A stretch of 64,000 bases of DNA. Source: Fischerella thermalis PCC 7521. Lineage in GTDB: Bacteria > Cyanobacteriota > Cyanobacteriia > Cyanobacteriales > Nostocaceae. How positions within the stretch are numbered: position 1 is the first letter of the stretch; each line of letters begins with the position of its first letter. The stretch is from assembly GCF_000317225.1 (NCBI RefSeq), contig NZ_AJLL01000005.1, positions 207,930-271,929 on the forward strand. Direction: 5' to 3'. The notes below the pieces were generated by a model. That model had not been told where the DNA came from. It saw only the letters and a program-made list of their open reading frames with translations, and did no database searches. The translations under genes were made by a program, and so were the position numbers. This document shows, one piece after another, positions 1 to 64,000 of this stretch.

Positions 1-326
1 TAGTAGGTAGAGGAAAAACTCACCCACTCTACACCGTGTCTCAAGGGACAAACTCACTGCGTAAGTCTGAGTAATGCTAAGCTTTACCCTTCTGTTTTCT
101 CGTGACTTCTGCCAAAATGCCAGATGATGCTCAACTACTCCTGTTAGTCTTACTGCTTTTTGTAGAAGGAATTAATAGGTAAATTAGAGGGTATTTTATG
201 AAGTTTGCAAGTGATGATCGTGGTAGCGGCAGGTAAACATAAGAAAATATATATGCAAAAAAGTCTATAGTTATTTTCTTACTGTTAATTAAAAATAAAA
301 ATACATTTTCATAGACAGATATTTTT
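1..326. other. Noncoding stretch at window start
   Basis: No convincing gene. A 21-codon plus-strand ORF (117-182) encodes a hydrophobic peptide with a run of Leu/Val after an acidic start; it has no clear ribosome binding site and may be chance or the tail of something decayed. The terminator just downstream (327-391) suggests that this strand is transcribed, so the stretch may be the 3' end of an upstream transcript or a small RNA. Confidence 0.3.
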
Positions 327-391
327 AGCTAGTTCTCTTGATCTGGAGTTGTCTGGGTTAGACAGCCTCAACTCATACAACTAGCTTTTTT
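327..391 (+). terminator. Two-tier hairpin followed by a T run, plus strand
   Basis: The outer stem is AGCTAGTT (327-334) with AACTAGCT (379-386). An inner stem is built from GAGTTGTCT and AGACAG..CAACTC. Six T residues follow at 386-391. This is the shape of a Rho-independent terminator for plus-strand transcription entering from the left edge of the window. Confidence 0.6.
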
Positions 392-404
392 GAAGCGATC
401 GCAA

Positions 405-438
405 TAAAAAAGCGCTCACCTTGGGTTAGCGCTTTTTT
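405..438 (-). terminator. Terminator of psbA
   Basis: A perfect 10-bp inverted repeat, AAAAAGCGCT (406-415) and AGCGCTTTTT (428-437), encloses a 12-nt loop. It lies about 45 bases past the psbA stop codon. The A and T flanks make it usable in either direction, but on the minus strand it ends the psbA transcript. Confidence 0.75.
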
Positions 439-482
439 TATTTATTTAGAGACGCAAGGAGCTGCGCCTCAGCTATTAAAGA

Positions 483-1565
483 TTAACCGTTGATCGCAGG
501 AGCAGTCAATGCAACAGGAGCAACATCGCCACTAGCTAAGTCGAGGGGGAAGTTGTGAGCATTACGCTCGTGCATCACTTCCATACCCAAGTTAGCGCGG
601 TTGATGATGTCTGCCCAAGTGTTGATCACGCGACCCTGAGAGTCAATCACTGACTGGTTGAAGTTGAAACCATTCAGGTTGAACGCCATGGTGCTGATTC
701 CCAGGGCGGTGAACCAGATACCTACTACAGGCCAAGCAGCCAAGAAGAAGTGCAAGCTGCGAGAGTTGTTGAAGGAAGCGTATTGGAAGATTAAGCGACC
801 GAAGTAACCGTGGGCTGCAACGATGTTGTAGGTTTCTTCTTCTTGACCGAACTTGTAACCGTAGTTCTGAGATTCGGTTTCGGTTGTTTCGCGAACCAAG
901 GAAGAAGTTACCAAAGAACCGTGCATTGCGCAGAACAAGCTGCCACCGAACACACCTGCTACACCTAGCTGGTGGAAGGGGTGCATCAAGATGTTGTGCT
1001 CTGCTTGGAACACGATCATGAAGTTGAAGGTTCCAGAGATTCCCAAGGGCATTCCATCAGAGAAGGAACCTTGACCCAAGGGGTAAATCAAGAATACTGC
1101 GGTAGCAGATGCCAAAGGAGCAGAATAAGCTACGCAGATCCAAGGACGCATTCCTAAGCGGTAGGACAATTCCCACTGACGGCCCATGTAGCAGAAGCAG
1201 CCAATCAGGAAGTGGAAAATTACCAACTGGTAAGGACCACCGTTGTACAACCACTCATCTAAGGAAGCAGCTTCCCAGATGGGGTAGAAGTGTAAACCAA
1301 TGGCATTAGATGAAGGTACAACAGCACCGGAGATGATGTTGTTTCCGTAGAGTAAGGAACCTGCTACTGGTTCACGGATACCATCGATGTCTACGGGGGG
1401 TGCGGCGATGAAGGCGATGATGAAGCAGGTGGTTGCAGCCAACAGTGTTGGAATCATCAATACGCCGAACCAACCGATGTATAGGCGGTTTTCGGTGCTT
1501 GTGACCCAATCGCAGAACCGTTCCCATACGTTGCCGCTTGCGCGTCTTTGTAAGGTTGTAGTCAT
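483..1565 (-). CDS. psbA: Photosystem II D1 protein (Gln130 form)
   Basis: D1 reaction-centre subunit of photosystem II, a five-helix thylakoid membrane protein that binds P680 chlorophylls, pheophytin, QB and the Mn4CaO5 cluster. At 360 residues it has standard length. Expected ligands are in register: Tyr161 (YZ), Asp170, Glu189, His190, His198, His215, Ser264, His332, Glu333, Asp342 and Ala344, after which CtpA removes the 16-residue tail. Residue 130 is Gln, the form usually linked to standard or low light; high-light forms carry Glu. The gene is monocistronic: a hairpin terminator lies below it and a 320-bp AT-rich leader above. Cyanobacteria usually carry several psbA copies; only this one is in the window. 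Confidence 0.98.
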
Positions 1566-1607
1566 TGCTCTTATGAGTGCGATGAATGAATTTTTGGAGA
1601 ATGTATT

Positions 1608-1630
1608 CAGGCAAACATTTAAGTTGCCTG
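1608..1630 (-). promoter_or_regulatory. Stem-loop in the psbA 5' leader
   Basis: A perfect 7-bp stem, CAGGCAA (1608-1614) with TTGCCTG (1624-1630), closes a 9-nt loop 43-65 nt upstream of the psbA start codon. psbA leaders are known sites of mRNA stability and translation control, so a regulatory role is plausible but inferred. The remaining upstream sequence (1631-1886) is very AT-rich, with no confident -35/-10 pair visible. Confidence 0.45.
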
Positions 1631-1886
1631 TATTAATAAACTTTACACAAAAATTTATTTATTACAAGCGGTTATCCACTCATTTTTTGTTAATTTTTTT
1701 ATCTTAATATTGCTTAATATATTGTATTTTAAATTAATTAAAATTTGTAAATACTTAGTTCAATAAATCACTGTTATTCAATTTATTCAAAAATTAATAA
1801 TTAACTCAAAAGATAGAATAATACCTGCTTTGTTTAGTTCTATACTTTTTCCCTCCTACACCCTTTTTCCCAAGAACTCAAAACCT

Positions 1887-3386
1887 TTAAAAATCAAAGT
1901 AAATATATGGCAAACTACCTTCTGGAGCTAGTATCCAGACAGCGTAGAAGCAGGGAAGTACGAACAAGAGTTTGACAGGCCAGTTGAACTGTAACTTTAA
2001 TTGACGATGGAAAAAATAAGCTAAAGTCATACAGGTAGCAATTACGCCTAAGAGTATTGCTAATTGATATTGACTAATATTGAGTGCTTCCACATAAACT
2101 TTTTGAGCAAATTGAGCATCAGCAGGATAACCCCAAAGGTGTTTAAATACTGAAGAAGAATCTTGGAGATTTGGTAGACGAAACCAAATCCAAGAGATGA
2201 AAACCATTAGTTGTGTAAATAACCAAGCTACCAGTTTACCGAAGGGATTGTGCCAAAAATGTTCTAACTCCTCAAAGCGATCGCTAAGAGCATTAGTTAA
2301 TCTGTGGATAACTAATGCTAGACCGTGAAACGCACCCCAAATTACAAAACCTAATGCTGCACCATGCCAAATACCCGCAATTACCATCACAATCATTAAA
2401 TTGAAGCAGGTGCGAATTAAACCCTGACGAGACCCTCCCAAAGGAAAATAAATGTAATTACGCAACCAATCTCCTAGTGTTATGTGCCAGCGTCGCCAAA
2501 AATCAGCAATACTGGTACTGAAATAAGGAAAGTCAAAATTTTCTGGTAGAACTAAACCGAAAAGTAAAGCAGTGCCACGGGCAATATCTACATAACCACT
2601 AAAATCTAAATACAACTGAAAACCATAGGCAAATATTGCCAACCATAAATCAGTACTACCCGCCCGTTGCAAATTGCCGAAACACAAATCAACATAAATT
2701 CCCAAGTGATCAGCTAGAATACCTTTTTTGACAGTTCCTTGGGCAATTAACCAAATACCTTCCGCAAAAAGATTGGGAGTAGGAAAGCGCAAGTGATTGA
2801 ATTGATGAGTGAGGTTGTGGAAGCGAGTAATGGGGCCAGAAATCAATTTAGCAAAGAATAATTTGTATGATGCAAATTGAATAAATTGATTACTAGCAGG
2901 TGCGCCACGGTAGACATCGACTAAATAGGAAATACACTCAAATGTAAAAAATGAAATTCCTAGAGGCGCAATTAATTTAAAAGAATCAAATACTGAACTT
3001 ATAGAAGTATGATAGGTAAAGTTATATAAAGGTGGTATATATTTAAAACCCAAAAGTAGCAACACATTTATGCTGACACCCAACCATAATAGTTTTAAAC
3101 GCTGACTATTCCAATCGGCTTGAGATAACTGCGATTCTTCATCAAAAGATCGCAGTTCTAAAGAATTTTGATTTGGTGAATTATGTTTACCTAGAGCTAT
3201 TCCTATGCGGAAATTACAATAAGTTAGTGCTAGTAAAAGCGGGATATAATAAATTTGCAAAGATGCGTAAAAGCCAATACTAGCAATCAATAGCGTCCAC
3301 ATTCGTAGTTTTTGTTGCGCTATTAACCAGTAAATCAAAAGCACACTCAATAAAAATATTCCGTATAAAATTGATATGAAGTTCAT
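1887..3386 (-). CDS. MBOAT-family O-acyltransferase (AlgI-like)
   Basis: Multipass membrane protein of about 499 residues, likely transferring acetyl or other acyl groups to an exported polysaccharide. AlgI-type features are visible: SGYVDIARG, the block LRNYIYFPLGG, and IWHGAALGF followed by WGAFHG, which supplies the conserved MBOAT histidine. Many hydrophobic helices are spread along the length. The frame is open 17 codons further upstream, but that stretch reads through a TTGGTAATT-type intergenic repeat, so the Met at 3386 is the likelier start. It lies 83 bp downstream of the SGNH-type gene on the same strand, matching AlgI/AlgJ-like pairs in which a membrane acyltransferase works with an SGNH partner. 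The acceptor polymer is unknown. Confidence 0.85.
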   Translation of the reverse strand: MNFISILYGIFLLSVLLIYWLIAQQKLRMWTLLIASIGFYASLQIYYIPLLLALTYCNFRIGIALGKHNSPNQNSLELRSFDEESQLSQADWNSQRLKLLWLGVSINVLLLLGFKYIPPLYNFTYHTSISSVFDSFKLIAPLGISFFTFECISYLVDVYRGAPASNQFIQFASYKLFFAKLISGPITRFHNLTHQFNHLRFPTPNLFAEGIWLIAQGTVKKGILADHLGIYVDLCFGNLQRAGSTDLWLAIFAYGFQLYLDFSGYVDIARGTALLFGLVLPENFDFPYFSTSIADFWRRWHITLGDWLRNYIYFPLGGSRQGLIRTCFNLMIVMVIAGIWHGAALGFVIWGAFHGLALVIHRLTNALSDRFEELEHFWHNPFGKLVAWLFTQLMVFISWIWFRLPNLQDSSSVFKHLWGYPADAQFAQKVYVEALNISQYQLAILLGVIATCMTLAYFFHRQLKLQFNWPVKLLFVLPCFYAVWILAPEGSLPYIYFDF

Positions 3387-3469
3387 GCAAATAGTCAATT
3401 GGTAATGGGTAACTGGTAATTGGTTATGATTTACCACTAACTACTATTCACTAGCCAATATCCAATAAC

Positions 3470-6427
3470 CTATTTGGTCGGCCAAGGAATCATTGGATCA
3501 ATAGCAAGTTTTTTGGAAACTTTTTCTGCACCATAAAGATTTAGATGGCTGGGGTCAGAAAAGTTTTCGTTGGCTTGGGGCCAAATTAAGCTCAAATCCC
3601 GATAGATTAAATTGGAATTTTCAGCTAAGCGTAACATATATTGCTGAAAATCTTGTTCGTATTTTTTTCGTACTGCATCAAGATATTCTGCACTCAAGGG
3701 CATATTCACAAATACTATAGTAATTTTTGTGGATGCACAAAATTGCAATACTGCTTGGAGAGCAGCGTCTTGCTCACCCCCTAATTGGAAAGATTTATAG
3801 TCATTGTCATAGCTACCATTAACCTTGGGGTGTTTTTGATAGTATGTAGCTGGATTAAAACGGATAGGTATTGCTAAAAATCCGTCAAAATCAACTGCTT
3901 GTTCAAAAACATCCTGTTCTGGGTCTGCTGATGTAATTTTTTGATTAACTGCTGATTTACCTCTGAGTAAAGGTAAAGACTTCAGTGTTTTGTTGAGTAA
4001 ACTCTTAAGTTGATTTCGTTGATTATAGGTAGTAGAAATAGTTGCGAGAGCTTGGTTTAACCTTGCATCTAATGCTTGAGAATTATTATCTGTATGAGTT
4101 GTGTTTTTAAAGCTTTGCTCCCGTTTTATCGATGCTGAGGTGGTGTTTGAATTCTGAGAATTTTCGTTGGCTGGTGCTTTTTGTAATACTTGTTGATAAC
4201 CAGGAGATGCTGCGATCGCTTTAAAGGTGACATCCTCTCTACCATTGTTAAAAGCACGCGCACCATCAGCCCAAATAATCAATTTTGGTAGTTCTGATGG
4301 TTGTAGCACTCGACGCAGGATAAAATCGACAACTTGTGCTGTCGCTCCATTAATCCCAAAATTAAACACATCGATATCTGAGTAACCCTGAGTTGCCAAA
4401 GCTTGAGAAAGTGTGGTGGGATCTATTCCTCTCAAAGCGCGAGAAGAACCAATAATTAATACATCTGGTGGTTTACCGTTTTTCGCAAGACGTTGTTTGT
4501 AGAGTGCTAGTTGCTCATCTAATTGACGAGCGTTGAAACTTGGCATTGGCGATCGCGCTGCCAATAAAATAGCAGTTGCAGTTGCTTTTCCCCTAGTGAT
4601 GGATTCTTCTTTTTGGGTGAATCCAGAAGCATTAAACACCTGATTTTTAGATGCAGGCGATGTATTGGTAAAAAAAACAGTTCTTTCCAACCTTTGATTT
4701 TGTTCTTCAGCTGAAGATAATTGAGGTCGGGTACTAGCAATCTTTGGTGTTTCTGGGATGGAGTGAGAAGTTATATAGCCCAAAATCCAGTCTGATTGCA
4801 GAGTCAGCAAAAACCCCAACAAGCCCCAAACTAAAGCCACCCGCCAGCCATTTTCTTCTACCTGTTGTTCTTGTGACTGTTCCTTTTCAGCAAACAGCTG
4901 CGTTGCTAAAAGCCATCTTCTGATTCTTGCACCCCAGTCCTGAGCCACTTCTACAAAAATACTCTGTACATCTTGGCTGGTTAAATCGGGACGTAGTACA
5001 GGCTCGTTAGCTTCAGGTGTTAAAAGTTCACCAACATAAGCAGCAGTGGCGGCAAATTCAGGAGTCGGTTCTGGTACTAGACGTTGACGATTGATAAAAT
5101 CGACCCCGTAGTGCCAAAAAGGTTCCTTGTTACCCGCACGGCGACCATAGACTCGTACGCCTGCAATTCCTACTATTTTTAACTGTCTGACAAACTGAGT
5201 AACTTTACTTGCTACCTGTTTGCGTGAAGGACACACAAGTGCTTCGCACATGATGTGTAATAGATCGCCTTTACGTAACAAGAGGACGCGAGTTCCACCT
5301 GTTTTGAGGCGAGTATCTATGTCGGGGTTGAGCAAGCGCTCAAGTAAGAAAATGATAGCAGGTTCATCTCCAGCTGAGGATAATTCTAACGCTGATACTG
5401 CTAAATCTGGGTGTTCTGTTGCAGGTAATGATTGCCAATCAATCCAAGCGGGTTCGTGATCGATTGTTTGGTGTCCGTAAACTGTGGCGGCGAGAATACC
5501 TTGGGGAGCAAGGGCTTGAAGTTGGGGCATAATTGCCTGTAAGCACTGAGTTTTATCGGGAATTTGCTCAGTTGCCTTGGGGTCAGCAGCACTGCAAAAT
5601 ATATGTAGTGTAGATTCTTTGAGAGTTGCTGTGACTTTGATTGCCAGATCAGACAGTCTTTCATTTAAAATCCTGGCGATCGCTTGTAAATCTCCCCAAC
5701 GCGCCCATTCTTTCAGCATGATTTCTGGAGGCGTCAGATCCACTCTTAGCATCCAGTCAAAATCTGTTTCGCCATCCACTTGTGTGGCGATCACTGCATC
5801 TTGATAACCAGAAAGCTTGAGACTGCGTAACTTCTGAGCTACTGGTTCTGCAATTAATGAAGGATCGGGAGTATAGCTAGACTGACAGTAAATCAACAAG
5901 CGATTTTGATTGCTGGGATTTTCGAGAGTCGGTTGTTGCTTTTTGGCTTTGACTTCCACCCCTATCCCAAAGGTACTAAGACTTTCACTCAAATAGCGAG
6001 CGATCGCATTTGGATCGCCTTTACGTGCCAAACTTTCATTAGAAAGAATTAGCGCCCCACCCGTGCGACTGGATTTTTCCGCATCTGCGATCAAGGCTTG
6101 CTCCACCTGTTGTAGGTGCAAATCCAACTGGTTTAAGAAAACCTGATGACACCACTGCGGGCGATTTTCCCCCTTTTTCCGACCGTAGACGAAAACTTGG
6201 TAGATTGAAGGTTGTTCATTTTTGGTCAGAGCGTCCAAGTCAGTGTGCTGTAGCGCGTGCAGCAAATCCACAAGAGTACGCCAACGTTGGGGACACTCTG
6301 GACTTTCGCAAAGAATGTGCAGATCATTTCCCCGCAATCGGACTTTCACACCTAAAGAGCTGATTCCTGTTGCTTGGCTTACCCATTGTATTAAGGACTT
6401 TTGACTAACTGGTAATGCTATTTTCAT
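3470..6427 (-). CDS. Repeat-bearing SGNH hydrolase-like protein (DUF1574 type)
   Basis: About 985 residues. The N-terminal half has four imperfect copies of a roughly 100-residue unit (about 5-100, 140-240, 245-350, 360-470), several carrying LHI(M/L/F)C and VYGR or a variant. A single membrane helix follows near 528-548. The C-terminal domain has SGNH/DUF1574 features: GSSRALRG (about 657), FGINGAT, and a final DPSHLNLYG (about 955) supplying the Asp-x-x-His pair. Upstream codons as far as 6505 read through a GGGGAGT repeat, so Met at 6427 is preferred. It precedes the MBOAT gene and probably works with it in O-acylating an extracellular polymer. The role of the repeats is unknown. Confidence 0.75.
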   Translation of the reverse strand: MKIALPVSQKSLIQWVSQATGISSLGVKVRLRGNDLHILCESPECPQRWRTLVDLLHALQHTDLDALTKNEQPSIYQVFVYGRKKGENRPQWCHQVFLNQLDLHLQQVEQALIADAEKSSRTGGALILSNESLARKGDPNAIARYLSESLSTFGIGVEVKAKKQQPTLENPSNQNRLLIYCQSSYTPDPSLIAEPVAQKLRSLKLSGYQDAVIATQVDGETDFDWMLRVDLTPPEIMLKEWARWGDLQAIARILNERLSDLAIKVTATLKESTLHIFCSAADPKATEQIPDKTQCLQAIMPQLQALAPQGILAATVYGHQTIDHEPAWIDWQSLPATEHPDLAVSALELSSAGDEPAIIFLLERLLNPDIDTRLKTGGTRVLLLRKGDLLHIMCEALVCPSRKQVASKVTQFVRQLKIVGIAGVRVYGRRAGNKEPFWHYGVDFINRQRLVPEPTPEFAATAAYVGELLTPEANEPVLRPDLTSQDVQSIFVEVAQDWGARIRRWLLATQLFAEKEQSQEQQVEENGWRVALVWGLLGFLLTLQSDWILGYITSHSIPETPKIASTRPQLSSAEEQNQRLERTVFFTNTSPASKNQVFNASGFTQKEESITRGKATATAILLAARSPMPSFNARQLDEQLALYKQRLAKNGKPPDVLIIGSSRALRGIDPTTLSQALATQGYSDIDVFNFGINGATAQVVDFILRRVLQPSELPKLIIWADGARAFNNGREDVTFKAIAASPGYQQVLQKAPANENSQNSNTTSASIKREQSFKNTTHTDNNSQALDARLNQALATISTTYNQRNQLKSLLNKTLKSLPLLRGKSAVNQKITSADPEQDVFEQAVDFDGFLAIPIRFNPATYYQKHPKVNGSYDNDYKSFQLGGEQDAALQAVLQFCASTKITIVFVNMPLSAEYLDAVRKKYEQDFQQYMLRLAENSNLIYRDLSLIWPQANENFSDPSHLNLYGAEKVSKKLAIDPMIPWPTK

Positions 6428-6429
6428 GG

Positions 6430-6525
6430 AAAGGTGAGATTGGGGATTGGGAATTGGAACTGGGGAGTAGGAATTGGGGAGTGGGGAGTGGGGAGTAGGG
6501 AGCAAGGATCAGGGAGCAGGGGTTT
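6430..6525. repeat. G-rich degenerate short repeat tract
   Basis: Degenerate units of the type GGGGAGT/GGGGATTGGG run for about 95 bp directly above the SGNH gene start. They produce a false N-terminal extension of that reading frame. The same family recurs near 11110-11140 and 49020-49100 and, in frame, inside recO, ppc and the GH133 gene. The rest of 6526-6775 shows no gene. Confidence 0.7.
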
Positions 6526-6775
6526 AATGTTTTATTTATCCTTTCCCTTCCCTTGTCTTCCTTGTCCCTTATTCCGATCCCCAATCCCCTATCCCCGTTC
6601 CCCTAATCACTTGTAAACTAGAACCGTAGAATTATCCACCATGAATTTTTTAACGCTTTTGTTAACTTGTTAATTTACACTCATCAGTAAAAATAATTAT
6701 TTAAGCTCGCTAAATCTGAGCTTTGTTTAATTTTGCTGTCTTTGATCGATTTCCTCCAGTTCACGAGAATTACTT

Positions 6776-7006
6776 ATGCAAGCTGCTAATTCCAAATCTT
6801 CAGCTAACTCAGGACTTAATTTGGGTTTATTTACCATTCCCCAATCTTTCCTTTTGCAAATGGGTACAGCATCGGTGATCATCTTGCTGTTAGCAGAGAA
6901 AGCCACCGGAGAAACACTACAAGCTCTTGGGGAAGCCAGCGAAGAATTATTTCGTGGCGATCGCCTTCCCATCCTTGAGTTTCCAGAACAGAATCCAGAA
7001 AATTAG
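6776..7006 (+). CDS. Small conserved-looking hypothetical protein
   Basis: 76 residues. A polar start leads to a hydrophobic, possibly membrane-associated stretch (about 20-40, including QMGTASVIILLLAEKA), then an acidic amphipathic tail (LGEASEELFRGDRL). It lies 110 bp upstream of ppc on the same strand and may share its promoter region. I do not recognise the family. Reading frame and composition look like a real small cyanobacterial protein, but no function can be given. Confidence 0.5.
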   Translation: MQAANSKSSANSGLNLGLFTIPQSFLLQMGTASVIILLLAEKATGETLQALGEASEELFRGDRLPILEFPEQNPEN

Positions 7007-7115
7007 CGTCAAATATTATACTATTTTTTCTCAAAATTATTGTGGCAAATTCCATGACGGTCAAGAGCAAAACCTGAAATCATAAAAAGTAATAGGCTTT
7101 ACTAGAACAAAAAAT

Positions 7116-10100
7116 ATGAGTTCTCTTTTATACTTTTTCGCTCAGGAAGTGAACATCTACCCCGCCTCAGATTTATTTTTGCGCCATCGACTACAAATAG
7201 TAGAAGAATTGTGGGAGTCCGTGCTGCGGCAAGAATGCGGTCAAAAAATGGTCGATCTTTTACGGCAGTTACGTGATTTATGCTCACCAGAAGGACAAGC
7301 GACTCTTGACCAAGCTTCCTCCGTATTTAAATTAATAGAGCAATTAAATATCAACGAAGCTATTCGTGCGGCTCGTGCTTTTGCATTGTACTTCCAGCTG
7401 ATCAACATCATCGAGCAGGACTACGAACAACGGCAGCAAATGACTCGCTATGAGGCGTCAGGTGAACCAGGAACCCAGGAAATAGCAAACACATCCTCGA
7501 CAAATTCTGAAGCCAGCAGCGGATTAGGGGCAGAATTGCTCAGCAAAAGTTGGCAAGCCAATCCCCATCGCAAACGCCAAGACACTTTCGCAGCCCTATT
7601 TCCCCAGTTATACCAGCTAAATGTACCACCCCAGCAAATTCAACGCCTTATTTCCCAATTGGATGTGCAATTAGTCTTCACTGCTCATCCCACAGAAATT
7701 GTTCGTCATACCATCCGCGATAAACAGCGACGAGTAGTAAAACTACTGCAACAACTTGATGTTGCAGAAAAACGTGTAGAAAATCCTGATTATGCTTGGG
7801 AAGTGGCAGAACTACGGGAACAATTAATCCAAGAAATTCGCCTCTGGTGGCGTACCGATGAATTGCACCAGTTCAAACCTTCTGTACTTGATGAAGTAGA
7901 CTATGCTCTGCATTACTTCCAAGAAGTGTTATTTGATGCTATCCCCCAACTTTACAAACGCTTCAAATATGCTTTAGCTAATACTTTTCCCTGGTTAGAA
8001 CCACCAAGTAAGAACTTTTGTAAGTTTGGCTCTTGGGTAGGTGCAGACAGGGATGGAAACCCATCAGTCACCCCAGAAATCACCTGGCAGACTGCCTGTT
8101 ATCAGCGCAAAATAGTTTTAGAAAGATACATTCAGTCAGTGAAGCGGCTAATTAATTTGTTGAGTGTGTCGCTGCATTGGAGTGATGTCTTACCAGACTT
8201 ACTAGAATCATTAGAAATAGACCAGTCCCAGTTGAGTGAAGTCTACGACGAATTAGCTTTACGTTATCGTCAAGAACCCTATCGGCTCAAAATGTCCTAT
8301 GTGCTGAAGCGACTGGAAAATACACGCGATCGCAACTTGGCTTTATACAATCGCGAAACACCAAAAACTGAAGTTCCTATTTATCGCTCTGGAGAAGAAT
8401 TTTTAGCTGAACTACGGTTAATTGAACGTAACTTAGCAGAAACAGGATTAAATTGCCAGGAACTGGAAAATCTGATCTGCCAAGTCGAAATTTTTGGCTT
8501 TAATTTGACTTGTTTAGATATCCGACAAGAATCAAGCCGTCACTCGGATGCTTTAAATGAGATTTTGGAATACTTTGGAATTTTAAAGTGTTCCTACAAT
8601 GAACTAACAGAAGCAGAAAAAGTTGCTTGGTTAGTAGGAGAATTGCAAACTCGCCGCCCGTTAATTCCCGCCGAACTACCTTTTTCACCAAAAACCAATG
8701 ATATTATCGAAACTATGCGGGTAGTGCGATCGCTACAACGAGAATTTGGTAATAATATTTGCAAAACTTACATTATCAGTATGTGTCGCCAAGTCAGCGA
8801 CGTACTAGAAGTATTGCTATTTGCTAAAGAAGCAGGACTTTACGATCCTGGTACAGCAGTAGGTACGATCCAAGTAGTTCCCCTATTTGAAACAGTGGAA
8901 GACTTGCAACGCTCTAAGAGTGTGATGCAACAGCTGTTTGAATTGCCTTTGTATCGCGCCTTGTTGGCTGGAGGCTACGCTGCAATTCAAGGAGACAGAC
9001 AGGGGACTGGCGATAGGGAAAATGTCTCCCCTCCTCCAACTTCCTCCACCTCTTTTTCTTATCCCCTGACTCCCAACCTCCAAGAAGTTATGTTGGGGTA
9101 CTCTGACAGTAATAAAGACTCTGGCTTTTTAAGCAGCAACTGGGAGATTCACAAAGCTCAAAAAACTTTACAGCGAATAGCTGAAGAACATGGGGTGACT
9201 TTGCGGATTTTCCACGGGCGTGGCGGTTCTGTTGGACGTGGTGGTGGCCCGGCTTATGAGGCAATTTTGGCACAGCCTGGTCACAGTATCAATGGGCGCA
9301 TCAAAATTACTGAACAAGGGGAAGTCTTAGCTTCTAAGTATTCCTTGCGTGATTTAGCACTGTACCATTTGGAAACAATGACTACAGCTGTCATTCAAGC
9401 CAGCTTATTGAAAACAGGGTTTGATGATATTGAACCTTGGAATGAAATCATGGAAGAATTAGCAGTGCGATCGCGTACTCATTATCGTTCCCTGATCTAC
9501 GAACAACCAGATTTTATCGACTTCTTCCACCAAGTTACACCGATTGAGGAAATTAGCCTCTTACAAATTAGTTCTCGTCCAGCCCGTCGTCCTTCTGGTA
9601 AAAAAGATTTAAGCAGTTTGCGAGCGATTCCTTGGGTATTTAGCTGGACACAAACACGGTTCTTGCTCCCTTCTTGGTACGGTGTTGGCACAGCTTTGCA
9701 AGAGTTTTTAAATGAAGAACCAGAAGAAAATTTGCAATTACTGCGCTATTTCTATATGAAATGGCCCTTCTTCAAGATGGTAATTTCCAAAGCAGAAATG
9801 ACTTTGGCAAAAGTAGACTTGCAAATGGCGCGGCGCTATGTTGAAGAGTTGTCTAATCCTGAGGATAAACCCCGTTTTGAGAAACTATTTGCACAAATCG
9901 CCAGCGAATACTATCTCACACGGGAATTAGTACTCAAAATTACTGAACACCAACGGCTTTTAGATGGCGATCCTGTCTTGCAGCGATCAGTACAGTTACG
10001 CAATGGTACAATTGTACCCTTGGGCTTTATTCAGGTTTCCCTGCTGAAGCGCCTACGCCAGTCGAAGAATATAGCCACATCTGGAGTGATTCACTCACGA

Positions 10101-10178
10101 TATAGTAAAGGCGAACTGCTGCGCGGCGCACTGTTAACAATTAATGGTATTGCTGCTGGTATGAGAAATACGGGTTGA
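7116..10178 (+). CDS. ppc: Phosphoenolpyruvate carboxylase
   Basis: Cytosolic enzyme converting PEP and bicarbonate to oxaloacetate and phosphate, feeding the partial TCA cycle and amino-acid synthesis. The 1020-residue protein has the catalytic-His block [11 protein letters not shown] (about 189), the block [13 protein letters not shown] (about 658), and the glycine-rich [14 protein letters not shown] (about 699). The C-terminus MRNTG fits the usual ending in Asn-Thr-Gly. Residues about 625-655 ([10 protein letters not shown]...PPPTSS) are low-complexity, absent from typical PEPC, and coded by a purine/pyrimidine-asymmetric repeat-like stretch. They sit in a probable loop just before the catalytic block, so the enzyme may tolerate them. 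Confidence 0.97.
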
Positions 10179-10353
10179 TGTGTTAGTTAGTGGTTGGTGG
10201 TTGCTAGTTGCTGGTTGGTGGTTAATAAACAACTACTAATTACTTTACGGGCGCAAAGCTTTGCTAATTAAGTACAGCTTTGCGTAAAGTTGTAGCGCTC
10301 TTAAACACAAAGGAATGCAGAGTGAGTGCAAAGGGATGCAGAGTCTTTCTATA
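10179..10353. other. Repeat-rich intergenic region
   Basis: No gene seen. It holds GGTTGGTGGTTGCTAGTTG-type repeats directly after the ppc stop and a partial inverted pair around GCAAAGCTTTGC (10254-10285). The MITE-like element at 10354 follows it. Confidence 0.5.
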
Positions 10354-10560
10354 GGGCGTTACTAAATTTGGTCATGACAAGGAGGACAAGGAGGACAAGG
10401 AAGACAAGGGAGAGAATTTGTATCAAAAATTTTGTGAAATGGTATGAATTATGTTTACATACATTTTTGTAGTTCGATGCCAAATTTTGTAGAGACGTAG
10501 CATTGCTACGTCTCTACAAACCTGTGAATTGTAAATTCATATCTTGATTCAGTAACACCT
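10354..10560. mobile_element. MITE-like element with central palindrome
   Basis: About 207 bp bounded by imperfect terminal inverted repeats: GGGCGTTACTAAATTTGG on the left, and ATTCAGTAACACCT on the right (reverse complement AGGTGTTACTGAAT). It carries a 35-bp palindrome at 10486-10520 with 17-bp perfect arms around one T (core GAGACGTAGCA) and an internal GGAGGACAA tandem run. It has no coding capacity. A shorter relative with the same palindrome and one terminal repeat lies at 28524-28595. Sequence from 10561 to 10847 shows no gene. Confidence 0.6.
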
Positions 10561-10847
10561 TCCATAGAGAATTCGCTACAAGTTAATCAAATGTTGTACT
10601 AAGTAGGAGGGCATAAATAATTAAAGGTTTGTAGTGAGAACTTTAGTCCTTAAAAAAGGGATAGAGATACTTACTACGAGTTGATTACAGTAATTTTAGG
10701 TTACTTTATATAACGTGAATTTGACAAAGTATTTAGGTTTGCCACAATATCACCCGCAACTTAAGCAATAACTAACTACTAATGCACAGACACGAGGAAC
10801 ATCGCGTCTCTACAACAACCAACAATCAACAATTACCAAATTAAACA

Positions 10848-11099
10848 ATGGCTAAAAACCGAATTCTAATTTGCACCTTTTTTGCTTTACTATCTGGCTT
10901 TGTGAGTGGTTACATTGGTGGACAAATTAGCTTGAGTATTCATAGCCAAAGATGTCAAAATCAAGCCTGGGGTTTCAAGCAGGCGTGTCATGCTTTGGTA
11001 GCACCAGGAGCAATCTGGCAAGGTAGTACGACCGGATTATGGACTGGCACGATTTTGGGGGCGTTTTTTGGTGGTTTGGTGACGCGCCCCCAGAGGTGA
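10848..11099 (+). CDS. Small membrane protein, hypothetical
   Basis: 83 residues. An N-terminal membrane helix (about 6-27) rich in Gly/Ser is followed by a short extracytoplasmic-looking segment with two Cys (RCQNQAWGFKQACHAL), then a second glycine-rich helix (about 55-77) ending in TRPQR. The two cysteines could form a disulfide. I do not recognise the family. It stands alone on the plus strand between repeat-rich intergenic sequence. Confidence 0.5.
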   Translation: MAKNRILICTFFALLSGFVSGYIGGQISLSIHSQRCQNQAWGFKQACHALVAPGAIWQGSTTGLWTGTILGAFFGGLVTRPQR

Positions 11100-11185
11100 A
11101 AAGTTAGGGAAGTGTGGGGAGATGGGGAGGGATAGGGTGATGGGGAGAAATTAAGAATGTTCCTTCTGCCTTTTGCCTTGATGAT

Positions 11186-11572
11186 CTACCCTTCTGCCTC
11201 CTGTCTCCTGCTTTTTGCCTTCTGTAAGTCAGTCCAAGCATTGATGCTGGTGTCAAAGCAGCGCCACTTTCCCTCTTTATTTTCTTGGTAGCAAAACAAG
11301 CTGCGATCGCTAGCATTGAAGTCATCTGTTAAATAATATACCATCCCTCGAAAAGGGTAGGTTTTCCGGCTCAACCGCTTGGCTACGGCTTGATTAGGAC
11401 ATTCCACCATAAACACAGGTTGTCCATCGAAGTGAGCCAAGGAGAAGATGCACATCCGCAAAATCGCTCTTAGCCAGCTTTCTGAGTTTTCAAAATAATC
11501 ATCAATAATTTTGTTGGTCAGAGCTTTTTCTAGGGTACGGTCTTTGCTTTGAGGAGTATGAGGGTCAGACAT
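11186..11572 (-). CDS. Hypothetical protein
   Basis: About 128 residues from Met at 11572. The 17 codons upstream are open but poorly protein-like. The protein is soluble and mixed alpha/beta, with WLRAILRMCIFSLAHFDGQPVFMVECP, a basic segment (AKRLSRKTYPFRG) and an aromatic patch (MVYYLTDDF). The last dozen residues (QKAKSRRQEAEG) are coded by an AGGCAGAAGG-type repeat that runs past the gene, so the original C-terminus was probably near TDLQ. Family not recognised. Confidence 0.5.
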   Translation of the reverse strand: MSDPHTPQSKDRTLEKALTNKIIDDYFENSESWLRAILRMCIFSLAHFDGQPVFMVECPNQAVAKRLSRKTYPFRGMVYYLTDDFNASDRSLFCYQENKEGKWRCFDTSINAWTDLQKAKSRRQEAEG

Positions 11573-11890
11573 TGCACCACCTATGACCAAAACAATTGTG
11601 AAACCGGAATTCGGAATTTGCAAATAATTTCAGCAATTCCGAATATTCAATTTTAAATTAGATTGAATATACCGTTGGTTAGAGATTAAACCAAAAATTT
11701 TATATATACAAGCGTATACGAAAATATACGGCATTTCTTTAGATATAATCATTTAGTAATTGTTTATTCTGCTGGGTCAAATCAGCTTGGGAAAAGGCTT
11801 TGCCAGAAATTAGGAATATAGGAAAAGTATTTACTACTGAGTGTCCTTATACTTGGTAAAATTCAAATGTAAGTATGAAGTAATATTGCC

Positions 11891-12196
11891 ATGACTACCG
11901 AAACCAACGAAATCCAGTCAACTACAAAGGGTGCTGATGCTGTTGATGAAGCGATCGCCCAGGGAATTGATTTTGACGGTACTCCCATTCCCAGCGCCAA
12001 GCTGGAACTTTATCATCAAGTCATGGCACTAGAGGCAAATAGACAGCGTAGTGGCGTTAGTAATACTATGCGATCGCGCATAGTCCGGATTGGTGCCAAA
12101 CATATTACCCAAGATGAACTGAATCAAAAGCTTATCGATGCTGGTTTTGCACCTCTCAAAGAAAAAGAAATTGCCTTTTTTTACGGTGGTAAATAA
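11891..12196 (+). CDS. Conserved cyanobacterial small protein, possibly DUF4090
   Basis: 101 residues, soluble. A Thr/Glu-rich start leads to a compact conserved-looking region with DEAIAQGIDFDGTPIP, RQRSGVSNTMRSRIVRIG and a C-terminal APLKEKEIAFFYGGK. The pattern resembles the cyanobacterial DUF4090 family as I recall it; that needs a profile search. It lies immediately upstream of the tRNA-Arg promoter and ends before a hairpin with a T run (12242-12263), which can serve as its terminator. Function unknown. Confidence 0.6.
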   Translation: MTTETNEIQSTTKGADAVDEAIAQGIDFDGTPIPSAKLELYHQVMALEANRQRSGVSNTMRSRIVRIGAKHITQDELNQKLIDAGFAPLKEKEIAFFYGGK

Positions 12197-12203
12197 ATTT
12201 AGC

Positions 12204-12232
12204 TTGCATTATGATCACAAGACATATATAAT
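12204..12232 (+). promoter_or_regulatory. Sigma-70 type promoter for tRNA-Arg
   Basis: TTGCAT at 12204-12209 and TATAAT at 12227-12232 are separated by exactly 17 nt. Transcription would begin near 12239, about 30 nt before the mature tRNA. This is one of the clearest consensus promoters in the window. Confidence 0.7.
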
Positions 12233-12241
12233 AGATAAGCT

Positions 12242-12263
12242 GGCTTTAACTAAAGCCTTTTTT
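12242..12263 (+). terminator. Short hairpin with T6 between gene and tRNA
   Basis: GGCTTT and AAAGCC enclose a 4-nt loop and are followed by six T residues (12258-12263). It can end transcription from the upstream small gene. It also lies inside the predicted 5' leader of the tRNA transcript, only a few bases past the predicted start site, probably too early to stop that transcript. Confidence 0.55.
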
Positions 12264-12268
12264 GACAT

Positions 12269-12341
12269 GGGCGCGTAGCTCAGTGGATAGAGCAATTGCC
12301 TTCTAAGCAATCGGCCGCAGGTTCGAGTCCTGCCGCGCTCG
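12269..12341 (+). tRNA. tRNA-Arg (UCU)
   Basis: 73-nt cloverleaf. The acceptor stem GGGCGCG/CGCGCTC has one G-T pair. The D arm includes GCTCAGTGGATAGAGC, the anticodon stem ATTGC/GCAAT surrounds a loop with TCT, and the T arm is GCAGGTTCGAGTCCTGC. The discriminator is G and CCA is not encoded. The gene is uninterrupted, with no intron. Confidence 0.95.
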
Positions 12342-12383
12342 TTTTAACTAAATACGAACCCCTAAGCACTGTGAAGTGATATT

Positions 12384-12920
12384 ATGATTACCTCATTTGA
12401 GGGTTCGTTTTTGTTACATCACACTAAAAACAAGGGTGATATTGCTGCTACAAAAGCAATAGCAGACTTAACCTTGAACAGAGTAGTAAACAGAACTATT
12501 TGGGTAGACAAAAAAGGTATTCACCAGAAAAAGTACCAAGTAGGTGACTTTGATTATTATGCTGTTTATTTACCTGACATAGACAAAGTAGTGTATCCCT
12601 CAGTTAATTTTAGTGGTTGCTACATAACTACCAAAGTACCTAATTCTGCAACACCTTTTTACTGGTGGGAAGACTTTATAGATTTTACAGAAGATGCGCC
12701 AAAGCGAACTTACAAAGAATTTGGAGTTGATTTAACAACTAGAAAAGTTAACCTAGACTCAAGAATTCACACCAGAAAAGTAGAAAGACCATCAAAAGCA
12801 GAACTGCAAGAATTGGTGTGGGAAAAACCAACAACACAAATAGCCAAAGACTTTGGTGTGTCTGATAAGGCGGTAGAAAAATGGTGTAAGGTTTATGCAT
12901 TAATAATCACTAACCACTAA
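12384..12920 (+). CDS. PD-(D/E)XK endonuclease-like protein lacking its catalytic core
   Basis: 178 residues. The start (HHTKNKGDIAATKAIADL) and middle (GDFDYYAVYLPDIDKVVYPS) match the ends of the group-I-intron-type PD-(D/E)XK family. The C-terminus (about 138-178) is a helix-turn-helix of the type found on homing and phage endonucleases (PSKAELQELVWE, then DFGVSDKAVEKWCKVYAL). Between IADL and GDFDYY only about 30 residues remain, where relatives carry the strand with the catalytic Asp and the (D/E)xK pair. The frame stays open, so this looks like an in-frame deletion leaving a non-cutting DNA-binding remnant. Its place 43 bp after a tRNA gene fits a mobile origin. A hairpin terminator follows. 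Confidence 0.6.
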   Translation: MITSFEGSFLLHHTKNKGDIAATKAIADLTLNRVVNRTIWVDKKGIHQKKYQVGDFDYYAVYLPDIDKVVYPSVNFSGCYITTKVPNSATPFYWWEDFIDFTEDAPKRTYKEFGVDLTTRKVNLDSRIHTRKVERPSKAELQELVWEKPTTQIAKDFGVSDKAVEKWCKVYALIITNH

Positions 12921-12935
12921 ATAATCCTTAATTTC

Positions 12936-12966
12936 CCTGCCCTTGTCTTGGGTAGGAAGATTTTTT
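12936..12966 (+). terminator. Rho-independent terminator
   Basis: CCTGCCC (12936-12942) and GGGTAGG (12950-12956) pair with one G-T and a 7-nt loop, followed by AAGATTTTTTAT. It closes the transcript of the endonuclease-like gene. Confidence 0.6.
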
Positions 12967-13004
12967 ATGCTTTCATATAAATAGGTGAAGTTTTGTAAAG
13001 AACA

Positions 13005-13712
13005 TTGACTGCTACTTTTACACCGACAAACAACTTAACATTGCCGACGGGGTGGCATCGTCTCACTCCGATATGGCAAGGTGGGGAGGAAGTGATTCAA
13101 CAAGGTTTGCCACACGCCCAACTAGCACCGGCTTGGCAACTGTTACTTTTAGGTGATGGCTCCCCGACCAGACACTTACAATTACTCACAGGCGAACCAA
13201 CAGAAGTGGATGTCATTGACATGTCATTGGTTGGTATGGATTTAGACGGTGCTCCTGACTTAATCAAGGCTGTACCGGGGCCAAGACTACGACGGCAGGT
13301 ATGGCTACGTACTGCCTCAGGGCAAAGGTTAGCATATGCCACTTCATGGTGGGAAGCCTCTCATGTGGATGAGTACTTACAAAATCGTTCATTACCCATT
13401 TGGGCAAGTTTAGCTCGTCTCCGCACAGAGTTGTATCGAGATGTGCAGGGGATTTACTATGGTTACTCAGATGGACTGGAATCTGGCTTTGATGAGGAGG
13501 GGCCTTTTTGGGGACGTCATTACTTGTTTTGGCATCACGGGCAACCTTTAACCCTAATTTATGAAGTCTTCTCGCCTTATCTAACAAAATACTTGGGAGC
13601 GATGCAACTATTGCAACAAGGTGGAGAAAAACAGGTAGAAGGAGAAGCTAATAATTTAGAATCGCCAGAAGCAAGTAAAAATCAAGAGGTCTTTAATTTT
13701 AATGAACCCTGA
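13005..13712 (+). CDS. Chorismate lyase family protein
   Basis: Likely splits chorismate into 4-hydroxybenzoate and pyruvate, the head-group precursor step of plastoquinone synthesis in cyanobacteria. 235 residues with family-like features: GDGSPTRHLQLLTGEP near the start, RRQVWLRTASGQRLAYATSWW in the middle and GRHYLFWHHGQPLTLIYEVFSP near the end. The start is a TTG at 13005; no ATG lies in frame before the conserved part. The final 30 residues (from about GGEKQVEG) are low-complexity. The stop overlaps the start of a decayed methyltransferase frame (ATG at 13702). Family assignment is by pattern memory and fairly secure; the reaction is inferred. Confidence 0.75.
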   Translation: MTATFTPTNNLTLPTGWHRLTPIWQGGEEVIQQGLPHAQLAPAWQLLLLGDGSPTRHLQLLTGEPTEVDVIDMSLVGMDLDGAPDLIKAVPGPRLRRQVWLRTASGQRLAYATSWWEASHVDEYLQNRSLPIWASLARLRTELYRDVQGIYYGYSDGLESGFDEEGPFWGRHYLFWHHGQPLTLIYEVFSPYLTKYLGAMQLLQQGGEKQVEGEANNLESPEASKNQEVFNFNEP

Positions 13713-14053
13713 CATTCTCAGAGAGCAAGTCGAGTACTACCGTCAATGTGCTTGAGAATACGACGAGGGCTTTTTGCCAGATGTTTAAGCAGGCGCTAAA
13801 GCCTGATAGTTGTGTCTTTTTTGTAGATAGCGGTAATAGGTAATGGGAAAAACCAATGACCAACACCGAAGCATTATATTGTAAGCAATTAGCCGAACTT
13901 GATATTACTTAACCTAAATACTCTGGAAATTTATTTCTTGGTGGACGAAAAAGTAGGTGCAAGGTCTAAGTAGAGAAGGCTTTGCAAAAATTGGATTGGT
14001 CTGGTAGCATTTACCGGACAGCAAACTACTTTCTTTACGGTTTGGTTTATTGA
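13702..14053 (+). pseudogene. Decayed SAM-dependent methyltransferase
   Basis: Pieces of a class I methyltransferase survive in order. At 13702 the frame reads MNPDILREQVEYYRQCA, a TGA (13753-13755), then EYDEGF, matching the usual (A/S)EYDEWF. Further on comes CVFFVDS, as in the strand after the SAM site. From 13982 to 14053 the frame reads LQKLDWSGSIYRTANYFLYG and ends in a stop, the usual C-terminus of this family. Most of the core is missing, the two ends lie in different frames and several stops intervene. It overlaps the end of the chorismate lyase gene, so the two were probably once translationally coupled. Confidence 0.75.
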
Positions 14054-14671
14054 ATGATCGCAGTTGAGTCAAATTGTCAGACTGTGTAAGAAATCAAATA
14101 TTCTTTTACTCTCAATATCACAATAAACTACAAAAGTGACTATGGTTGATGCAACTGCATTTGTAACCGTACCATTATTTTTAAATAAAATAATCAAAAA
14201 AATTATATTTTATTAACTACACAATTTTTGATATTTAAGCAATTACAGTTGCGGTAATTAGTGGCCAGATTGTCAATTTTGCTACTTACTTATAGAAGAT
14301 TAATTTAATTTCCAATCAATAAAACAAAAAATCATCAATCATTCGTGAGAGACAACATCATCTGACTTCCTAAACAGTAGAACTTACGCATAACTTACGA
14401 ATCCTTGGCGTTCTTGGCGTCTTGGTGGTTAGCTTCATTAAACTTTTTGGCTGAAATATTGTGATTCTCACAAATTAGATAGGATTGCTATACAATGCAC
14501 AAACTATAATGGCAATTTTGGAAAAAAATGGTAACTTATTACCGAAGTATATTTCAGACTCTAAAGCCAAAAAATAAATGTAATTAACATCTTCAATGCT
14601 GAGAAAACCTTTTGGTTTACTTTGCCAACAAAGCAAGTAAAGAGCTCCCTAATAATGAGGTATTTGGTTCA
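14054..14671. other. AT-rich intergenic region
   Basis: No gene seen. Contains an interspersed unit around CTTGGCGTTCTTGGCGTCTT (14403-14428), whose reverse complement recurs at 55197-55221. The TTG-initiated reading frame from 14612 into the next gene is probably not its true start. Confidence 0.5.
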
Positions 14672-16399
14672 ATGGCGCTGCCTGTTGTGTCTGTTTCGAT
14701 GAAAAAAAAGAAACCATCTCTAGTACTAACACTCTCATCTGCTGGAATATTAATTGCTGGTGGTATGACAGCATACTGGCTGTTAACCCAAGGACAATTA
14801 TTGTCTCGAGATTTACCAGTAGGTGCAAATATCATTCCCCAGGATGCACTGTTTGCAGTTTCTCTGAGTACAGATCGCGCTCAATGGCAGAAATTAAGAG
14901 AGTTTGGCACAAAAGAAACTCAAATCGAACTGGATAAAAATTTAGTGCAGTTGCGCGATCGCTTCCTCACCAATAACGGTTACGATTTTCAAAAAGATAT
15001 TAGTCCTTGGGTTGGCGAACAAGTAACAATAGCAATTCTATCCCCAGAAGCAATTAAACCTGCATCTAAGCCTGTGGCAACCGATGGTAATACTACTGTC
15101 AATCAAAGGTCTACAGTGGTAGTACTACCAATTAAAAATCCCGAGCAAGCGAAAAAAGTTTTAGCACAACCTAAAAATCCAAAAGCAGGCCAATGGATTG
15201 ATCGTACCTATGAAGGAATTGCCATCAAAGAAACTAACTCCGCATCGGGAGAAAATTTATCAGCAGCAGTCATAGATCAGCAGTTCTTGGTAATTACAGA
15301 TAACCCTAAAACCACAGAACGTGCGATTCAAGCATATAAAAATAAAACATCCCTGGCGACAACTGCGGGTTTTACGGATAACTTTCCTAAAATTGCTACC
15401 TCTCAAGCTTTTGCTCAATTCTATGTAAATATACCTGTCTCTGCTAAAATCGCTGCTGCATCTGGTAATCATCATTTGCCTGCTCAAGTTCTAGCACAAT
15501 TACAAAATAACCAAGGTTTAGCTGGAAGCATTTCCTTAGAGTCACAAGGAATACGGATTAAAGGTATTTCCTGGCTTAATCCCAACAGTCAACGTACACT
15601 CAGGGTAGAAAACAAAGCCGGAAAGATGCCAAACCTTGTCCCACCAGAAACTTTGATGATGCTTTCTGGCGGTAATTTAAGGCAATTGTGGTCAGACTAT
15701 GTTTCTACATCCCAGGGAAACCCACTCTCACCTATTCCACCAGAACAGCTAAAAGCAGGTTTCAAATCTTTCACTAATCTTGATTTCGAGCAAGATTTAC
15801 TGAGTTGGATGGGTAATGAATTTTCAGTCTCAGTCATTCCCAGTAGACCCCGGGACAGTTTATCAGATAATTTCCGTGCCTCTTTAGTATTCATGGTACA
15901 GGCGAGCGATCGCACCCGTGCGGAAACATCTCTCAAAAAACTTGATGAAGTGATGAAAACTCAATACCAATTCCAGATTCAACAGACATCAGTAGCAGGT
16001 AAACCTGTTGTCAATTGGTTTGGACCTTTGGGAACTCTAACCGCTACCCATGGTTGGTTAGATGCAGATGTGGCTTTCTTTGCACTTGGCGCTCCTGTCA
16101 GCGATAAGATAATTCCTAAACTCAACAATACCCTAGCAAATACTCCACTATTTCAACAAACAGTCCCTTCAGAACCCAATCCTACCAATGGCCAGTTTTT
16201 CTTAGATGTGGAACGCACAGTTCAAAACTTTCCTCTACCGACTTTACTACCAAATCAAAAAACGTTCTTAGCAGCCACACGCTCAATTGGTATCACATCT
16301 GCGGTTAATGATAGTCGTAGTAATCGCTATGACATTTTTCTCGCACTTAAAAAAGTTGAAGATGCAACCTCTTCATCTAGTCAGGAGAATAGGAAATAA
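14672..16399 (+). CDS. DUF3352 domain-containing protein
   Basis: About 575 residues. A basic MKKKK segment and one membrane helix (SSAGILIAGGMTAYWLL) anchor a large extracytoplasmic domain. The body follows the cyanobacterial DUF3352 pattern: IIPQDALFAVSLSTD near the start, ISPWVGEQVTIAIL, two further repeats of the same type (DLLSWMGNEFSVSVIP), and FFALGAP near the end. The family is found around thylakoid or periplasmic membranes; function unknown. Met at 14672 is chosen; Met at 14699, just before the Lys run, is an equally good alternative, and the open frame back to a TTG at 14612 has no supporting features. Confidence 0.8.
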   Translation: MALPVVSVSMKKKKPSLVLTLSSAGILIAGGMTAYWLLTQGQLLSRDLPVGANIIPQDALFAVSLSTDRAQWQKLREFGTKETQIELDKNLVQLRDRFLTNNGYDFQKDISPWVGEQVTIAILSPEAIKPASKPVATDGNTTVNQRSTVVVLPIKNPEQAKKVLAQPKNPKAGQWIDRTYEGIAIKETNSASGENLSAAVIDQQFLVITDNPKTTERAIQAYKNKTSLATTAGFTDNFPKIATSQAFAQFYVNIPVSAKIAAASGNHHLPAQVLAQLQNNQGLAGSISLESQGIRIKGISWLNPNSQRTLRVENKAGKMPNLVPPETLMMLSGGNLRQLWSDYVSTSQGNPLSPIPPEQLKAGFKSFTNLDFEQDLLSWMGNEFSVSVIPSRPRDSLSDNFRASLVFMVQASDRTRAETSLKKLDEVMKTQYQFQIQQTSVAGKPVVNWFGPLGTLTATHGWLDADVAFFALGAPVSDKIIPKLNNTLANTPLFQQTVPSEPNPTNGQFFLDVERTVQNFPLPTLLPNQKTFLAATRSIGITSAVNDSRSNRYDIFLALKKVEDATSSSSQENRK

Positions 16400-16552
16400 G
16401 GAAATGAGGAGGTAACTACCGATCATGAACTATTTTTCTTATGATATGTTTAAAAATTGTAATGAAAACTAAGACTAGTAACTAAGAATTTGAGCAAATT
16501 CTTTGCCGAGTCCGAGTCCCCGATCCCTTATAATCTTGAATTGGAGGTGGAG

Positions 16553-17461
16553 ATGATTCAGTCTGAGTCCCAATCAGGGATTGAAATTGCTGCAATTAGG
16601 CAACTTACAGAATCTACCTCCGTGACTCTGGCTCAAAGTATAAAACAAATTGCGATCGCTACTCCCTTAAGTACTCAACCAATTGTCACAACTTATGTGC
16701 AAAAGGGTAATAGTGGGACGCCGTTACTATTAATTCATGGCTTTGACAGTTCCGTCCTAGAATATCGCCGTTTGCTGCCATTAGTGGCAGAAAAGCATCA
16801 AACTTGGGCAATAGATTTGTTAGGCTTTGGGTTTACAAATCGCCCGACAGGAATAAGGTTTAGTACAGCAGAAATTAAAACCCATCTTTATCATTTTTGG
16901 AAAACCTTGATTAATCAACCGATGATTTTAGTCGGTGCTTCAATGGGGGGGGCGGCGGCGATTGATTTTACACTCACCTATCCAGAAATAGTTAAAAAAT
17001 TAGTATTAATTGATAGTGCTGGTTTGATAGGTAGTTCGCCGTTAGCTAAATATATGTTTCCGCCGTTTGATTATTTAGCGGCTCAATTTTTGCGTAATCC
17101 TAGAGTACGTCAAAGTATTAGTCGTGCTGCATATAAAAATAAAAGCTTAGCGACGATAGATGCTCAGCTGTGTGCAGCTTTGCATTTAGAATGTCCTAAT
17201 TGGCAACAAGCTTTAATTGCCTTTACTAAAAGTGGTGGTTACACAGCCTTTAGATTTAAAAAATTGGGAGAAATTCAGCAACCAACACTGATTTTATGGG
17301 GTGATTCTGATCGGATTTTAGGTACTAAAGATGCTAAAAGATTTAATAGAGCGATTCCTAATAGTCAGTTAATTTGGATTCAAGATTGTGGACATATCCC
17401 TCATTTAGAGCAACCGCAAATTACGGCACAGCATATTTTGGAATTTAGTGAAAAAGATTGA
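16553..17461 (+). CDS. Alpha/beta hydrolase
   Basis: About 302 residues, probably a soluble esterase or lipase-like hydrolase of unknown substrate. The fold is clear: LLIHGFDSSVLEYR (oxyanion region), AIDLLGFGFTNRP, nucleophile elbow VGASMGGAAA (Ser near 131), acid in LILWGDSDRILG, and His in DCGHIPHLEQP. The frame is open 63 bp further upstream from a TTG, but a strong GGAGG at 16542-16546 lies just before the ATG at 16553, which fixes the start. It is separated from the DUF3352 gene by about 150 bp on the same strand. Confidence 0.9.
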   Translation: MIQSESQSGIEIAAIRQLTESTSVTLAQSIKQIAIATPLSTQPIVTTYVQKGNSGTPLLLIHGFDSSVLEYRRLLPLVAEKHQTWAIDLLGFGFTNRPTGIRFSTAEIKTHLYHFWKTLINQPMILVGASMGGAAAIDFTLTYPEIVKKLVLIDSAGLIGSSPLAKYMFPPFDYLAAQFLRNPRVRQSISRAAYKNKSLATIDAQLCAALHLECPNWQQALIAFTKSGGYTAFRFKKLGEIQQPTLILWGDSDRILGTKDAKRFNRAIPNSQLIWIQDCGHIPHLEQPQITAQHILEFSEKD

Positions 17462-17510
17462 TATTTGAGAGGAGAAATATTTATTTAAGTTAGTACCTAG
17501 CCTTGGCAAT

Positions 17511-17614
17511 TATAAATCACAGCTATACCAAATAAATCTGCCGAAGCAGATTAACTCAAAATCAAGGATTTTAAAACCACTTCGTAGATTTTGTTTGTGT
17601 AGCTGTGATTTATA
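17511..17614. repeat. Small inverted-repeat element (MITE-like)
   Basis: A perfect 15-bp inverted repeat, TATAAATCACAGCTA (17511-17525) and its complement (17600-17614), bounds 104 bp with no coding capacity. An inner palindrome AATCTGCCGAAGCAGATT lies near the left arm. It sits between the convergent hydrolase and aminotransferase genes. Confidence 0.55.
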
Positions 17615-17639
17615 TTACAAGAGAGCAAGATAGAGTTGA

Positions 17640-18551
17640 TTATATAGAAATTGGATATACCCAATCACGATAATCAGGGTCTCTATTCTCTGTAATTGCT
17701 GTTAGTTTTTCTCTCAGTTTTTCAGCGATGGGTCGATGTTCTGGTAAGTAATAATTTTCAATTCTGTTGACTGGTACAACCTTAGCTGCTGTACCGCATA
17801 GAAATACTTCATCAGCAATTAAAAGTTCAGATTTATCTACAGGACGTTCCACCACTGGGATACCAAAGTCTTGAGCTATTTTGATCACACTATCGCGGGT
17901 AATTCCCTCTAAAATATCCTGTTCAAATCCAGGGGTAATTATTTTTCCGTTTCTCACAATAAAAATGTTCATACCAGAGGCTTCACTCACTTTCCCCTGG
18001 GAATTCATTAAGATTGCTTCATCAAACCCAGATTCAACAGCTTCTGTTTTAGCAAGGGAAGAAGTAATATAGGCGGCGCTAATTTTTCCTCGCAATGGAA
18101 AGCTAATGTCTTCTTGTCTGCACCACGAACTAATGCGACAACTGACTCCTTCGGGAGATAAATAATCTCCTAGTTCTAATCCATAAATAGCAAAACTTTT
18201 ATCTATATTATGCAGCCTGGGGGCAATGCCTAAATCAGAAGTGAAGACAAAGGGGCGAATATAGAAAGAAGTAGTGGGTTGATTTTTTTTTACAAATTCG
18301 ATTATGGCTGTTTTGATTTTTTCAGCTGAGATATCGTAGTGTATGAACTTTCCACTTTGACTTAACCTTTGGCAGTGACGGTCTAATCTAAATAATAAAA
18401 CTTGTGTAGGGTCTTGGGGATCAGGAATACCTCGCATTCCACCAAAAGCGAGAGTTCCATAATGTAATGCGTGAGTAGCAATGGAAATTGTTGCTTCTTG
18501 AAAAGGTACGATTTTATCCTGGAAGTAAGCAAAAGGTAAGAAATTGTACAT
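17640..18551 (-). CDS. ilvE: Class IV aminotransferase, likely branched-chain
   Basis: PLP enzyme for the last step of Val, Leu and Ile synthesis (2-oxo acid plus Glu). 303 residues with class IV features: HALHYGTLAFGGMRG, the arginine motif LFRLDRHCQRLSQS, PLP lysine in LRGKISAAYITSS (about residue 155), GFDEAILMN, and the cofactor-phosphate region GKVSEASGMNIFIV, ILEGITRDSV and FLCGTAAKVVPV. The sequence is near the branched-chain type, but D-amino-acid or aminodeoxychorismate-lyase relatives share the fold. It is convergent with the alpha/beta hydrolase and separated from it by an inverted-repeat element. Confidence 0.85.
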   Translation of the reverse strand: MYNFLPFAYFQDKIVPFQEATISIATHALHYGTLAFGGMRGIPDPQDPTQVLLFRLDRHCQRLSQSGKFIHYDISAEKIKTAIIEFVKKNQPTTSFYIRPFVFTSDLGIAPRLHNIDKSFAIYGLELGDYLSPEGVSCRISSWCRQEDISFPLRGKISAAYITSSLAKTEAVESGFDEAILMNSQGKVSEASGMNIFIVRNGKIITPGFEQDILEGITRDSVIKIAQDFGIPVVERPVDKSELLIADEVFLCGTAAKVVPVNRIENYYLPEHRPIAEKLREKLTAITENRDPDYRDWVYPISI

Positions 18552-18629
18552 GAGAGATCTGACAAAATATCTATTGAACTATGGATTTTAGATTTGAGAT
18601 CTATATTAGCTATCTCAAATCTCAATTTT

Positions 18630-19262
18630 TTAATCAAGCAACCACATTTGATTAGAATTATCTGCGGGTTCGGTGGGTGTTTGAGGTGGTAGTTTTTCTG
18701 GTGTAGGTGTGCGGTATGATTTTCTGTAAGTTAATGCTTTGGGAATTGCTTTTTCCTTTTTAGGATTATTCAAATTATTAATCTCTTCTGTAAGCTGAGA
18801 ATTTGCCTGTGCCAGTTGTACAGCAGCTTGCTTGGCTTCGTCAAGTTCTGTTGTTAAGCGTTCGACTAATTTATCTTTTTCAGATAAGACCGATTGTAAC
18901 TCACTAATTCGGGATTGGAGATTTTTTTGATTTTGCTGTGTTTCTGCAACAGAAGCCTGTAATTGCTTTATGAGTGTATTTTTTTCAGATAAGGATGACT
19001 GTAAATTACTAAGTTGCTGTCGGAGGTTTGCTTCGTTTTGACGTGTTTGTTCTAGGGATGTTTGCAACTGATTGATAGTAATTTCTAAATCAGCTTTAGT
19101 TGGATTTGTACGTTTATTTTTAGCAGTTGATTCTTCTGTAGTTGGGGTGGTTTCCTCTGTTACTTCCTCAGCAGCAACATCAATAATAGATTCTACTTCT
19201 GGTGATGATATTTTATGTGCTTCTTCTTGTAATACATCGGCAACCCGTTTTCTAGTAGCCAT
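18630..19262 (-). CDS. Coiled-coil protein paired with ParA
   Basis: 210 residues. The start MATRKRVADVLQEE is followed by an acidic Thr/Glu linker, then a long coiled coil (about 55-165) built from near-repeats of about 36 residues (LQTSLEQTRQNEANLRQQL, then LQSSLSEKNTLIKQLQ and its relatives), and a basic-Pro tail ending in MWLLD. It starts 5 bp after the end of the parA frame and is surely co-transcribed with it. By position it is the adaptor or centromere-binding partner of the ParA ATPase, but no ParB fold is visible. Confidence 0.7.
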   Translation of the reverse strand: MATRKRVADVLQEEAHKISSPEVESIIDVAAEEVTEETTPTTEESTAKNKRTNPTKADLEITINQLQTSLEQTRQNEANLRQQLSNLQSSLSEKNTLIKQLQASVAETQQNQKNLQSRISELQSVLSEKDKLVERLTTELDEAKQAAVQLAQANSQLTEEINNLNNPKKEKAIPKALTYRKSYRTPTPEKLPPQTPTEPADNSNQMWLLD

Positions 19263-19267
19263 GATTT

Positions 19268-19900
19268 CTATTTTCTCCAGTCACGTTGTAATTCTTCTGC
19301 TACGCGGCGGTAGTCTGATTCTGCTTCTTTGGCATTTTTGCCTCGCCATTGAGTAATTGCTACACCCTCTAGTGCTGCTCGTTCGTGAGCTTTGTAAGTA
19401 CGGATAAAAGCATTACAAACTGGAATACCCAATTTTATCAGTGTATTTTGTGCTTCTAATGTTTCCCCTAAACTACGTGTATCTACTTTAGTTAAAAGCA
19501 CCCGATGGGCAATTTACAAAGGAGTGACTGCTTGACTAACTGTATCAATTAGAACAGCTAAGTCCATCGGTGCTGGCGGTGTGGGCAAAACTAAATAGTC
19601 TGCGATCGCTACTACCGCTTTCAAGCTTGTAGAGTGTAACGCTGGAGGCGTATCGACTACCACTAAATCGTATCCTTCTATCTTACGCAAACCACCTAAA
19701 TATTTGGGATCTGTCACTTGAGATAGATCAAATCCCATGCTGTTTTGACTACGCCTATACCACCAACTAGCAGAACCTTGAACATCTGCATCTACCAGAA
19801 GAACTTTTTGTGCTTCTGCAAAAGTCGCAGCCAGGTTAACTGCGGTAGTGGTTTTCCCAACTCCCCCTTTACCGTTGAGGATAGCAATAATTCTCGGCAC
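19268..19900 (-). pseudogene. ParA-family ATPase with one nonsense codon
   Basis: The first 128 codons give a deviant Walker A (KGGVGKTTT), [16 protein letters not shown] and [13 protein letters not shown], as in ParA/MinD partition ATPases. A TAA at 19514-19516 then interrupts the frame. The same frame continues without shift as IAHRVLLTKVDTRSLG to a C-terminus that completes a normal 210-residue ParA. The frame is thus intact except for one codon; CAA to TAA would be a single transition. It is either a recent pseudogene, a readthrough case or a base-call error. Loss of the last 80 residues would remove the C-terminal part of the fold. Confidence 0.8.
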
Positions 19901-20221
19901 AGATTAATTTACGATGCTCTCTCTCTTCACCTGAATATACCGCGTTGTGTGACACCCAGAGTAGAACTGTCTTGAAAATGGGTATGGGGGTGAACAAATT
20001 TTCATTGCCAACCTCGGTTATGGAGTGTGTAGACGCACCTTCTTCGGCTTAAGGTAAGGGTGGGGTGTGTAGACAAGCGGTGGACTCTTTTCCCGGTATC
20101 AAGAAAGAGCCGTGCGCTCATAGGCTTTGCGTAAGAGTGGAGTAGTAAACTACCACTAACTACTAACCACTAACTTTTGATCTATTCTGGAGTAGAAATA
20201 ATCCAAAAAGCGCGGTGAATC
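19901..20221. other. Intergenic region between parA and the GTPase gene
   Basis: Divergent promoter space of about 320 bp. No gene seen. Contains a GTGTGTAGAC direct repeat (20024-20036 and 20066-20076) and a tail of ACTACTAACCACTAAC repeats. Confidence 0.4.
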
Positions 20222-21685
20222 ATGGTTGTGAAGTTGCAGCGACCAATACTAGTAGGAGGACTTGGACTATCGTTCTCCCTCTGGATTTTACAAAGTTGGC
20301 ACGATTCGATCATCCAACTAGGAGAATATAGTGTTCTAAGTCTTTTATTGGTTGGTGGTGGTTTGTTGTTTTTAAAGCAAAATCGCACTAAACAGGATTC
20401 CCATGTACTTGATAGTTTACCTGTGGATCGAGAAACTGTAGAAAGTGCGATCGCCAAAGCTGAAACTGTAATAAATCATTTAGCAGGGGAAGCTGAAAAT
20501 CATCATGCCTTAGCAGCATTAAGAGAAAAAATTCCCCAGTTGTACTCTGAGTTAGACAGGGAAGAAATTCACCTAGCTGTGACTGGTGGTAAGTCGGTGG
20601 GTAAAACCACCTTAATAGAAGTACTAAAATCTCACTGGTGTCCACAACTACAAAAAACAGTCTGTTTACAAGAAACACCGTCTTTATTTGCAGACGCTGG
20701 TGAAAAATCAGATGCAGCTGCATTAACACAAGCAAAAGCAACTGATTTTATTCTGTTCCTGACAAACGGTGATTTGACAGATACAGAATTTCAAACCATC
20801 CAGCAACTACAAGCAGAAAAACACCACCTGATGCTGGTTTTCAATAAACAAGATCAGTATTTGGTAGATGAACGTGCCAGTATATTGCTGTCTTTAAAAC
20901 AGCGAATGCAGTCTCATGTTGTAGCAACCTCAGCCTCTCCCCTACCTGTGAAAGTGCGCAAGCACAACGATGATGGTTCTGTGCAAGAGTGGATGGAACA
21001 ACCAGCGCCAGAAATTCAGCAACTGACGCAGCAACTAGGTGAGACTTTAGCACAGCAAGGGCAACAATTGGTATGGGCAACTACGATGAGAAAAGCACTG
21101 TTGCTCAAAGCTGAAGCGAAAAATTACTTAAATGGGGTAAGATGCGATCGCGCTCACCCAGTGATTGAACAATATCAGTGGATAGCTGCGGCGGCTGCTT
21201 TTGCTAACCCAGTTCCCGCCTTAGATATTTTGGCAACTACGGCAATCAATGTCCAAATGATCGTAGATTTGGGTAATATCTATCAGCAGAAATTCTCCCT
21301 CGAACAGGCAAAAACTATAGCCGGAGAAATGGGAAGCTTGATGCTAAAACTAGGCTTAGTTGAACTTTCTAGTAAAGTGATTGGTACTGTTCTCAAGAGT
21401 CACGCTATCACCTACGTTGCTGGTGGTGCAGTGCAGGGTGTAAGTGCAGCTTATCTCACGCGGTTGGCTGGACTTAGCTTGATAGAATATTTCCAACAGC
21501 AAGAAGTAGCAGTAAATTCTGCCACTGGGTTTAATGTTGAGAAACTGGGGCAAACTTTGCAAAAGGTATTTCAACAGAACCAACAAGTGGTATTTTGGCA
21601 GGGGTTTGTGAAGCAAGGCGTGAAGCGTTTGTTACCAGAAGTTGCTGAGGGTGAACTTGTTGGTGCTGAGAAAGCGGTGGGTTAA
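20222..21685 (+). CDS. Membrane-associated GTPase with DUF697 domain
   Basis: 487 residues. Two N-terminal hydrophobic segments (about 9-26, 38-53) are followed by a GTPase domain with P-loop GGKSVGKTTL (about 122-131) and base-recognition motif NKQD (about 208). The C-terminal DUF697/YcjF-like part includes QWIAAAAAFANPVPALDILA and further hydrophobic stretches. Relatives form inner-membrane GTPases of unclear job. A G3 DxxG motif is not obvious. It is divergent from the parA operon and has no partner gene nearby. Confidence 0.75.
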   Translation: MVVKLQRPILVGGLGLSFSLWILQSWHDSIIQLGEYSVLSLLLVGGGLLFLKQNRTKQDSHVLDSLPVDRETVESAIAKAETVINHLAGEAENHHALAALREKIPQLYSELDREEIHLAVTGGKSVGKTTLIEVLKSHWCPQLQKTVCLQETPSLFADAGEKSDAAALTQAKATDFILFLTNGDLTDTEFQTIQQLQAEKHHLMLVFNKQDQYLVDERASILLSLKQRMQSHVVATSASPLPVKVRKHNDDGSVQEWMEQPAPEIQQLTQQLGETLAQQGQQLVWATTMRKALLLKAEAKNYLNGVRCDRAHPVIEQYQWIAAAAAFANPVPALDILATTAINVQMIVDLGNIYQQKFSLEQAKTIAGEMGSLMLKLGLVELSSKVIGTVLKSHAITYVAGGAVQGVSAAYLTRLAGLSLIEYFQQQEVAVNSATGFNVEKLGQTLQKVFQQNQQVVFWQGFVKQGVKRLLPEVAEGELVGAEKAVG

Positions 21686-21709
21686 TTTCACCAGAAGTTA
21701 ATAACTTGA

Positions 21710-21898
21710 TTAGAAACCATCCATACCAATTTCAGAGTCAGCGACTACCAATTCAGGAGTAGTCGCTGCTTGTTTATCAATCAGTTCCATTAAGGCATTA
21801 TTGCAAAGTTCTGCAATCTCTGGATCTTTATTGGCATACCATTCGAGTGATGTCACAATAGTAAGGATCACTGATGTCAATGAATTATATCTTTCAAC
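21710..21898 (-). pseudogene. C-terminal fragment of an unidentified protein
   Basis: The minus-strand frame gives about 60 residues with convincing protein character (VTSLEWYANKDPEIAELC, then NNALMELIDKQ and ELVVADSEIGMDGF before a TAA). There is no ATG and the frame closes at 21899. It could be the tail of a lost gene or a small protein with an unusual start. Family not recognised. It abuts the DNA methylase remnant on the other strand, so both may come from one lost accessory block. Confidence 0.4.
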
Positions 21899-21901
21899 TA
21901 A

Positions 21902-22255
21902 TTTCTAATTCATTACCTGAGTATTGATGAAGGCGACGATTCTAAAAAATCTTATAAACGTCTACACAGATGGCGTTATTCTCCTACTGCTTGCTATGGC
22001 AATAATGAAGTACATTTACATCCTTATAAAGTCCGGCGAATTTCTGTAGCAGAAGCTTTAGCAATACAATCTTTACCTGCTAGCTTTATACTTCCAGAAA
22101 ATATGTCATTAACTAATATGTTTAAAACTATTGGCAATGGCGCGCCTTATTTAGCATCAAAAGCTTTAGCTCAAACTATTCTGGAGTTTTTCGCCTACAT
22201 AAAACAAGTACGATTGTCAACAGTAGAGATAGAATTAGCTGTGTCTGTTATATAG
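21902..22255 (+). pseudogene. C-terminal remnant of a C5-cytosine DNA methyltransferase
   Basis: The frame opens right after a TAA and runs 117 codons with no usable start. It contains the late motifs of m5C methylases: RWRYSPTACYGNNEVHLHP (target-recognition end, motif VIII region), RRISVAEALAIQSLPASF (motif IX) and FKTIGNGAPYLASKALAQTI (motif X, usually IGNAVP). The catalytic PCQ and ENV motifs are absent, so the N-terminal two thirds are gone. It is a relic of a restriction-modification or orphan methylase gene. Confidence 0.8.
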
Positions 22256-22368
22256 TTAACGCAAAACTGTACTAGTTTTTCTATAAAGTAATAAGAATTG
22301 TAGACTTATTTATTAAAATAGTATTAAAGTTTTATAAATTTTTATAATCAATCATTGGTAAACAAGCG

Positions 22369-23058
22369 ATGGCAGCAGAATATCCAGACAACGATATTGA
22401 TATTGCGCCATATATAGACCACACTCTGCTAATACCAACAGCGACTCCGGATCTTATTGAGCAATGGTGTGAAGAAGCTCAAAGGTTTCACTTTGCAGGG
22501 GTTTGTGTCAATCCCAGCTATGTACGCCTTGCGGCCGAATTACTGCATAATAAGATGCCGAAAATCTGTACAGTCATAGGTTTTCCTACTGGGGCGACGA
22601 CTTCAGCCGTGAAATTGTACGAAGCTCAAGAGGCAGTGGAAAATGGTGCTAATGAATTAGATGTAGTAATTAATTTGGGTTGGTTGAAAGCTGGTAAAAC
22701 TGATGAGGTGCATCGAGAAATTGCTGAGATTTGCGAAGAAACAGGGCAAATAGTTAAGGTAATAATAGAAACCAACCTACTGACGGATGCCGAGAAAAGG
22801 CTAGCTACGGAAATATGTATGGATGCGGGGGCTGCTTTCATTAAAACCTGTACAGGTTGGAATGGAGGTGCAACAGTAGCCGATGTGCGACTTCTCAAGG
22901 AGGTTGCACGGGAAAGAGTTGGAATTAAAGCTTCGGGGGGAATTCGCACAATTGACCAAGCCCTAGATTTAATTCTGGCGGGCGCTACTAGATTAGGAAC
23001 ATCTTATAGTGTCGATTTACTAAGACAGCGCGATACGCTGGAAAAGAGTAGTCATTAG
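22369..23058 (+). CDS. deoC: Deoxyribose-phosphate aldolase
   Basis: Splits 2-deoxyribose-5-phosphate into acetaldehyde and glyceraldehyde-3-phosphate, in deoxynucleoside breakdown. 229 residues, a soluble TIM barrel of usual length. Seen are [43 protein letters not shown] with the proton-relay Asp, [13 protein letters not shown], and the Schiff-base Lys in [10 protein letters not shown] (about 187). A promoter region of about 110 bp of AT-rich DNA separates it from the methylase relic. recO follows on the same strand after about 120 bp of GTCATTAGTCATT repeats. Confidence 0.96.
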
Positions 23059-23181
23059 TCATTAGGTCATTAGTCATTAGTCATTGGTTATTAGTCAATG
23101 GTCATTGATTAATAATTACTAGTTGTGGCAAATGACAAGAGACAAAGGACAAATGGCAAAAGACATAATGACAAAGGACAA

Positions 23182-24150
23182 ATGAGTAGAACTTATAAGG
23201 CTACTGGTATTAATCTTAAAGCTCAGGCTTTTGGCGAATCAGACCGCCTCGTGACCGTTTTGACACAAGAATTTGGTCTAATTCGTGTAATTGCCCCTGG
23301 TTCTCGCAAACACAACTCCAGCTTGGGTGGTAGGAGTGGAATGTTTGTTGTAAATGAATTGTTGATTGCCAAGGGGCGATCGCTAGATAAAATTACACAA
23401 GCTCAAACTGTAAAATCTTACCCAGGTCTGGCTCAGGACTTGGTAAAGCTAGTTGCTAGCCAATACTTAGCGGAAATCGCACTATGTCAGGCTTTAAGCG
23501 AACACCCCCAACCAGAATTATATGAGTTACTAAATGAACATCTAGAACGACTCGAAAATTTACCTAGCACAGCATCCAGCGTTGTAGCTCATCTGACACA
23601 TGGACTATTTCAGCTTTTGGCTTTGGCTGGATTGACACCACAAGTACAAATTTGTTGTTTAACTGGACGCACCTTGAAACCAGATTTTCAAGATCCCCAC
23701 TGGCGAGTTGGATTCAGCGTCAGTGCTGGTGGAACTGTTTGTTTAGCAGCTTGGGAACGCTTGAAGAAGCAGGGGGAAGTGGAGAAGGCGCGATGGGGAG
23801 ACGGGCAAAAAGATTTCACCCTACCACCCCATCATCCCACCACCCCTAATCCCCACTCCCGCAACGCAGTGGACGTCCCGAGTCACCCATCACAGAAGAA
23901 CCAAGCCTACGAAACCATCAACCATCACCAAGAAATACCAGCACTTTCTAAGCGCTTGGATGCTGAAGAATTGTCTATACTCCAGCAGCTGTCGCAATCA
24001 GAGATAATGCTAGATGCAGCTGAAAAAAATAGCTGGTTATCTGTTGAGCAAATTTTACGTCAGTATGCTCAGTATCATTTTGGTCGTCCTATTCGTTCTG
24101 CTGCCTTGATTGATTCTTATTTTGCTGCTAACCATGATGCAATCGTCTGA
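23182..24150 (+). CDS. recO: DNA repair protein RecO
   Basis: Loads RecA on SSB-covered DNA with RecR in RecF-pathway repair. About 322 residues. The OB-fold start ([20 protein letters not shown], then [11 protein letters not shown]) and helical body ([19 protein letters not shown]) fit RecO. The zinc-finger region is degenerate (ICCLTGRTL, later GGTVC). Around residues 210-250 lies an in-frame low-complexity stretch ([18 protein letters not shown]) coded by a CATCCCACC-type intergenic repeat. Met at 23182 is chosen because the upstream open frame reads through AATGACAAAGGACAA repeats. The end overlaps the open frame of the MFS gene. Confidence 0.9.
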
Positions 24151-24280
24151 TTTGAATACAAGAATCCTGCTAATATCGCCAAGCCATGTCAAAAAACACA
24201 ATAGAACATCAACCCCAAAATTACTAAATCACCTGAGTGCGGTTCGCGATACTACATCCAACCAAATTCATTATCAAGAA

Positions 24281-25732
24281 ATGTCTGCAAAAGACGTTTC
24301 TCAAGACGATCAAAATTGTACATCGGCAGCACCCCTAACCGATGTGTCAACGGAAACTAACTCCAATGAACCAAATGCATCTGTATCAGAAAAGTCAGAT
24401 GCAGAAAAAAAACCTGTAGACACACAAGCAATTGCAAATAATGCCCAGGAATACGGATTTTGGCCAGTATTGAAAAACCCTAATTTTTTAGCTCTTTGGG
24501 GTGGTCAAGTTTTCTGTCAACTGGCAGATAAAGTATATTTGGTGCTGATGATTGCCTTGATCAATACTCATTTTCAGACAGGCGCACAAACTATTAGTGC
24601 TTGGGTGTCAGCACTGATGATAACTTTTACTATACCAGCTGTATTGTTTGGTTCCCTAGCAGGTGCATTTGTAGACCGTTGGTCGAAAAAGATGGTACTG
24701 GTTGGAACAAATATTTGGCGCGGTATCCTAGTTTTGATCATTCCCTCACTACTTTGGTTAACTCAGGATTGGCAACCGATCGCAATGTTACCTGTGGGTT
24801 TTGTGATCATTTTAGGCATAACTTTTTTGGTCTCGACACTGACGCAGTTTTTTGCACCAGCCGAACAAGCAGCAATTCCCTTAGTTGTAAAAGAAAAGGA
24901 TTTACTCTCAGCTAATTCTCTTTACACCACCACCATGATGGCGTCGGTGATTATTGGGTTCGCCATTGGTGAACCACTGTTAGCAGCAGCCGATCGCTTG
25001 TGGTTACTCCTTGGTGGTAGCGACGGACTTGGAAAAGAAATAGTTGTGGGTGGTAGTTATGCGATCGCTGGATTAATTTTGTTATTACTAATAACTAACG
25101 AAAAACCCCACCCACCCACAAAGGAATCTCCACACGTTTTTGCCGATCTGCGGGATGGTCTGCGTTATTTGGGGAAAAATCACCGCCTCCGCAACGCTCT
25201 GATTCAATTAATTATCTTATTTTCTGTATTTGCAGCTTTAACAGTTCTTGCTGTCCGCATGGCAGAAGTAATTCCTAACTTAAAACCAGAACAATTCGGC
25301 TTTTTATTAGCATCCGGTGGTGTTGGAATTGCGCTGGGAGCAGTAATGCTAGGTCAATTTGGGCAACGCTTCTCCTATACTCAGTTAAGTCTTATTGGCT
25401 GTGTTGGTATGGTTGCATCCCTAATTGGTCTATCAGTATTTACACAACAGTTATGGGCAGTTTTGCCATTAGTAATGTCTTTAGGTATTTTTGGGGCATT
25501 AGTAGGTATACCCATGCAAACGGCTATTCAAACAGAAACACCCATAGAAATGCGGGGAAAAGTTTTTGGCTTACAGAATAATGTCATTAATATTGCCCTA
25601 ACTTTACCCTTGGCATTAGCAGGCGTAGCAGAAACCTTCGTTGGGTTACAAGTAGTATTCTTTGGATTGGCAGCGATCGTTTTCTTAGGTGGTTTATTAA
25701 ACTGGTATATTTCCTTTTCTAGTAGAGATTAA
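24281..25732 (+). CDS. MFS transporter
   Basis: About 483 residues with an acidic hydrophilic N-terminal tail (about 65), then roughly ten to twelve membrane helices. Major-facilitator signs include LALWGGQVFCQLADKVY, the loop AGAFVDRWSKKMVLVG (loop 2-3 motif variant), and a second copy of the half-repeat near LGQFGQRFSYTQLSL. Substrate unknown; relatives are often annotated as drug or macrolide effluxers. The frame is open back to 24110 inside recO, with ATGs at 24134 and 24137 overlapping the recO stop; a coupled start there is possible, but ATG at 24281 is preferred because the upstream part looks non-conserved. Confidence 0.85.
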   Translation: MSAKDVSQDDQNCTSAAPLTDVSTETNSNEPNASVSEKSDAEKKPVDTQAIANNAQEYGFWPVLKNPNFLALWGGQVFCQLADKVYLVLMIALINTHFQTGAQTISAWVSALMITFTIPAVLFGSLAGAFVDRWSKKMVLVGTNIWRGILVLIIPSLLWLTQDWQPIAMLPVGFVIILGITFLVSTLTQFFAPAEQAAIPLVVKEKDLLSANSLYTTTMMASVIIGFAIGEPLLAAADRLWLLLGGSDGLGKEIVVGGSYAIAGLILLLLITNEKPHPPTKESPHVFADLRDGLRYLGKNHRLRNALIQLIILFSVFAALTVLAVRMAEVIPNLKPEQFGFLLASGGVGIALGAVMLGQFGQRFSYTQLSLIGCVGMVASLIGLSVFTQQLWAVLPLVMSLGIFGALVGIPMQTAIQTETPIEMRGKVFGLQNNVINIALTLPLALAGVAETFVGLQVVFFGLAAIVFLGGLLNWYISFSSRD

Positions 25733-26048
25733 TACTTTTGTGTTAAGCTTATATGCATAATAAAATCTTGGATACCAGTAGCTAGGGATCAAGTCTACAT
25801 AAGCTAGGCGCAACTTTGGCGTCTAGTTGGTCTGTATTGATTTTGTCCTAAAAGAGCGACTTATAAATAAAACAAATAAATATAATCATATTTAAATAAA
25901 AAACATAAAATTTTGTATGTTAAGTGGGTACTGGCTGTGATTTATGATTAATCAACAAGCCAAAAACAGTAAAAACCAAAAAACATCAGAATAATGGTAA
26001 AAAGCTGATAAATTAAACCCGCTTTCCTAATAAATAATAAATTAAAGA
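25733..26048. other. Intergenic region
   Basis: AT-rich with no gene. A weak hairpin (CTAGGCG..CGTCTAG, 25804-25826) lies shortly after the MFS gene and may act in termination. Confidence 0.35.
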
Positions 26049-27197
26049 ATGCGTATAGCTTGGATTGGAAAAAAATCGCCCTTTTGTGGCAATGTTACCT
26101 ACAGTCGAGAGATCACAAATGCTTTACTAGAGCAGGGACACCAAGTTAGTTTCCTGCATTTTGCTCAAGAACAATCCAAACTTGACAATTGGCCAAATTG
26201 TCAAGAGGTACCTTTACCTTTCATTTATAAGTCGCAGGTTTATACTATTCCCACCTTTAGAGCGACTAAGGTCCTGACTCAATCGCTGAAGCGAATTAAA
26301 CCAGATATAGTTCATGCTTCCCTCACCTTATCTCCCCTAGACTTTGTTTTGCCGGAAATTTGTGAGGAGTTAAACTTACCACTAGTTGCTACTTTCCACA
26401 CACCGTTTGCAGGTAAAGGAGCCAAGCTGGTTTCAGGAACCCAACTTTTGGCCTATCAACTCTACGCGCCTTTTTTGGGCAATTACCATCGCGTGATTGT
26501 ATTTTCCCAAATACAGCGCGAATTATTAGCACGTATGGGTGTACCGTCAGAAAATATTGCCGTTATTCCCAATGGCGTGGATGTTAATAAATATTCTCCT
26601 GGTATTTCTCAAGTTAAAGCAGAATTTGATGCCGATCGCTTGTTTGTCTACCAGGGAAGGTTAGCTCCAGAAAAAAACGTTGAAGCTCTGCTGCGCGCTT
26701 GGAAGCAAGCAGAAATGGCCCCAGGAAGCAAGTTACTGATCGTCGGTGATGGTCCCCTCAAGTCTTCTTTGGAACCTTTTTATAACTCTGATAATGGCAT
26801 TCACTGGTTAGGTTTTGTCGCTGATGAAAATCGACGCATAGAGATTCTACGGAGTGCAGATGTATATATTTTACCTTCCTTAGTAGAGGGTTTATCTTTG
26901 TCATTATTAGAAGCTATGGCTTGTGGAGTCGCTTGTTTAGCCACTGATGTTGGAGCCGATGGAGAAGTGCTAGAAAAGGGAGCAGGTGTAATTCTTAATC
27001 CTAAATCAGTACGACCCCAACTGAGAACCTTGCTACCATTATTCCAAGACCACCCTGAGTTAACAGCTTTACTGGGGCAAAAAGCTAGAAAGCGAGTATT
27101 AGAACGCTACACTCTTAGCACTAATATTGCTCAGTTAGAACTGTTATATGAAGAAGTGGTGCAACAACAAAGTCTACAGCTAACTCGAGGAGCTTGA
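26049..27197 (+). CDS. GT4-family glycosyltransferase
   Basis: Retaining GT-B glycosyltransferase of 382 residues, cytosolic or membrane-associated, adding a sugar from a nucleotide donor to a lipid or polysaccharide. Seen are the N-terminal Rossmann start MRIAWIGKKSPFCGNVTYS, KPDIVHASLTLSP, FHTPFAGKGAKL, VIPNGVDVNKYSPG, FVYQGRLAPEKN, and the donor-binding ExxxxxE block (LVEGLSLSLLEAMACG). No neighbouring polysaccharide genes show the acceptor. The start codon ATG at 26049 begins the domain directly. Confidence 0.9.
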   Translation: MRIAWIGKKSPFCGNVTYSREITNALLEQGHQVSFLHFAQEQSKLDNWPNCQEVPLPFIYKSQVYTIPTFRATKVLTQSLKRIKPDIVHASLTLSPLDFVLPEICEELNLPLVATFHTPFAGKGAKLVSGTQLLAYQLYAPFLGNYHRVIVFSQIQRELLARMGVPSENIAVIPNGVDVNKYSPGISQVKAEFDADRLFVYQGRLAPEKNVEALLRAWKQAEMAPGSKLLIVGDGPLKSSLEPFYNSDNGIHWLGFVADENRRIEILRSADVYILPSLVEGLSLSLLEAMACGVACLATDVGADGEVLEKGAGVILNPKSVRPQLRTLLPLFQDHPELTALLGQKARKRVLERYTLSTNIAQLELLYEEVVQQQSLQLTRGA

Positions 27198-27243
27198 GCA
27201 AATCAGTTATCAGTGAATATTATCAAACTGATAACTGATAAAC

Positions 27244-27843
27244 CTAATCTAACTCTCGCCGCCCTTCCAAGGCCCGCGCTAGCGTCACCTCGTCAGCATA
27301 CTCTAAATCGCCACCCACAGGTAAACCAAAAGCAATGCGCGTCACCTTGGTAAATGGCTTGAGTAACTGACCGACGTACAGTGTCGTTGTCTCTCCTTCT
27401 ACACTCGGACTAATTGCCAATATTACTTCTTTGGGTTTTTGTTGACTGACACGCCGCACTAAAGGTTGGACTGTCAATTGTTCTGGTCCAATACCATCAA
27501 TTGGGGAAATTACTCCACCTAAAACATGATACTTACCTTTGTACTCTCTAGTTTTTTCTAAAGCAATTACATCGCGGGAGTCTGCCACTATACAAATAGT
27601 ACTGTTGTCACGACTGGGGTTGCGACAAATTTCACAAACAGGTTCAGCCGAAAGATGAAAGCATTCTTTACACAAACCAATTTGCTTTTTGGCTTCGATT
27701 AAAGCTTGTGCTAAAGCTTCAACTTCTGCTTCCGGACGCTTCAAAATGTGCAACGCAAGCCTTTGGGCAGTTTTTGGGCCTACTCCCGGTAAGCGTTGTA
27801 ATTGTTCAATTAGCCGTGCTAAAGGACGTGCGTAAACCGTGAT
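27244..27843 (-). CDS. recR: Recombination protein RecR, with a probable ATC start
   Basis: RecR, partner of RecO. The helix-hairpin-helix ([17 protein letters not shown]), zinc finger ([16 protein letters not shown]), Toprim signature ([21 protein letters not shown]) and C-terminal [17 protein letters not shown] are complete. The frame contains no ATG, GTG or TTG before the HhH motif: above it lie GTT TAC, ACG, ATC, then a stop at 27859-27861. A GGAG precedes ATC (27841-27843) by 5 nt, and a start there gives a 199-residue protein, the normal RecR length. The first standard start codon (TTG 27753) would cut the HhH away. Either a rare ATC start is used or the base is miscalled. Confidence 0.85.
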
Positions 27844-27987
27844 TTTATCTCCAGTATGTTAGTACCATAACTATAATGGCATTTTTAAAGAATTTTGAGT
27901 AAATCTAAATCCGAATTAGGAAATCTCCCAGATGAGCGTGTAGCTTTACGACAAGCACGCAGAGATAACTAACAGAGGAGATTAATT

Positions 27988-28455
27988 ATGACAGCTCAGG
28001 TTTGTGAGAGAATTAACTTCTATGGCGAAATAATACCAATGTCGTTTTGTATTCCATTGCCTGAGCAAAATCCAGTGATGAAGTTAAATGAGCAAGATAT
28101 AAATATAGGTAACGATCATCCCTTGGTATTCTCAACTGCTTACTGGCGGCTACCTATCGGGACTTGGAAAATCAACAAAGGTCAATTATATCTTGTAGAT
28201 ATATTTGGTCTTTACAAAATGCTTGGCAAAACTCCCACTCGTGCTAAATGGTTCAGTGGGGTGATCAAAATTCCTCAAGGGAAACTTCTTCATCATCGTG
28301 GCGTGGGCTTTGGTTCTCTATACGAGCAAGAGATTTATGTAAAAATTAAAAAGGGAAAAGTTATTCACTCAGGTGTTATTGATAACCCGCGACTCCCTTA
28401 CAATAGCCCTACTGAAAGTGAAAACTTATACGATGATGGCGATAATGGATGGTAA
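27988..28455 (+). CDS. Hypothetical protein
   Basis: 155 residues, soluble. The central part looks conserved: AYWRLPIGTWKINKGQLYLVD, then KWFSGVIKIPQGKLLHHRG and GFGSLYEQEIYVKIKKGKV, suggesting a small beta-rich domain. The tail is acidic (NLYDDGDNGW). A good ribosome site (AGAGGAG, 27974-27980) precedes the ATG. The 80 bp above it could code a basic peptide ending ALRQARRDN before a stop, perhaps the end of a lost small gene. Family not recognised. Confidence 0.55.
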   Translation: MTAQVCERINFYGEIIPMSFCIPLPEQNPVMKLNEQDINIGNDHPLVFSTAYWRLPIGTWKINKGQLYLVDIFGLYKMLGKTPTRAKWFSGVIKIPQGKLLHHRGVGFGSLYEQEIYVKIKKGKVIHSGVIDNPRLPYNSPTESENLYDDGDNGW

Positions 28456-28523
28456 TTAGTTCGCCTATTTATGACTGGAATCTACACTGATTTTACACAG
28501 TGCAGATTTCAATATTCACACGA

Positions 28524-28595
28524 TAGAGACGTAGCATTGCTACGTCTCTACAAAATGTAGACAAACACAATTCATGACCAAATTCAGCAACGCCT
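28524..28595. repeat. Partial copy of the MITE-like element
   Basis: Carries the same palindrome as 10486-10520, here with 13-bp perfect arms (28524-28536 and 28538-28550), and ends in AAATTCAGCAACGCCT, the complement of the terminal repeat seen at 10354. The opposite end is missing or too diverged to see. Confidence 0.6.
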
Positions 28596-28645
28596 GAAAA
28601 TTTGATGTGCGATCGCACATTTTAATTACTAGTTTCAACAGACAC

Positions 28646-29044
28646 TTAGCGTCGCACTTGTTTAGCAGCCTCTTTACCTGCGTCTACGGCGCTATTTTTT
28701 GCTTGCTCACCAATTTTCTTCGCACCTTCTACATAACCAGAACCAAAATCTCTAAAGGCTTCTGCTGAATCTTCCCCAATTCTTTTGATTCTTTCAACAG
28801 GATTACCTTTGACTTCCTCAGCTTCTTTCTGCCACTCGCCTACTGTTCTTGGTCTTTGGGTATCATTCAAGTGGGCGCGATCGCGAACTTCTTTACCTAA
28901 AGCCTTGTTATCACCAGGAGTAACATAGGTATTGGTGGTTAAGAGGAGAACACCAAGCATCACAACAGCCAAAAAACGCTTGACCTGGAGTCCCTTCAAC
29001 AAAGAACTGACACGAGCGAGCGTATTAGAAATCAAATTGATCAT
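28646..29044 (-). CDS. Secreted or membrane-anchored hypothetical protein
   Basis: 132 residues. A basic N-terminus leads to one membrane helix or signal sequence (VKRFLAVVMLGVLLLTTNTYV, about 22-42), then a hydrophilic, charged alpha-helical body. The second half repeats amphipathic segments rich in Glu, Lys and Ala (AEAFRDFGSGYVEGAKKIGE, then KNSAVDAGKEAAKQV), reminiscent of LEA-like or apolipophorin-like stress proteins. No domain is recognised. It is followed by a MITE-type repeat and stands alone on the minus strand. Confidence 0.55.
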   Translation of the reverse strand: MINLISNTLARVSSLLKGLQVKRFLAVVMLGVLLLTTNTYVTPGDNKALGKEVRDRAHLNDTQRPRTVGEWQKEAEEVKGNPVERIKRIGEDSAEAFRDFGSGYVEGAKKIGEQAKNSAVDAGKEAAKQVRR

Positions 29045-29706
29045 GAGTATACCCCGTGAGTTAATTTTTCATAGTTTTGAGATAGCTATCATTGGCTCAC
29101 TCCAAAATAGACTAACCTCTTTGGAAACCGAACTTAGTTTCTAAGTACAATTAGCCTCATAGATTAAAGTTATAGGTTAGTAGAGAAATTCGATAAAAAC
29201 CAACCTAATTTCTGAACCAAGACAGTTTTTTGAACACAAATACAAGACTAACTGTAAAAAAACAATTATCCCTCTAACGAAAGTCAGAGCTTGATTCTGA
29301 AAAATGATGGCTATTCTAATTCTGAATGAATATTTACTTTGTCCCAATCTCTGCAAACATATCATCCAGAGTTTGAATTTTTATATCTTTTAGGTAAAAT
29401 TTGCGCTTTTTACTGGAGATAGAAATAGCAACCATCCAGTCCCAATGAAAAAATTCACGAACCTTGCCATGATAAAACCTCACCCCGTCCTCTCCGCCAG
29501 TTCACCAGAGGGACTGGAGGTACAGCAGATTTCATCTGAGTAAGGTACAGGAGAACCCCTCCCTAACCCTCCCCGAAAATGGAGAAGATTAGGGAGAGTG
29601 TACTCCATCTACATGTCAATTGGGGAAGTTCAGATTTAACCCACTTCAGCGGGTTAAAAAATTTATAATAGTCAGCTAAAGGCTGACTAAAGATTAAGCT
29701 CCAACT
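29045..29706. other. Intergenic region with repeats
   Basis: No gene seen. Contains a CCCCTCCCTAACCCTCCCC block around 29555-29575 and two hairpins close to the following gene's stop: AACCC..GGGTT (29638-29656) and TAGTCAGC..GCTGACTA (29670-29689). The latter may terminate the minus-strand hydrolase transcript. Confidence 0.45.
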
Positions 29707-30627
29707 TTAGTTAAGGGCGCTATAATCAGTGAATACAGAATCCTGTAACCACTGCACAATCTGGGAATTCACCACATCAGGCACTTCATCGTGGGGACAA
29801 TGCCCAGCACCAGGTATGGGAACAATTTTGATATCTTTACCATTATCCCGCGCTTGCTCGTAAATTTTCGCACCAGTAATTGGTGTCCAAGGATCGTCAG
29901 CACCCCAAATTACTAGCAGAGGATGTTGGACTTTCGGCAATAATTCCGCCGGAGTCGGACCAGGAGGTGCTGTGAGGATGGAAGCAAAGACTTTTTGCGC
30001 TCCTGGATCGCAAGATGGTGTATAAAGCATATCTACTAATTCATCCGTAACAGCTTGGCGATCGCGATAAACTTGGTAGAGAGTCCGGCGAATTTGATGT
30101 TTTTGCCGAATGCGATTAAATACGAAACTCCCGGTAATTGGATGACCAACTAATTTATTAAAAACAGACATCACAACTCGTAGCGGTGGGTTCAATTCGT
30201 GGGGACGATGACTCAAACCCCCCGCAGAGTTAATCAACACCCCACCTGCAACAATTTCTGGATGTTCGGCTAATACCATCAAGCTTAAGAGTGCGCCGAT
30301 AGAGTTACCAATAAATACAGCGGGTTGGTTAATATGGGCTATCCAAAAATCTTTAAGTAGTTCTACCCAGACTTCCACTGTGTAATCAATAGGCGCTTTC
30401 TCTGAACCACCAAAGCCCAATAAATCAAGGGCAAATACTTGGTAGCCAGCATCGGCTAAAACTGGGATATTTTTTCGCCAGTGGCCAATACAAGCACCAA
30501 AGCCGTGTACTAAAACCAAGGGCTTGCCTGTACCCAGGACAGTATACTGAATTTTGTAACCTTGCCAAGTCCAAAGGTGTTTTTCAAAAGTAGCTGTGGT
30601 TGGTAGCTGCTGTGTGTTTACAGTCAT
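29707..30627 (-). CDS. Alpha/beta hydrolase
   Basis: 306 residues, soluble. Fold signs: WQGYKIQYTVLGTGKPLVLVH, VHGFGACIGHWRKN, ALDLLGFGGSEKA, nucleophile elbow IGNSIGALLSL (Ser near 105), acid in VIWGADDPWTP, and His in IPGAGHCPHDEVP. The sequence resembles the plant and cyanobacterial group that includes pheophytinase-like and chloroplast hydrolases, but the substrate cannot be told from sequence. It differs clearly from the hydrolase at 16553. Two short hairpins lie after its stop. Confidence 0.9.
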   Translation of the reverse strand: MTVNTQQLPTTATFEKHLWTWQGYKIQYTVLGTGKPLVLVHGFGACIGHWRKNIPVLADAGYQVFALDLLGFGGSEKAPIDYTVEVWVELLKDFWIAHINQPAVFIGNSIGALLSLMVLAEHPEIVAGGVLINSAGGLSHRPHELNPPLRVVMSVFNKLVGHPITGSFVFNRIRQKHQIRRTLYQVYRDRQAVTDELVDMLYTPSCDPGAQKVFASILTAPPGPTPAELLPKVQHPLLVIWGADDPWTPITGAKIYEQARDNGKDIKIVPIPGAGHCPHDEVPDVVNSQIVQWLQDSVFTDYSALN

Positions 30628-30871
30628 TATGAAGATTCGTAAAGCATTCTCTTTATATAGTAATTTTCTCAGACTTCACAGATTTAAGGAAAACAAAGCG
30701 ATCGCCTCTTGACCTGAAGCAAGAGTTAAGAGTGCTTTTTATATCTTAAATTAAGACGTGATTTTACTTAAAGAAAAATTTTCAACTGTTAGTTTTATTT
30801 GTAGCTTGGGATAAATACGCAAAGGTTTATATAACCCATAAATTTTTACCCTATAAAACGGTGTGAGATGA

Positions 30872-31031
30872 GATACAAACATTGCTGAGTTAGCAGCGTT
30901 AGAAATGATCGAAGGTTTTCCCGATGGTACTTTTCGTGCCGATGAACAACTGACTCACGCCCAATTTGCAGCGATGATTAATCAAGCCTTTAACAAAGTA
31001 AAAGTTCGCAGCGCAACTGCATTTAACTCTT
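30872..31031 (+). pseudogene. SLH domain fragment
   Basis: A frame opening after a TGA reads AELAALEMIEGFPDGTFRAD, then EQLTHAQFAAMINQAF, the second half of an S-layer homology domain (GFPDGTFRP..TRAQFAAM). The first half and the rest of the original protein are missing. It runs directly into the histone-deacetylase-like remnant in another frame, marking an old deletion joint. Confidence 0.75.
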
Positions 31032-31616
31032 TCGCGTCCTCCACAGAAATTAATAGAGTTAGTCCATACACCAGAATATGTTCAAGCTTACTATGAAGGA
31101 ACCTTGGATTTAAAAGCTCAACGGCGTATTGGTTTACCTTGGAGTCCAGCGCTAGTAAATCGTACCTGTGTAGCGGTAGGTGGTACGATCTTGACTGCCA
31201 AGTTAGCACTTAGTCACGGTTTAGCTTGCAATACTGCTGGTGGTACTCATCATGCTTTTCCCAGTTATGGTTCTGGCTTTTGCATTTTCAATGATTTAGC
31301 GATCGCCTCTCGTGTCTTGCAAAAGCTAGGACTAGTCCAAAAAATTTTGATAGTAGATTTGGATGTGCATCAAGGGGATGGAACAGCATTTATTTTTCAA
31401 GATGATCGCACTGTTTTTACTTTTTCGATGCACTGCGAAGTCAATTTTCCTGGTACAAAACAAAAGAGTGATTTGGATGTCCCGCTTCCCATTTGTATGG
31501 AAGATGATGCCTATCTACAAACTTTAGCCGCATATTTGCCAGATTTGTTGTCTGAGGTAAAGCCAGACTTGATTTTCTATGATGCAGGTGTCGATCCTCA
31601 TGTCGGCGATCGCTGA
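31032..31616 (+). pseudogene. Truncated histone-deacetylase-family protein
   Basis: About 195 codons of a class II HDAC/acetoin-utilisation-type deacetylase. Seen are KLIELVHTPEYVQAYYEGTL, GLPWSPALVNRT, the double-His GGTHHAFPSYGSG, zinc ligands in VDLDVHQGDGTA, and the last metal Asp in FYDAGVDPHVGDR. It lacks the first ~35-50 residues, replaced by the SLH fragment, and stops at a TGA just before the region that should carry the catalytic Tyr (GGGY). It is therefore most likely inactive. The TTG at 31104 could start a protein but would not restore the missing ends. Confidence 0.8.
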
Positions 31617-31766
31617 GGAGTGTAGTTCATTTATTCAGTTATCAATAACTGATAACTCATAACTGTTCACTGATTCCTAACCACTAACTCCTCCTACGGA
31701 GGCGATGCAAAAAAGCGTCTCATTGGATACAATTTAAGAGTAAGGAGAGCCGAGGAGAAAAATAAG

Positions 31767-32903
31767 GTGCTATTAAAAGGCTTTGAGATAGAAATGTACA
31801 CAGGTACACCTGATGGTGAAATCGTCGGTCTCTCTGACAAGATTACTACGTCTTTGGATGGATATGTACGAGAGCCTGATAGCAGGAATGTAGAGTATAT
31901 TACTGTACCTAGTCGTAATTATGACCAATTATTGTGTGCCATCCTACGTCCCCGCCTGAAGTTGCGCGAGTACCTTCAGCAATTGGGCAATTATACCCTT
32001 ATTCCTGGTAGCACGTTGTCTTTAGGTGGTAGCGATCGCTTTGTTCGTTCTGATCCCACAAATCCCTATCACACTTATATCGAGCAAACCTATGGCGCAA
32101 AAGTAGTTACGGCTAGTGTGCATATTAATATCGGCATTGATGACCCGGAACTGCTGATGCGGGCTTGTCGCCTCATCCGGGTAGAAGCACCGTTATTTCT
32201 TGCTTTGAGCGCTTCTTCTCCTTTTTTAGATGGCAAAGCCACAGGTTTTCATTCTACCCGCTGGCGTGTATTCCCACAAACCCCTGCCCATGTGCCGTTA
32301 TTTACCAGCCATGCTGATCATATTCAATGGGTAGAACAACAGCTAGCCGCAGGAACAATGCAAAATGTTCGGCATTTGTGGGTATCGGTAAGACCAAATG
32401 GCGATCACCGTCCTTATGATTTAAATCGGCTGGAATTGCGAATTTGCGATTTAGTGACAGATCCCATATCTTTATTAGCAATTACTGCTTTACTAGAAGC
32501 ACGTCTGTTACAGCTCATTGAAAATCCCCATCTTGATCCTTTAACTCTAAGTACTTTTTCTCCTGAAGAACTCATCTCCTTGACTGCTAACAACGAAATA
32601 GCTGCGGCTACTTCTAGCCTTGATGCCCAACTGTTGCATTGGCAAGATGGCAGAAAAATCACTGCTAGAGATTGGATTGCTGAACTTTATCAGGAAGTTT
32701 GGTCGCTTGCTAAGCAAAACGGCTTCAGTTGTTTCCTTTCACCTCTACAGAAAATTCTCCGTGAAGGTAATGAAGCCCAACAATGGTTACAGCTATATGC
32801 TGTTGGTTTCAGCGCTCAAAGCACAATTATTCAGGCTATTCGTGCTGTACGAGAACGTGAAGTAGAACTAGAAGATAAATTATGTGCCTCCCTTGCTGCT
32901 TGA
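31767..32903 (+). CDS. gshA: Glutamate-cysteine ligase, cyanobacterial type
   Basis: First enzyme of glutathione synthesis (Glu + Cys + ATP to gamma-Glu-Cys). 378 residues, near the cyanobacterial family length. Visible family features: KGFEIEMYTGTPDGEIVG at the start with Glu metal/ATP ligands, TLIPGSTLSLGGSDRF, the block ASVHINIGIDDPELLMRACR, TGFHSTRWRVFP and RPYDLNRLELRICD. The start is GTG at 31767, preceded at 9 nt by GAGGAG. Glutathione made here would serve the GST and peroxiredoxins found at 39.6-41.7 kb. Confidence 0.88.
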   Translation: MLLKGFEIEMYTGTPDGEIVGLSDKITTSLDGYVREPDSRNVEYITVPSRNYDQLLCAILRPRLKLREYLQQLGNYTLIPGSTLSLGGSDRFVRSDPTNPYHTYIEQTYGAKVVTASVHINIGIDDPELLMRACRLIRVEAPLFLALSASSPFLDGKATGFHSTRWRVFPQTPAHVPLFTSHADHIQWVEQQLAAGTMQNVRHLWVSVRPNGDHRPYDLNRLELRICDLVTDPISLLAITALLEARLLQLIENPHLDPLTLSTFSPEELISLTANNEIAAATSSLDAQLLHWQDGRKITARDWIAELYQEVWSLAKQNGFSCFLSPLQKILREGNEAQQWLQLYAVGFSAQSTIIQAIRAVREREVELEDKLCASLAA

Positions 32904-33356
32904 GCAATCAGCTTTAGCAGAAAATAGAGAATAGACAACAGGCGATAGAGACATGCCGATAATTAAAATTGGGGGATTTGAACAGGATGTTTCAAATTTT
33001 TCTCTTTCACCTGGATCAATTAAAGTAAAAGGCTTGTACCCTCGTCTTTGAGGGGCTGATTCTTACTCCTATTACCCATTTTCCCTTCCCCTTTAATTCC
33101 ACTAGGGGAGTTGACGCCCCATCCTCTATCTGTAGGAAATGGCATCTGTCTTTGGGAATAAAATTCATTCTCTCAAAAATAACCCCATACTTACTCTCAG
33201 AACAGATTTTGGGAGTATCCTTTGCTTTGTTTTAAATTTCTAATCAATTGTGGTAGGTTGAAAAATATTAACAAAAGCTATAAGTCGCGTCTATCAATAG
33301 GTAGATCTAAACTTTTTGATACTTTACTTTTAAAGATACTGTAAAGCCACCCGAAA
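32904..33356. other. Intergenic region
   Basis: No gene seen. A weak hairpin (ACCCTC..GAGGGG, about 33038-33054) lies 140 bp after gshA. The remainder is AT-rich upstream sequence of trmL. Confidence 0.4.
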
Positions 33357-33818
33357 ATGCCTCAGGTAGTTCTAGTTAATCCCCTCATACCACCCAATAC
33401 AGGTAATATTGCTCGTACTTGTGCTGCAACAGGTACAGAACTACACTTGGTTGGTCCCTTAGGATTTGAAATTAGCGATCGCTATCTTAAAAGAGCCGGT
33501 CTAGATTACTGGCCCTATGTCAAACTGCATTATCACGAATCTCTAGAAGCATTTAAAACCTTACATGAGCAACGAGGAGGAAGACGGCTAGGCTTCAGTG
33601 TACGCGGTAATTATAACTATGCTAGCTTTCAATATCGAGTTGATGATTGGCTCTTGTTTGGCAGTGAGACTACAGGTTTGCCGCCAGAAGTTATTAGCAG
33701 TTGTGATGCCACTGTTTACATTCCCATGAGCCAACCCAAAGTTCGCAGTTTGAATCTTTCTGTGAGTGTGGCAGTAGCTTTATTTGAAGCGCATCGTCAG
33801 TTGGGTTATTTAGAATGA
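33357..33818 (+). CDS. trmL: tRNA (cytidine/uridine-34-2'-O)-methyltransferase
   Basis: SPOUT methyltransferase modifying the ribose of the wobble base in tRNA-Leu species. 153 residues, the family's usual length. Motifs: motif 1 NPLIPPNTGNIARTCAATG, LGFEISDRYLKRAGLDYW, motif 2 LLFGSETTGLPPEV, and motif 3 IPMSQPKVRSLNLSVSVAVA forming the knot. The ATG at 33357 begins the first strand directly. It is a single gene, with a 750-bp noncoding stretch after it. Confidence 0.94.
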   Translation: MPQVVLVNPLIPPNTGNIARTCAATGTELHLVGPLGFEISDRYLKRAGLDYWPYVKLHYHESLEAFKTLHEQRGGRRLGFSVRGNYNYASFQYRVDDWLLFGSETTGLPPEVISSCDATVYIPMSQPKVRSLNLSVSVAVALFEAHRQLGYLE

Positions 33819-34570
33819 ATCACAGAATACACAATGTATAAAAGTTTACTTTTTGAGTAAAAATACTTGAAAATTAACAAAAAATTAATCTTTAGTTCAT
33901 AAATTTTTAGAGAAAACCCTATAGCTACCTTTGTAAAAAAGTCAAATCCTATACTAATTTCTTGAAAACTCGGCAAACTCACAGTAATAATACTTAGAAA
34001 AAGCTACAATCATCTATAAGAAATTTGTATATAGCAGAAGAGAGATTTGCTGAATCTAACGATAGATTTTCGTGAATTTGACTTTTTTAATTTGAGGAAC
34101 TAAAAAACTGAAAGGATGTCATATCAACCATTTGAGCGACTACATAACCGTTAAATTGGTTTTAGGAGCGTAAACATGCCTGAGAGTTAGTACGGTTGTG
34201 TTTTAGGGAATAATCAGCGTAAAGTCTCCTGTTGTGACGACGGATTAGGTGAAAAACCTTTGAAGATAAAAGTTATCTACAGCGGTTGTTCGCTCTTCCA
34301 ATCAGTCCCAATAGTAAGTTTTGAGACAGCTATTAAAGAGCAAGACATTGTAAGTTATGAACAGTGAACAGACAAGTCGCAGAAAAATTAATTTTTTACT
34401 AAATTTTCAAAATGTGAACTTGTCTAAATTAAAGAAGCAAGTTAATCTTGCCTAAGTATCTCTGTTCAATGTGATCTTGATCTACTGTTTAATGTGATCC
34501 AAATCATTGACTAGTACTCGACTTTAATCATCGAGGTCAGTTAAGCGCTAGTGTTCATAGGAGGTCGTCT
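33819..34570 (+). promoter_or_regulatory. Long noncoding leader before the M23 peptidase
   Basis: 752 bp without a credible gene on either strand, ending in AGGAGGT (34559-34565) 5 nt before a TTG start. The part from about 34080 to 34350 is richer in G/C than the AT-rich first part and has several short complementary stretches, so a structured 5' leader is possible. Cyanobacterial peptidoglycan-hydrolase genes are known targets of the ydaO (c-di-AMP) riboswitch, but I could not match its conserved core by eye. Confidence 0.3.
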
Positions 34571-36877
34571 TTGAAACGAGCATTGAAAAAAAGAGAGAAG
34601 GCTGTGTTAGAAAACACCCAAAGCGAGGAAGTACCGGTGGAACAGCAAAACCCAGTTAATTCACGAATCCACCGCCTGGTACCAACAAAAGCCGCCATGA
34701 TTGGCTTGGCAATCTCAATGGGGGCGACTAGCCTTTTGGTGACTCGACAAAGCGATCAAGCCCTTGCTGCAGAACCAGTAGGTAATCAAAATACAGCCTC
34801 AACACTTCCTGCGACTGCTGATGCCGAATTAAAAATAGCTCGTACAAATCATTTAGAGTCCGAGACCGAATCGTCAGTAAGTCAGCCTGAAAATCCTGTT
34901 TTAGTTGAACCAACAGCAATTTCACAGATGCCTGGGCTTGGGGCAAAATGGCAGATTGTCACCAATGGAGTAACTGTGCCAACTCATGGGCCAGTTGTAG
35001 TACCAACTAAAGCTCCAATCGCAAACAGGGTGGGTGTTCCTAATGACAACAGCAATACACAAACACCCATACAAACACTATCTAATAGTTATGAAGTAAC
35101 CAGCAATCAAACCACATCCTTTGCTGCTCAACCGCAGACAGTGGTAGAAGATAAGACAGTGAGCAGCGAAGTAAATGCCCAACTGAAAGCGCAGCAAGAA
35201 TTTGCACTCTACCGCTTACAGGAAAAATCAGACCGTTTAAGAGCCAGCCTGGCACAACTGCGATCTCAAAGAACTACAGAATTACCCAAAGTTGTCACAA
35301 ATCAAGCTCAACCAGCATCAGAAGTTGCTAATCCAACTTCACAGGCAAACACAAGCAGCACTTTTACAGTACAGTCACAAACAACTAGCGATGCCAGCCA
35401 AGCTAGCCTTGTATCTAGATTAAAGCAAAAAAATGTAGTGAATGTACCCACAACAGCTGCAACACCAACAGTTAACACCCCAGTTATTACATCAACAGTA
35501 GCAACAGCAAAAGTCGTCACCTCATCAGCTAGTGCTACCTATGAAGTCAAACCAGGGGATACGTTAGCAGCGATCGCACGCGCTTATGGTACATCAGTCT
35601 CAGAATTAGCTAAGGCAAATCATCTTAGTAACCCCAATCAACTAAAAATCAATCAAAAGCTGAATATTCCCACTACAAAGGTAGACAAAGCAGCCACCAC
35701 AGCACCAGTAGCAGTTAAGCCCAGTACTTTTGAATTGAGCCGTAATCCCAAAGTTACCAATCCTAGCCCTAATTCAGTTATTGCTGATACCAGCACCCCT
35801 GGAATTGGCTCATCACCCTTAAACAACCAAATTCAAGCCAATACAGTTAACACAGAATATTATTCCACTGATTCAACAACAAATACTAATAAAACAGCAA
35901 CTGTTCCTGCCACAGAAAACGCCTATGGCATGGGTGGTGATACCCCCATTCCAACAGCAATTACCGAAATGCAGCTGGCTAGGAAACAAGATGCAACCAA
36001 ATCAAAGAATGCTAAAAACACAAATCCACGCCTAAACAGCTTAAAAGCGGAAATTGAAAGATTACGAGCAAAATACCGCGCTCAACAGTCTGGTAATACA
36101 ACTGTGGTAGAGGAAGTTAGCAATAACACTGCTGCTGTACAAATTCCAGTTGCCCAACCTAACAATGTCGCGATCCCAATTCCGGTTTCTAGACCCAGTA
36201 GCAACGTAGTAGTACCAACCTCAGTTAACAAACCTAATCCAGTAGCAGTATCAATCCCCGTTCCTAGACCAAGGGTATTAACCTACACTACCACAAGACA
36301 GAATAAAGAACCGATTAATCCAGAATTTGCTAGCAATCAAACTCAGAAAGTAGCAACACCTAGTATGGGTGGTGATGTATCTCAGTCTTTTAATGCTAAG
36401 CGAGGAACTCAAGTTTCTCCAGAATTACCACCATTGGCCGCAGTAGATACATATCTGCCTAAGCCAATTGAAGAAATCACACCTACAGCTACAGGCTATA
36501 TTTGGCCAGCCAAAGGAGTCCTCACCTCTGGCTATGGTTGGCGTTGGGGAAGGATGCATAGAGGAATTGATATTGCTAACGGTGTTGGTACACCGATTTA
36601 TGCTTCCTCTGGTGGTATAGTAGAAAAAGCTGGTTGGAACAATGGTGGCTACGGTAATCTTGTGGATATCCGGCATCCTGATGGTAGTTTGACTCGTTAT
36701 GGTCACAACAGCAAGGTTTTAGTACGTGTCGGTCAACGGGTAGAGCAAGGTGACACAATTGCTTTAATGGGTAGTACTGGCTTCAGCACCGGACCCCACA
36801 GCCACTTTGAAATCCATCCAACTGGCAAGGGCGCAGTCAATCCTATGGCTTTCTTGCCGCCACAACAACGCATATAG
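34571..36877 (+). CDS. LysM and M23 peptidase (murein DD-endopeptidase-like)
   Basis: 768 residues, envelope protein that probably trims peptidoglycan. An N-terminal membrane helix (about 40-57) is followed by a long Thr/Gln/Pro-rich linker with a helical stretch, a LysM domain (about 323-373, YEVKPGDTLAAIARAYGTS), a second linker, and a C-terminal M23 domain with GYGWRWGRMHRGIDIAN (His/Asp zinc ligands near 663 and 667), RYGHNSK and GPHSHFEIH (near 743). Zinc ligands are complete, so it should be active. The start is TTG at 34571 with a near-perfect AGGAGGT 5 nt before it; no ATG precedes the membrane helix. Relatives act in cell separation. Confidence 0.92.
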   Translation: MKRALKKREKAVLENTQSEEVPVEQQNPVNSRIHRLVPTKAAMIGLAISMGATSLLVTRQSDQALAAEPVGNQNTASTLPATADAELKIARTNHLESETESSVSQPENPVLVEPTAISQMPGLGAKWQIVTNGVTVPTHGPVVVPTKAPIANRVGVPNDNSNTQTPIQTLSNSYEVTSNQTTSFAAQPQTVVEDKTVSSEVNAQLKAQQEFALYRLQEKSDRLRASLAQLRSQRTTELPKVVTNQAQPASEVANPTSQANTSSTFTVQSQTTSDASQASLVSRLKQKNVVNVPTTAATPTVNTPVITSTVATAKVVTSSASATYEVKPGDTLAAIARAYGTSVSELAKANHLSNPNQLKINQKLNIPTTKVDKAATTAPVAVKPSTFELSRNPKVTNPSPNSVIADTSTPGIGSSPLNNQIQANTVNTEYYSTDSTTNTNKTATVPATENAYGMGGDTPIPTAITEMQLARKQDATKSKNAKNTNPRLNSLKAEIERLRAKYRAQQSGNTTVVEEVSNNTAAVQIPVAQPNNVAIPIPVSRPSSNVVVPTSVNKPNPVAVSIPVPRPRVLTYTTTRQNKEPINPEFASNQTQKVATPSMGGDVSQSFNAKRGTQVSPELPPLAAVDTYLPKPIEEITPTATGYIWPAKGVLTSGYGWRWGRMHRGIDIANGVGTPIYASSGGIVEKAGWNNGGYGNLVDIRHPDGSLTRYGHNSKVLVRVGQRVEQGDTIALMGSTGFSTGPHSHFEIHPTGKGAVNPMAFLPPQQRI

Positions 36878-36949
36878 TTTTTGGTGGTAGTTGTTTGTTG
36901 TTCGTTGTTTGGTAATTTAACACTCAACTACCAACACAATAACTTTAGG

Positions 36950-37003
36950 ATAAAGGGGAAAGGGGAAAAGGGTAAATTCAAACCTTTCCCCTTTCCCTTT
37001 TCT
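36950..37003 (+). terminator. Possible terminator after the M23 gene
   Basis: An A/G-rich arm (GGGGAAAGGGGAAAAGGG, 36956-36973) faces a C/T-rich arm (CCTTTCCCCTTTCCCTTTT) with a short loop and a trailing T run. The arms are imperfectly complementary and also resemble the local low-complexity repeats. Confidence 0.4.
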
Positions 37004-37145
37004 TAGTCCACAAGCCAGATAAAGAATGCTAATCCGAAAAGTATTGATTACTAAATAAACAGCAATATTTTCAAAATTTCTAAGTATGTAGGACTAGCCA
37101 TGACAAAACTAGTATGCTATATTTAGAAATCGGTGAGAAAAGTTT

Positions 37146-37219
37146 GGCTCAGTAGCTCAGTAGGTTAGAGCGGGGGACTCATAAGCCCTAGGTCGTGTGT
37201 TCGAATCACACCTGAGCCA
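37146..37219 (+). tRNA. tRNA-Met (CAU), elongator type
   Basis: 74-nt cloverleaf. Acceptor GGCTCAG/CTGAGCC, D arm GCTCAGTAGGTTAGAGC, anticodon loop CTCATAA, T arm GTGTGTTCGAATCACAC, discriminator A, no encoded CCA. The anticodon stem is GGGGA/GCCCT, where the pair closing the loop is A-G, a mismatch. Initiator features are absent. A CAU tRNA that is lysidine-modified to read AUA (Ile) cannot be excluded by sequence, but the acceptor sequence fits elongator Met. Confidence 0.9.
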
Positions 37220-37246
37220 TTAAAAATTAAAATCCACTTTAAATTT

Positions 37247-39337
37247 TCAATTCTCAAGCTGGCGCAGTACCTCAGCAACGGACCACGCTTGAGCGATCGC
37301 ACCTTTGGGTGTGTGCGGCTCATCACCATCAAAAATTTCCGAAATTGAGCCAAGGCAACCGTCAGCCAGAAAGTGTTCTAGCAGAGGTTGCCAGTCAAAA
37401 GGCAAAGGTTCTGTAGTACAGAAACGTTTCCAAGCTCGGATAAAAGGGCCAATTAGCCAACACCAAACAGTACCTTGATGGTAAGAGCGATCGCGCCGTT
37501 GTGGATGACCCATATATTTGCCGATGTATTCGGGATCACCCGGGTCAAGGGTACGAAGACCATAGGGTGTGAGTAAGCGTTTAGTAGCTAACTGTAATAT
37601 CTGACGCCCCTGTTCAATAGAAAAGGCGCAGTGGGCAAGGGAAAGCGCAATCACGGCATTTGGACGAACCTGAGAGTTACGATGATCGTCTGGCTCTATA
37701 GTGTCATATAAGTAGCCTAGCTGGGAATTCCAGAACTGTTGGAGTGAGTCTTTGACTTGTTGGGCTTGCTGGCTGTAACGTCGAGCCTGCTTGGCGAAAC
37801 GACTTGGTTCGGCGACAGTTTCTTGCTCACTCAAGATTTCTGCCCACCGAGAAGCCCAGCACAAAGCTGAGTACCATAGAGCGTTAATTTCGACTGGCTT
37901 CCCACGGCGGGGTGTTACTGGTTGTCCATCAACTACTGCATCCATCCAAGTTAAGGCAACACCACGAGCATCCCAACCAATTAAACCATCCGTAGAATCT
38001 ACTTGAATGTTGTAGCGTGTACCACCAATGAAGGCTTTATAAATTTGCTGTATTACTGAGTATTGTTCTGCTAAAAACAGCCAATCTTGTGTCGCTTCTA
38101 GGTATAGCCCCAAGGTTTCAATCCACCACAGAGCCGTATCAATGCTATTGTAAACAGGTTCATTTTCTAAACTAGGAAATATATTGGGGATCAAACCGTG
38201 GCGACAGTGACGTCCAAGACTCTGTAAAAGTCCTTTTGCCAAATCAAAACGCTGAGTCCGCAACGCTAAACCTGGTAAAGCAATCAAGGTATCACGTCCC
38301 CTGTCATTAAACCAATGATAACCAGCTATTACAGTAGGTTCAGCACCACAGAAGCGGGAAACAACAAACTGATCGCTGGCCTTTAGTAATTGCTGCCAAA
38401 TTGGGAAAGATGATGGAGTGCTTTTTTCTCCCCACCTCCGGTTCTCCCAATCTCCCAATCTCCCCACTTCTTCCTGTTCCCATCCAAATACTAAAGAGAG
38501 TCGGTCTTGTTCTGCCTCAACAACTTCTGCAAAGGTATCGTCAGTGAGGGGGCTTTGTAAGAGGTCGGGAAAACCCACCTTGGCTTCTAGAGTGACTACA
38601 TCTCCTGGTAAAAGCGTAACTGTTAAATAACCAGGACTGTAGAGATCTTCGCGATCGCTTAATCCTCGCCGTGTCTCTTCTGGTAAATGGTAATTCCAAT
38701 ACCAAAATCCGTCTGGTTGATAATTGCCTCGTGTCCAGCGCAAGTGCCAGGGTGTACCAAACACTCCTGAGTTGATCCCTTGCAAACAGACTTGTCCCTG
38801 ACCTAGTAATTGTGAGAACTGTAACTGTGGAGTGGCTTTTTGCTGGTCGTGAAAATCGCGATCGGCGATCAACAGTCGCAACCTCAAAATGCCCTCATCC
38901 TTTCCTTCATAACGATATTGAATTAAAAGGCGATTACAAGAAGATGGGGTGAAGTTTTTCTCCTCACCGCCCCATCTCCCCACCTCCCTCTCTCCTCTAC
39001 AAAAGTGGGGCATTACCAACTGTCTTGTTAGCTGCCAGTCGTCTTCACCCCACACCCATTTAGGAACCGGATTAATATTAAAATGACGTAGCAGTTCGTA
39101 ACCTGCCGGATCAATCTGACCACTACCCCAAAAATTAGTCCCCAATGCTATAACTTGCTTTGGTAGTTCCAGGCTAGCTTCCAGATGCGAAAACAGTAGG
39201 GTGCGTCTAGAAGGCAAGTTCGTCGCAGCAAATAACCAACCGTGATAAGTACGAGTGCGGACATCAGAAACCGTACCACTGGCAAAACTTCCCAAGCCAT
39301 TCGTGAGCAACCATTCTCTTGTATCTAAATCGGCCAT
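37247..39337 (-). CDS. Amylo-alpha-1,6-glucosidase / glycogen debranching-type protein (GH133-like)
   Basis: 696 residues, soluble. The N-terminal beta domain begins with TREWLLTNGLGSFASGTVSD and RTYHGWLFA, typical of bacterial and archaeal debranching proteins. The C-terminal (alpha/alpha)6 barrel has IAGYHWFNDRGRDTLIALPG (catalytic acid region), SIDTALWWIETLG, GLIGWDARG, GKPVEINALWYSAL and SYHQGTVWCWLIGPF. It probably removes alpha-1,6 branches from glycogen. Two in-frame low-complexity insertions, near residues 115-130 (REVGRWGGEEKNFTPSS) and 292-312 (EEVGRLGDWENRRWGEKS), are coded by CCCCATCTCCCC-type repeats. It ends 28 bp from the tRNA-Met gene. Confidence 0.85.
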   Translation of the reverse strand: MADLDTREWLLTNGLGSFASGTVSDVRTRTYHGWLFAATNLPSRRTLLFSHLEASLELPKQVIALGTNFWGSGQIDPAGYELLRHFNINPVPKWVWGEDDWQLTRQLVMPHFCRGEREVGRWGGEEKNFTPSSCNRLLIQYRYEGKDEGILRLRLLIADRDFHDQQKATPQLQFSQLLGQGQVCLQGINSGVFGTPWHLRWTRGNYQPDGFWYWNYHLPEETRRGLSDREDLYSPGYLTVTLLPGDVVTLEAKVGFPDLLQSPLTDDTFAEVVEAEQDRLSLVFGWEQEEVGRLGDWENRRWGEKSTPSSFPIWQQLLKASDQFVVSRFCGAEPTVIAGYHWFNDRGRDTLIALPGLALRTQRFDLAKGLLQSLGRHCRHGLIPNIFPSLENEPVYNSIDTALWWIETLGLYLEATQDWLFLAEQYSVIQQIYKAFIGGTRYNIQVDSTDGLIGWDARGVALTWMDAVVDGQPVTPRRGKPVEINALWYSALCWASRWAEILSEQETVAEPSRFAKQARRYSQQAQQVKDSLQQFWNSQLGYLYDTIEPDDHRNSQVRPNAVIALSLAHCAFSIEQGRQILQLATKRLLTPYGLRTLDPGDPEYIGKYMGHPQRRDRSYHQGTVWCWLIGPFIRAWKRFCTTEPLPFDWQPLLEHFLADGCLGSISEIFDGDEPHTPKGAIAQAWSVAEVLRQLEN

Positions 39338-39598
39338 TTGCTACTCAAAATCGTTATGAGTATGATATAGTTGTAACAGTTCGTAATTAAGCTGTCAGGG
39401 CGTAGACAGGTAAGTATTACCTGTACACCTAAGATGAGCGGGCAGCTAGTACTTAGCCAACCCAAAATTCAGGGTATTGGTCGGGTAAAGGCTAAAGGTT
39501 AGAGGATAAAAATCCTCACTACCGATGTTATTTTCCCACTCCCCAAAGAAACTTTGGTGGACTACTAGACGAAAATAATTTCCAAGGAGAATTAGTAT

Positions 39599-40198
39599 AT
39601 GTCTACAGAAGGATGCCTCCGTGTTGGTCAATCAGCTCCCGACTTTACAGCAACTGCTGTGGTAGATCAAGAATTCAAAACAATTAAACTTTCCGACTAT
39701 CGCGGTAAGTATGTTGTTTTGTTTTTCTATCCCCTAGACTTTACCTTTGTTTGTCCAACAGAAATCACAGCTTTTAGCGATCGCTACGAAGAATTTAAAA
39801 AGATTAACACAGAAATCCTCGGTGTGTCCGTTGATAGCGAATTTTCACACCTAGCATGGATTCAGACCGATCGCAAGTCTGGAGGAGTTGGTGATCTTAA
39901 CTATCCCCTTGTGTCCGATATTAAGAAAGAGATTAGCACTGCTTACAACGTCCTTGATCCAGCAGCTGGCATAGCTTTGCGTGGTCTGTTCATCATTGAC
40001 AAAGATGGTGTCATCCAACACGCGACTATCAACAACCTCGCCTTTGGTCGTAACGTAGATGAAACACTGCGGACACTACAAGCTATTCAGTACGTCCAAT
40101 CTCACCCTGATGAAGTATGTCCTGCTGGTTGGAAGCCTGGTGATCAGACAATGATTCCCGACCCGGTAAAGTCTAAAGTTTACTTTGCTGCTGTGTAG
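39599..40198 (+). CDS. 2-Cys peroxiredoxin
   Basis: Thioredoxin-dependent peroxidase reducing H2O2 and alkyl peroxides. 199 residues. The peroxidatic Cys is in [12 protein letters not shown] (Cys52) and the resolving Cys in [10 protein letters not shown] (Cys174). A GGVG loop and a C-terminal YF (KVYFAAV) are both present; these mark eukaryotic-like peroxiredoxins sensitive to over-oxidation and are common in the cyanobacterial/chloroplast type. AAGGAG lies about 8 nt before the ATG. It is followed by a second peroxiredoxin and a GST on the same strand, forming a redox-defence cluster. Confidence 0.95.
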
Positions 40199-40437
40199 GT
40201 CACGGGATTTCCCAGATCAACAATTTGACCTTCGGAATGTTTATTCCGACCTGGATTGGTGTTAGGCTTCTGGCCTACCCAATCTATCCGATGCAAGATT
40301 TCAGATCAGTCAGATAAGTTAAGGTGACCACAGATATACACGATATGCACACGGATATAAATTAATCGGTGTCATTTTGTCAGTTATCTGTGGTTTGTTT
40401 ATGTAATAGTTTTGATATTTTTATTGGGGAGAAAATC

Positions 40438-40989
40438 ATGTTAATTTCAACTGATTTTAGCGGTTTATTTAATGAGCGCTTTTTCCGAAATTTTTTACCG
40501 ATTCCTGCTGCCAATCAAATACCACTAGGATTTTTAACGCCAGATTTTCAACTGCCAGATATAACCAATAATACTTTAATAAAATTATCAAATTACAGAA
40601 ATAAACAACCAGTATTACTTGCTTTTACGCGAATTTTTACAGAAAAACAATATTGTCCCTTTTGCTACCCACACATCAAATCCTTAAACGAAAACTATGA
40701 ACAATTTCAAAATCGGGGCATAGAAGTTTTAATGGTTACTTGTACTGATGAACGGCAAAGTCAAATAGTTGTAAGAGATTTAGGCTTAAAGATGCCATTA
40801 CTGAGTGACCCCACCTGCCGAGTGTTTCGCACCTATAATGTTGGGCAAGCTTTGGGAGCGCCTTTACCAGCACAATTCGTTTTAGATCAAGAAGGTAGAC
40901 TGCGTTATAAGCACTTGTTTTCTTTCCTAGACCACAATGCTAGTGTAGAAAAATTGCTAGAGCAATATAATGCAATAGTTAAAAGCTAA
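40438..40989 (+). CDS. AhpC/TSA-type peroxiredoxin-like protein
   Basis: About 183 residues with a thioredoxin fold. An N-terminal extension precedes LTPDFQLPDI, typical of the peroxiredoxin start. The active site is EKQYCPFCYPHIK, with a CxxC rather than the usual T/S-x-x-C, so it may act as a one-protein disulfide system or a redoxin. The later part (LLSDPTCRVFRTYNV, PAQFVLDQEGRLRY) fits the BCP/PrxQ branch. GGGGAG precedes ATG at 40438; the open frame above it reads through AT-rich repeat and is not used. It lies 240 bp after the 2-Cys peroxiredoxin and 18 bp before the GST. Confidence 0.75.
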   Translation: MLISTDFSGLFNERFFRNFLPIPAANQIPLGFLTPDFQLPDITNNTLIKLSNYRNKQPVLLAFTRIFTEKQYCPFCYPHIKSLNENYEQFQNRGIEVLMVTCTDERQSQIVVRDLGLKMPLLSDPTCRVFRTYNVGQALGAPLPAQFVLDQEGRLRYKHLFSFLDHNASVEKLLEQYNAIVKS

Positions 40990-41007
40990 TAGCAAAAATA
41001 ATTTTCT

Positions 41008-41682
41008 ATGCTCAAACTGTATCACCAACCACTTTCGGCAAATTCTCGTCGTGTTTGGATAGCACTTTTAGAGAAACAACTTGAGTTTGAATTAGTAGAA
41101 TTAAGATTAGATGGTGATCAGTTACAACCGGAATTTTTAGCACTAAATCCATTCCACCACATTCCAGTTTTGCTAGATGATGACTTTACGGTGGTGGAAT
41201 CACTGGCAATTTTAGATTATTTAGAAGCAAAATACCCCACCCCAGCAATGTTACCCAAAGATCCCAAAGCTTTGACTAAGGTACGTATGGTGGAAATGGT
41301 AACAGTTAATGAACTAATGCCGGCAATGACACCTTTAATCAATCAGATGATGGGTTTTGCTGGTGGTGATGACTCACAAAAAATAGAAGCGGCAAACCAG
41401 AAAATAGCTACAGTACTGAAATTTTTTGAAAGCTTGTTAGGTCATCATCCTTATTTTAGTGGTGAACTATTGACTCTAGCAGACATTGTTGCCAGCTGTG
41501 CAGTGACTATTTTGCCGATATTGGGTTTTTCTCTCAGTGACAACCCCAAATTAAGGGCATGGGTAAAAAGCTTAATGCAGCGTCCGGCTTGGCAAACTAC
41601 CCATCCTACCCCAGAAGCGATTGAAGCATTTAAATCTCGTATGCAAGCTTTAATGGCACAGTATCAGCCTGAGAGGAGTTAA
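41008..41682 (+). CDS. Glutathione S-transferase
   Basis: 224 residues in the soluble two-domain GST form. The N-terminal thioredoxin-like domain has LYHQPLSANSRRVWIALLE (Ser/Asn around the thiolate site), NPFHHIPVLLDDD with cis-Pro, and VVESLAILDYLE, the glutathione gamma-Glu site. The C-terminal helical domain has GELLTLADIVASCAVTILP. It begins 18 bp after the peroxiredoxin-like gene, so the two are probably one operon. Substrates unknown. Confidence 0.92.
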   Translation: MLKLYHQPLSANSRRVWIALLEKQLEFELVELRLDGDQLQPEFLALNPFHHIPVLLDDDFTVVESLAILDYLEAKYPTPAMLPKDPKALTKVRMVEMVTVNELMPAMTPLINQMMGFAGGDDSQKIEAANQKIATVLKFFESLLGHHPYFSGELLTLADIVASCAVTILPILGFSLSDNPKLRAWVKSLMQRPAWQTTHPTPEAIEAFKSRMQALMAQYQPERS

Positions 41683-41760
41683 TGGTTGATGCTTGTTGGT
41701 TGTTAATTGTTGTTTGTTATTTGAACTACCAACCACCAACAACCAACCACCAACAATATA

Positions 41761-42762
41761 TTACAGCCTAATATTCTGTAAATGACTGCGGGGGTTATAG
41801 GTACGAATAGCGCGGATTTTTTCATAATACTCCCGCTCTTGTTGACTGATGTCTCTGGGAGTGGCGATCGCAATTTTCACTAACTGATCACCACGTCCAC
41901 TCTTAGGTTGGGGCCAGCCTTTACCACGTAAACGCAGGGATTGACCAGAACGCACTCCAGCAGGTAGCTTGACATTTACGCTACCATCAGGAGTGGGTAC
42001 TTCTATTGAAGCGCCCAAAACCGCTTCATCTGGTGTAATTGGTACTTCGCACACCAAGTTATCACCCTCAAACTGGAAGAAGGGGTGAGACTGAAGCTCA
42101 ACTTTCAGGTACAAATCGCCTCGTTGTTGCGTGAGAGGGCTAATTTGACCTTTACCTCGCACCCGTAGACGAGTACCAGGTTTGGCGCCGGCGGGAATGC
42201 GGACATCAATAGTTTCGTTACCAAGATTAAAGCGCTTTTGTACACCATGAAACGCTTCCGAAAAAGTCAAAGAAATTATAGCTTCAGTATCTTGGGCAGT
42301 ACCTACACCAGCATCCTGGAAACCAAAGTCATTAAAACCGCCAAAACCACCAGGTCCAGCGCCAGTGGAAGTGCGGTAACTATAGGATTGCCTTGTACCG
42401 CGAGTACTACCACCACCGAAGCGTCCTAATAATTCATTAATAAAATCATCAAAACTACCGTATTGACTAAAGTCAAAGCCACCCATATCAACGCCAACAC
42501 CGCCACCATAAGGGTTGCCTTGACCCACTTGTTTCCAGTATTGACCAAATTGATCGTATTTTTGGCGTTTGTCTGGGTCTGACAAAACCTCGTAAGCTTC
42601 GTTCACTTCTTTGAAGCGTGCTTCTGCCTGTTTATTGCCAGGGTTAACATCCGGGTGATATTTACGAGCTAATTTCCGAAAAGCCTGTTTAATTTCATCT
42701 GCACTAGCAGTTTTACTAACTCCCAGAACAGCATAATAATCTTTAAAATCGGTTGTAGCCAT
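41761..42762 (-). CDS. J-domain co-chaperone (DnaJ type II / CbpA-like)
   Basis: Stimulates DnaK ATPase and delivers clients. 333 residues. The J domain (about 1-72) has [20 protein letters not shown] and HPD in [10 protein letters not shown] Gly/Phe-rich linker follows (about 85-160, [11 protein letters not shown]). The cysteine zinc finger of DnaJ type I is absent. Two C-terminal substrate-binding beta domains follow ([19 protein letters not shown], then [20 protein letters not shown]). No dnaK or grpE is adjacent. Confidence 0.93.
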
Positions 42763-42874
42763 CTACAATACTCCTCTAGTATTTACTTTATGTTTTTTTG
42801 TAAAATATGAGGTTCGGTATTCTACACTAGGCAGAATTCTAGGCAGATTAACTCTGATTTTAAATTAACAAACC

Positions 42875-43396
42875 TTAAATAAATTCAAGTTCGGTTGTTG
42901 CTGAAAAGGTGAGGGCAATTTCCGTACTTTGTGAAGTCCCCGAATAGCAAATTAGGCAATCTAGTCCTTCTTCTAAACTAGGAGGAGCATCGCGCAATTG
43001 ACGATACATCCGAAAAATCACATCTTCTGGTACTTGACGTTCCCGTCTTTGATTACGTGCTAAACATAGCCAAACAGGAGTTTTTACCCAAATCCCGGTA
43101 ATATGAGTAAAACCAATGTTGCGAGCTGAGGTAATGACTTCACGGCGGTGGCGTCGCTGAGCGTTAGTAGCATCATAAATTACTGTGCTATCTGTAGCGA
43201 TCGCCCTTTGAAATTGCCGCTCAGTTTCTCGCCAAATCAGTAGCCAAGGTCCCTGGATTGCCTCATCACCAAATAATTGCCCCCGGATAGCATCGGTAGA
43301 AACCAGTCGCCTCTGGGGGCATTGTGTCACTAATTGTTTTGCCAAGGTTGACTTACCGCTACCAGGAAGACCAATTAGTAAGAAGAGTTTTGTCAT
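42875..43396 (-). CDS. P-loop kinase-like ATPase
   Basis: 173 residues. Walker A is LIGLPGSGKSTLAKQL at the very start, followed by STDAIRGQLFGDEA and a later VIYDATNAQRRHRREV, the pattern of the polynucleotide-kinase/zeta-toxin-like NTP-kinase group. NQRRERQVPEDVI is the probable lid and arginine region. Substrate unknown. No antitoxin-like gene sits beside it, so a toxin role is not supported. Repeats of 46 nt and (TTGTTTG) type separate it from glgC. Confidence 0.75.
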   Translation of the reverse strand: MTKLFLLIGLPGSGKSTLAKQLVTQCPQRRLVSTDAIRGQLFGDEAIQGPWLLIWRETERQFQRAIATDSTVIYDATNAQRRHRREVITSARNIGFTHITGIWVKTPVWLCLARNQRRERQVPEDVIFRMYRQLRDAPPSLEEGLDCLICYSGTSQSTEIALTFSATTELEFI

Positions 43397-43462
43397 TAGT
43401 CATTTGTTGTTTGTTATTTGTTGTTTGTTATTTGTTGTTTATTGCTTGTTGTTTGTTGTTTA

Positions 43463-43590
43463 TTCCCAACAACTACCAACAACCAAAAAACAACTAATTA
43501 GTTGTTTGTTCTCAACAATTACCAACAATCAACAAACAATTAATTAGTTCTTTGTTCCCAACAACTACCAACAAACAACAAACAACTAAA
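43463..43590. repeat. 46-nt tandem repeat, three copies
   Basis: Three units begin at 43463, 43509 and 43555, an exact 46-nt period, each starting TTCCCAACAACTACCAACAA or a variant. The third is cut at about 43590. They follow a (TTGTTTGTTAT)-type heptamer tract at 43397-43462. The CAACAA and TTGTTG parts are complementary, so the block can fold back. It lies just after the glgC stop. Confidence 0.75.
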
Positions 43591-43594
43591 TATA

Positions 43595-44884
43595 CTAAAT
43601 TATCGTCCCATCAGGAATAACGGCGTTTTTCAGTACAACGACAATGCCACTACGGATGTAGAAACCTTGACTTTCGCGCTCGGCTTCTTGGACATTATCT
43701 TTGTTAACGATTTGCACATCACAACCGATGTGAGTATTTTTGTCAATGATGGCACGGCGAATAATGGTGTTAGAACCGATACCTAAAGGCACACTACGGT
43801 GGTCACAGTCAGACTGGCGTTCAGCAAATGGCTGATACATGTCTGCACCCATAATCATGGAATCTTGAATGATACAGCCAGATTCAATGCGCGATCGCAC
43901 TCCTAACACCGAGTTTTCAATGCGGCAATTTTTGAGAATACAACCTTCGCCAATGATTGATTGGGTGACATGACAATCTAGCAGTTTGCTGGGAGGTAAA
44001 TAACGAGCGCGAGTGTAAATCGGCGCTTGCTCATCGTAAAAACTAAAAGGCGGGCGAGGTTGTTGAGTTAAAGTCAGGTTGGCATTATAAAACGCTTCAA
44101 TTGTTCCGATGTCTTCCCAATAGTCATTGAATAGGTAAGCTTGAACGTTGTAATCGTTGGCGGCGTCAGGAATAATTTCTTTGCCAAAATCAGTCCTTTC
44201 GGAAGCTTCTTTCAACAACTTGATCAAAACATCTTTTTTAAAGACATAGATTCCCATGGAGGCGATGTATGGCTGCTGTTCGGCTTGTTCTTGGTTTAAG
44301 CCTAAAACAGTAGTATCAACCCGCATTTTCTTTAAAGCTTCGCCTTTGGGTTTTTCGCTGAAGTCAACAACCCTGCCAGACTCGTTGATTTTCATCAAAC
44401 CAAAGTCTGAGGCACGACGTTCATCAATGGGTATAACTGAGAGAGTAATATCAGCTCCAGTTTCCCGATGACGTTGGATAAATTGGCGGTAGTCCATGCG
44501 ATACAGATGATCGCCGGATAGGATCAAATATTCATCTACATCCCATTCTTCAAACAGCCATAGGTATTGACGAACCGCATCGGCTGTACCTTGGAACCAG
44601 CTGAGGTTTTCTGGGGTTTGTTGTGCCGCGAGGACTTCCACAAACCCTTCAGTAAAGCCAGCAAAGCTGTAGGTACGAGCAATATGGCGATTCAGAGAAG
44701 CCGAGTTGAATTGTGTCAGGACGTATATTTTGAAAATTTCGGAATTTATACAATTACTGACAGGGATATCTATCAATCGATACTTACCCGCCAAGGGCAC
44801 CGCTGGTTTTGCGCGTAGTTTGGTGAGCGGATAAAGGCGGGTTCCTGCACCGCCACCGAGAATGATTGCTAAAACTTTTTTCAC
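43595..44884 (-). CDS. glgC: Glucose-1-phosphate adenylyltransferase
   Basis: ADP-glucose pyrophosphorylase, the committed and 3-PGA/Pi-regulated step of glycogen synthesis. 429 residues, usual for the cyanobacterial enzyme. Seen: [20 protein letters not shown] (nucleotide loop), [32 protein letters not shown] with the metal Asp, FSEKPKGE (Glc-1-P Lys), and a C-terminal left-handed beta-helix ending in the allosteric lysines [15 protein letters not shown]. Its product is what GlgX and the GH133 protein later debranch. Its upstream region (44885-45049) holds its promoter; no clear consensus was found. Confidence 0.97.
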
Positions 44885-45049
44885 AAGTTTGCTCCCGACT
44901 GCCTTTCAACTCTCAACTACAGTTTAGGACTGTCTGCGGCAGCTGGTAAGGGGGTATTGAAAACTAAGTTTAGTCAACTTTACAAACTGCTGCCGGAGAT
45001 AAATAATACGACATGTGTTACAAAATGAAGCTAGATGTATCAATTAATA

Positions 45050-45361
45050 TTAATATTTATTAACACTGATACTCTTCGGATCCCATTGCCTATCCACCAA
45101 ACGCAACTTTTGCGATAGTTTCAGATACTGCACCCAAGACTGTTCTGAAAGTTTAGCAATTTCATTAACAGATAAAGTAGCAGAAAATACGTCTTTTTTT
45201 TCCGTAATTCCACTTATTCCGAGATTTTCCAAGATAGCAGCCGCATTAGAATTATCCGCTACTGGTTGGGTGTGGATGAAAACCACTAAACTACGTTCAT
45301 CTGGATCTTGGACTTGATTGAGCGCCATAGCAAGGGCGGCATCTAGCTTTTTATAATTCAT
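45050..45361 (-). CDS. Free-standing homolog of the S8 protease N-terminal domain
   Basis: 103 residues. It aligns by eye with the first ~110 residues of the S8 protease encoded 540 bp upstream on the same strand. Both start with a short Met..Lys..Leu..Ala helix. Both then have RS(L)VVFI, a gap-variable loop ending in GI, and a final stretch: SATLSVNEIAKLSEQSWVQ here, TAYLPIDSLDVLSEESAVE in the protease, with the end KLRL/KLKL. In S8 proteases this region is the inhibitory and folding prodomain (I9-like). A separate copy could act in trans as inhibitor or chaperone. No catalytic motif is present. This is inference from similarity and position. Confidence 0.6.
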   Translation of the reverse strand: MNYKKLDAALAMALNQVQDPDERSLVVFIHTQPVADNSNAAAILENLGISGITEKKDVFSATLSVNEIAKLSEQSWVQYLKLSQKLRLVDRQWDPKSISVNKY

Positions 45362-45898
45362 CTGAAAATCCCCTGTAACACCATATTGGGAAAGGGTGAA
45401 GGGTTAAAGGAATTGATGTTCTTGCCGTTGGCCCTTTAACCTTTTTCCCTTTCGTAGTGTCTTAATTCTTTTAGAGTAAGCTTAATTTATTGGACAAAAG
45501 GCAGGTTCAAAATAACCTGTCCTAAAAACAACCTATCAGATTTATAAACTTGACGCGCCTACCCTTGTATAGACTCGATAATATGATTTTCTATAACTAA
45601 TTAGAGATTTAACTTCTTGTGGGGAAAAGAGCTAAGGTTAAAGGGGTAGAGTTAAAGGAATAGAGAAAATCCTTACCTTTTACCCTTCACCTCTTAACTG
45701 AATTAATTTATGGATAACGTGTTTCACTACTGGTCTGTATCATTAGTTCTCAGGAAGTTCTCAGGAGTTGCCATGGCTAGATCCCCGAATTTTTTAAAAA
45801 GTCGGGGATCTCGCACCTCATCAAAACCAATGACACAAACTACCAGCCAAAGCAGAATTCCCTACTTTTTGGCAGATGTATTATTTCAGCCTTTGAAA
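45362..45898. other. Intergenic region with repeats
   Basis: No gene. Contains CTTTAACCTTTTTCCC-type repeats (about 45431-45460 and 45640-45690) and a palindrome with 10-bp perfect arms, AGATCCCCGA/TCGGGGATCT (45779-45788 and 45802-45811). One arm of the same palindrome recurs near 52255-52271. There is no T run on the minus strand, so it looks like an interspersed palindrome rather than a terminator. Confidence 0.5.
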
Positions 45899-47635
45899 CT
45901 ACAAATTTTCCACATTAATTAATCCATAACCCCATTTCTTATCAAAGGTTCCTGCATTTTGTCCAGGAATAGAGCTATTTTGACGTAGCAAATCTTTCAC
46001 AGCCTCTGGGGTAAGATTAGGATCACGTTGCAGCAACAGTGCTACTAAGCCAGTAACAAATGGTGTTGCCATACTCGTACCAGCTAAGGCTGCAAATTTA
46101 GAGTTCACCATCATTGATCGATCAAAGTTGGCAGTAGACGAAAGAGCAGAAACAATCATCGCTCCTGGTGCTGCCACATCAGGCTTTTGGGAACCATTCC
46201 GCAGTGGGCCTTCGCTACTAAAGTCAGAAATATCATCCAACTCTAAACCGACTTGCCGCTCAATACCATCAATATCAGTGTATTTATTTTTAGTAGTATA
46301 AGAAGCTACTGTGATTGCAGTGCTGGCAGCGCCTGGTGAACCAATTTTCATCGTGTCGGATATGCTTTTACCTGTAAAAAATACCGACGCGGCCTCATCT
46401 AATGTCCATACGTCTAGGCGTACGTTATTTCCGGAGGTGTTGCGTACTCGTAATTGCCAAACTCCACCTGGTACAGGTTGGTTAAATATAAAACCTCCGC
46501 CTCGAATTTGCACGAAGAAGTTATAGTCCCCGTTGACTGGATCTGGTCCTGGGGTGACAATTTCTACCCGTGCATCTGGTAGGTTGTATTGTTTTGAGGG
46601 ATTGCCATTAGAAATAATTGGTTGGAAAGGAGTCACAAATCCGTTGGGACTGCGTAGAGATATTTCCAACTGACCATCACGGGAATACCAACCGTTTAAC
46701 CAAATAATACCTACTTGATTGTAGGGAACACTAAAGCGCATAGTTCCCAAGGTTTTGCTGCTAACAGTTGTCTGACCGTGAATATTGTCATTACCCTCGT
46801 TACCCGCAGCACAGCAAACAATCCTTCCCGGTCCGGATTCAGCATCAATAATTTTTGATAGAGAGTCACTACCATCGTGGGCGTCGGCGTGTCCACCTAA
46901 GCTGAGGTTCACAACTGCTGGACGTCCCATTTCACTTGCGACTCGGAAAATATAGCGAACACCATCAGCAATGTGAGCATCTTGCAAATCAGTTTTCACA
47001 ACTACTAATTCTGCTTCTGGTGCTACACCACCATAGGTACTATCCAAGCCAGAGGCTATACCTGCAACGTGAGTACCATGACCGTCTGTGTCTTGGGAAA
47101 TTGTCAGCTGGGTTCCGGTTAATTCGGCTCCATAACCACCTTCTGCTACTCCTGGACCTGGTATGGTTTGATCCCAAATTCTCAAGATACGTTCTGCGAA
47201 AGCGGGGTGTTTTGGATCAATACCACTGTCTATGACCCCAATAACTACCCCCTTACCAGTCAATCCAGTATTATTCTTAAACTCCGGCAGTTTTACTTTC
47301 TCCGGTGCTGCGTCCATCCGTAATTTTAATTTACGAGATGGTTTGATCCTTTCAACAGCAGATTCTTCAGATAAAACATCTAAACTATCTATGGGTAAAT
47401 ATGCCGTCCTAACAGTACCTGTACTTTGGTTAATTTCAATACCGTATTGTGACAAATGGCTCAAATCAGCATTTTCATCACAGTAGATAAAAACGACACT
47501 ACGGGTTGGCTTAACACTATTTTTCGGGGCAATTATCCCGAGCGATCGCTTGTGCGTGGTTAAAGCTTCTTTTCCTTCTCTTTGATAGTCCTCATAAGCC
47601 AATAGCAATCCGGGAGAAATTTTTTCGTGTCTCAT
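45899..47635 (-). CDS. S8 (subtilisin-like) serine protease
   Basis: 578 residues. The N-terminal ~110 residues form a prodomain-like region. The catalytic triad is Asp in GVIDSGIDPKHPAF (about 136), His in DGHGTHVAGIASG (about 186) and Ser in LAGTSMATPFVTG (about 520). The His-to-Ser distance (~330 residues) is much longer than in plain subtilisins, because a beta-rich domain (about 285-430, PNGFVTPFQPII, NPVPGGVWQLRVRNTSG) is inserted, as in CspA/CspB-like S8 proteins. No signal peptide is evident, so it may be cytoplasmic or exported by another route. A free-standing relative of its prodomain lies downstream. Confidence 0.93.
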   Translation of the reverse strand: MRHEKISPGLLLAYEDYQREGKEALTTHKRSLGIIAPKNSVKPTRSVVFIYCDENADLSHLSQYGIEINQSTGTVRTAYLPIDSLDVLSEESAVERIKPSRKLKLRMDAAPEKVKLPEFKNNTGLTGKGVVIGVIDSGIDPKHPAFAERILRIWDQTIPGPGVAEGGYGAELTGTQLTISQDTDGHGTHVAGIASGLDSTYGGVAPEAELVVVKTDLQDAHIADGVRYIFRVASEMGRPAVVNLSLGGHADAHDGSDSLSKIIDAESGPGRIVCCAAGNEGNDNIHGQTTVSSKTLGTMRFSVPYNQVGIIWLNGWYSRDGQLEISLRSPNGFVTPFQPIISNGNPSKQYNLPDARVEIVTPGPDPVNGDYNFFVQIRGGGFIFNQPVPGGVWQLRVRNTSGNNVRLDVWTLDEAASVFFTGKSISDTMKIGSPGAASTAITVASYTTKNKYTDIDGIERQVGLELDDISDFSSEGPLRNGSQKPDVAAPGAMIVSALSSTANFDRSMMVNSKFAALAGTSMATPFVTGLVALLLQRDPNLTPEAVKDLLRQNSSIPGQNAGTFDKKWGYGLINVENL

Positions 47636-48158
47636 TTTTACCTCAATTTCAGTGCAATTGCTGCAAGATCTTAGCAGGATAAGTCACTTTCGCACCAATT
47701 TTTCACAAGTAATTTTTTTAGCTAAAATCGTTGCAAGCGAATATAGTTAAGTTATCTGCTGCTAAATTTAAATAAAGTACAACTATTAAGTTCATTCGTA
47801 ATTCATGAATACAATAACTGTCTGATTGATTTCGCAAAAATTCTGCTCTAAAAAAATAAATAAAATCTTAAATTCGTGAAAAACGAACTCAAACCAAGCG
47901 AAAAACTATTAAATTCTTTGTGCCTTAGTGTCTTTGTGGTTCAAAGATAATCTTTTTTACCACCAAGACACTAAGACACGAAGTAAAATTTAATAGGGAT
48001 GACTATATTTCACTTATAGTGAAGTACTTATCTTGTTTTGAGAAAATACAGATAGGTGAAGCGATAGGAAGTAAAGAGAAGTTGGAAAAATAAAAGGTAA
48101 AAGGTAAAAGGATAATTATTTCCTTTTCCTTTTCCTTATGAATACTAGTTTTTGATGT
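47636..48158. other. Intergenic region with a long inverted repeat
   Basis: No gene. An imperfect inverted repeat with arms of about 33-36 bp lies at 47908-47940 and 47959-47994 (AAGACACTAAGACACG on one arm and its near complement on the other), with an 18-bp loop. Such units are common interspersed repeats in filamentous cyanobacteria. Confidence 0.55.
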
Positions 48159-48374
48159 TTACTTATTTAAATTTGCTTTAGCATCTTTGACTGCGACAAA
48201 GAAAAATAGTGCTGTTAGGGGTATGCTTAACCCTAAAATAATGGCGGTGGTTTGAGTACCTAAATCAGGCTGACCTGAGGTAAGTTCAAAAATAGAACCT
48301 ACTCCTGCGATCGCACTAATGCAAGAACAGGCTAAAAATAAACCACTTTTGGGAGTTATGACGTTCACAAGCAC
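48159..48374 (-). CDS. Small membrane protein, hypothetical
   Basis: 71 residues with two membrane helices (about 11-30, SGLFLACSCISAIAGVGS, and 41-63, TTAIILGLSIPLTALFFFVAV) and a short basic C-terminus (KDAKANLNK). It begins 6 bp after the def stop on the same strand and is probably co-transcribed with it. Family not recognised. Start at 48374 is the first ATG. Confidence 0.6.
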   Translation of the reverse strand: MLVNVITPKSGLFLACSCISAIAGVGSIFELTSGQPDLGTQTTAIILGLSIPLTALFFFVAVKDAKANLNK

Positions 48375-48380
48375 ACCATC

Positions 48381-48944
48381 CTACACGACTGATTTGACAG
48401 CTTGATAGGAGAAGCCGTGCTTGGATAACTCCTGCGCTAAAGCCAAAGAGTTTTCTACACGGTCTACAAATACTACACCGTTGAGGTGGTCAATCTCGTG
48501 CTGAATACAGCGTCCTAGTAAATCTGAAGCCTTCAGTGTTTTAGGACGTCCATACTCATCTTTGTAGGAGATTTCTACAACTTCAGGACGCTTGACGTCC
48601 ATGTAAACTCCTGGAATGCTCAAACATCCTTCTTGAGCAACGCACATGTCCCGACTCACCTGTTTAATAGTAGGGTTAATCAACACTAGTGGGGAGTTGG
48701 CTGGGTTATCTGGTTCAAGATCAATAACAATAACTTGTTTATTAATTCCGACTTGGGGTGCAGCCAAACCAATACCATCTTGGCTGTACATGGTTTGTAG
48801 CATTTCCCGTGCTAGTTTGCGGATTTCTTCGTCTATTTTAGTAACGCGCTTGGCCCCTTGGCGCAAAACGCGATCGCCAAGGTAATGCAGTTCCAAGGGC
48901 GGATTTTGTAACTTTTTCTTCTCAACAGCGACTTCCGAAGGCAT
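48381..48944 (-). CDS. def: Peptide deformylase
   Basis: Removes the N-formyl group from new proteins. 187 residues with all three metal motifs: GIGLAAPQVG, EGCLSIPG (Cys ligand) and QHEIDHLNGVVF (two His ligands and catalytic Glu). The N-terminal extension (MPSEVAVEKKKLQNPPLEL) is usual in cyanobacteria. It heads a two-gene unit with the small membrane protein. Confidence 0.96.
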   Translation of the reverse strand: MPSEVAVEKKKLQNPPLELHYLGDRVLRQGAKRVTKIDEEIRKLAREMLQTMYSQDGIGLAAPQVGINKQVIVIDLEPDNPANSPLVLINPTIKQVSRDMCVAQEGCLSIPGVYMDVKRPEVVEISYKDEYGRPKTLKASDLLGRCIQHEIDHLNGVVFVDRVENSLALAQELSKHGFSYQAVKSVV

Positions 48945-49019
48945 TCTTTTTTATCTCACCTATTATGGATTGGAAATGATTCCGCTTTATTCAATCTTAG
49001 CAATCTGTGGGAGTGTAGG

Positions 49020-49101
49020 GAGGTGGGGAGATGGGGAGTGTGAGGGGTGTGAGGGATGTGAGGGGTGTGGGGAGTGTGGGGGGTGTGAGGAGTGTGAGGA
49101 G
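49020..49101. repeat. G/T-rich minisatellite
   Basis: About 80 bp of degenerate 9-10 nt units of type GTGTGAGGG or GTGTGGGGA. It sits between divergent def and ftsX, so any promoters there must lie outside it. It belongs to the same GGGGAG family as the tracts near 6430 and 11110. Confidence 0.65.
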
Positions 49102-49220
49102 TCAATAACAACCAATGACCACTAGCCAATTACCACTAAACCAATGACAATTGACCATTGACAAATCACTAATGACTAATAATAGAGTTTGATTATTTTG
49201 TATAAACGATAGGTTATATA

Positions 49221-50123
49221 ATGTTGAAAATACTGACAAAGGTTGACTATCTGCTGAAAGAAACCTTGATTGGTTTGCAGCGCGGTGGCTGGATGAATTG
49301 GGCTGCTATCAGTACTGTTACTGTGTTATTATTTTTATTCGGTTTGAGTTTACAAACTTCCTGGCAAGTAGAAAAATTACTTTATCAGTTCGGTAGTCAG
49401 TTGGAAGTATCTGTGTATCTTGATCCGGATGCGCGTGCTGAAAGTGTTGAACCGTTGGTGTCAACAATCCCAGAGGTTGCAGACATAGAAGTTATTACTA
49501 GGGAACAAGCTTGGCAGAAGTTAGTTAAAGAACTGGGAATTTCTGATATCGAAGGTGCTACTCAGCAGCTAGGTGAAAATCCGCTTGTGGATGAATTGAA
49601 GGTGAAAGCGCGTAACTCTGAGGTAGTACCAACCTTAGCAACACAACTAGCAAAGTTGCATGGTGTAGATGCAGTTCAGTATGTAGATGAAGCAGTCAGA
49701 AGGATTTCTCAGTTGCATCGAGGTTTAAACTGGGTGACACTAACAATTACTATAATTTTGACTTTAACAGCGATCGCTGTTACTACCACCACTATCAGAT
49801 TAATAGTTATGGCGCGACGCCGAGAAATTGAAATCATGCAGCTAGTGGGAGCAACTTCCGCTTGGATTTATCTACCGTTTATCTTGCAGGGAATTGCTTT
49901 TGGCTTGGTTGGAGGTGCGATCGCTTGGAGTTTTATTAGCATTGTTCAACAGTTCCTGGGACATTTACTGGCTAATCAACCCGAATTTATCAAATTTCTC
50001 ACCAACGGTTTACAACTGACTCCGTTACAAACTTTATTATTACCCTTTATTCTTCTAAACTTTGGTGCAACGGTAGGATTAATAGGAAGTTTATTTGCTG
50101 TGCAAAAATTTGCGAAAAGTTAG
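49221..50123 (+). CDS. ftsX: Cell division protein FtsX
   Basis: Permease-like subunit that, with the FtsE ATPase, controls peptidoglycan hydrolases at the septum. 300 residues with four membrane helices (near 28-46, 175-196, 220-243 and 269-290), a periplasmic domain between the first two (LEVSVYLDPDARAESVEPL), and the FtsX cytoplasmic loop MARRREIEIMQLVGATSAWI. FtsE is not encoded next to it, as is common in cyanobacteria. The LysM-M23 enzyme at 34571 is a plausible partner of such a complex (inference). Confidence 0.93.
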   Translation: MLKILTKVDYLLKETLIGLQRGGWMNWAAISTVTVLLFLFGLSLQTSWQVEKLLYQFGSQLEVSVYLDPDARAESVEPLVSTIPEVADIEVITREQAWQKLVKELGISDIEGATQQLGENPLVDELKVKARNSEVVPTLATQLAKLHGVDAVQYVDEAVRRISQLHRGLNWVTLTITIILTLTAIAVTTTTIRLIVMARRREIEIMQLVGATSAWIYLPFILQGIAFGLVGGAIAWSFISIVQQFLGHLLANQPEFIKFLTNGLQLTPLQTLLLPFILLNFGATVGLIGSLFAVQKFAKS

Positions 50124-50218
50124 TCAAATAACCAGTTGTCTGTTATCAGTTATCTATTATCAGGTTAATTTTTTCACTGTTCACCAACAACCAACCACTA
50201 ACCACTAACCACTAACAA

Positions 50219-51031
50219 ATGACTCAATGGGAATGTTTGCTCAAAAATCTTGGTGAATGGCGAGGTTCATTTACTCGTGTATCTCCTCACGGGGAAATAA
50301 TCGCAGATACACCTAGCGTTGTGTCTTTAAAAGGGTTAAATAATAATCAAACAATTCGTCAAATTATTCGCTTAGATGGAAATGAAAAAGTCTTAGAATA
50401 CAGTTCTTTAGGGCGGGGTGTATTATTTTTTGAGAATGGTGCTTTTTCTCAAGGTACGATTCAGCTAGGGCCGTTTTCTGAATTTGGAGCAGAATTAGGA
50501 TTAATTTATGAAAATCGCCGTTTGCGCCTCGTACAGTTGTTTGATAAAAATGGTCAATTAGAACAATTTACCCTCATCCGCGAACATCTAGCCGGAACCC
50601 CAGCTATACAAAGCCCTGCTTTAGCAGTAGAAGCATTGTTAGGAGAATGGCAAGGCGAAGCAGTGACGATATATCCAGATTGGCGATCGCCTGCTCGTTA
50701 CTCTACCAAAATGCAATTGCAACTAGACAGTTCTGGAAGTTTAGTCCAAAGTCTTTCGTTTGGCGATCGCACAATTACTTCCACCGCTACAATCAACGGT
50801 TCTATTCTTACATTTAGTCAAGACTTGCAAAAACAGGTGCAAGTCTTGCTGTTACCCGATGGTGCTTCTGCCACTTCACCATTAAAAGTGCAATTTCGTC
50901 AACCCTTATTTTTGGAGGTGGGTTGGTTAATTACAGCAAATCTCCGTCAACGCATGATTCGTAGTTACAACGATAAAGGAGAATGGGTGAGTTTGACTTT
51001 AGTGACAGAACATCGGGTGAATTCAGTATAA
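50219..51031 (+). CDS. DUF3598 family protein
   Basis: 270 residues, soluble, with two similar beta-barrel-like halves: WECLLKNLGEWRGSFTRVSP and later LLGEWQGEAVTIYPDW. These are typical of the cyanobacterial DUF3598 family, whose fold is lipocalin-like. The function is not established. The ORF starts with ATG after CCACTAACCACTAAC repeats without a strong ribosome site. It ends one base from the convergent glycosyltransferase-like gene. Confidence 0.8.
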   Translation: MTQWECLLKNLGEWRGSFTRVSPHGEIIADTPSVVSLKGLNNNQTIRQIIRLDGNEKVLEYSSLGRGVLFFENGAFSQGTIQLGPFSEFGAELGLIYENRRLRLVQLFDKNGQLEQFTLIREHLAGTPAIQSPALAVEALLGEWQGEAVTIYPDWRSPARYSTKMQLQLDSSGSLVQSLSFGDRTITSTATINGSILTFSQDLQKQVQVLLLPDGASATSPLKVQFRQPLFLEVGWLITANLRQRMIRSYNDKGEWVSLTLVTEHRVNSV

Positions 51032-51032
51032 A

Positions 51033-51974
51033 TTAAGAGCGACGAATAAAACGCCCAATCCCAGCAGCGCACCGGAGAGCAATTTTTTTCTGGTAGTATT
51101 GCCAAGGTGAATAAAGTTGCATTGGTGTTTGCGTGTTTTGCCAATAAGCTTTATCTGTCAATGTTGGTGGTGATCCTTCCAAGGCTTTAAAAATCAGTTG
51201 TTTTCGCCAAGGCTTGATCTGGCTTCCCGACGCATGTGACATGATATCTACGCTAACGCCACCAAAATCCATTCCCATCCGACTCACAGTACTAAGTGGT
51301 TCAGAACTTAACATTAATGCCAAGTTCAAGACACATTGATCAGTTTGGAAATAGGGATAACGATTCAAAGCAAGACAAAAATCCTTGAGATTGATATAAC
51401 CTGCTTCTTCAAAGATATGTAATAATTTTTGCCATAACAAAAGTATAGATTTCTGGCTTTGCTTTACACCAATAAAACCAGAATTATAGTAGCGATCTAG
51501 TTGACGTTGGCAAGAAAAACCGTAGCGTTCAGCAAGTTCTTTCCAAACGATCCGATAGGGATGATTGGCAGGCATATAATCATAAGCATCCTCACATAAG
51601 GCAATACCACGCTCAACCCAATCAAGGTAGAAATCCCAACAACGTTTATTGACAATATCAGGATCAAAATAAAATAATGCTTCAACTTCTGGACAATAAT
51701 TTTCCCAAAGTTGCACCATGAAATCAGGTTTGTAATTAGCAAAAAATATTGAAGTGGTGAGCTTGATAAATCGAATTACACAATCTTTTGCCACATAAAA
51801 CTCTTGATATCCTTCACCTTCTTTAATAGAATTTGCCCAAGGAGGTAAATTGCCTCGATATCCTGCCCAGACTACACCGCGAAAGCCGTGATTGTAAAGA
51901 GAATTAACTAATACCCCTACACCGTAATGATAATCACCTTCAAATAAAGTACAAATGTTTGCAAGCATAGACAA
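51033..51974 (-). CDS. Glycosyltransferase-like protein
   Basis: 313 residues. Features of a nucleotide-diphospho-sugar transferase fold: NICTLFEGDYHYGVGVLVNSL at the start, a DxD-type motif in ALFYFDPDIVNKRCWDF, and conserved-looking RYYNSGFIGVKQSQ and YFQTDQCVLNLAL. It resembles the GT8-like group in layout, but the family is not certain. Substrate unknown. No other polysaccharide gene lies beside it. Confidence 0.65.
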   Translation of the reverse strand: MSMLANICTLFEGDYHYGVGVLVNSLYNHGFRGVVWAGYRGNLPPWANSIKEGEGYQEFYVAKDCVIRFIKLTTSIFFANYKPDFMVQLWENYCPEVEALFYFDPDIVNKRCWDFYLDWVERGIALCEDAYDYMPANHPYRIVWKELAERYGFSCQRQLDRYYNSGFIGVKQSQKSILLLWQKLLHIFEEAGYINLKDFCLALNRYPYFQTDQCVLNLALMLSSEPLSTVSRMGMDFGGVSVDIMSHASGSQIKPWRKQLIFKALEGSPPTLTDKAYWQNTQTPMQLYSPWQYYQKKIALRCAAGIGRFIRRS

Positions 51975-52388
51975 TAGACCCTGAAGTAATAATAATGTTG
52001 TTGAGGAGATGAATTTAAGGTCAAATTAACAGTTCGCCAAATAATTCATGACGGCCATTTTCCACTATGTTATTAATTGGTAAACGAGCAAATATATAGT
52101 TGCGTTTACTGGAGATTATTTACAAGAAGTATGTTTACACAAGTATCCACACCAAAGACATGTTCTTCATCTACCTAAAGAAGTAAAAGACTTTAGTTTA
52201 TCAGAGATAATAGACATTAAAAAATAATTTATAACAACAAGATCAGCGGCTTTTTAAAGAAGTCGGGGATCTGGTTTTCTCAATTCTCAATTTTGCAGAT
52301 AGGATGGCTATATGTAACTAATTATGTTGAATTACTTACCATAAAGTATTAGCTATAATTGTGAGCAAAATATGACAAAATAAAAATT
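51975..52388. other. Intergenic region holding a gene relic
   Basis: Apart from the orphan fragment at 52090-52227, no gene is seen. It contains one arm of the AGTCGGGGATCT palindrome family (about 52259-52271). Confidence 0.4.
52090..52227 (+). pseudogene. Orphan C-terminal fragment, unidentified
   Basis: About 45 codons without a start (KYIVAFTGDYLQEVCLHKY, then RHVLHLPKEVKDFSLSEIID) before a TAA. A TAA stands in frame upstream. The composition is protein-like, so this is likely the tail of a lost gene; the family is not recognised. Confidence 0.4.
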
Positions 52389-52964
52389 TTAAACAAGAGA
52401 ACACTTGCGATATAAAGCCTTATAAAGTAACTCTTGATACTCTTTATTATCCACTCTATAAGCCCCAAATCTTGCTAAATGGGGGTTCATCATTTGGGCA
52501 TCAAATAACACAAATTGCCTTTCTCTTAACCTTTCTACTAACTTCACTAGTGCCACTTTAGAACCATCGGGAATGCGATAAAACATCGATTCCCCAATAA
52601 AAGCACCACCAACAACAATCCCTAAAATTCCTCCAGCAAGTTCGTCTTCCTGCCAAGTTTCAAAACTGTACGCCCAACCTGTTTGGTATAGCTGCCAGTA
52701 TATATCCTTTAATTCTGAAGAAATCCAAGTTACTTCTCGGTTAGCGCAACCTTCGACGACAGCTGCAAAATCACGGTTAACCGCGACGGTAAACCGCTGT
52801 TGATTCAGGACACGTCGTAGTGACTTGGGGTAGCGAAATCGATCATCCAAAGGAATCAGAGTACGATCGCGACTTCCATACCAACCCAAGGAATTATCTT
52901 CATCAGCCATGAGAAAATAACCTTGGGCATAGCCTTGAATGATACTGGCGATATCATATTGCAT
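52389..52964 (-). CDS. aat: Leucyl/phenylalanyl-tRNA-protein transferase
   Basis: Adds Leu or Phe from aminoacyl-tRNA to proteins with N-terminal Arg or Lys, marking them for ClpS/ClpAP-type degradation. About 191 residues. Seen are [21 protein letters not shown] near the start, [19 protein letters not shown], and the core [20 protein letters not shown] with [12 protein letters not shown], then [19 protein letters not shown]. Met at 52964 is preferred; the open frame above (to 53015) codes a hydrophobic stretch unlike the family. Confidence 0.93.
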
Positions 52965-53075
52965 AAATAACACAAAAATAAAAAACGAGAGGAACACTCT
53001 TATAGATGCTATCAATCATCCCCTGCGTTCCTCTGGGATTTCCTGAGCGCCACTCTGCGTTTTAAAATAAAGAAG

Positions 53076-53405
53076 ATGACTGAACCTATTCCACCTATTA
53101 CCCTGCCACCATCCCAAAATCCGGAGCTTGAAGGCGAATGGTTAAAGCAACGTTTGCAGGGGTGGCTAGATGCAGAATTTATTCCAGAAGCAGTTAACCA
53201 AAACATTGCCGAACGTGCAGCACAGATATTTGTTCGGCAACGGATGGAAGGAGAAAATGACCTTGGTTCTCTGGTAATTGCTATTGTCACAGAGATGCAG
53301 GCATTTGATTTTTCCAAAAGTTTTTATGGAGAGTTTGCGATCGCCAACGCCGTTAGCGATCTACTCCTAGAAAGTCTGGGAATTGATAAGTGCTGTGGAC
53401 AATAA
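53076..53405 (+). CDS. Hypothetical protein
   Basis: 109 residues, soluble and mainly helical. It contains EGEWLKQRLQGWLDAEFIPE, then RAAQIFVRQRMEGENDLGSL and FYGEFAIANAVSDLLLESLG. It looks like a conserved small cyanobacterial protein. It is divergent from aat and convergent with rpsN. Family not recognised. Confidence 0.6.
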   Translation: MTEPIPPITLPPSQNPELEGEWLKQRLQGWLDAEFIPEAVNQNIAERAAQIFVRQRMEGENDLGSLVIAIVTEMQAFDFSKSFYGEFAIANAVSDLLLESLGIDKCCGQ

Positions 53406-53475
53406 TACTTTGTTCGTTGTTGTTTGGTTTGTTTAGTGGTTTCCCAACAACTAACAACTAACAACAACCAACTAA

Positions 53476-53778
53476 CTACCAACTAGACTTAACTACACCA
53501 GGTAAAAGACCCTCGTGCGCCCATTCCCGCAAAACGTTCCGAGATAGTCCAAAGTCGCGGTAAACTCCTCTGGGACGACCAGTAACCCAGCAACGGTTAC
53601 GACGGCGGCTGGGTGCGCTGTTGCGGGGTAGCTGCTGAATTTTTCTGTGAATCTCCAGCTTCTCCATTGGATCTTCTGTAGTTCTGAACTCTTCTAACAA
53701 AGCTTCCCGCTTGGCAGCATACTTTGCCACTAACTTGGCGCGTTTTTTCTCGCGCTCAATCATGCTCTTTTTTGCCAT
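53476..53778 (-). CDS. rpsN: 30S ribosomal protein S14
   Basis: Small-subunit protein of 100 residues, zinc-free (C-minus) type: no CxxC pair, with [20 protein letters not shown] and the C-terminal [11 protein letters not shown]. The basic N-terminus ([17 protein letters not shown]) fits. As usual in cyanobacteria it stands outside the main ribosomal operon. Confidence 0.97.
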
Positions 53779-53837
53779 TGAGTCTGTTACTAATTAAAAT
53801 TAAAGACAGCATCTCCCATTCTATCTGATGGAATTAG

Positions 53838-54668
53838 TTAATAGTTAGTTGTTAGCAACAGTGGGTAAAAATGTCCGACAGGGCCTTGCCCTTGACCAAT
53901 ATTTAGGGCGTAGGATAGAGCATTGGTAACATACTCTTTTGCCTGCTGCACTGCGGTGAATAAGTCATCGCCACGCGCTAAATTAGCTGCGATCGCTGCT
54001 GATAAAGTACAACCAGTACCGTGAGTATTTTTTGTCTCTACTTGTTTAACACTGAGAGTCTCGAGTTTTTGTCCATCAAACCAAACATCGACTCCCCGTC
54101 CACTTCCCGACATCCCACCACCTTTGACTAGTACCACTTTAGCTTTGAATTTCTCATGAATAATTTGGGCGCACTTGCGCATATCATCTAGAGTGTTAAT
54201 TTCTAAACCGCTCAAAATCTGGGCTTCGTAGCGATTCGGTGTAGCGATCGCAGCTAGAGGTATGAGTGTATGGCAAAGTGTATTCACAGCCTCATCGTCA
54301 ATTAATTGCGCCCCCGCCCTTGAGACCATTACAGGATCAACAACTAAATTGTGAATTTGTAAAGCTTCTACTTGCTGGGCGACAGCTGCAATAATTTCTT
54401 TGTTGAGCAACATTCCTGTCTTTGCTGCTTGCACGCCGATATCTTCACATACAGCTTGCATTTGGGCAATCACAGCTTCTGGTGGTATCGCATCTACTCT
54501 GGTAACACCTAAAGTATTTTGAGCTGTAACACAAGTGATTGCACTCGTACCGTGGACACAGTGAAAAGCAAAGGTACGTAAATCCGCTTGAATTCCTGCA
54601 CCACCACCACTATCTGAACCAGCAATAGTTAAAGCAACAGGTATGCGAGATGTTGTTTCGGCATTCAT
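53838..54668 (-). CDS. thiD: Hydroxymethylpyrimidine/phosphomethylpyrimidine kinase
   Basis: Phosphorylates HMP and HMP-P in thiamine synthesis. 276 residues, ribokinase fold. Seen: ALTIAGSDSGGGAGIQADLR, CVTAQNTLGV, VVDPVMVSRAGAQLI, TPNRYEAQILSG, VLVKGGG, and the anion hole and catalytic Asp region NTHGTGCTLSAAIAA. It lies 15 bp upstream of the alcohol-dehydrogenase relic's stop region but is a complete gene. No TPP riboswitch was recognised near it. Confidence 0.96.
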   Translation of the reverse strand: MNAETTSRIPVALTIAGSDSGGGAGIQADLRTFAFHCVHGTSAITCVTAQNTLGVTRVDAIPPEAVIAQMQAVCEDIGVQAAKTGMLLNKEIIAAVAQQVEALQIHNLVVDPVMVSRAGAQLIDDEAVNTLCHTLIPLAAIATPNRYEAQILSGLEINTLDDMRKCAQIIHEKFKAKVVLVKGGGMSGSGRGVDVWFDGQKLETLSVKQVETKNTHGTGCTLSAAIAANLARGDDLFTAVQQAKEYVTNALSYALNIGQGQGPVGHFYPLLLTTNY

Positions 54669-54683
54669 AAAATGATTTCACTC

Positions 54684-54945
54684 TTAAATCACTGCGATCG
54701 CTATTTTCCCTACAGCACGCTCACTTTCGCTATAAGTATGAGCAGCGGCTAAATCTTGCAGGGAATACGTACGATCAATCACAGTCCGAAGTTTGCCTGC
54801 TTCAATTAATTCTTTCAAATAAACTAAATCTCGAGCATTTGCTGACGCTAGGACTAATTTGGCTTTTTTACCCGGAACAATAGTTGTCACAATTCCTGGC
54901 AGAATATTTTCTGGGGTAGGCAATGTGGTAACGTAAATTCCACTA
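54684..54945 (-). pseudogene. C-terminal fragment of a zinc-type alcohol dehydrogenase (MDR)
   Basis: The last ~85 residues of a medium-chain dehydrogenase/reductase survive: TLPTPENILPGIVTTIVPGK, then LKELIEAGKLRTVIDRTYSL and ERAVGKIAIAV. The catalytic and NAD(P)-binding parts are gone. The apparent N-terminal residues of the open frame (LICVVVVQNPVSG) are read out of frame from a different gene, the Csp relic directly upstream. Confidence 0.8.
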
Positions 54946-55050
54946 CTACGTCCGCTGACAGGATTCTGCACAACGACGACACAAATCAGCACAAGCTTTC
55001 ATTTGAGCATCGTCGCCCATGCCGAAAGCAAATTTCTGCACAGTAGAGCA
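54946..55050 (-). pseudogene. C-terminal relic of a four-helix copper-binding protein (DUF326/Csp)
   Basis: On the minus strand from ATG 55020 the frame reads MGDDAQMKACADLCRRCAES followed by C and a short tail to TAG at 54946. The Cys spacing (C..xxxC..xxC..xxxC) is the last helix of the cytosolic copper-storage-like DUF326 family. A preceding piece in another frame (YCAEICFR) may be the helix before it. The gene is fused by deletion to the alcohol-dehydrogenase relic. Confidence 0.65.
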
Positions 55051-55338
55051 ATAATCGAATAATTAGCCGGATTTGATACTATTGCCTCTTGCCTCACATT
55101 AAAGAAGTGCGGGTACAATTATTTCTATCTAATGAGGTGACAAATATTTACTACTTATTTTTTGTGGGATTGTGTAAAAAGGGGATAGAAAATGAACCAC
55201 CAAGACGCCAAGAACGCCAAGAATTGAGTTTTTCAATTAGAAAAGAAAATAAAATTATCCTGCTTTCTCTGCAACGCCATTTTGTGATTTATATTACACA
55301 ACGATGTCATACTAGTGGAAATGTGACAACCGTAAATG
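55051..55338. other. Intergenic region
   Basis: No gene. Contains the interspersed unit around CCAAGACGCCAAGAACGCC (55197-55221), related by inversion to 14403-14428, and a short unit CTGCTTTCTCTGCAACGCC (55260-55278) that recurs at 56628-56646 on the other side of nifX. Confidence 0.5.
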
Positions 55339-55374
55339 GTTTTCGTCCCCGTTGAGGGGAAGTGTTATGGAAAG
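55339..55374 (-). CRISPR. Lone CRISPR-type repeat (relic)
   Basis: 36 nt. Read on the minus strand it begins CTTTCC, has a CTTCCCC..GGGGAC stem in the middle and ends GACGAAAAC, the layout of a known cyanobacterial CRISPR repeat class. After 31 nt of unique sequence (55375-55405) a poor copy may follow at 55406-55446, sharing GTT at one end, CCCC in the middle and ATGGAAA at the other. No further clean repeats and no cas gene are in the window. It looks like the end of a lost array. Confidence 0.6.
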
Positions 55375-55611
55375 AGTTCACATCTGGAATGATTACAGGA
55401 AGAGGGTTCTAGACCCCCTAATCGACACACTCCTGAAAAATGGAAAAATTTTTCCAAACGCGATTGCGAACATTGTCTCGCTTGGTAGATGCTGATTGGC
55501 GATCGCCTTCCAAAAAGCCGATTTATAACCAACGTCTTGAGGTTGTTTATGAACACAACAACATTCGCTACAAATGTGAAAGCGATCGCAAATTGACAGA
55601 TATCATATCAA
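55375..55611. other. Intergenic region, possible gene relic
   Basis: A plus-strand frame from 55440 overlaps into the end of nifX and reads RSPSKKPIYNQRLEVVYEHN and IRYKCESDR, which looks protein-like. It has no homolog I recognise and runs against nifX, so it is probably a decayed fragment rather than a live gene. Confidence 0.3.
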
Positions 55612-55992
55612 TTAACTTTTTTGTATGGCTTTACGTAACCACGGTGGAGGATTACCTTTGAGAGTTTGCACTAATTTATTCAGAATACTGATAATCTCTT
55701 CTTTATCTGACTGTGGTCTGACTGGCATAATACCTCTTTTAATTAACTTAGCAGCGGGAATACCACCAATTGATGCCACGTAGACAATAGTACAGTCAGC
55801 TAATGCCTCAATCTTGGATGCTGTTTTATCTTCACTTTCAGCATCTTTATCTTTATTAGAACTACCAGCAAATTTGAGGGTTTCTATAAATTTATAACCA
55901 GTATCTGAGATTTCATAAATATCTGCTTCTTGTGCCCATCCGAAGTGAGCATTAACATGAACTCTATCACTGGTTGCGAAGGCTATTTTCAT
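55612..55992 (-). CDS. nifX: NifX, nitrogenase cofactor carrier protein
   Basis: 126 residues in the NifX/NafY fold. Starts KIAFATSDRVHVNAHFGWA, then DIYEISDTGYKFIETLKF, a Lys/Asp-rich loop (SSNKDKDAESEDK), CTIVYVASIGGIPAAKLIKR and the C-terminal LVQTLKGNPPPWLRKA typical of NifX proteins. It carries FeMo-co precursors between NifB/NifEN and the nitrogenase. The gene is isolated: no other nif gene is in the window, which suggests a second or displaced copy. Confidence 0.85.
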   Translation of the reverse strand: MKIAFATSDRVHVNAHFGWAQEADIYEISDTGYKFIETLKFAGSSNKDKDAESEDKTASKIEALADCTIVYVASIGGIPAAKLIKRGIMPVRPQSDKEEIISILNKLVQTLKGNPPPWLRKAIQKS

Positions 55993-56420
55993 TCTAACAA
56001 TCCTCTCCTGAAGTTAGGAGTTGTAAATTATTAAGTGAGTCAATAGTTCAAAATTTACGCTCAATATCACTATTGACTCTTAAAATTTACTGCATAAATC
56101 AGGTAACATAACCTACTTTTATCGAGTTGTTGCAGCGTCTTCTTTATCTACACAAGGGTGATACATCTTTGACACTGTCTTTTTGTTTATAAGAAAGTGT
56201 GCTTGTAACCCATACTTTTTAATTCCCCTAACGTTAGCATAGCACATTGCAAACTATCTAGCGATTTTAAATGTTAAAATTACCTGATTTTTTTTATCGA
56301 ACTTGATGTTTTTTGGTGGATACAATCAGGTAAATAAAATAGATTAAATTGAGGATAATTGCTGTATTTGTATTTACAATTAATCTGAAGAAAGGGAATT
56401 TTCAGTCAATAATTGCGTAG
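55993..56420. other. Intergenic region upstream of nifX
   Basis: AT-rich, with no gene. It must hold the nifX promoter; no confident NtcA or sigma-70 site was read by eye. Confidence 0.35.
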
Positions 56421-56588
56421 TTATTTCTGTGCTTTTAGGTTGATTAATTTTAATGTGTTCAAAATGGCGATGAGAATTACTCCTAAGACTACTAAAAATA
56501 CAGATATACCAATAATTTGCTCGCGAGGAATTTCCAGTACACCACGTAAAATTACTTCTCTTAAATGTGCTATTAGGCGGGATATGGC
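56421..56588 (-). pseudogene. C-terminal fragment of a membrane protein
   Basis: 55 open codons without a start read AHLREVILRGVLEIPREQII followed by a clear membrane helix (GISVFLVVLGVILIAIL) and NTLKLINLKAQK before a TAA. A TAG stands in frame just above. It is the tail of a lost membrane protein; family not recognised. The remaining 56589-56728 has no gene. Confidence 0.5.
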
Positions 56589-56728
56589 CTAGTGCAGGAT
56601 TTCAGCTTACAACAATTCAAAAACATCCTGCTTTCTCTGCAACGCCTTTTTTCTGAAAAATTTCCACGCAGAGCATGGCAACAATAATACTCTGTGTGGA
56701 AACAAGATAACTTGTTTTACTTCGTCTC

Positions 56729-59557
56729 CTATTTGTTACCTTCTGTTTCTTGTAATGCTGCTTCTGCTTGATTAACCAACAATGCTACGGGGAACTGTTG
56801 CAAAATTTCCCGCAGCCAGAGGGTATCTTCGCCTTGCACTTTCTGTCCGGTGATGGCGTCATACCAAACATCAGAGGAACCAGGAGGAGGAACAATGCGG
56901 GTTTCGTGCCAAACTTGTTCACCTAAAGGATACTCGCCTTCTTTAACTAGGGAGGTGAGAAAACGAGGAGCGATCGCAATTATTCTCTTGTCTGGTAATT
57001 CTCTAGCAAATGTCACAACATGGCTTTTTAAGCTACCTGCGACTGACAATTTGACATAGGTTCCCTTTTGGAATACATCTAAGTGTTCTCGCCTTGCTTG
57101 CAAAAGTTTATATGTCAGGAATAGCTTAATTCGTCCATCTTCTGGGGTTTGCAGTAGTTCTGTTATTAAACCTGATATGTCTTGTGCTGCTTTGGTTTTA
57201 ATGTCTTGCAGATATTGTTTGCGGATGTCAAAATCCACCGGACGACGGTTATCCGGATCTACCATACTCAAATCCCAAAGTTCCGATCCTTGATAAAAAT
57301 CTGGCAAACCCGGGACAGTAGCTTTCACTAAAGTCTGGGAGATAGAATTTAAAATGCCGTAGTGTTGGATTTTGCGCTGGAAGGGGCGGAAAGCCTCGAG
57401 AAATGGGTTTTTCTGAGGATCTTTCAAGACGCGATCGGCAAAATTGGTGAAGGCGTTTTCATAAGCTGTATCTGGTTTAATCCATTCTGTGTGGACTTTG
57501 GCTTCACGAATTGCCTTAATAATATATTGTTGCATCCGTTCTACAAAGCTAGGATATTCTTCGTCGTTGTAGGGAAAAGCACCGATCAACGATTGGTAGA
57601 AAAAGTATTCATCGTTAGGAGTTGGTACATCCTGTCCATCAATAGTTTCTTTGTAGGGAGCATTGATTTCCCGCCACTGTTTGAGATGATTTTCCCACTC
57701 TTGGGGAATTTCCGACAAAACATTTATACGTGCGCGCATGTCTTCACCACGTTTAGTATCGTGGGTGGAAGTTGCATTCATCGCATGGGGCCATTGAGAA
57801 GAACGCTGTTGATTAAACAGATGAAAATCTTCTAGAGAAATACCAAAATGTGTAGGATGAGAACCAACTTCATTGAGGGAGATCAGGCGATTGTAGACAT
57901 ATAAAACTGTATCTTCTACACCTTTAGCCATCAATGGTCCGGTAAATTGTTGTAACCGCATCAAGAAATGCAACCATTGTTCCTGATCTTCTGGGGAGAG
58001 GTGTTCGTCAATGTCAAGGACAAGAAACTTTTCAATAAAGCTTAATTCGTTGAGGAAGTTGGGAATATTCTTTTTAGCTTGCGTCATTACTTGCTGAATA
58101 TATTCCCGATCTGCTTTGCTAGCCCCAGCACTATTAATATAGGTGCGATAAACAGGAAACAGCGCTAAAATTTCTACCAACGCAGCTTTTAACCCATACA
58201 TAGTAAAGTCGCTAGCATAGCGATAGCGACCGGAAATTTGCTTGAGTAAGTGAGCTAAATTATCAATATCTCCTGCTAAGTGTTTACTAATAATTAACCT
58301 TTTGTTTTGGTCAATTAATTCTTCACAAGAAACTTTTCTACCCAAAAAGCGCTGATAAATAGTATCAAATTCGGCTGCTGTTGATTGTTGGCAGAAAATG
58401 CCATTTACTTGATTGAGAAAGTCATAACCTGTTGTGCCTTGAATTGGCCAATTGATGGGCAATTCTTCATGAGGTTCAAGAATTTTTTCCACAACTAAGT
58501 AAGCTTCCGGAGCATGTTCACGTAGTCGATTAAGATACTGGGTAGGATCATAAAGACCATCAATATGGTCAATTCTTAATCCGCTGATTGTTCCCTCTTG
58601 AACTAATTTTAAGATACAGGAATGTGTGGTGTCAAAAACTTTTTCATCTTCGATTTTGAGCGAAATTAGATCATTAACAGTAAAAAAACGTCTGTAATTG
58701 AGTTCTTCATTGCCAACTTTCCAGTAAGCAAGGCGGAAAAATTGTTCGTTGAGTAGGTTTTCTAAATGATTAAAACTTTCAGGTTTTCCGGGTTCACCAT
58801 TGAAAACACAAATATTTTCTTGAATAAATTTCTTGACTTCAGGACTATCATTCCACAGTTCCCATAACATGCGTTTGATAATCACAATTTGGTCGTAGCG
58901 TTCTCTACCTTCCTCTCCTGATGGAATGTATTTCAACATGTAGAGAACACTCAAAAGTTTCATGAAATCGGGATGATCTCTGCCTAATTTATCCCGTATA
59001 CGTCCCAAATCGTAGGTAAGAACTTGAGAGTAAGATTCGATGCGGATGGGAAATTTGAGTGAGTAGTAATTAATAGTTAAACCATTTTCTTCGTATTGGA
59101 GTTGTAATTCACCACTTTCTAAGCAATCACCACAAAATTTCCCTAAAAAAGGTGCAAGTACTTTACCTTGATTTTCGGGATAATGATGATGCCAATCAAT
59201 ATCAAAAAAGTCACGATATTGAGAGTCAGAACCATTTTCGAGAACATCTACAAGCATGTGGTTTTGACTATCAAAAGCCATGTGGTTAGGGACAATATCT
59301 TGTATCCAGCCGATGTTAAGATGCTTGAGTTCTGCGATTAATTCTGCAAATTTTTCTTTTCCACCTAATTCTGGATTAATTTCGTTGGGATTGACAGTAT
59401 CGTAACCGTGAGTGCTACCTTTTTTCGCTGTCAAAATAGGGGAGGCGTATAAATTTGAAATTCCTAACTCTGCTAGATAAGAAGCGATCGCTTTACCTTG
59501 CTCAAAACCAAAACTAGGGGTGAATTGTATCCGGTATGTTGCTATAGGTATTTGCAT
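56729..59557 (-). CDS. treY: Maltooligosyl trehalose synthase
   Basis: Turns the reducing end of maltooligosaccharides into a trehalose unit by intramolecular transglycosylation. 942 residues, GH13 family. Seen: IATYRIQFTPSFGFEQGKAI, GISNLYASPILTAKKGSTHGYD, IVPNHMAFD, GLRIDHIDGLYDP (catalytic Asp), YLVVEKILEPHE (acid Glu), NATSTHDTKRGEDMRARI (last catalytic Asp) and ATVPGLPDFYQGSELWD. Full length. It is the last of three minus-strand genes, glgX-treZ-treY; a 131-bp spacer with TTGTTGGTGG repeats separates it from treZ. Confidence 0.96.
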   Translation of the reverse strand: MQIPIATYRIQFTPSFGFEQGKAIASYLAELGISNLYASPILTAKKGSTHGYDTVNPNEINPELGGKEKFAELIAELKHLNIGWIQDIVPNHMAFDSQNHMLVDVLENGSDSQYRDFFDIDWHHHYPENQGKVLAPFLGKFCGDCLESGELQLQYEENGLTINYYSLKFPIRIESYSQVLTYDLGRIRDKLGRDHPDFMKLLSVLYMLKYIPSGEEGRERYDQIVIIKRMLWELWNDSPEVKKFIQENICVFNGEPGKPESFNHLENLLNEQFFRLAYWKVGNEELNYRRFFTVNDLISLKIEDEKVFDTTHSCILKLVQEGTISGLRIDHIDGLYDPTQYLNRLREHAPEAYLVVEKILEPHEELPINWPIQGTTGYDFLNQVNGIFCQQSTAAEFDTIYQRFLGRKVSCEELIDQNKRLIISKHLAGDIDNLAHLLKQISGRYRYASDFTMYGLKAALVEILALFPVYRTYINSAGASKADREYIQQVMTQAKKNIPNFLNELSFIEKFLVLDIDEHLSPEDQEQWLHFLMRLQQFTGPLMAKGVEDTVLYVYNRLISLNEVGSHPTHFGISLEDFHLFNQQRSSQWPHAMNATSTHDTKRGEDMRARINVLSEIPQEWENHLKQWREINAPYKETIDGQDVPTPNDEYFFYQSLIGAFPYNDEEYPSFVERMQQYIIKAIREAKVHTEWIKPDTAYENAFTNFADRVLKDPQKNPFLEAFRPFQRKIQHYGILNSISQTLVKATVPGLPDFYQGSELWDLSMVDPDNRRPVDFDIRKQYLQDIKTKAAQDISGLITELLQTPEDGRIKLFLTYKLLQARREHLDVFQKGTYVKLSVAGSLKSHVVTFARELPDKRIIAIAPRFLTSLVKEGEYPLGEQVWHETRIVPPPGSSDVWYDAITGQKVQGEDTLWLREILQQFPVALLVNQAEAALQETEGNK

Positions 59558-59688
59558 GATTCCTAAATGGTTCTTTGTTGGTGGTTGTTTGTTGGTTGCT
59601 ATTAAAGGCGCAAATACTTGCGCCCCTACAGGGTTTAGTGGTTTTTACGACACCAAACAACGAACAACAAACAATAAACAACACATGA

Positions 59689-61518
59689 CTATTGACAGTA
59701 AATAACTACACTCTCAGGATGAAGTGCAAATGCTGACTGGGATTCGCCGTTTAGTATTTCGGGTAATGGGGAATTATCACCACCCCAAGCGGGATCAGCC
59801 GAGTCGAGTAGTTTTTTCCAGGTTCCACTAGGTATATTTGCTTTAATCTTAACAACTTCTGAGCTAAAGTTCAGCCAGCATAACACTTGGTTATCGTCAC
59901 ACCACCGCCGCAGCTGTAAAACTTTCTCTGGTTCTATTACCGATGCTTCTAGGTTGTTGCGATCTAAGTTAGCCAGTGCAGGAATTGTTCTGCGCAGTTC
60001 GAGTAACTTTTGATAAAACAACCATAACATCCGGTTTTTGCCCTCATGACGCTTTTCCCAATTGAGGCGCGATCGCTCCATTGTCTCTACTGCTTGTGGA
60101 TCTGGTGCTTCTTGACCATAAACTTCAAAAAAAGCAGCAAATTCTGCTTTTCTACCTTCCCTTACACCTTTAATCAGGTCAGGGTCGCTATGACTCACAA
60201 AGTAGAGAAAAGGAGCAGTCTCGCCGTATTCTTCACCCATAAACAACAAGGGAACATAAGGAGATAACAGCACAGCTGCCGCAGTTAATTTTAACCCGTC
60301 AAAGGAGATGAGGGAGGTAAGGCGATCGCCCATCATCCTGTTACCTACCTGATCGTGATTTTGAGAACACACGATAAATTGTTGAGAAAGACAATCACTA
60401 GCATCGTTTCCGTGGTAACGGTGGCGATGGGGGGAGTAATCCCAGGCGTAGACAAAGCTGTGGCGATAGGCTTCGGCAAGCTGTTCTAATTGACCAAAAT
60501 CTTTGTAGTATCCTTGATTTTCTCCTGTTAGTACAGTATGTAAAGCATGGTGAAAATCATCACTCCACTGGGCGTCAATTCCGTAACCACCCACCTGGGG
60601 AGGACGGATAATCCGGGGATCGTTCAAATCACTTTCGGCAATCAGGTAGCGTTTATAGGTTTGTTGCGAAACTTTAGCAACAGCTGCGGCAATCTCTGCC
60701 AAAATATGCTTAGCCCCAAAATCATAGATGGCGTGGACCGCATCGAGACGTAAAGCGTCGATATGGAAAGTTTCTAACCAGTAAAGGGCATTTTGGACAA
60801 AGTAATTCCGTACCCCATCACTGTAAGGGCCATCAAAATTAACTGCACTACCCCAAGGTGTTTTGTAATGATCAGTAAAATAAGTACCGAATCCCCAAAG
60901 ATAATTTCCTTCCGGGCCAAGATGGTTATATACAACATCTAAAATGACAGCCATACCATATTGATGGCAGGCGTCAACCAATTTCTTCAAACCATCAACG
61001 CCACCATAGGAATTTTGCACTGCGTAGGGAAAAGTGCCATCGTAACCCCAGTTGCGATCGCCTGGAAATTGAGCAACAGGCATAATTTCAATCGCATTCA
61101 CCCCTAACTCCAGCAATTCGGAAATCCGAGGAATTATTGCCTCAAACGTCCCTTCTGGAGTAAAAGTGGCTACATGCAATTCGTAGATGACCATTTGCTC
61201 TAAGGGAATTCCTCGCCACTCGCTGTCATTCCAAGTAAAGCTGCTGTGGTCAACCACTTGCGAAGGCCCGTGAACCCCCTCTGGTTGAGAACGAGAAGCG
61301 GGATCAGCTGTGTCTTTTTGACCAGACAACTGGTAAAAATAGAGACAACCAGGCTCAACGTTATTCACAGTTCCGTGCCAATAACCCCATTCATCCTTTT
61401 GCAGGGGGATAATTTTTTCGGCTGGGGCGACAAGGTGAACAGCAACCTCGTCAACTAAGGGTGCCCAGAGGGTAAAATTGCAAGTGCGATCGCCTAAATA
61501 TTGAGAGCCGATATGCAT
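59689..61518 (-). CDS. treZ: Maltooligosyl trehalose trehalohydrolase
   Basis: Releases trehalose from the TreY product. About 609 residues, GH13. N-terminal CBM48-like domain (CNFTLWAPLVDEVAVHLV). Catalytic motifs: NAIEIMPVAQFPG, VVYNHLGPEGNY, HIDALRLDAVHAIYD (nucleophile Asp), YLIAESDLNDPRI (acid Glu), CSQNHDQVGNRMMGDR (Asp). The open frame extends to 61581 but its first 21 residues (NNQPPTTNHQPPTTN) are read from a TTGGTGGTTGG repeat, so Met at 61518 is the true start. Confidence 0.96.
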   Translation of the reverse strand: MHIGSQYLGDRTCNFTLWAPLVDEVAVHLVAPAEKIIPLQKDEWGYWHGTVNNVEPGCLYFYQLSGQKDTADPASRSQPEGVHGPSQVVDHSSFTWNDSEWRGIPLEQMVIYELHVATFTPEGTFEAIIPRISELLELGVNAIEIMPVAQFPGDRNWGYDGTFPYAVQNSYGGVDGLKKLVDACHQYGMAVILDVVYNHLGPEGNYLWGFGTYFTDHYKTPWGSAVNFDGPYSDGVRNYFVQNALYWLETFHIDALRLDAVHAIYDFGAKHILAEIAAAVAKVSQQTYKRYLIAESDLNDPRIIRPPQVGGYGIDAQWSDDFHHALHTVLTGENQGYYKDFGQLEQLAEAYRHSFVYAWDYSPHRHRYHGNDASDCLSQQFIVCSQNHDQVGNRMMGDRLTSLISFDGLKLTAAAVLLSPYVPLLFMGEEYGETAPFLYFVSHSDPDLIKGVREGRKAEFAAFFEVYGQEAPDPQAVETMERSRLNWEKRHEGKNRMLWLFYQKLLELRRTIPALANLDRNNLEASVIEPEKVLQLRRWCDDNQVLCWLNFSSEVVKIKANIPSGTWKKLLDSADPAWGGDNSPLPEILNGESQSAFALHPESVVIYCQ

Positions 61519-61596
61519 GTTAGTTGTTGGTGGTTGGTGGTTGGTGGTTGGTGGTTGGTTGTTGATCGTTGATTGTTCCAAACAACAAACAACAAA

Positions 61597-63747
61597 CTAA
61601 TCCTCATCATCACGAGAAACTTTGCCCAGACGTTGCAACATGACAAGCGATCGCGCTTCTACTTGTACAGGTTTATCTTCTATGTAACGTTTACCGCGTT
61701 GCACAAAACGGGGTTTGGTAGTATCGATAATAGTCAGCCATTCCCAATCTTGTAGTCTGTGGGGAATTTGAAATTCCACCATTTCGTAGTGGGCGTTGAA
61801 GAATAACAAAAAGCTATCATCAATAATCCGTTCACCCCTTGGTCCTGGTGTGGCTATTTCTTCGCCATTGAGGAAAATACCGATCGCTTTGGTAAAACCA
61901 TCGTTCCATTGTTCCTCGGTCATTTCGCCACCGTCGGGGTTAAACCACAGGATGTCATGCACACCAGAACCGTGAATAGCACGCCCTTGGAACCATTTAC
62001 GTCTGCGGAACACAGGATGTCTGCGACGTAAGTCAATTAATTGGCGGGTAAAATCTGACAGTGCTTCGTTTTCTTCTTGTAAGTCCCAGTCGAGCCAGGA
62101 AATTTCGTTATCTTGACAGTAGGGGTTGTTGTTACCGCGTTGCGATCGCCCCATTTCGTCACCCATTACTAACATGGGTACGCCTTGGGAAAGAAACAGG
62201 GTTGCCAAAAAGTTCCGGAGTTGCTTTCGCCGCAGACGCAATACTTCTAAGTTATCTGTTTCCCCTTCCACACCGCAATTCCACGAACGGTTGTGACTTT
62301 CTCCGTCTCGGTTATCTTCGCCATTGGCTTCGTTGTGCTTTTCGTTGTAACTTACTAAGTCATAAAGAGTAAAACCATCGTGAGCGGTGATAAAGTTAAT
62401 GCTGGCACTGGGATTGCGACCGTTAAACTGATACAAATCAGAACTGCCTGTAAACCGATAAGCAAATTCTGCCATGCGGCTGTCTTCCCCACGCCAAAAG
62501 TCCCGCACTGTATCGCGATACCTACCATTCCACTCCGACCACAACAGTGGAAATTCGCCTACTTGGTAGCCTCCTTCACCCACATCCCAAGGTTCGGCAA
62601 TTAATTTCACATCTGCGATCACTGGGTCTTGGTGAATGATATCAAAGAAAGCTGCCAGACGATCGACTGCGTATAATTCCCGTGCTAGTGCCGATGCCAA
62701 GTCAAAACGGAAACCATCAACATGGCATTCCAACACCCAATAGCGTAGACTATCCATGATTAATTTCAGCACTTGGGGGTGGCGGACATTGAGAGAATTA
62801 CCACAACCAGTAAAATCCATGTAGTAACGGCAATTGCCATCAACTAGGCGGTAGTAAGCAGCATTATCAATACCACGCAGAGATAAAGTAGGTCCCATGT
62901 GGTTCCCTTCACCTGTGTGATTGTACACCACATCCAAAATCACCTCTATCCCAGCATTATGTAATGCCTTCACCATCTGCTTAAACTCTCTCAACTGCTG
63001 CCCCAGAGAACCACTCGCGCTATAACCAGAATAGGGAGCTAGGTAGGAAAGAGAATCGTAGCCCCAGTAATTTTTTAAACCTTTGTCTACTAAATGTCCG
63101 GGATATGCGAGAAAATGATGGATCGGCATTAATTCCACTGCCGTCACACCCAAAGATTGCAAATGAGAAATCGCCGCCGGGTGGGCGAGTCCAGCGTAGG
63201 TTCCGCGTAGCCTGGGGGGAATTTCCGGGTGTAGCTTTGTAAATCCCTTGACATGAGTTTCATAAATAATCGTCTCATGCCAGGGAACTTGCAGTAATTC
63301 GTCTCCTTCCCAATCAAAAGACTCATCGACAACAACAGATTTGGGAACTAAATGAGCGTCATCAAGGTCAGAAAATCCTAAGTCTTGGCTTGGATCACTC
63401 CAACAATAACCAAAAATTTCTTCACCAAAACGCACATCGCCATCAATTGCCTTAGCGTAGGGATCAATTAATAGTTTGTGGGGATTAAAGCGATGTCCTT
63501 CTTCAGGAGCAAAAGGGCCGTGTACTCTAAAACCGTACCTTTGACCAGGGCCAATACCAGGGACATAACCATGCCAGGTGAAGTTAGTGACTTCTTTGAG
63601 TTCTAATCGGGTTTCTCGCCCTTTTTGATCGAACAGACACAATTCTACTCCTGTAGCATGTTCAGAAAAAAGAGCAAAGTTTGTACCCTTACCATCCCAG
63701 GTTGCTCCCAGAGGATATGGTCTACCAGGCCAGAGTGAGAAGTACAT
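61597..63747 (-). CDS. glgX: Glycogen debranching enzyme, GlgX/TreX type
   Basis: Isoamylase-like GH13 enzyme that cuts alpha-1,6 branches, giving linear maltodextrins that TreY and TreZ turn into trehalose. 716 residues. Seen: [20 protein letters not shown] (CBM48), [51 protein letters not shown] (nucleophile Asp), [16 protein letters not shown] (acid Glu) and [20 protein letters not shown] (Asp). It is the first gene of the unit glgX-treZ-treY, 78 bp upstream of treZ's start. The region above it (63748-64000) shows no gene. Confidence 0.95.
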
Positions 63748-64000
63748 ACGGTCAAGCTCCTGTTGCAGATTTATCAGGCAGGATAACTGAGCTAACGCGC
63801 GTTACAAAATATTGCCAAGCACAACACGCCCTAGCTTCTTGCAGTATCTCAAATCCTATGCTAAACAAAAAGTTTTGTAACTCAACCTGTTGATGGAATT
63901 TTCACTCACTCACACCAGAATGACATCCCCATAAATAGTGAATTGTGTCAAATTTTTCTGCGATCGCGTAGACAATTTTGCTACATCCCCAAAGAGTCAA
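63748..64000. other. Upstream region of the trehalose gene unit
   Basis: 253 bp without a gene, probably holding the glgX-treZ-treY promoter. A short palindrome AACGCGCGTT (63797-63806) and a GCGATCGC octamer near the right edge are visible. No confident promoter boxes were found. Confidence 0.35.

Follow-up and report, generated by a model that had tools for sequence, protein, structure and literature searches.

Stand-alone inhibitors that resemble subtilisin propeptides, MEROPS family I9 members and mimics, include POIA1, the yeast peptidase B inhibitor and Arabidopsis SPI-1, as well as the parasite proteins SUB1-ProM and TgMIC5, according to the sections of PMC6993865 cited here. In those same sections, POIA1, the yeast inhibitor and SPI-1 are described as having no significant sequence similarity to propeptides (PMC6993865). 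For the protease CspB, the cited portion of PMC3567191 describes a prodomain that folds the enzyme when supplied in trans and whose last residues block the active site. In Myxococcus, PopC is subtilisin-like and lacks a signal peptide, and its partner in a complex, PopD, blocks the secretion of PopC and is itself degraded upon starvation (excerpted text of PMC6434023). Bacillus IPI, a reported inhibitor of an intracellular S8 protease, has an immunoglobulin-like fold, and its gene is not close to a subtilisin gene in the completely sequenced genomes, as stated in the quoted part of PMC3901451.

We analyzed a 64,000-nucleotide stretch of DNA from Fischerella thermalis PCC 7521 (the window) in which the gene for an S8 protease is followed, 537 bp further along the same minus strand in the ORF list, by a small gene. 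Our results support a conserved pairing of the two, and alignments relate the small protein to the protease's own prodomain.

Table. Features of the locus, in window coordinates
Feature	Position	Strand	Description and basis
Small gene	45361 to 45050	minus	ORF, 103 aa; free-standing prodomain-like protein
S8 protease gene	47635 to 45899	minus	ORF, 578 aa; PF00082 E 3.1e-49; catalytic residues intact
Prodomain of the protease, about residues 1-108 (approximate boundary)	47312..47635	minus	Profile alignment with the small family
KPSRKLKL, residues 98-105, prodomain end of the protease	47321..47344	minus	Alignments
Tail motif KLSQKLRL, residues 81-88 of the small protein	45098..45121	minus	Alignments; pairs with KPSRKLKL
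Predicted beta-rich insert of CspB type, about residues 286-413	46397..46780	minus	Low-confidence model strands and continuous CspB match
Conserved block upstream of the small gene	45483..45611	minus	Alignment A6 and model R1
glgC	44884-43595	minus	Downstream of the pair

An S8 protease that keeps its own prodomain

The large protein belongs to peptidase family S8. Asp136, His186, Asn279 and Ser521, which we take to fill the catalytic roles, do not vary in any of the 29 aligned proteases, and the His-Ser distance measures 335 residues, in line with the long gap of about 330 estimated when the sequence alone was read. The protein aligns continuously with CspB (PDB 4i0w), passing through the region of the His-Ser insert; strands that might form a jelly-roll insert, as in Csp proteases, are seen only in a protease model of pLDDT 48. 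In sequence the protease resembles the domain-inserted CspB, and its scores with the NCBIfam Csp models are far under the cut-offs (133.1 of 1250 and 74.4 of 675 bits). When PADLOC was consulted about an anti-phage role, the protease matched a general subtilase model and, more weakly, IetS; the small protein matched none. The protease keeps its own prodomain, as its N-terminal region is present in all 29 aligned proteins and in 60 of the 62 proteases from the loci described below, the remaining two being cut by contig ends.

The small protein and the prodomain

Judged by its sequence relatives, the small gene is a real gene family, with 142 relatives among 153 candidates and 298 of 2625 for a broader family profile. 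Named carriers are filamentous cyanobacteria, for example Fischerella, Nostoc, Calothrix, Scytonema and Tolypothrix, and also Coleofasciculus and Symplocastrum. The gene is under purifying selection, with dN/dS values of 0.11-0.24 in 21 pairs drawn from the window and loci L001-L006. Searched against Pfam and NCBIfam with E values up to 1 admitted, the small protein hit no model; it matched neither the I9 model of Pfam (presumably PF05922) nor the IPI (BsuPI) family model, and had no relative in the viral collection. Because the model of the protease was poor (pLDDT 48), the fold of the small protein was compared indirectly: the best matches of its predicted structure were prodomains of other S8 proteases, it matches that of Tk-SP (PDB 3afg), and an S8-prodomain-like fold is predicted. 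Alignments of the family show that the tail motif and the prodomain core are kept. In a 10-mer hydrophobicity scan, the one measure applied here, neither protein has a strongly hydrophobic N-terminal stretch (best 10-mer near the N-terminus 1.01 in the protease and 1.47 in the small protein, the latter at residue 25 in a predicted strand), which agrees with the earlier impression that no signal peptide is visible in the protease.

The sequence-only reading had matched the small protein to the N-terminal domain of the protease, and this alignment held up. BLASTP gave 37% identity across 63 residues (E 6e-6, single comparison), and in a profile-profile comparison with hhalign the small protein (residues 1-102) matched the protease (residues 1-118) at a probability of 96.7% (E 5e-10), whereas none of the controls exceeded 0.8%; these were seven further windows of 118 residues from the protease, its N-terminus in reverse, and 50 column shuffles. 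A second prodomain alignment (25 rows, from the window and the loci) gave 96.6% against the small family; both profile alignments are shallow, with Neff about 2. The sequence blocks singled out in that reading are present (RSLVVFI/RSVVFI, LSEQS/LSEES and KLRL/KLKL), as is a similar N-terminal helix, in which K-L/I-x-x-x-L aligns between the two proteins. Together these alignments indicate that the homology is real but distant.

Six-frame genome searches with the small-family profile, in which up to 13 first-look candidates were scored per genome, returned besides the small gene three prodomains of the same protease at E 0.001 (388 genomes) and six at E 0.01 (386 genomes), one of them shared with the stricter set. 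Every prodomain match lay inside the separately located S8 ortholog. At E 0.001 the profile reached only 3 of 43 such orthologs, and from the genome that contains the window it listed nothing but the small gene. One extra match (E 2.7e-4) was antisense to another ORF and was taken as chance. A sequence search of PDB chains with the S8-prodomain profile found no relative and one chance match. Among the ORFs of 11 S8 loci, the small protein and this protease's prodomain were reciprocal closest relatives, with no nearer S8. As the two are mutual best relatives within the S8 loci examined, a partial duplication of the 5' end of this protease gene is the probable origin of the small gene.

Pairing across genomes

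The opposite of a pair, a small gene that never lies near an S8 gene, was not what we found. Named genomes yielded 95 loci, of which we took the best 80. In 62 of these a protease ortholog lay within the examined flank, in each case upstream and in the same orientation as the small gene, and several contigs of the other 18 loci end close by. The distance was at most 200 bp in 33 loci and at most 1 kb in 48. In 59 of the 80 loci, a gene that we take from its sequence in the window to be glgC follows the small gene in the same orientation, no more than 5 kb downstream. As glgC synteny is conserved anyway, adjacency to the S8 gene is no proof of function.

Co-occurrence was counted separately from adjacency. 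Among 388 genomes of the order, the small gene was found in 45 (E 0.001), the protease in 43 (ortholog threshold E 1e-150, three candidates scored per genome) and both in 40. In 25 of these 40 genomes the two genes are neighbors on one strand, no more than 1 kb apart, and in 4 more they lie within 10 kb of each other; in the other 11 they lie on other contigs, on other strands or up to 2.8 Mb apart. By genus, in a hand count, 22 had both, 4 the small gene only, 2 the protease only and 121 neither. Tests of association, which ignore relatedness, gave p values of 3e-45 and 3e-20. Within the window's family, the protease is present in all 34 sampled carriers of the small gene; conversely, the small gene is absent from 2 of 36 protease carriers, G368 and G229. 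In G368 glgC directly follows the S8 gene. A candidate remnant of the small gene in G229 was not significant (E 0.95) and was discarded. In a third genome with the protease only, G205, the locus stops at a contig end.

A conserved block upstream of the small gene

A block of about 115-130 nt is conserved between the S8 gene and the small gene. A model built from 35 sequences, the window among them, was searched over 68 sources (1.22 Mb) and matched the window at 96.5 bits (E 8.5e-18). It gave 46 matches at E <1e-8, one per source and all lying upstream of the small gene at a distance of up to about 300 bp, and 27 of them came from sequences outside the model. Eight of the 46 come from loci whose examined flank lacks an S8 gene; this flank extended 10 kb upstream in L003, L008, L013, L017, L040, L072 and L076 and 2 kb in L050; L035, likewise with no S8 gene in its examined flank, has a weaker match. 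Weaker or no matches characterize the other 22 sources, including loci L088-L091 from a second family (f2, below) and loci without the small gene. Where the genes touch, the block starts at the S8 3' end, and where the protease lies apart, an imperfect copy of the block's start is still found at the small gene. The block seems to belong to the small gene, which suggests a control region of the gene's own, possibly a promoter or a leader RNA.

For the intergenic element, no Rfam family passed its gathering score, and the matches below it were weak and implausible. RNAalifold placed 9 pairs in the block, none changed on both sides, and gave no convincing structure, with the 3' hairpin poorly aligned there; for this reason, and with no covarying structure, the label riboswitch was dropped. 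A terminator-like hairpin before the start codon scored above all 60 composition shuffles, a weak control, in 28 of 76 relatives. Its arms change but still match, T often follows, and it mostly lies 18-33 nt before the start codon, a terminator- or attenuator-like arrangement seen in L009, L014, L015, L041, L054, L062 and other loci.

Other features of the intergenic region were observed in passing. A short palindromic repeat lies at 45778-45815 of the window, in the gap between the two genes, with dozens more matches in the same genome. Genes for CHAT, trypsin-like and pentapeptide-repeat proteins are inserted between the S8 and small genes in L007 (5500-9860), and genes for helix-turn-helix and pentapeptide-repeat proteins in L022 (6904-9860). 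Each insert is flanked on both sides by an imperfect repeat of the 3' end of the S8 gene.

Small genes without an intact protease

A more divergent form of the small gene occurs in five genomes of family f2. In two of them, G297 (C57) and G349 (C547), the reading frame of the S8 ortholog is broken, and the small gene of G349 is frameshifted too, being found as two pieces. No S8 ortholog was detected at E 1e-10 in G308, G314 or G360, where general S8 matches were at about 36% or absent; completeness is 99% for G308 and G314 and 83% for G360, and S8 domain matches number 9, 13 and 2, respectively. The intact small genes of G297, G308, G314 and G360 gave dN/dS values of 0.10-0.18 in six pairs, and those of the last three gave 0.16-0.18 among themselves. 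Since the S8 ortholog is broken or undetected and yet the small genes look selected, the small protein probably has another use, at least in f2 genomes without an intact S8 ortholog.

At L093 (5658-7498, minus strand) the S8 ortholog is interrupted near codon 243 by about 110 bp with stops, and the adjoining small gene is open. A CHAT-CHASE2 gene follows the small gene in L089 (1944-4934, minus strand) and L090 (3927-6877, plus strand), in two genomes without a detectable S8 ortholog; no such gene adjoins the small gene within the available contigs of L088 and L091. We considered and rejected a conserved CHAT-CHASE2 partner, with a full-length relative beside the small gene in only two of the loci examined plus a partial 31% match in L024.

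Proposed role and alternatives

We favor, with moderate confidence, a model in which the small protein is a prodomain homologue that binds the active-site cleft of the neighboring S8 protease and inhibits it in trans. Like other subtilases, the protease would fold with the help of its own prodomain and then remove it by cleavage. A free copy would then take the same surface of the protease, with its KLRL tail pushed into the substrate groove; that the KLSQKLRL tail lies in the active-site groove is predicted by analogy, from known prodomain complexes. The level of the small protein, set via its own upstream block, would decide how much of the mature cytosolic protease is active. As the CspB prodomain folds its enzyme in trans and its tail blocks the active site, a natural free copy could do the same. 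Control in trans, proposed in the sequence-only reading, is still the likeliest role, but the three genomes without a detectable S8 ortholog weaken both its immunity-like character and an exclusive partnership.

The pairing and the gene order would fit equally well a folding helper, in which case the small protein would act as an intermolecular chaperone and would not regulate the mature protease. Prodomains are folding aids to their enzymes, that of CspB in trans (cited portion of PMC3567191). However, the protease has its own N-terminal region (60 of 62 loci, 29 of 29 aligned proteins), and because a folding domain is already present in cis, we prefer inhibition of the mature protease; the small gene also persists in three genomes with no detectable S8 ortholog. 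We regard a folding helper as unlikely.

We find it unlikely that a prodomain-type inhibitor here has as its main target another protease, be it another S8 of the cell or one of another organism. G308, G314 and G360 would suit this idea, as they keep a selected small gene with no detectable S8 ortholog and yet have 9, 13 and 2 S8 domain matches, and in two of them the small gene directly precedes a CHAT-CHASE2 gene. Against it, the closest relative of the small protein among the examined S8 loci is this protease's prodomain, all 34 sampled small-gene genomes of the window's family have this protease, and the small protein has no N-terminal signal-like stretch. A relict duplicate with a new role outside proteolysis, for which nearness to the S8 gene is inherited synteny, would account for the glgC gene that follows at close range in 59 of the 80 loci and for an upstream block that stays with the small gene when the S8 gene is outside the examined flank. 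Yet the two genes co-occur even where they are not neighbors, being widely separated or on different contigs in 11 of 40 genomes, and the prodomain tail motif and core are retained, so that we consider a relict very unlikely.

Inhibition of the neighboring protease can be placed in a wider scenario, which we put forward only tentatively: the prodomain of one cytosolic Csp-like protease may have been duplicated into a gene with its own control region, making a reusable lock that some lineages kept for other targets after the enzyme was lost. Prodomains normally inhibit once and are then lost; if the model is true, a separate copy would re-lock the mature protease inside its own cell.

Comparison with known systems

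A literature search of incomplete coverage returned no paper on such a bacterial pair among the matches listed. The protease is like the clostridial CspB germination protease in having extra residues between His and Ser within one continuous alignment, but CspB retains its prodomain and the free form was made by the experimenters, as the cited portion of PMC3567191 describes it, whereas here it is a separate natural gene. PopC differs in being secreted, and PopD is likened to the small protein by description alone (excerpted text of PMC6434023). IPI differs in its immunoglobulin-like fold and in a gene located away from that of subtilisin, as given in the quoted part of PMC3901451, whereas the small gene often adjoins the S8 gene. 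The prodomain of Thermococcus Tk-SP (PDB 3afg) is part of the protease chain, with no separate gene.

In contrast to the I9 proteins as presented in the cited sections of PMC6993865, the small protein has a still detectable homology to its neighbor's prodomain. It also differs from them in being bacterial, in having no signal-like stretch and in an extra N-terminal helix, and inhibition is putative here; structure comparison with stand-alone I9 members covered POIA1. The known kind to which it belongs is that of the stand-alone propeptide-like inhibitors, and what is new is a bacterial family still recognizable as the neighbor's own prodomain. The best-known stand-alone inhibitors show no significant propeptide similarity in the cited sections (PMC6993865), and the small family has kept it; if our model is true, the pair would show how stand-alone propeptide inhibitors can arise.
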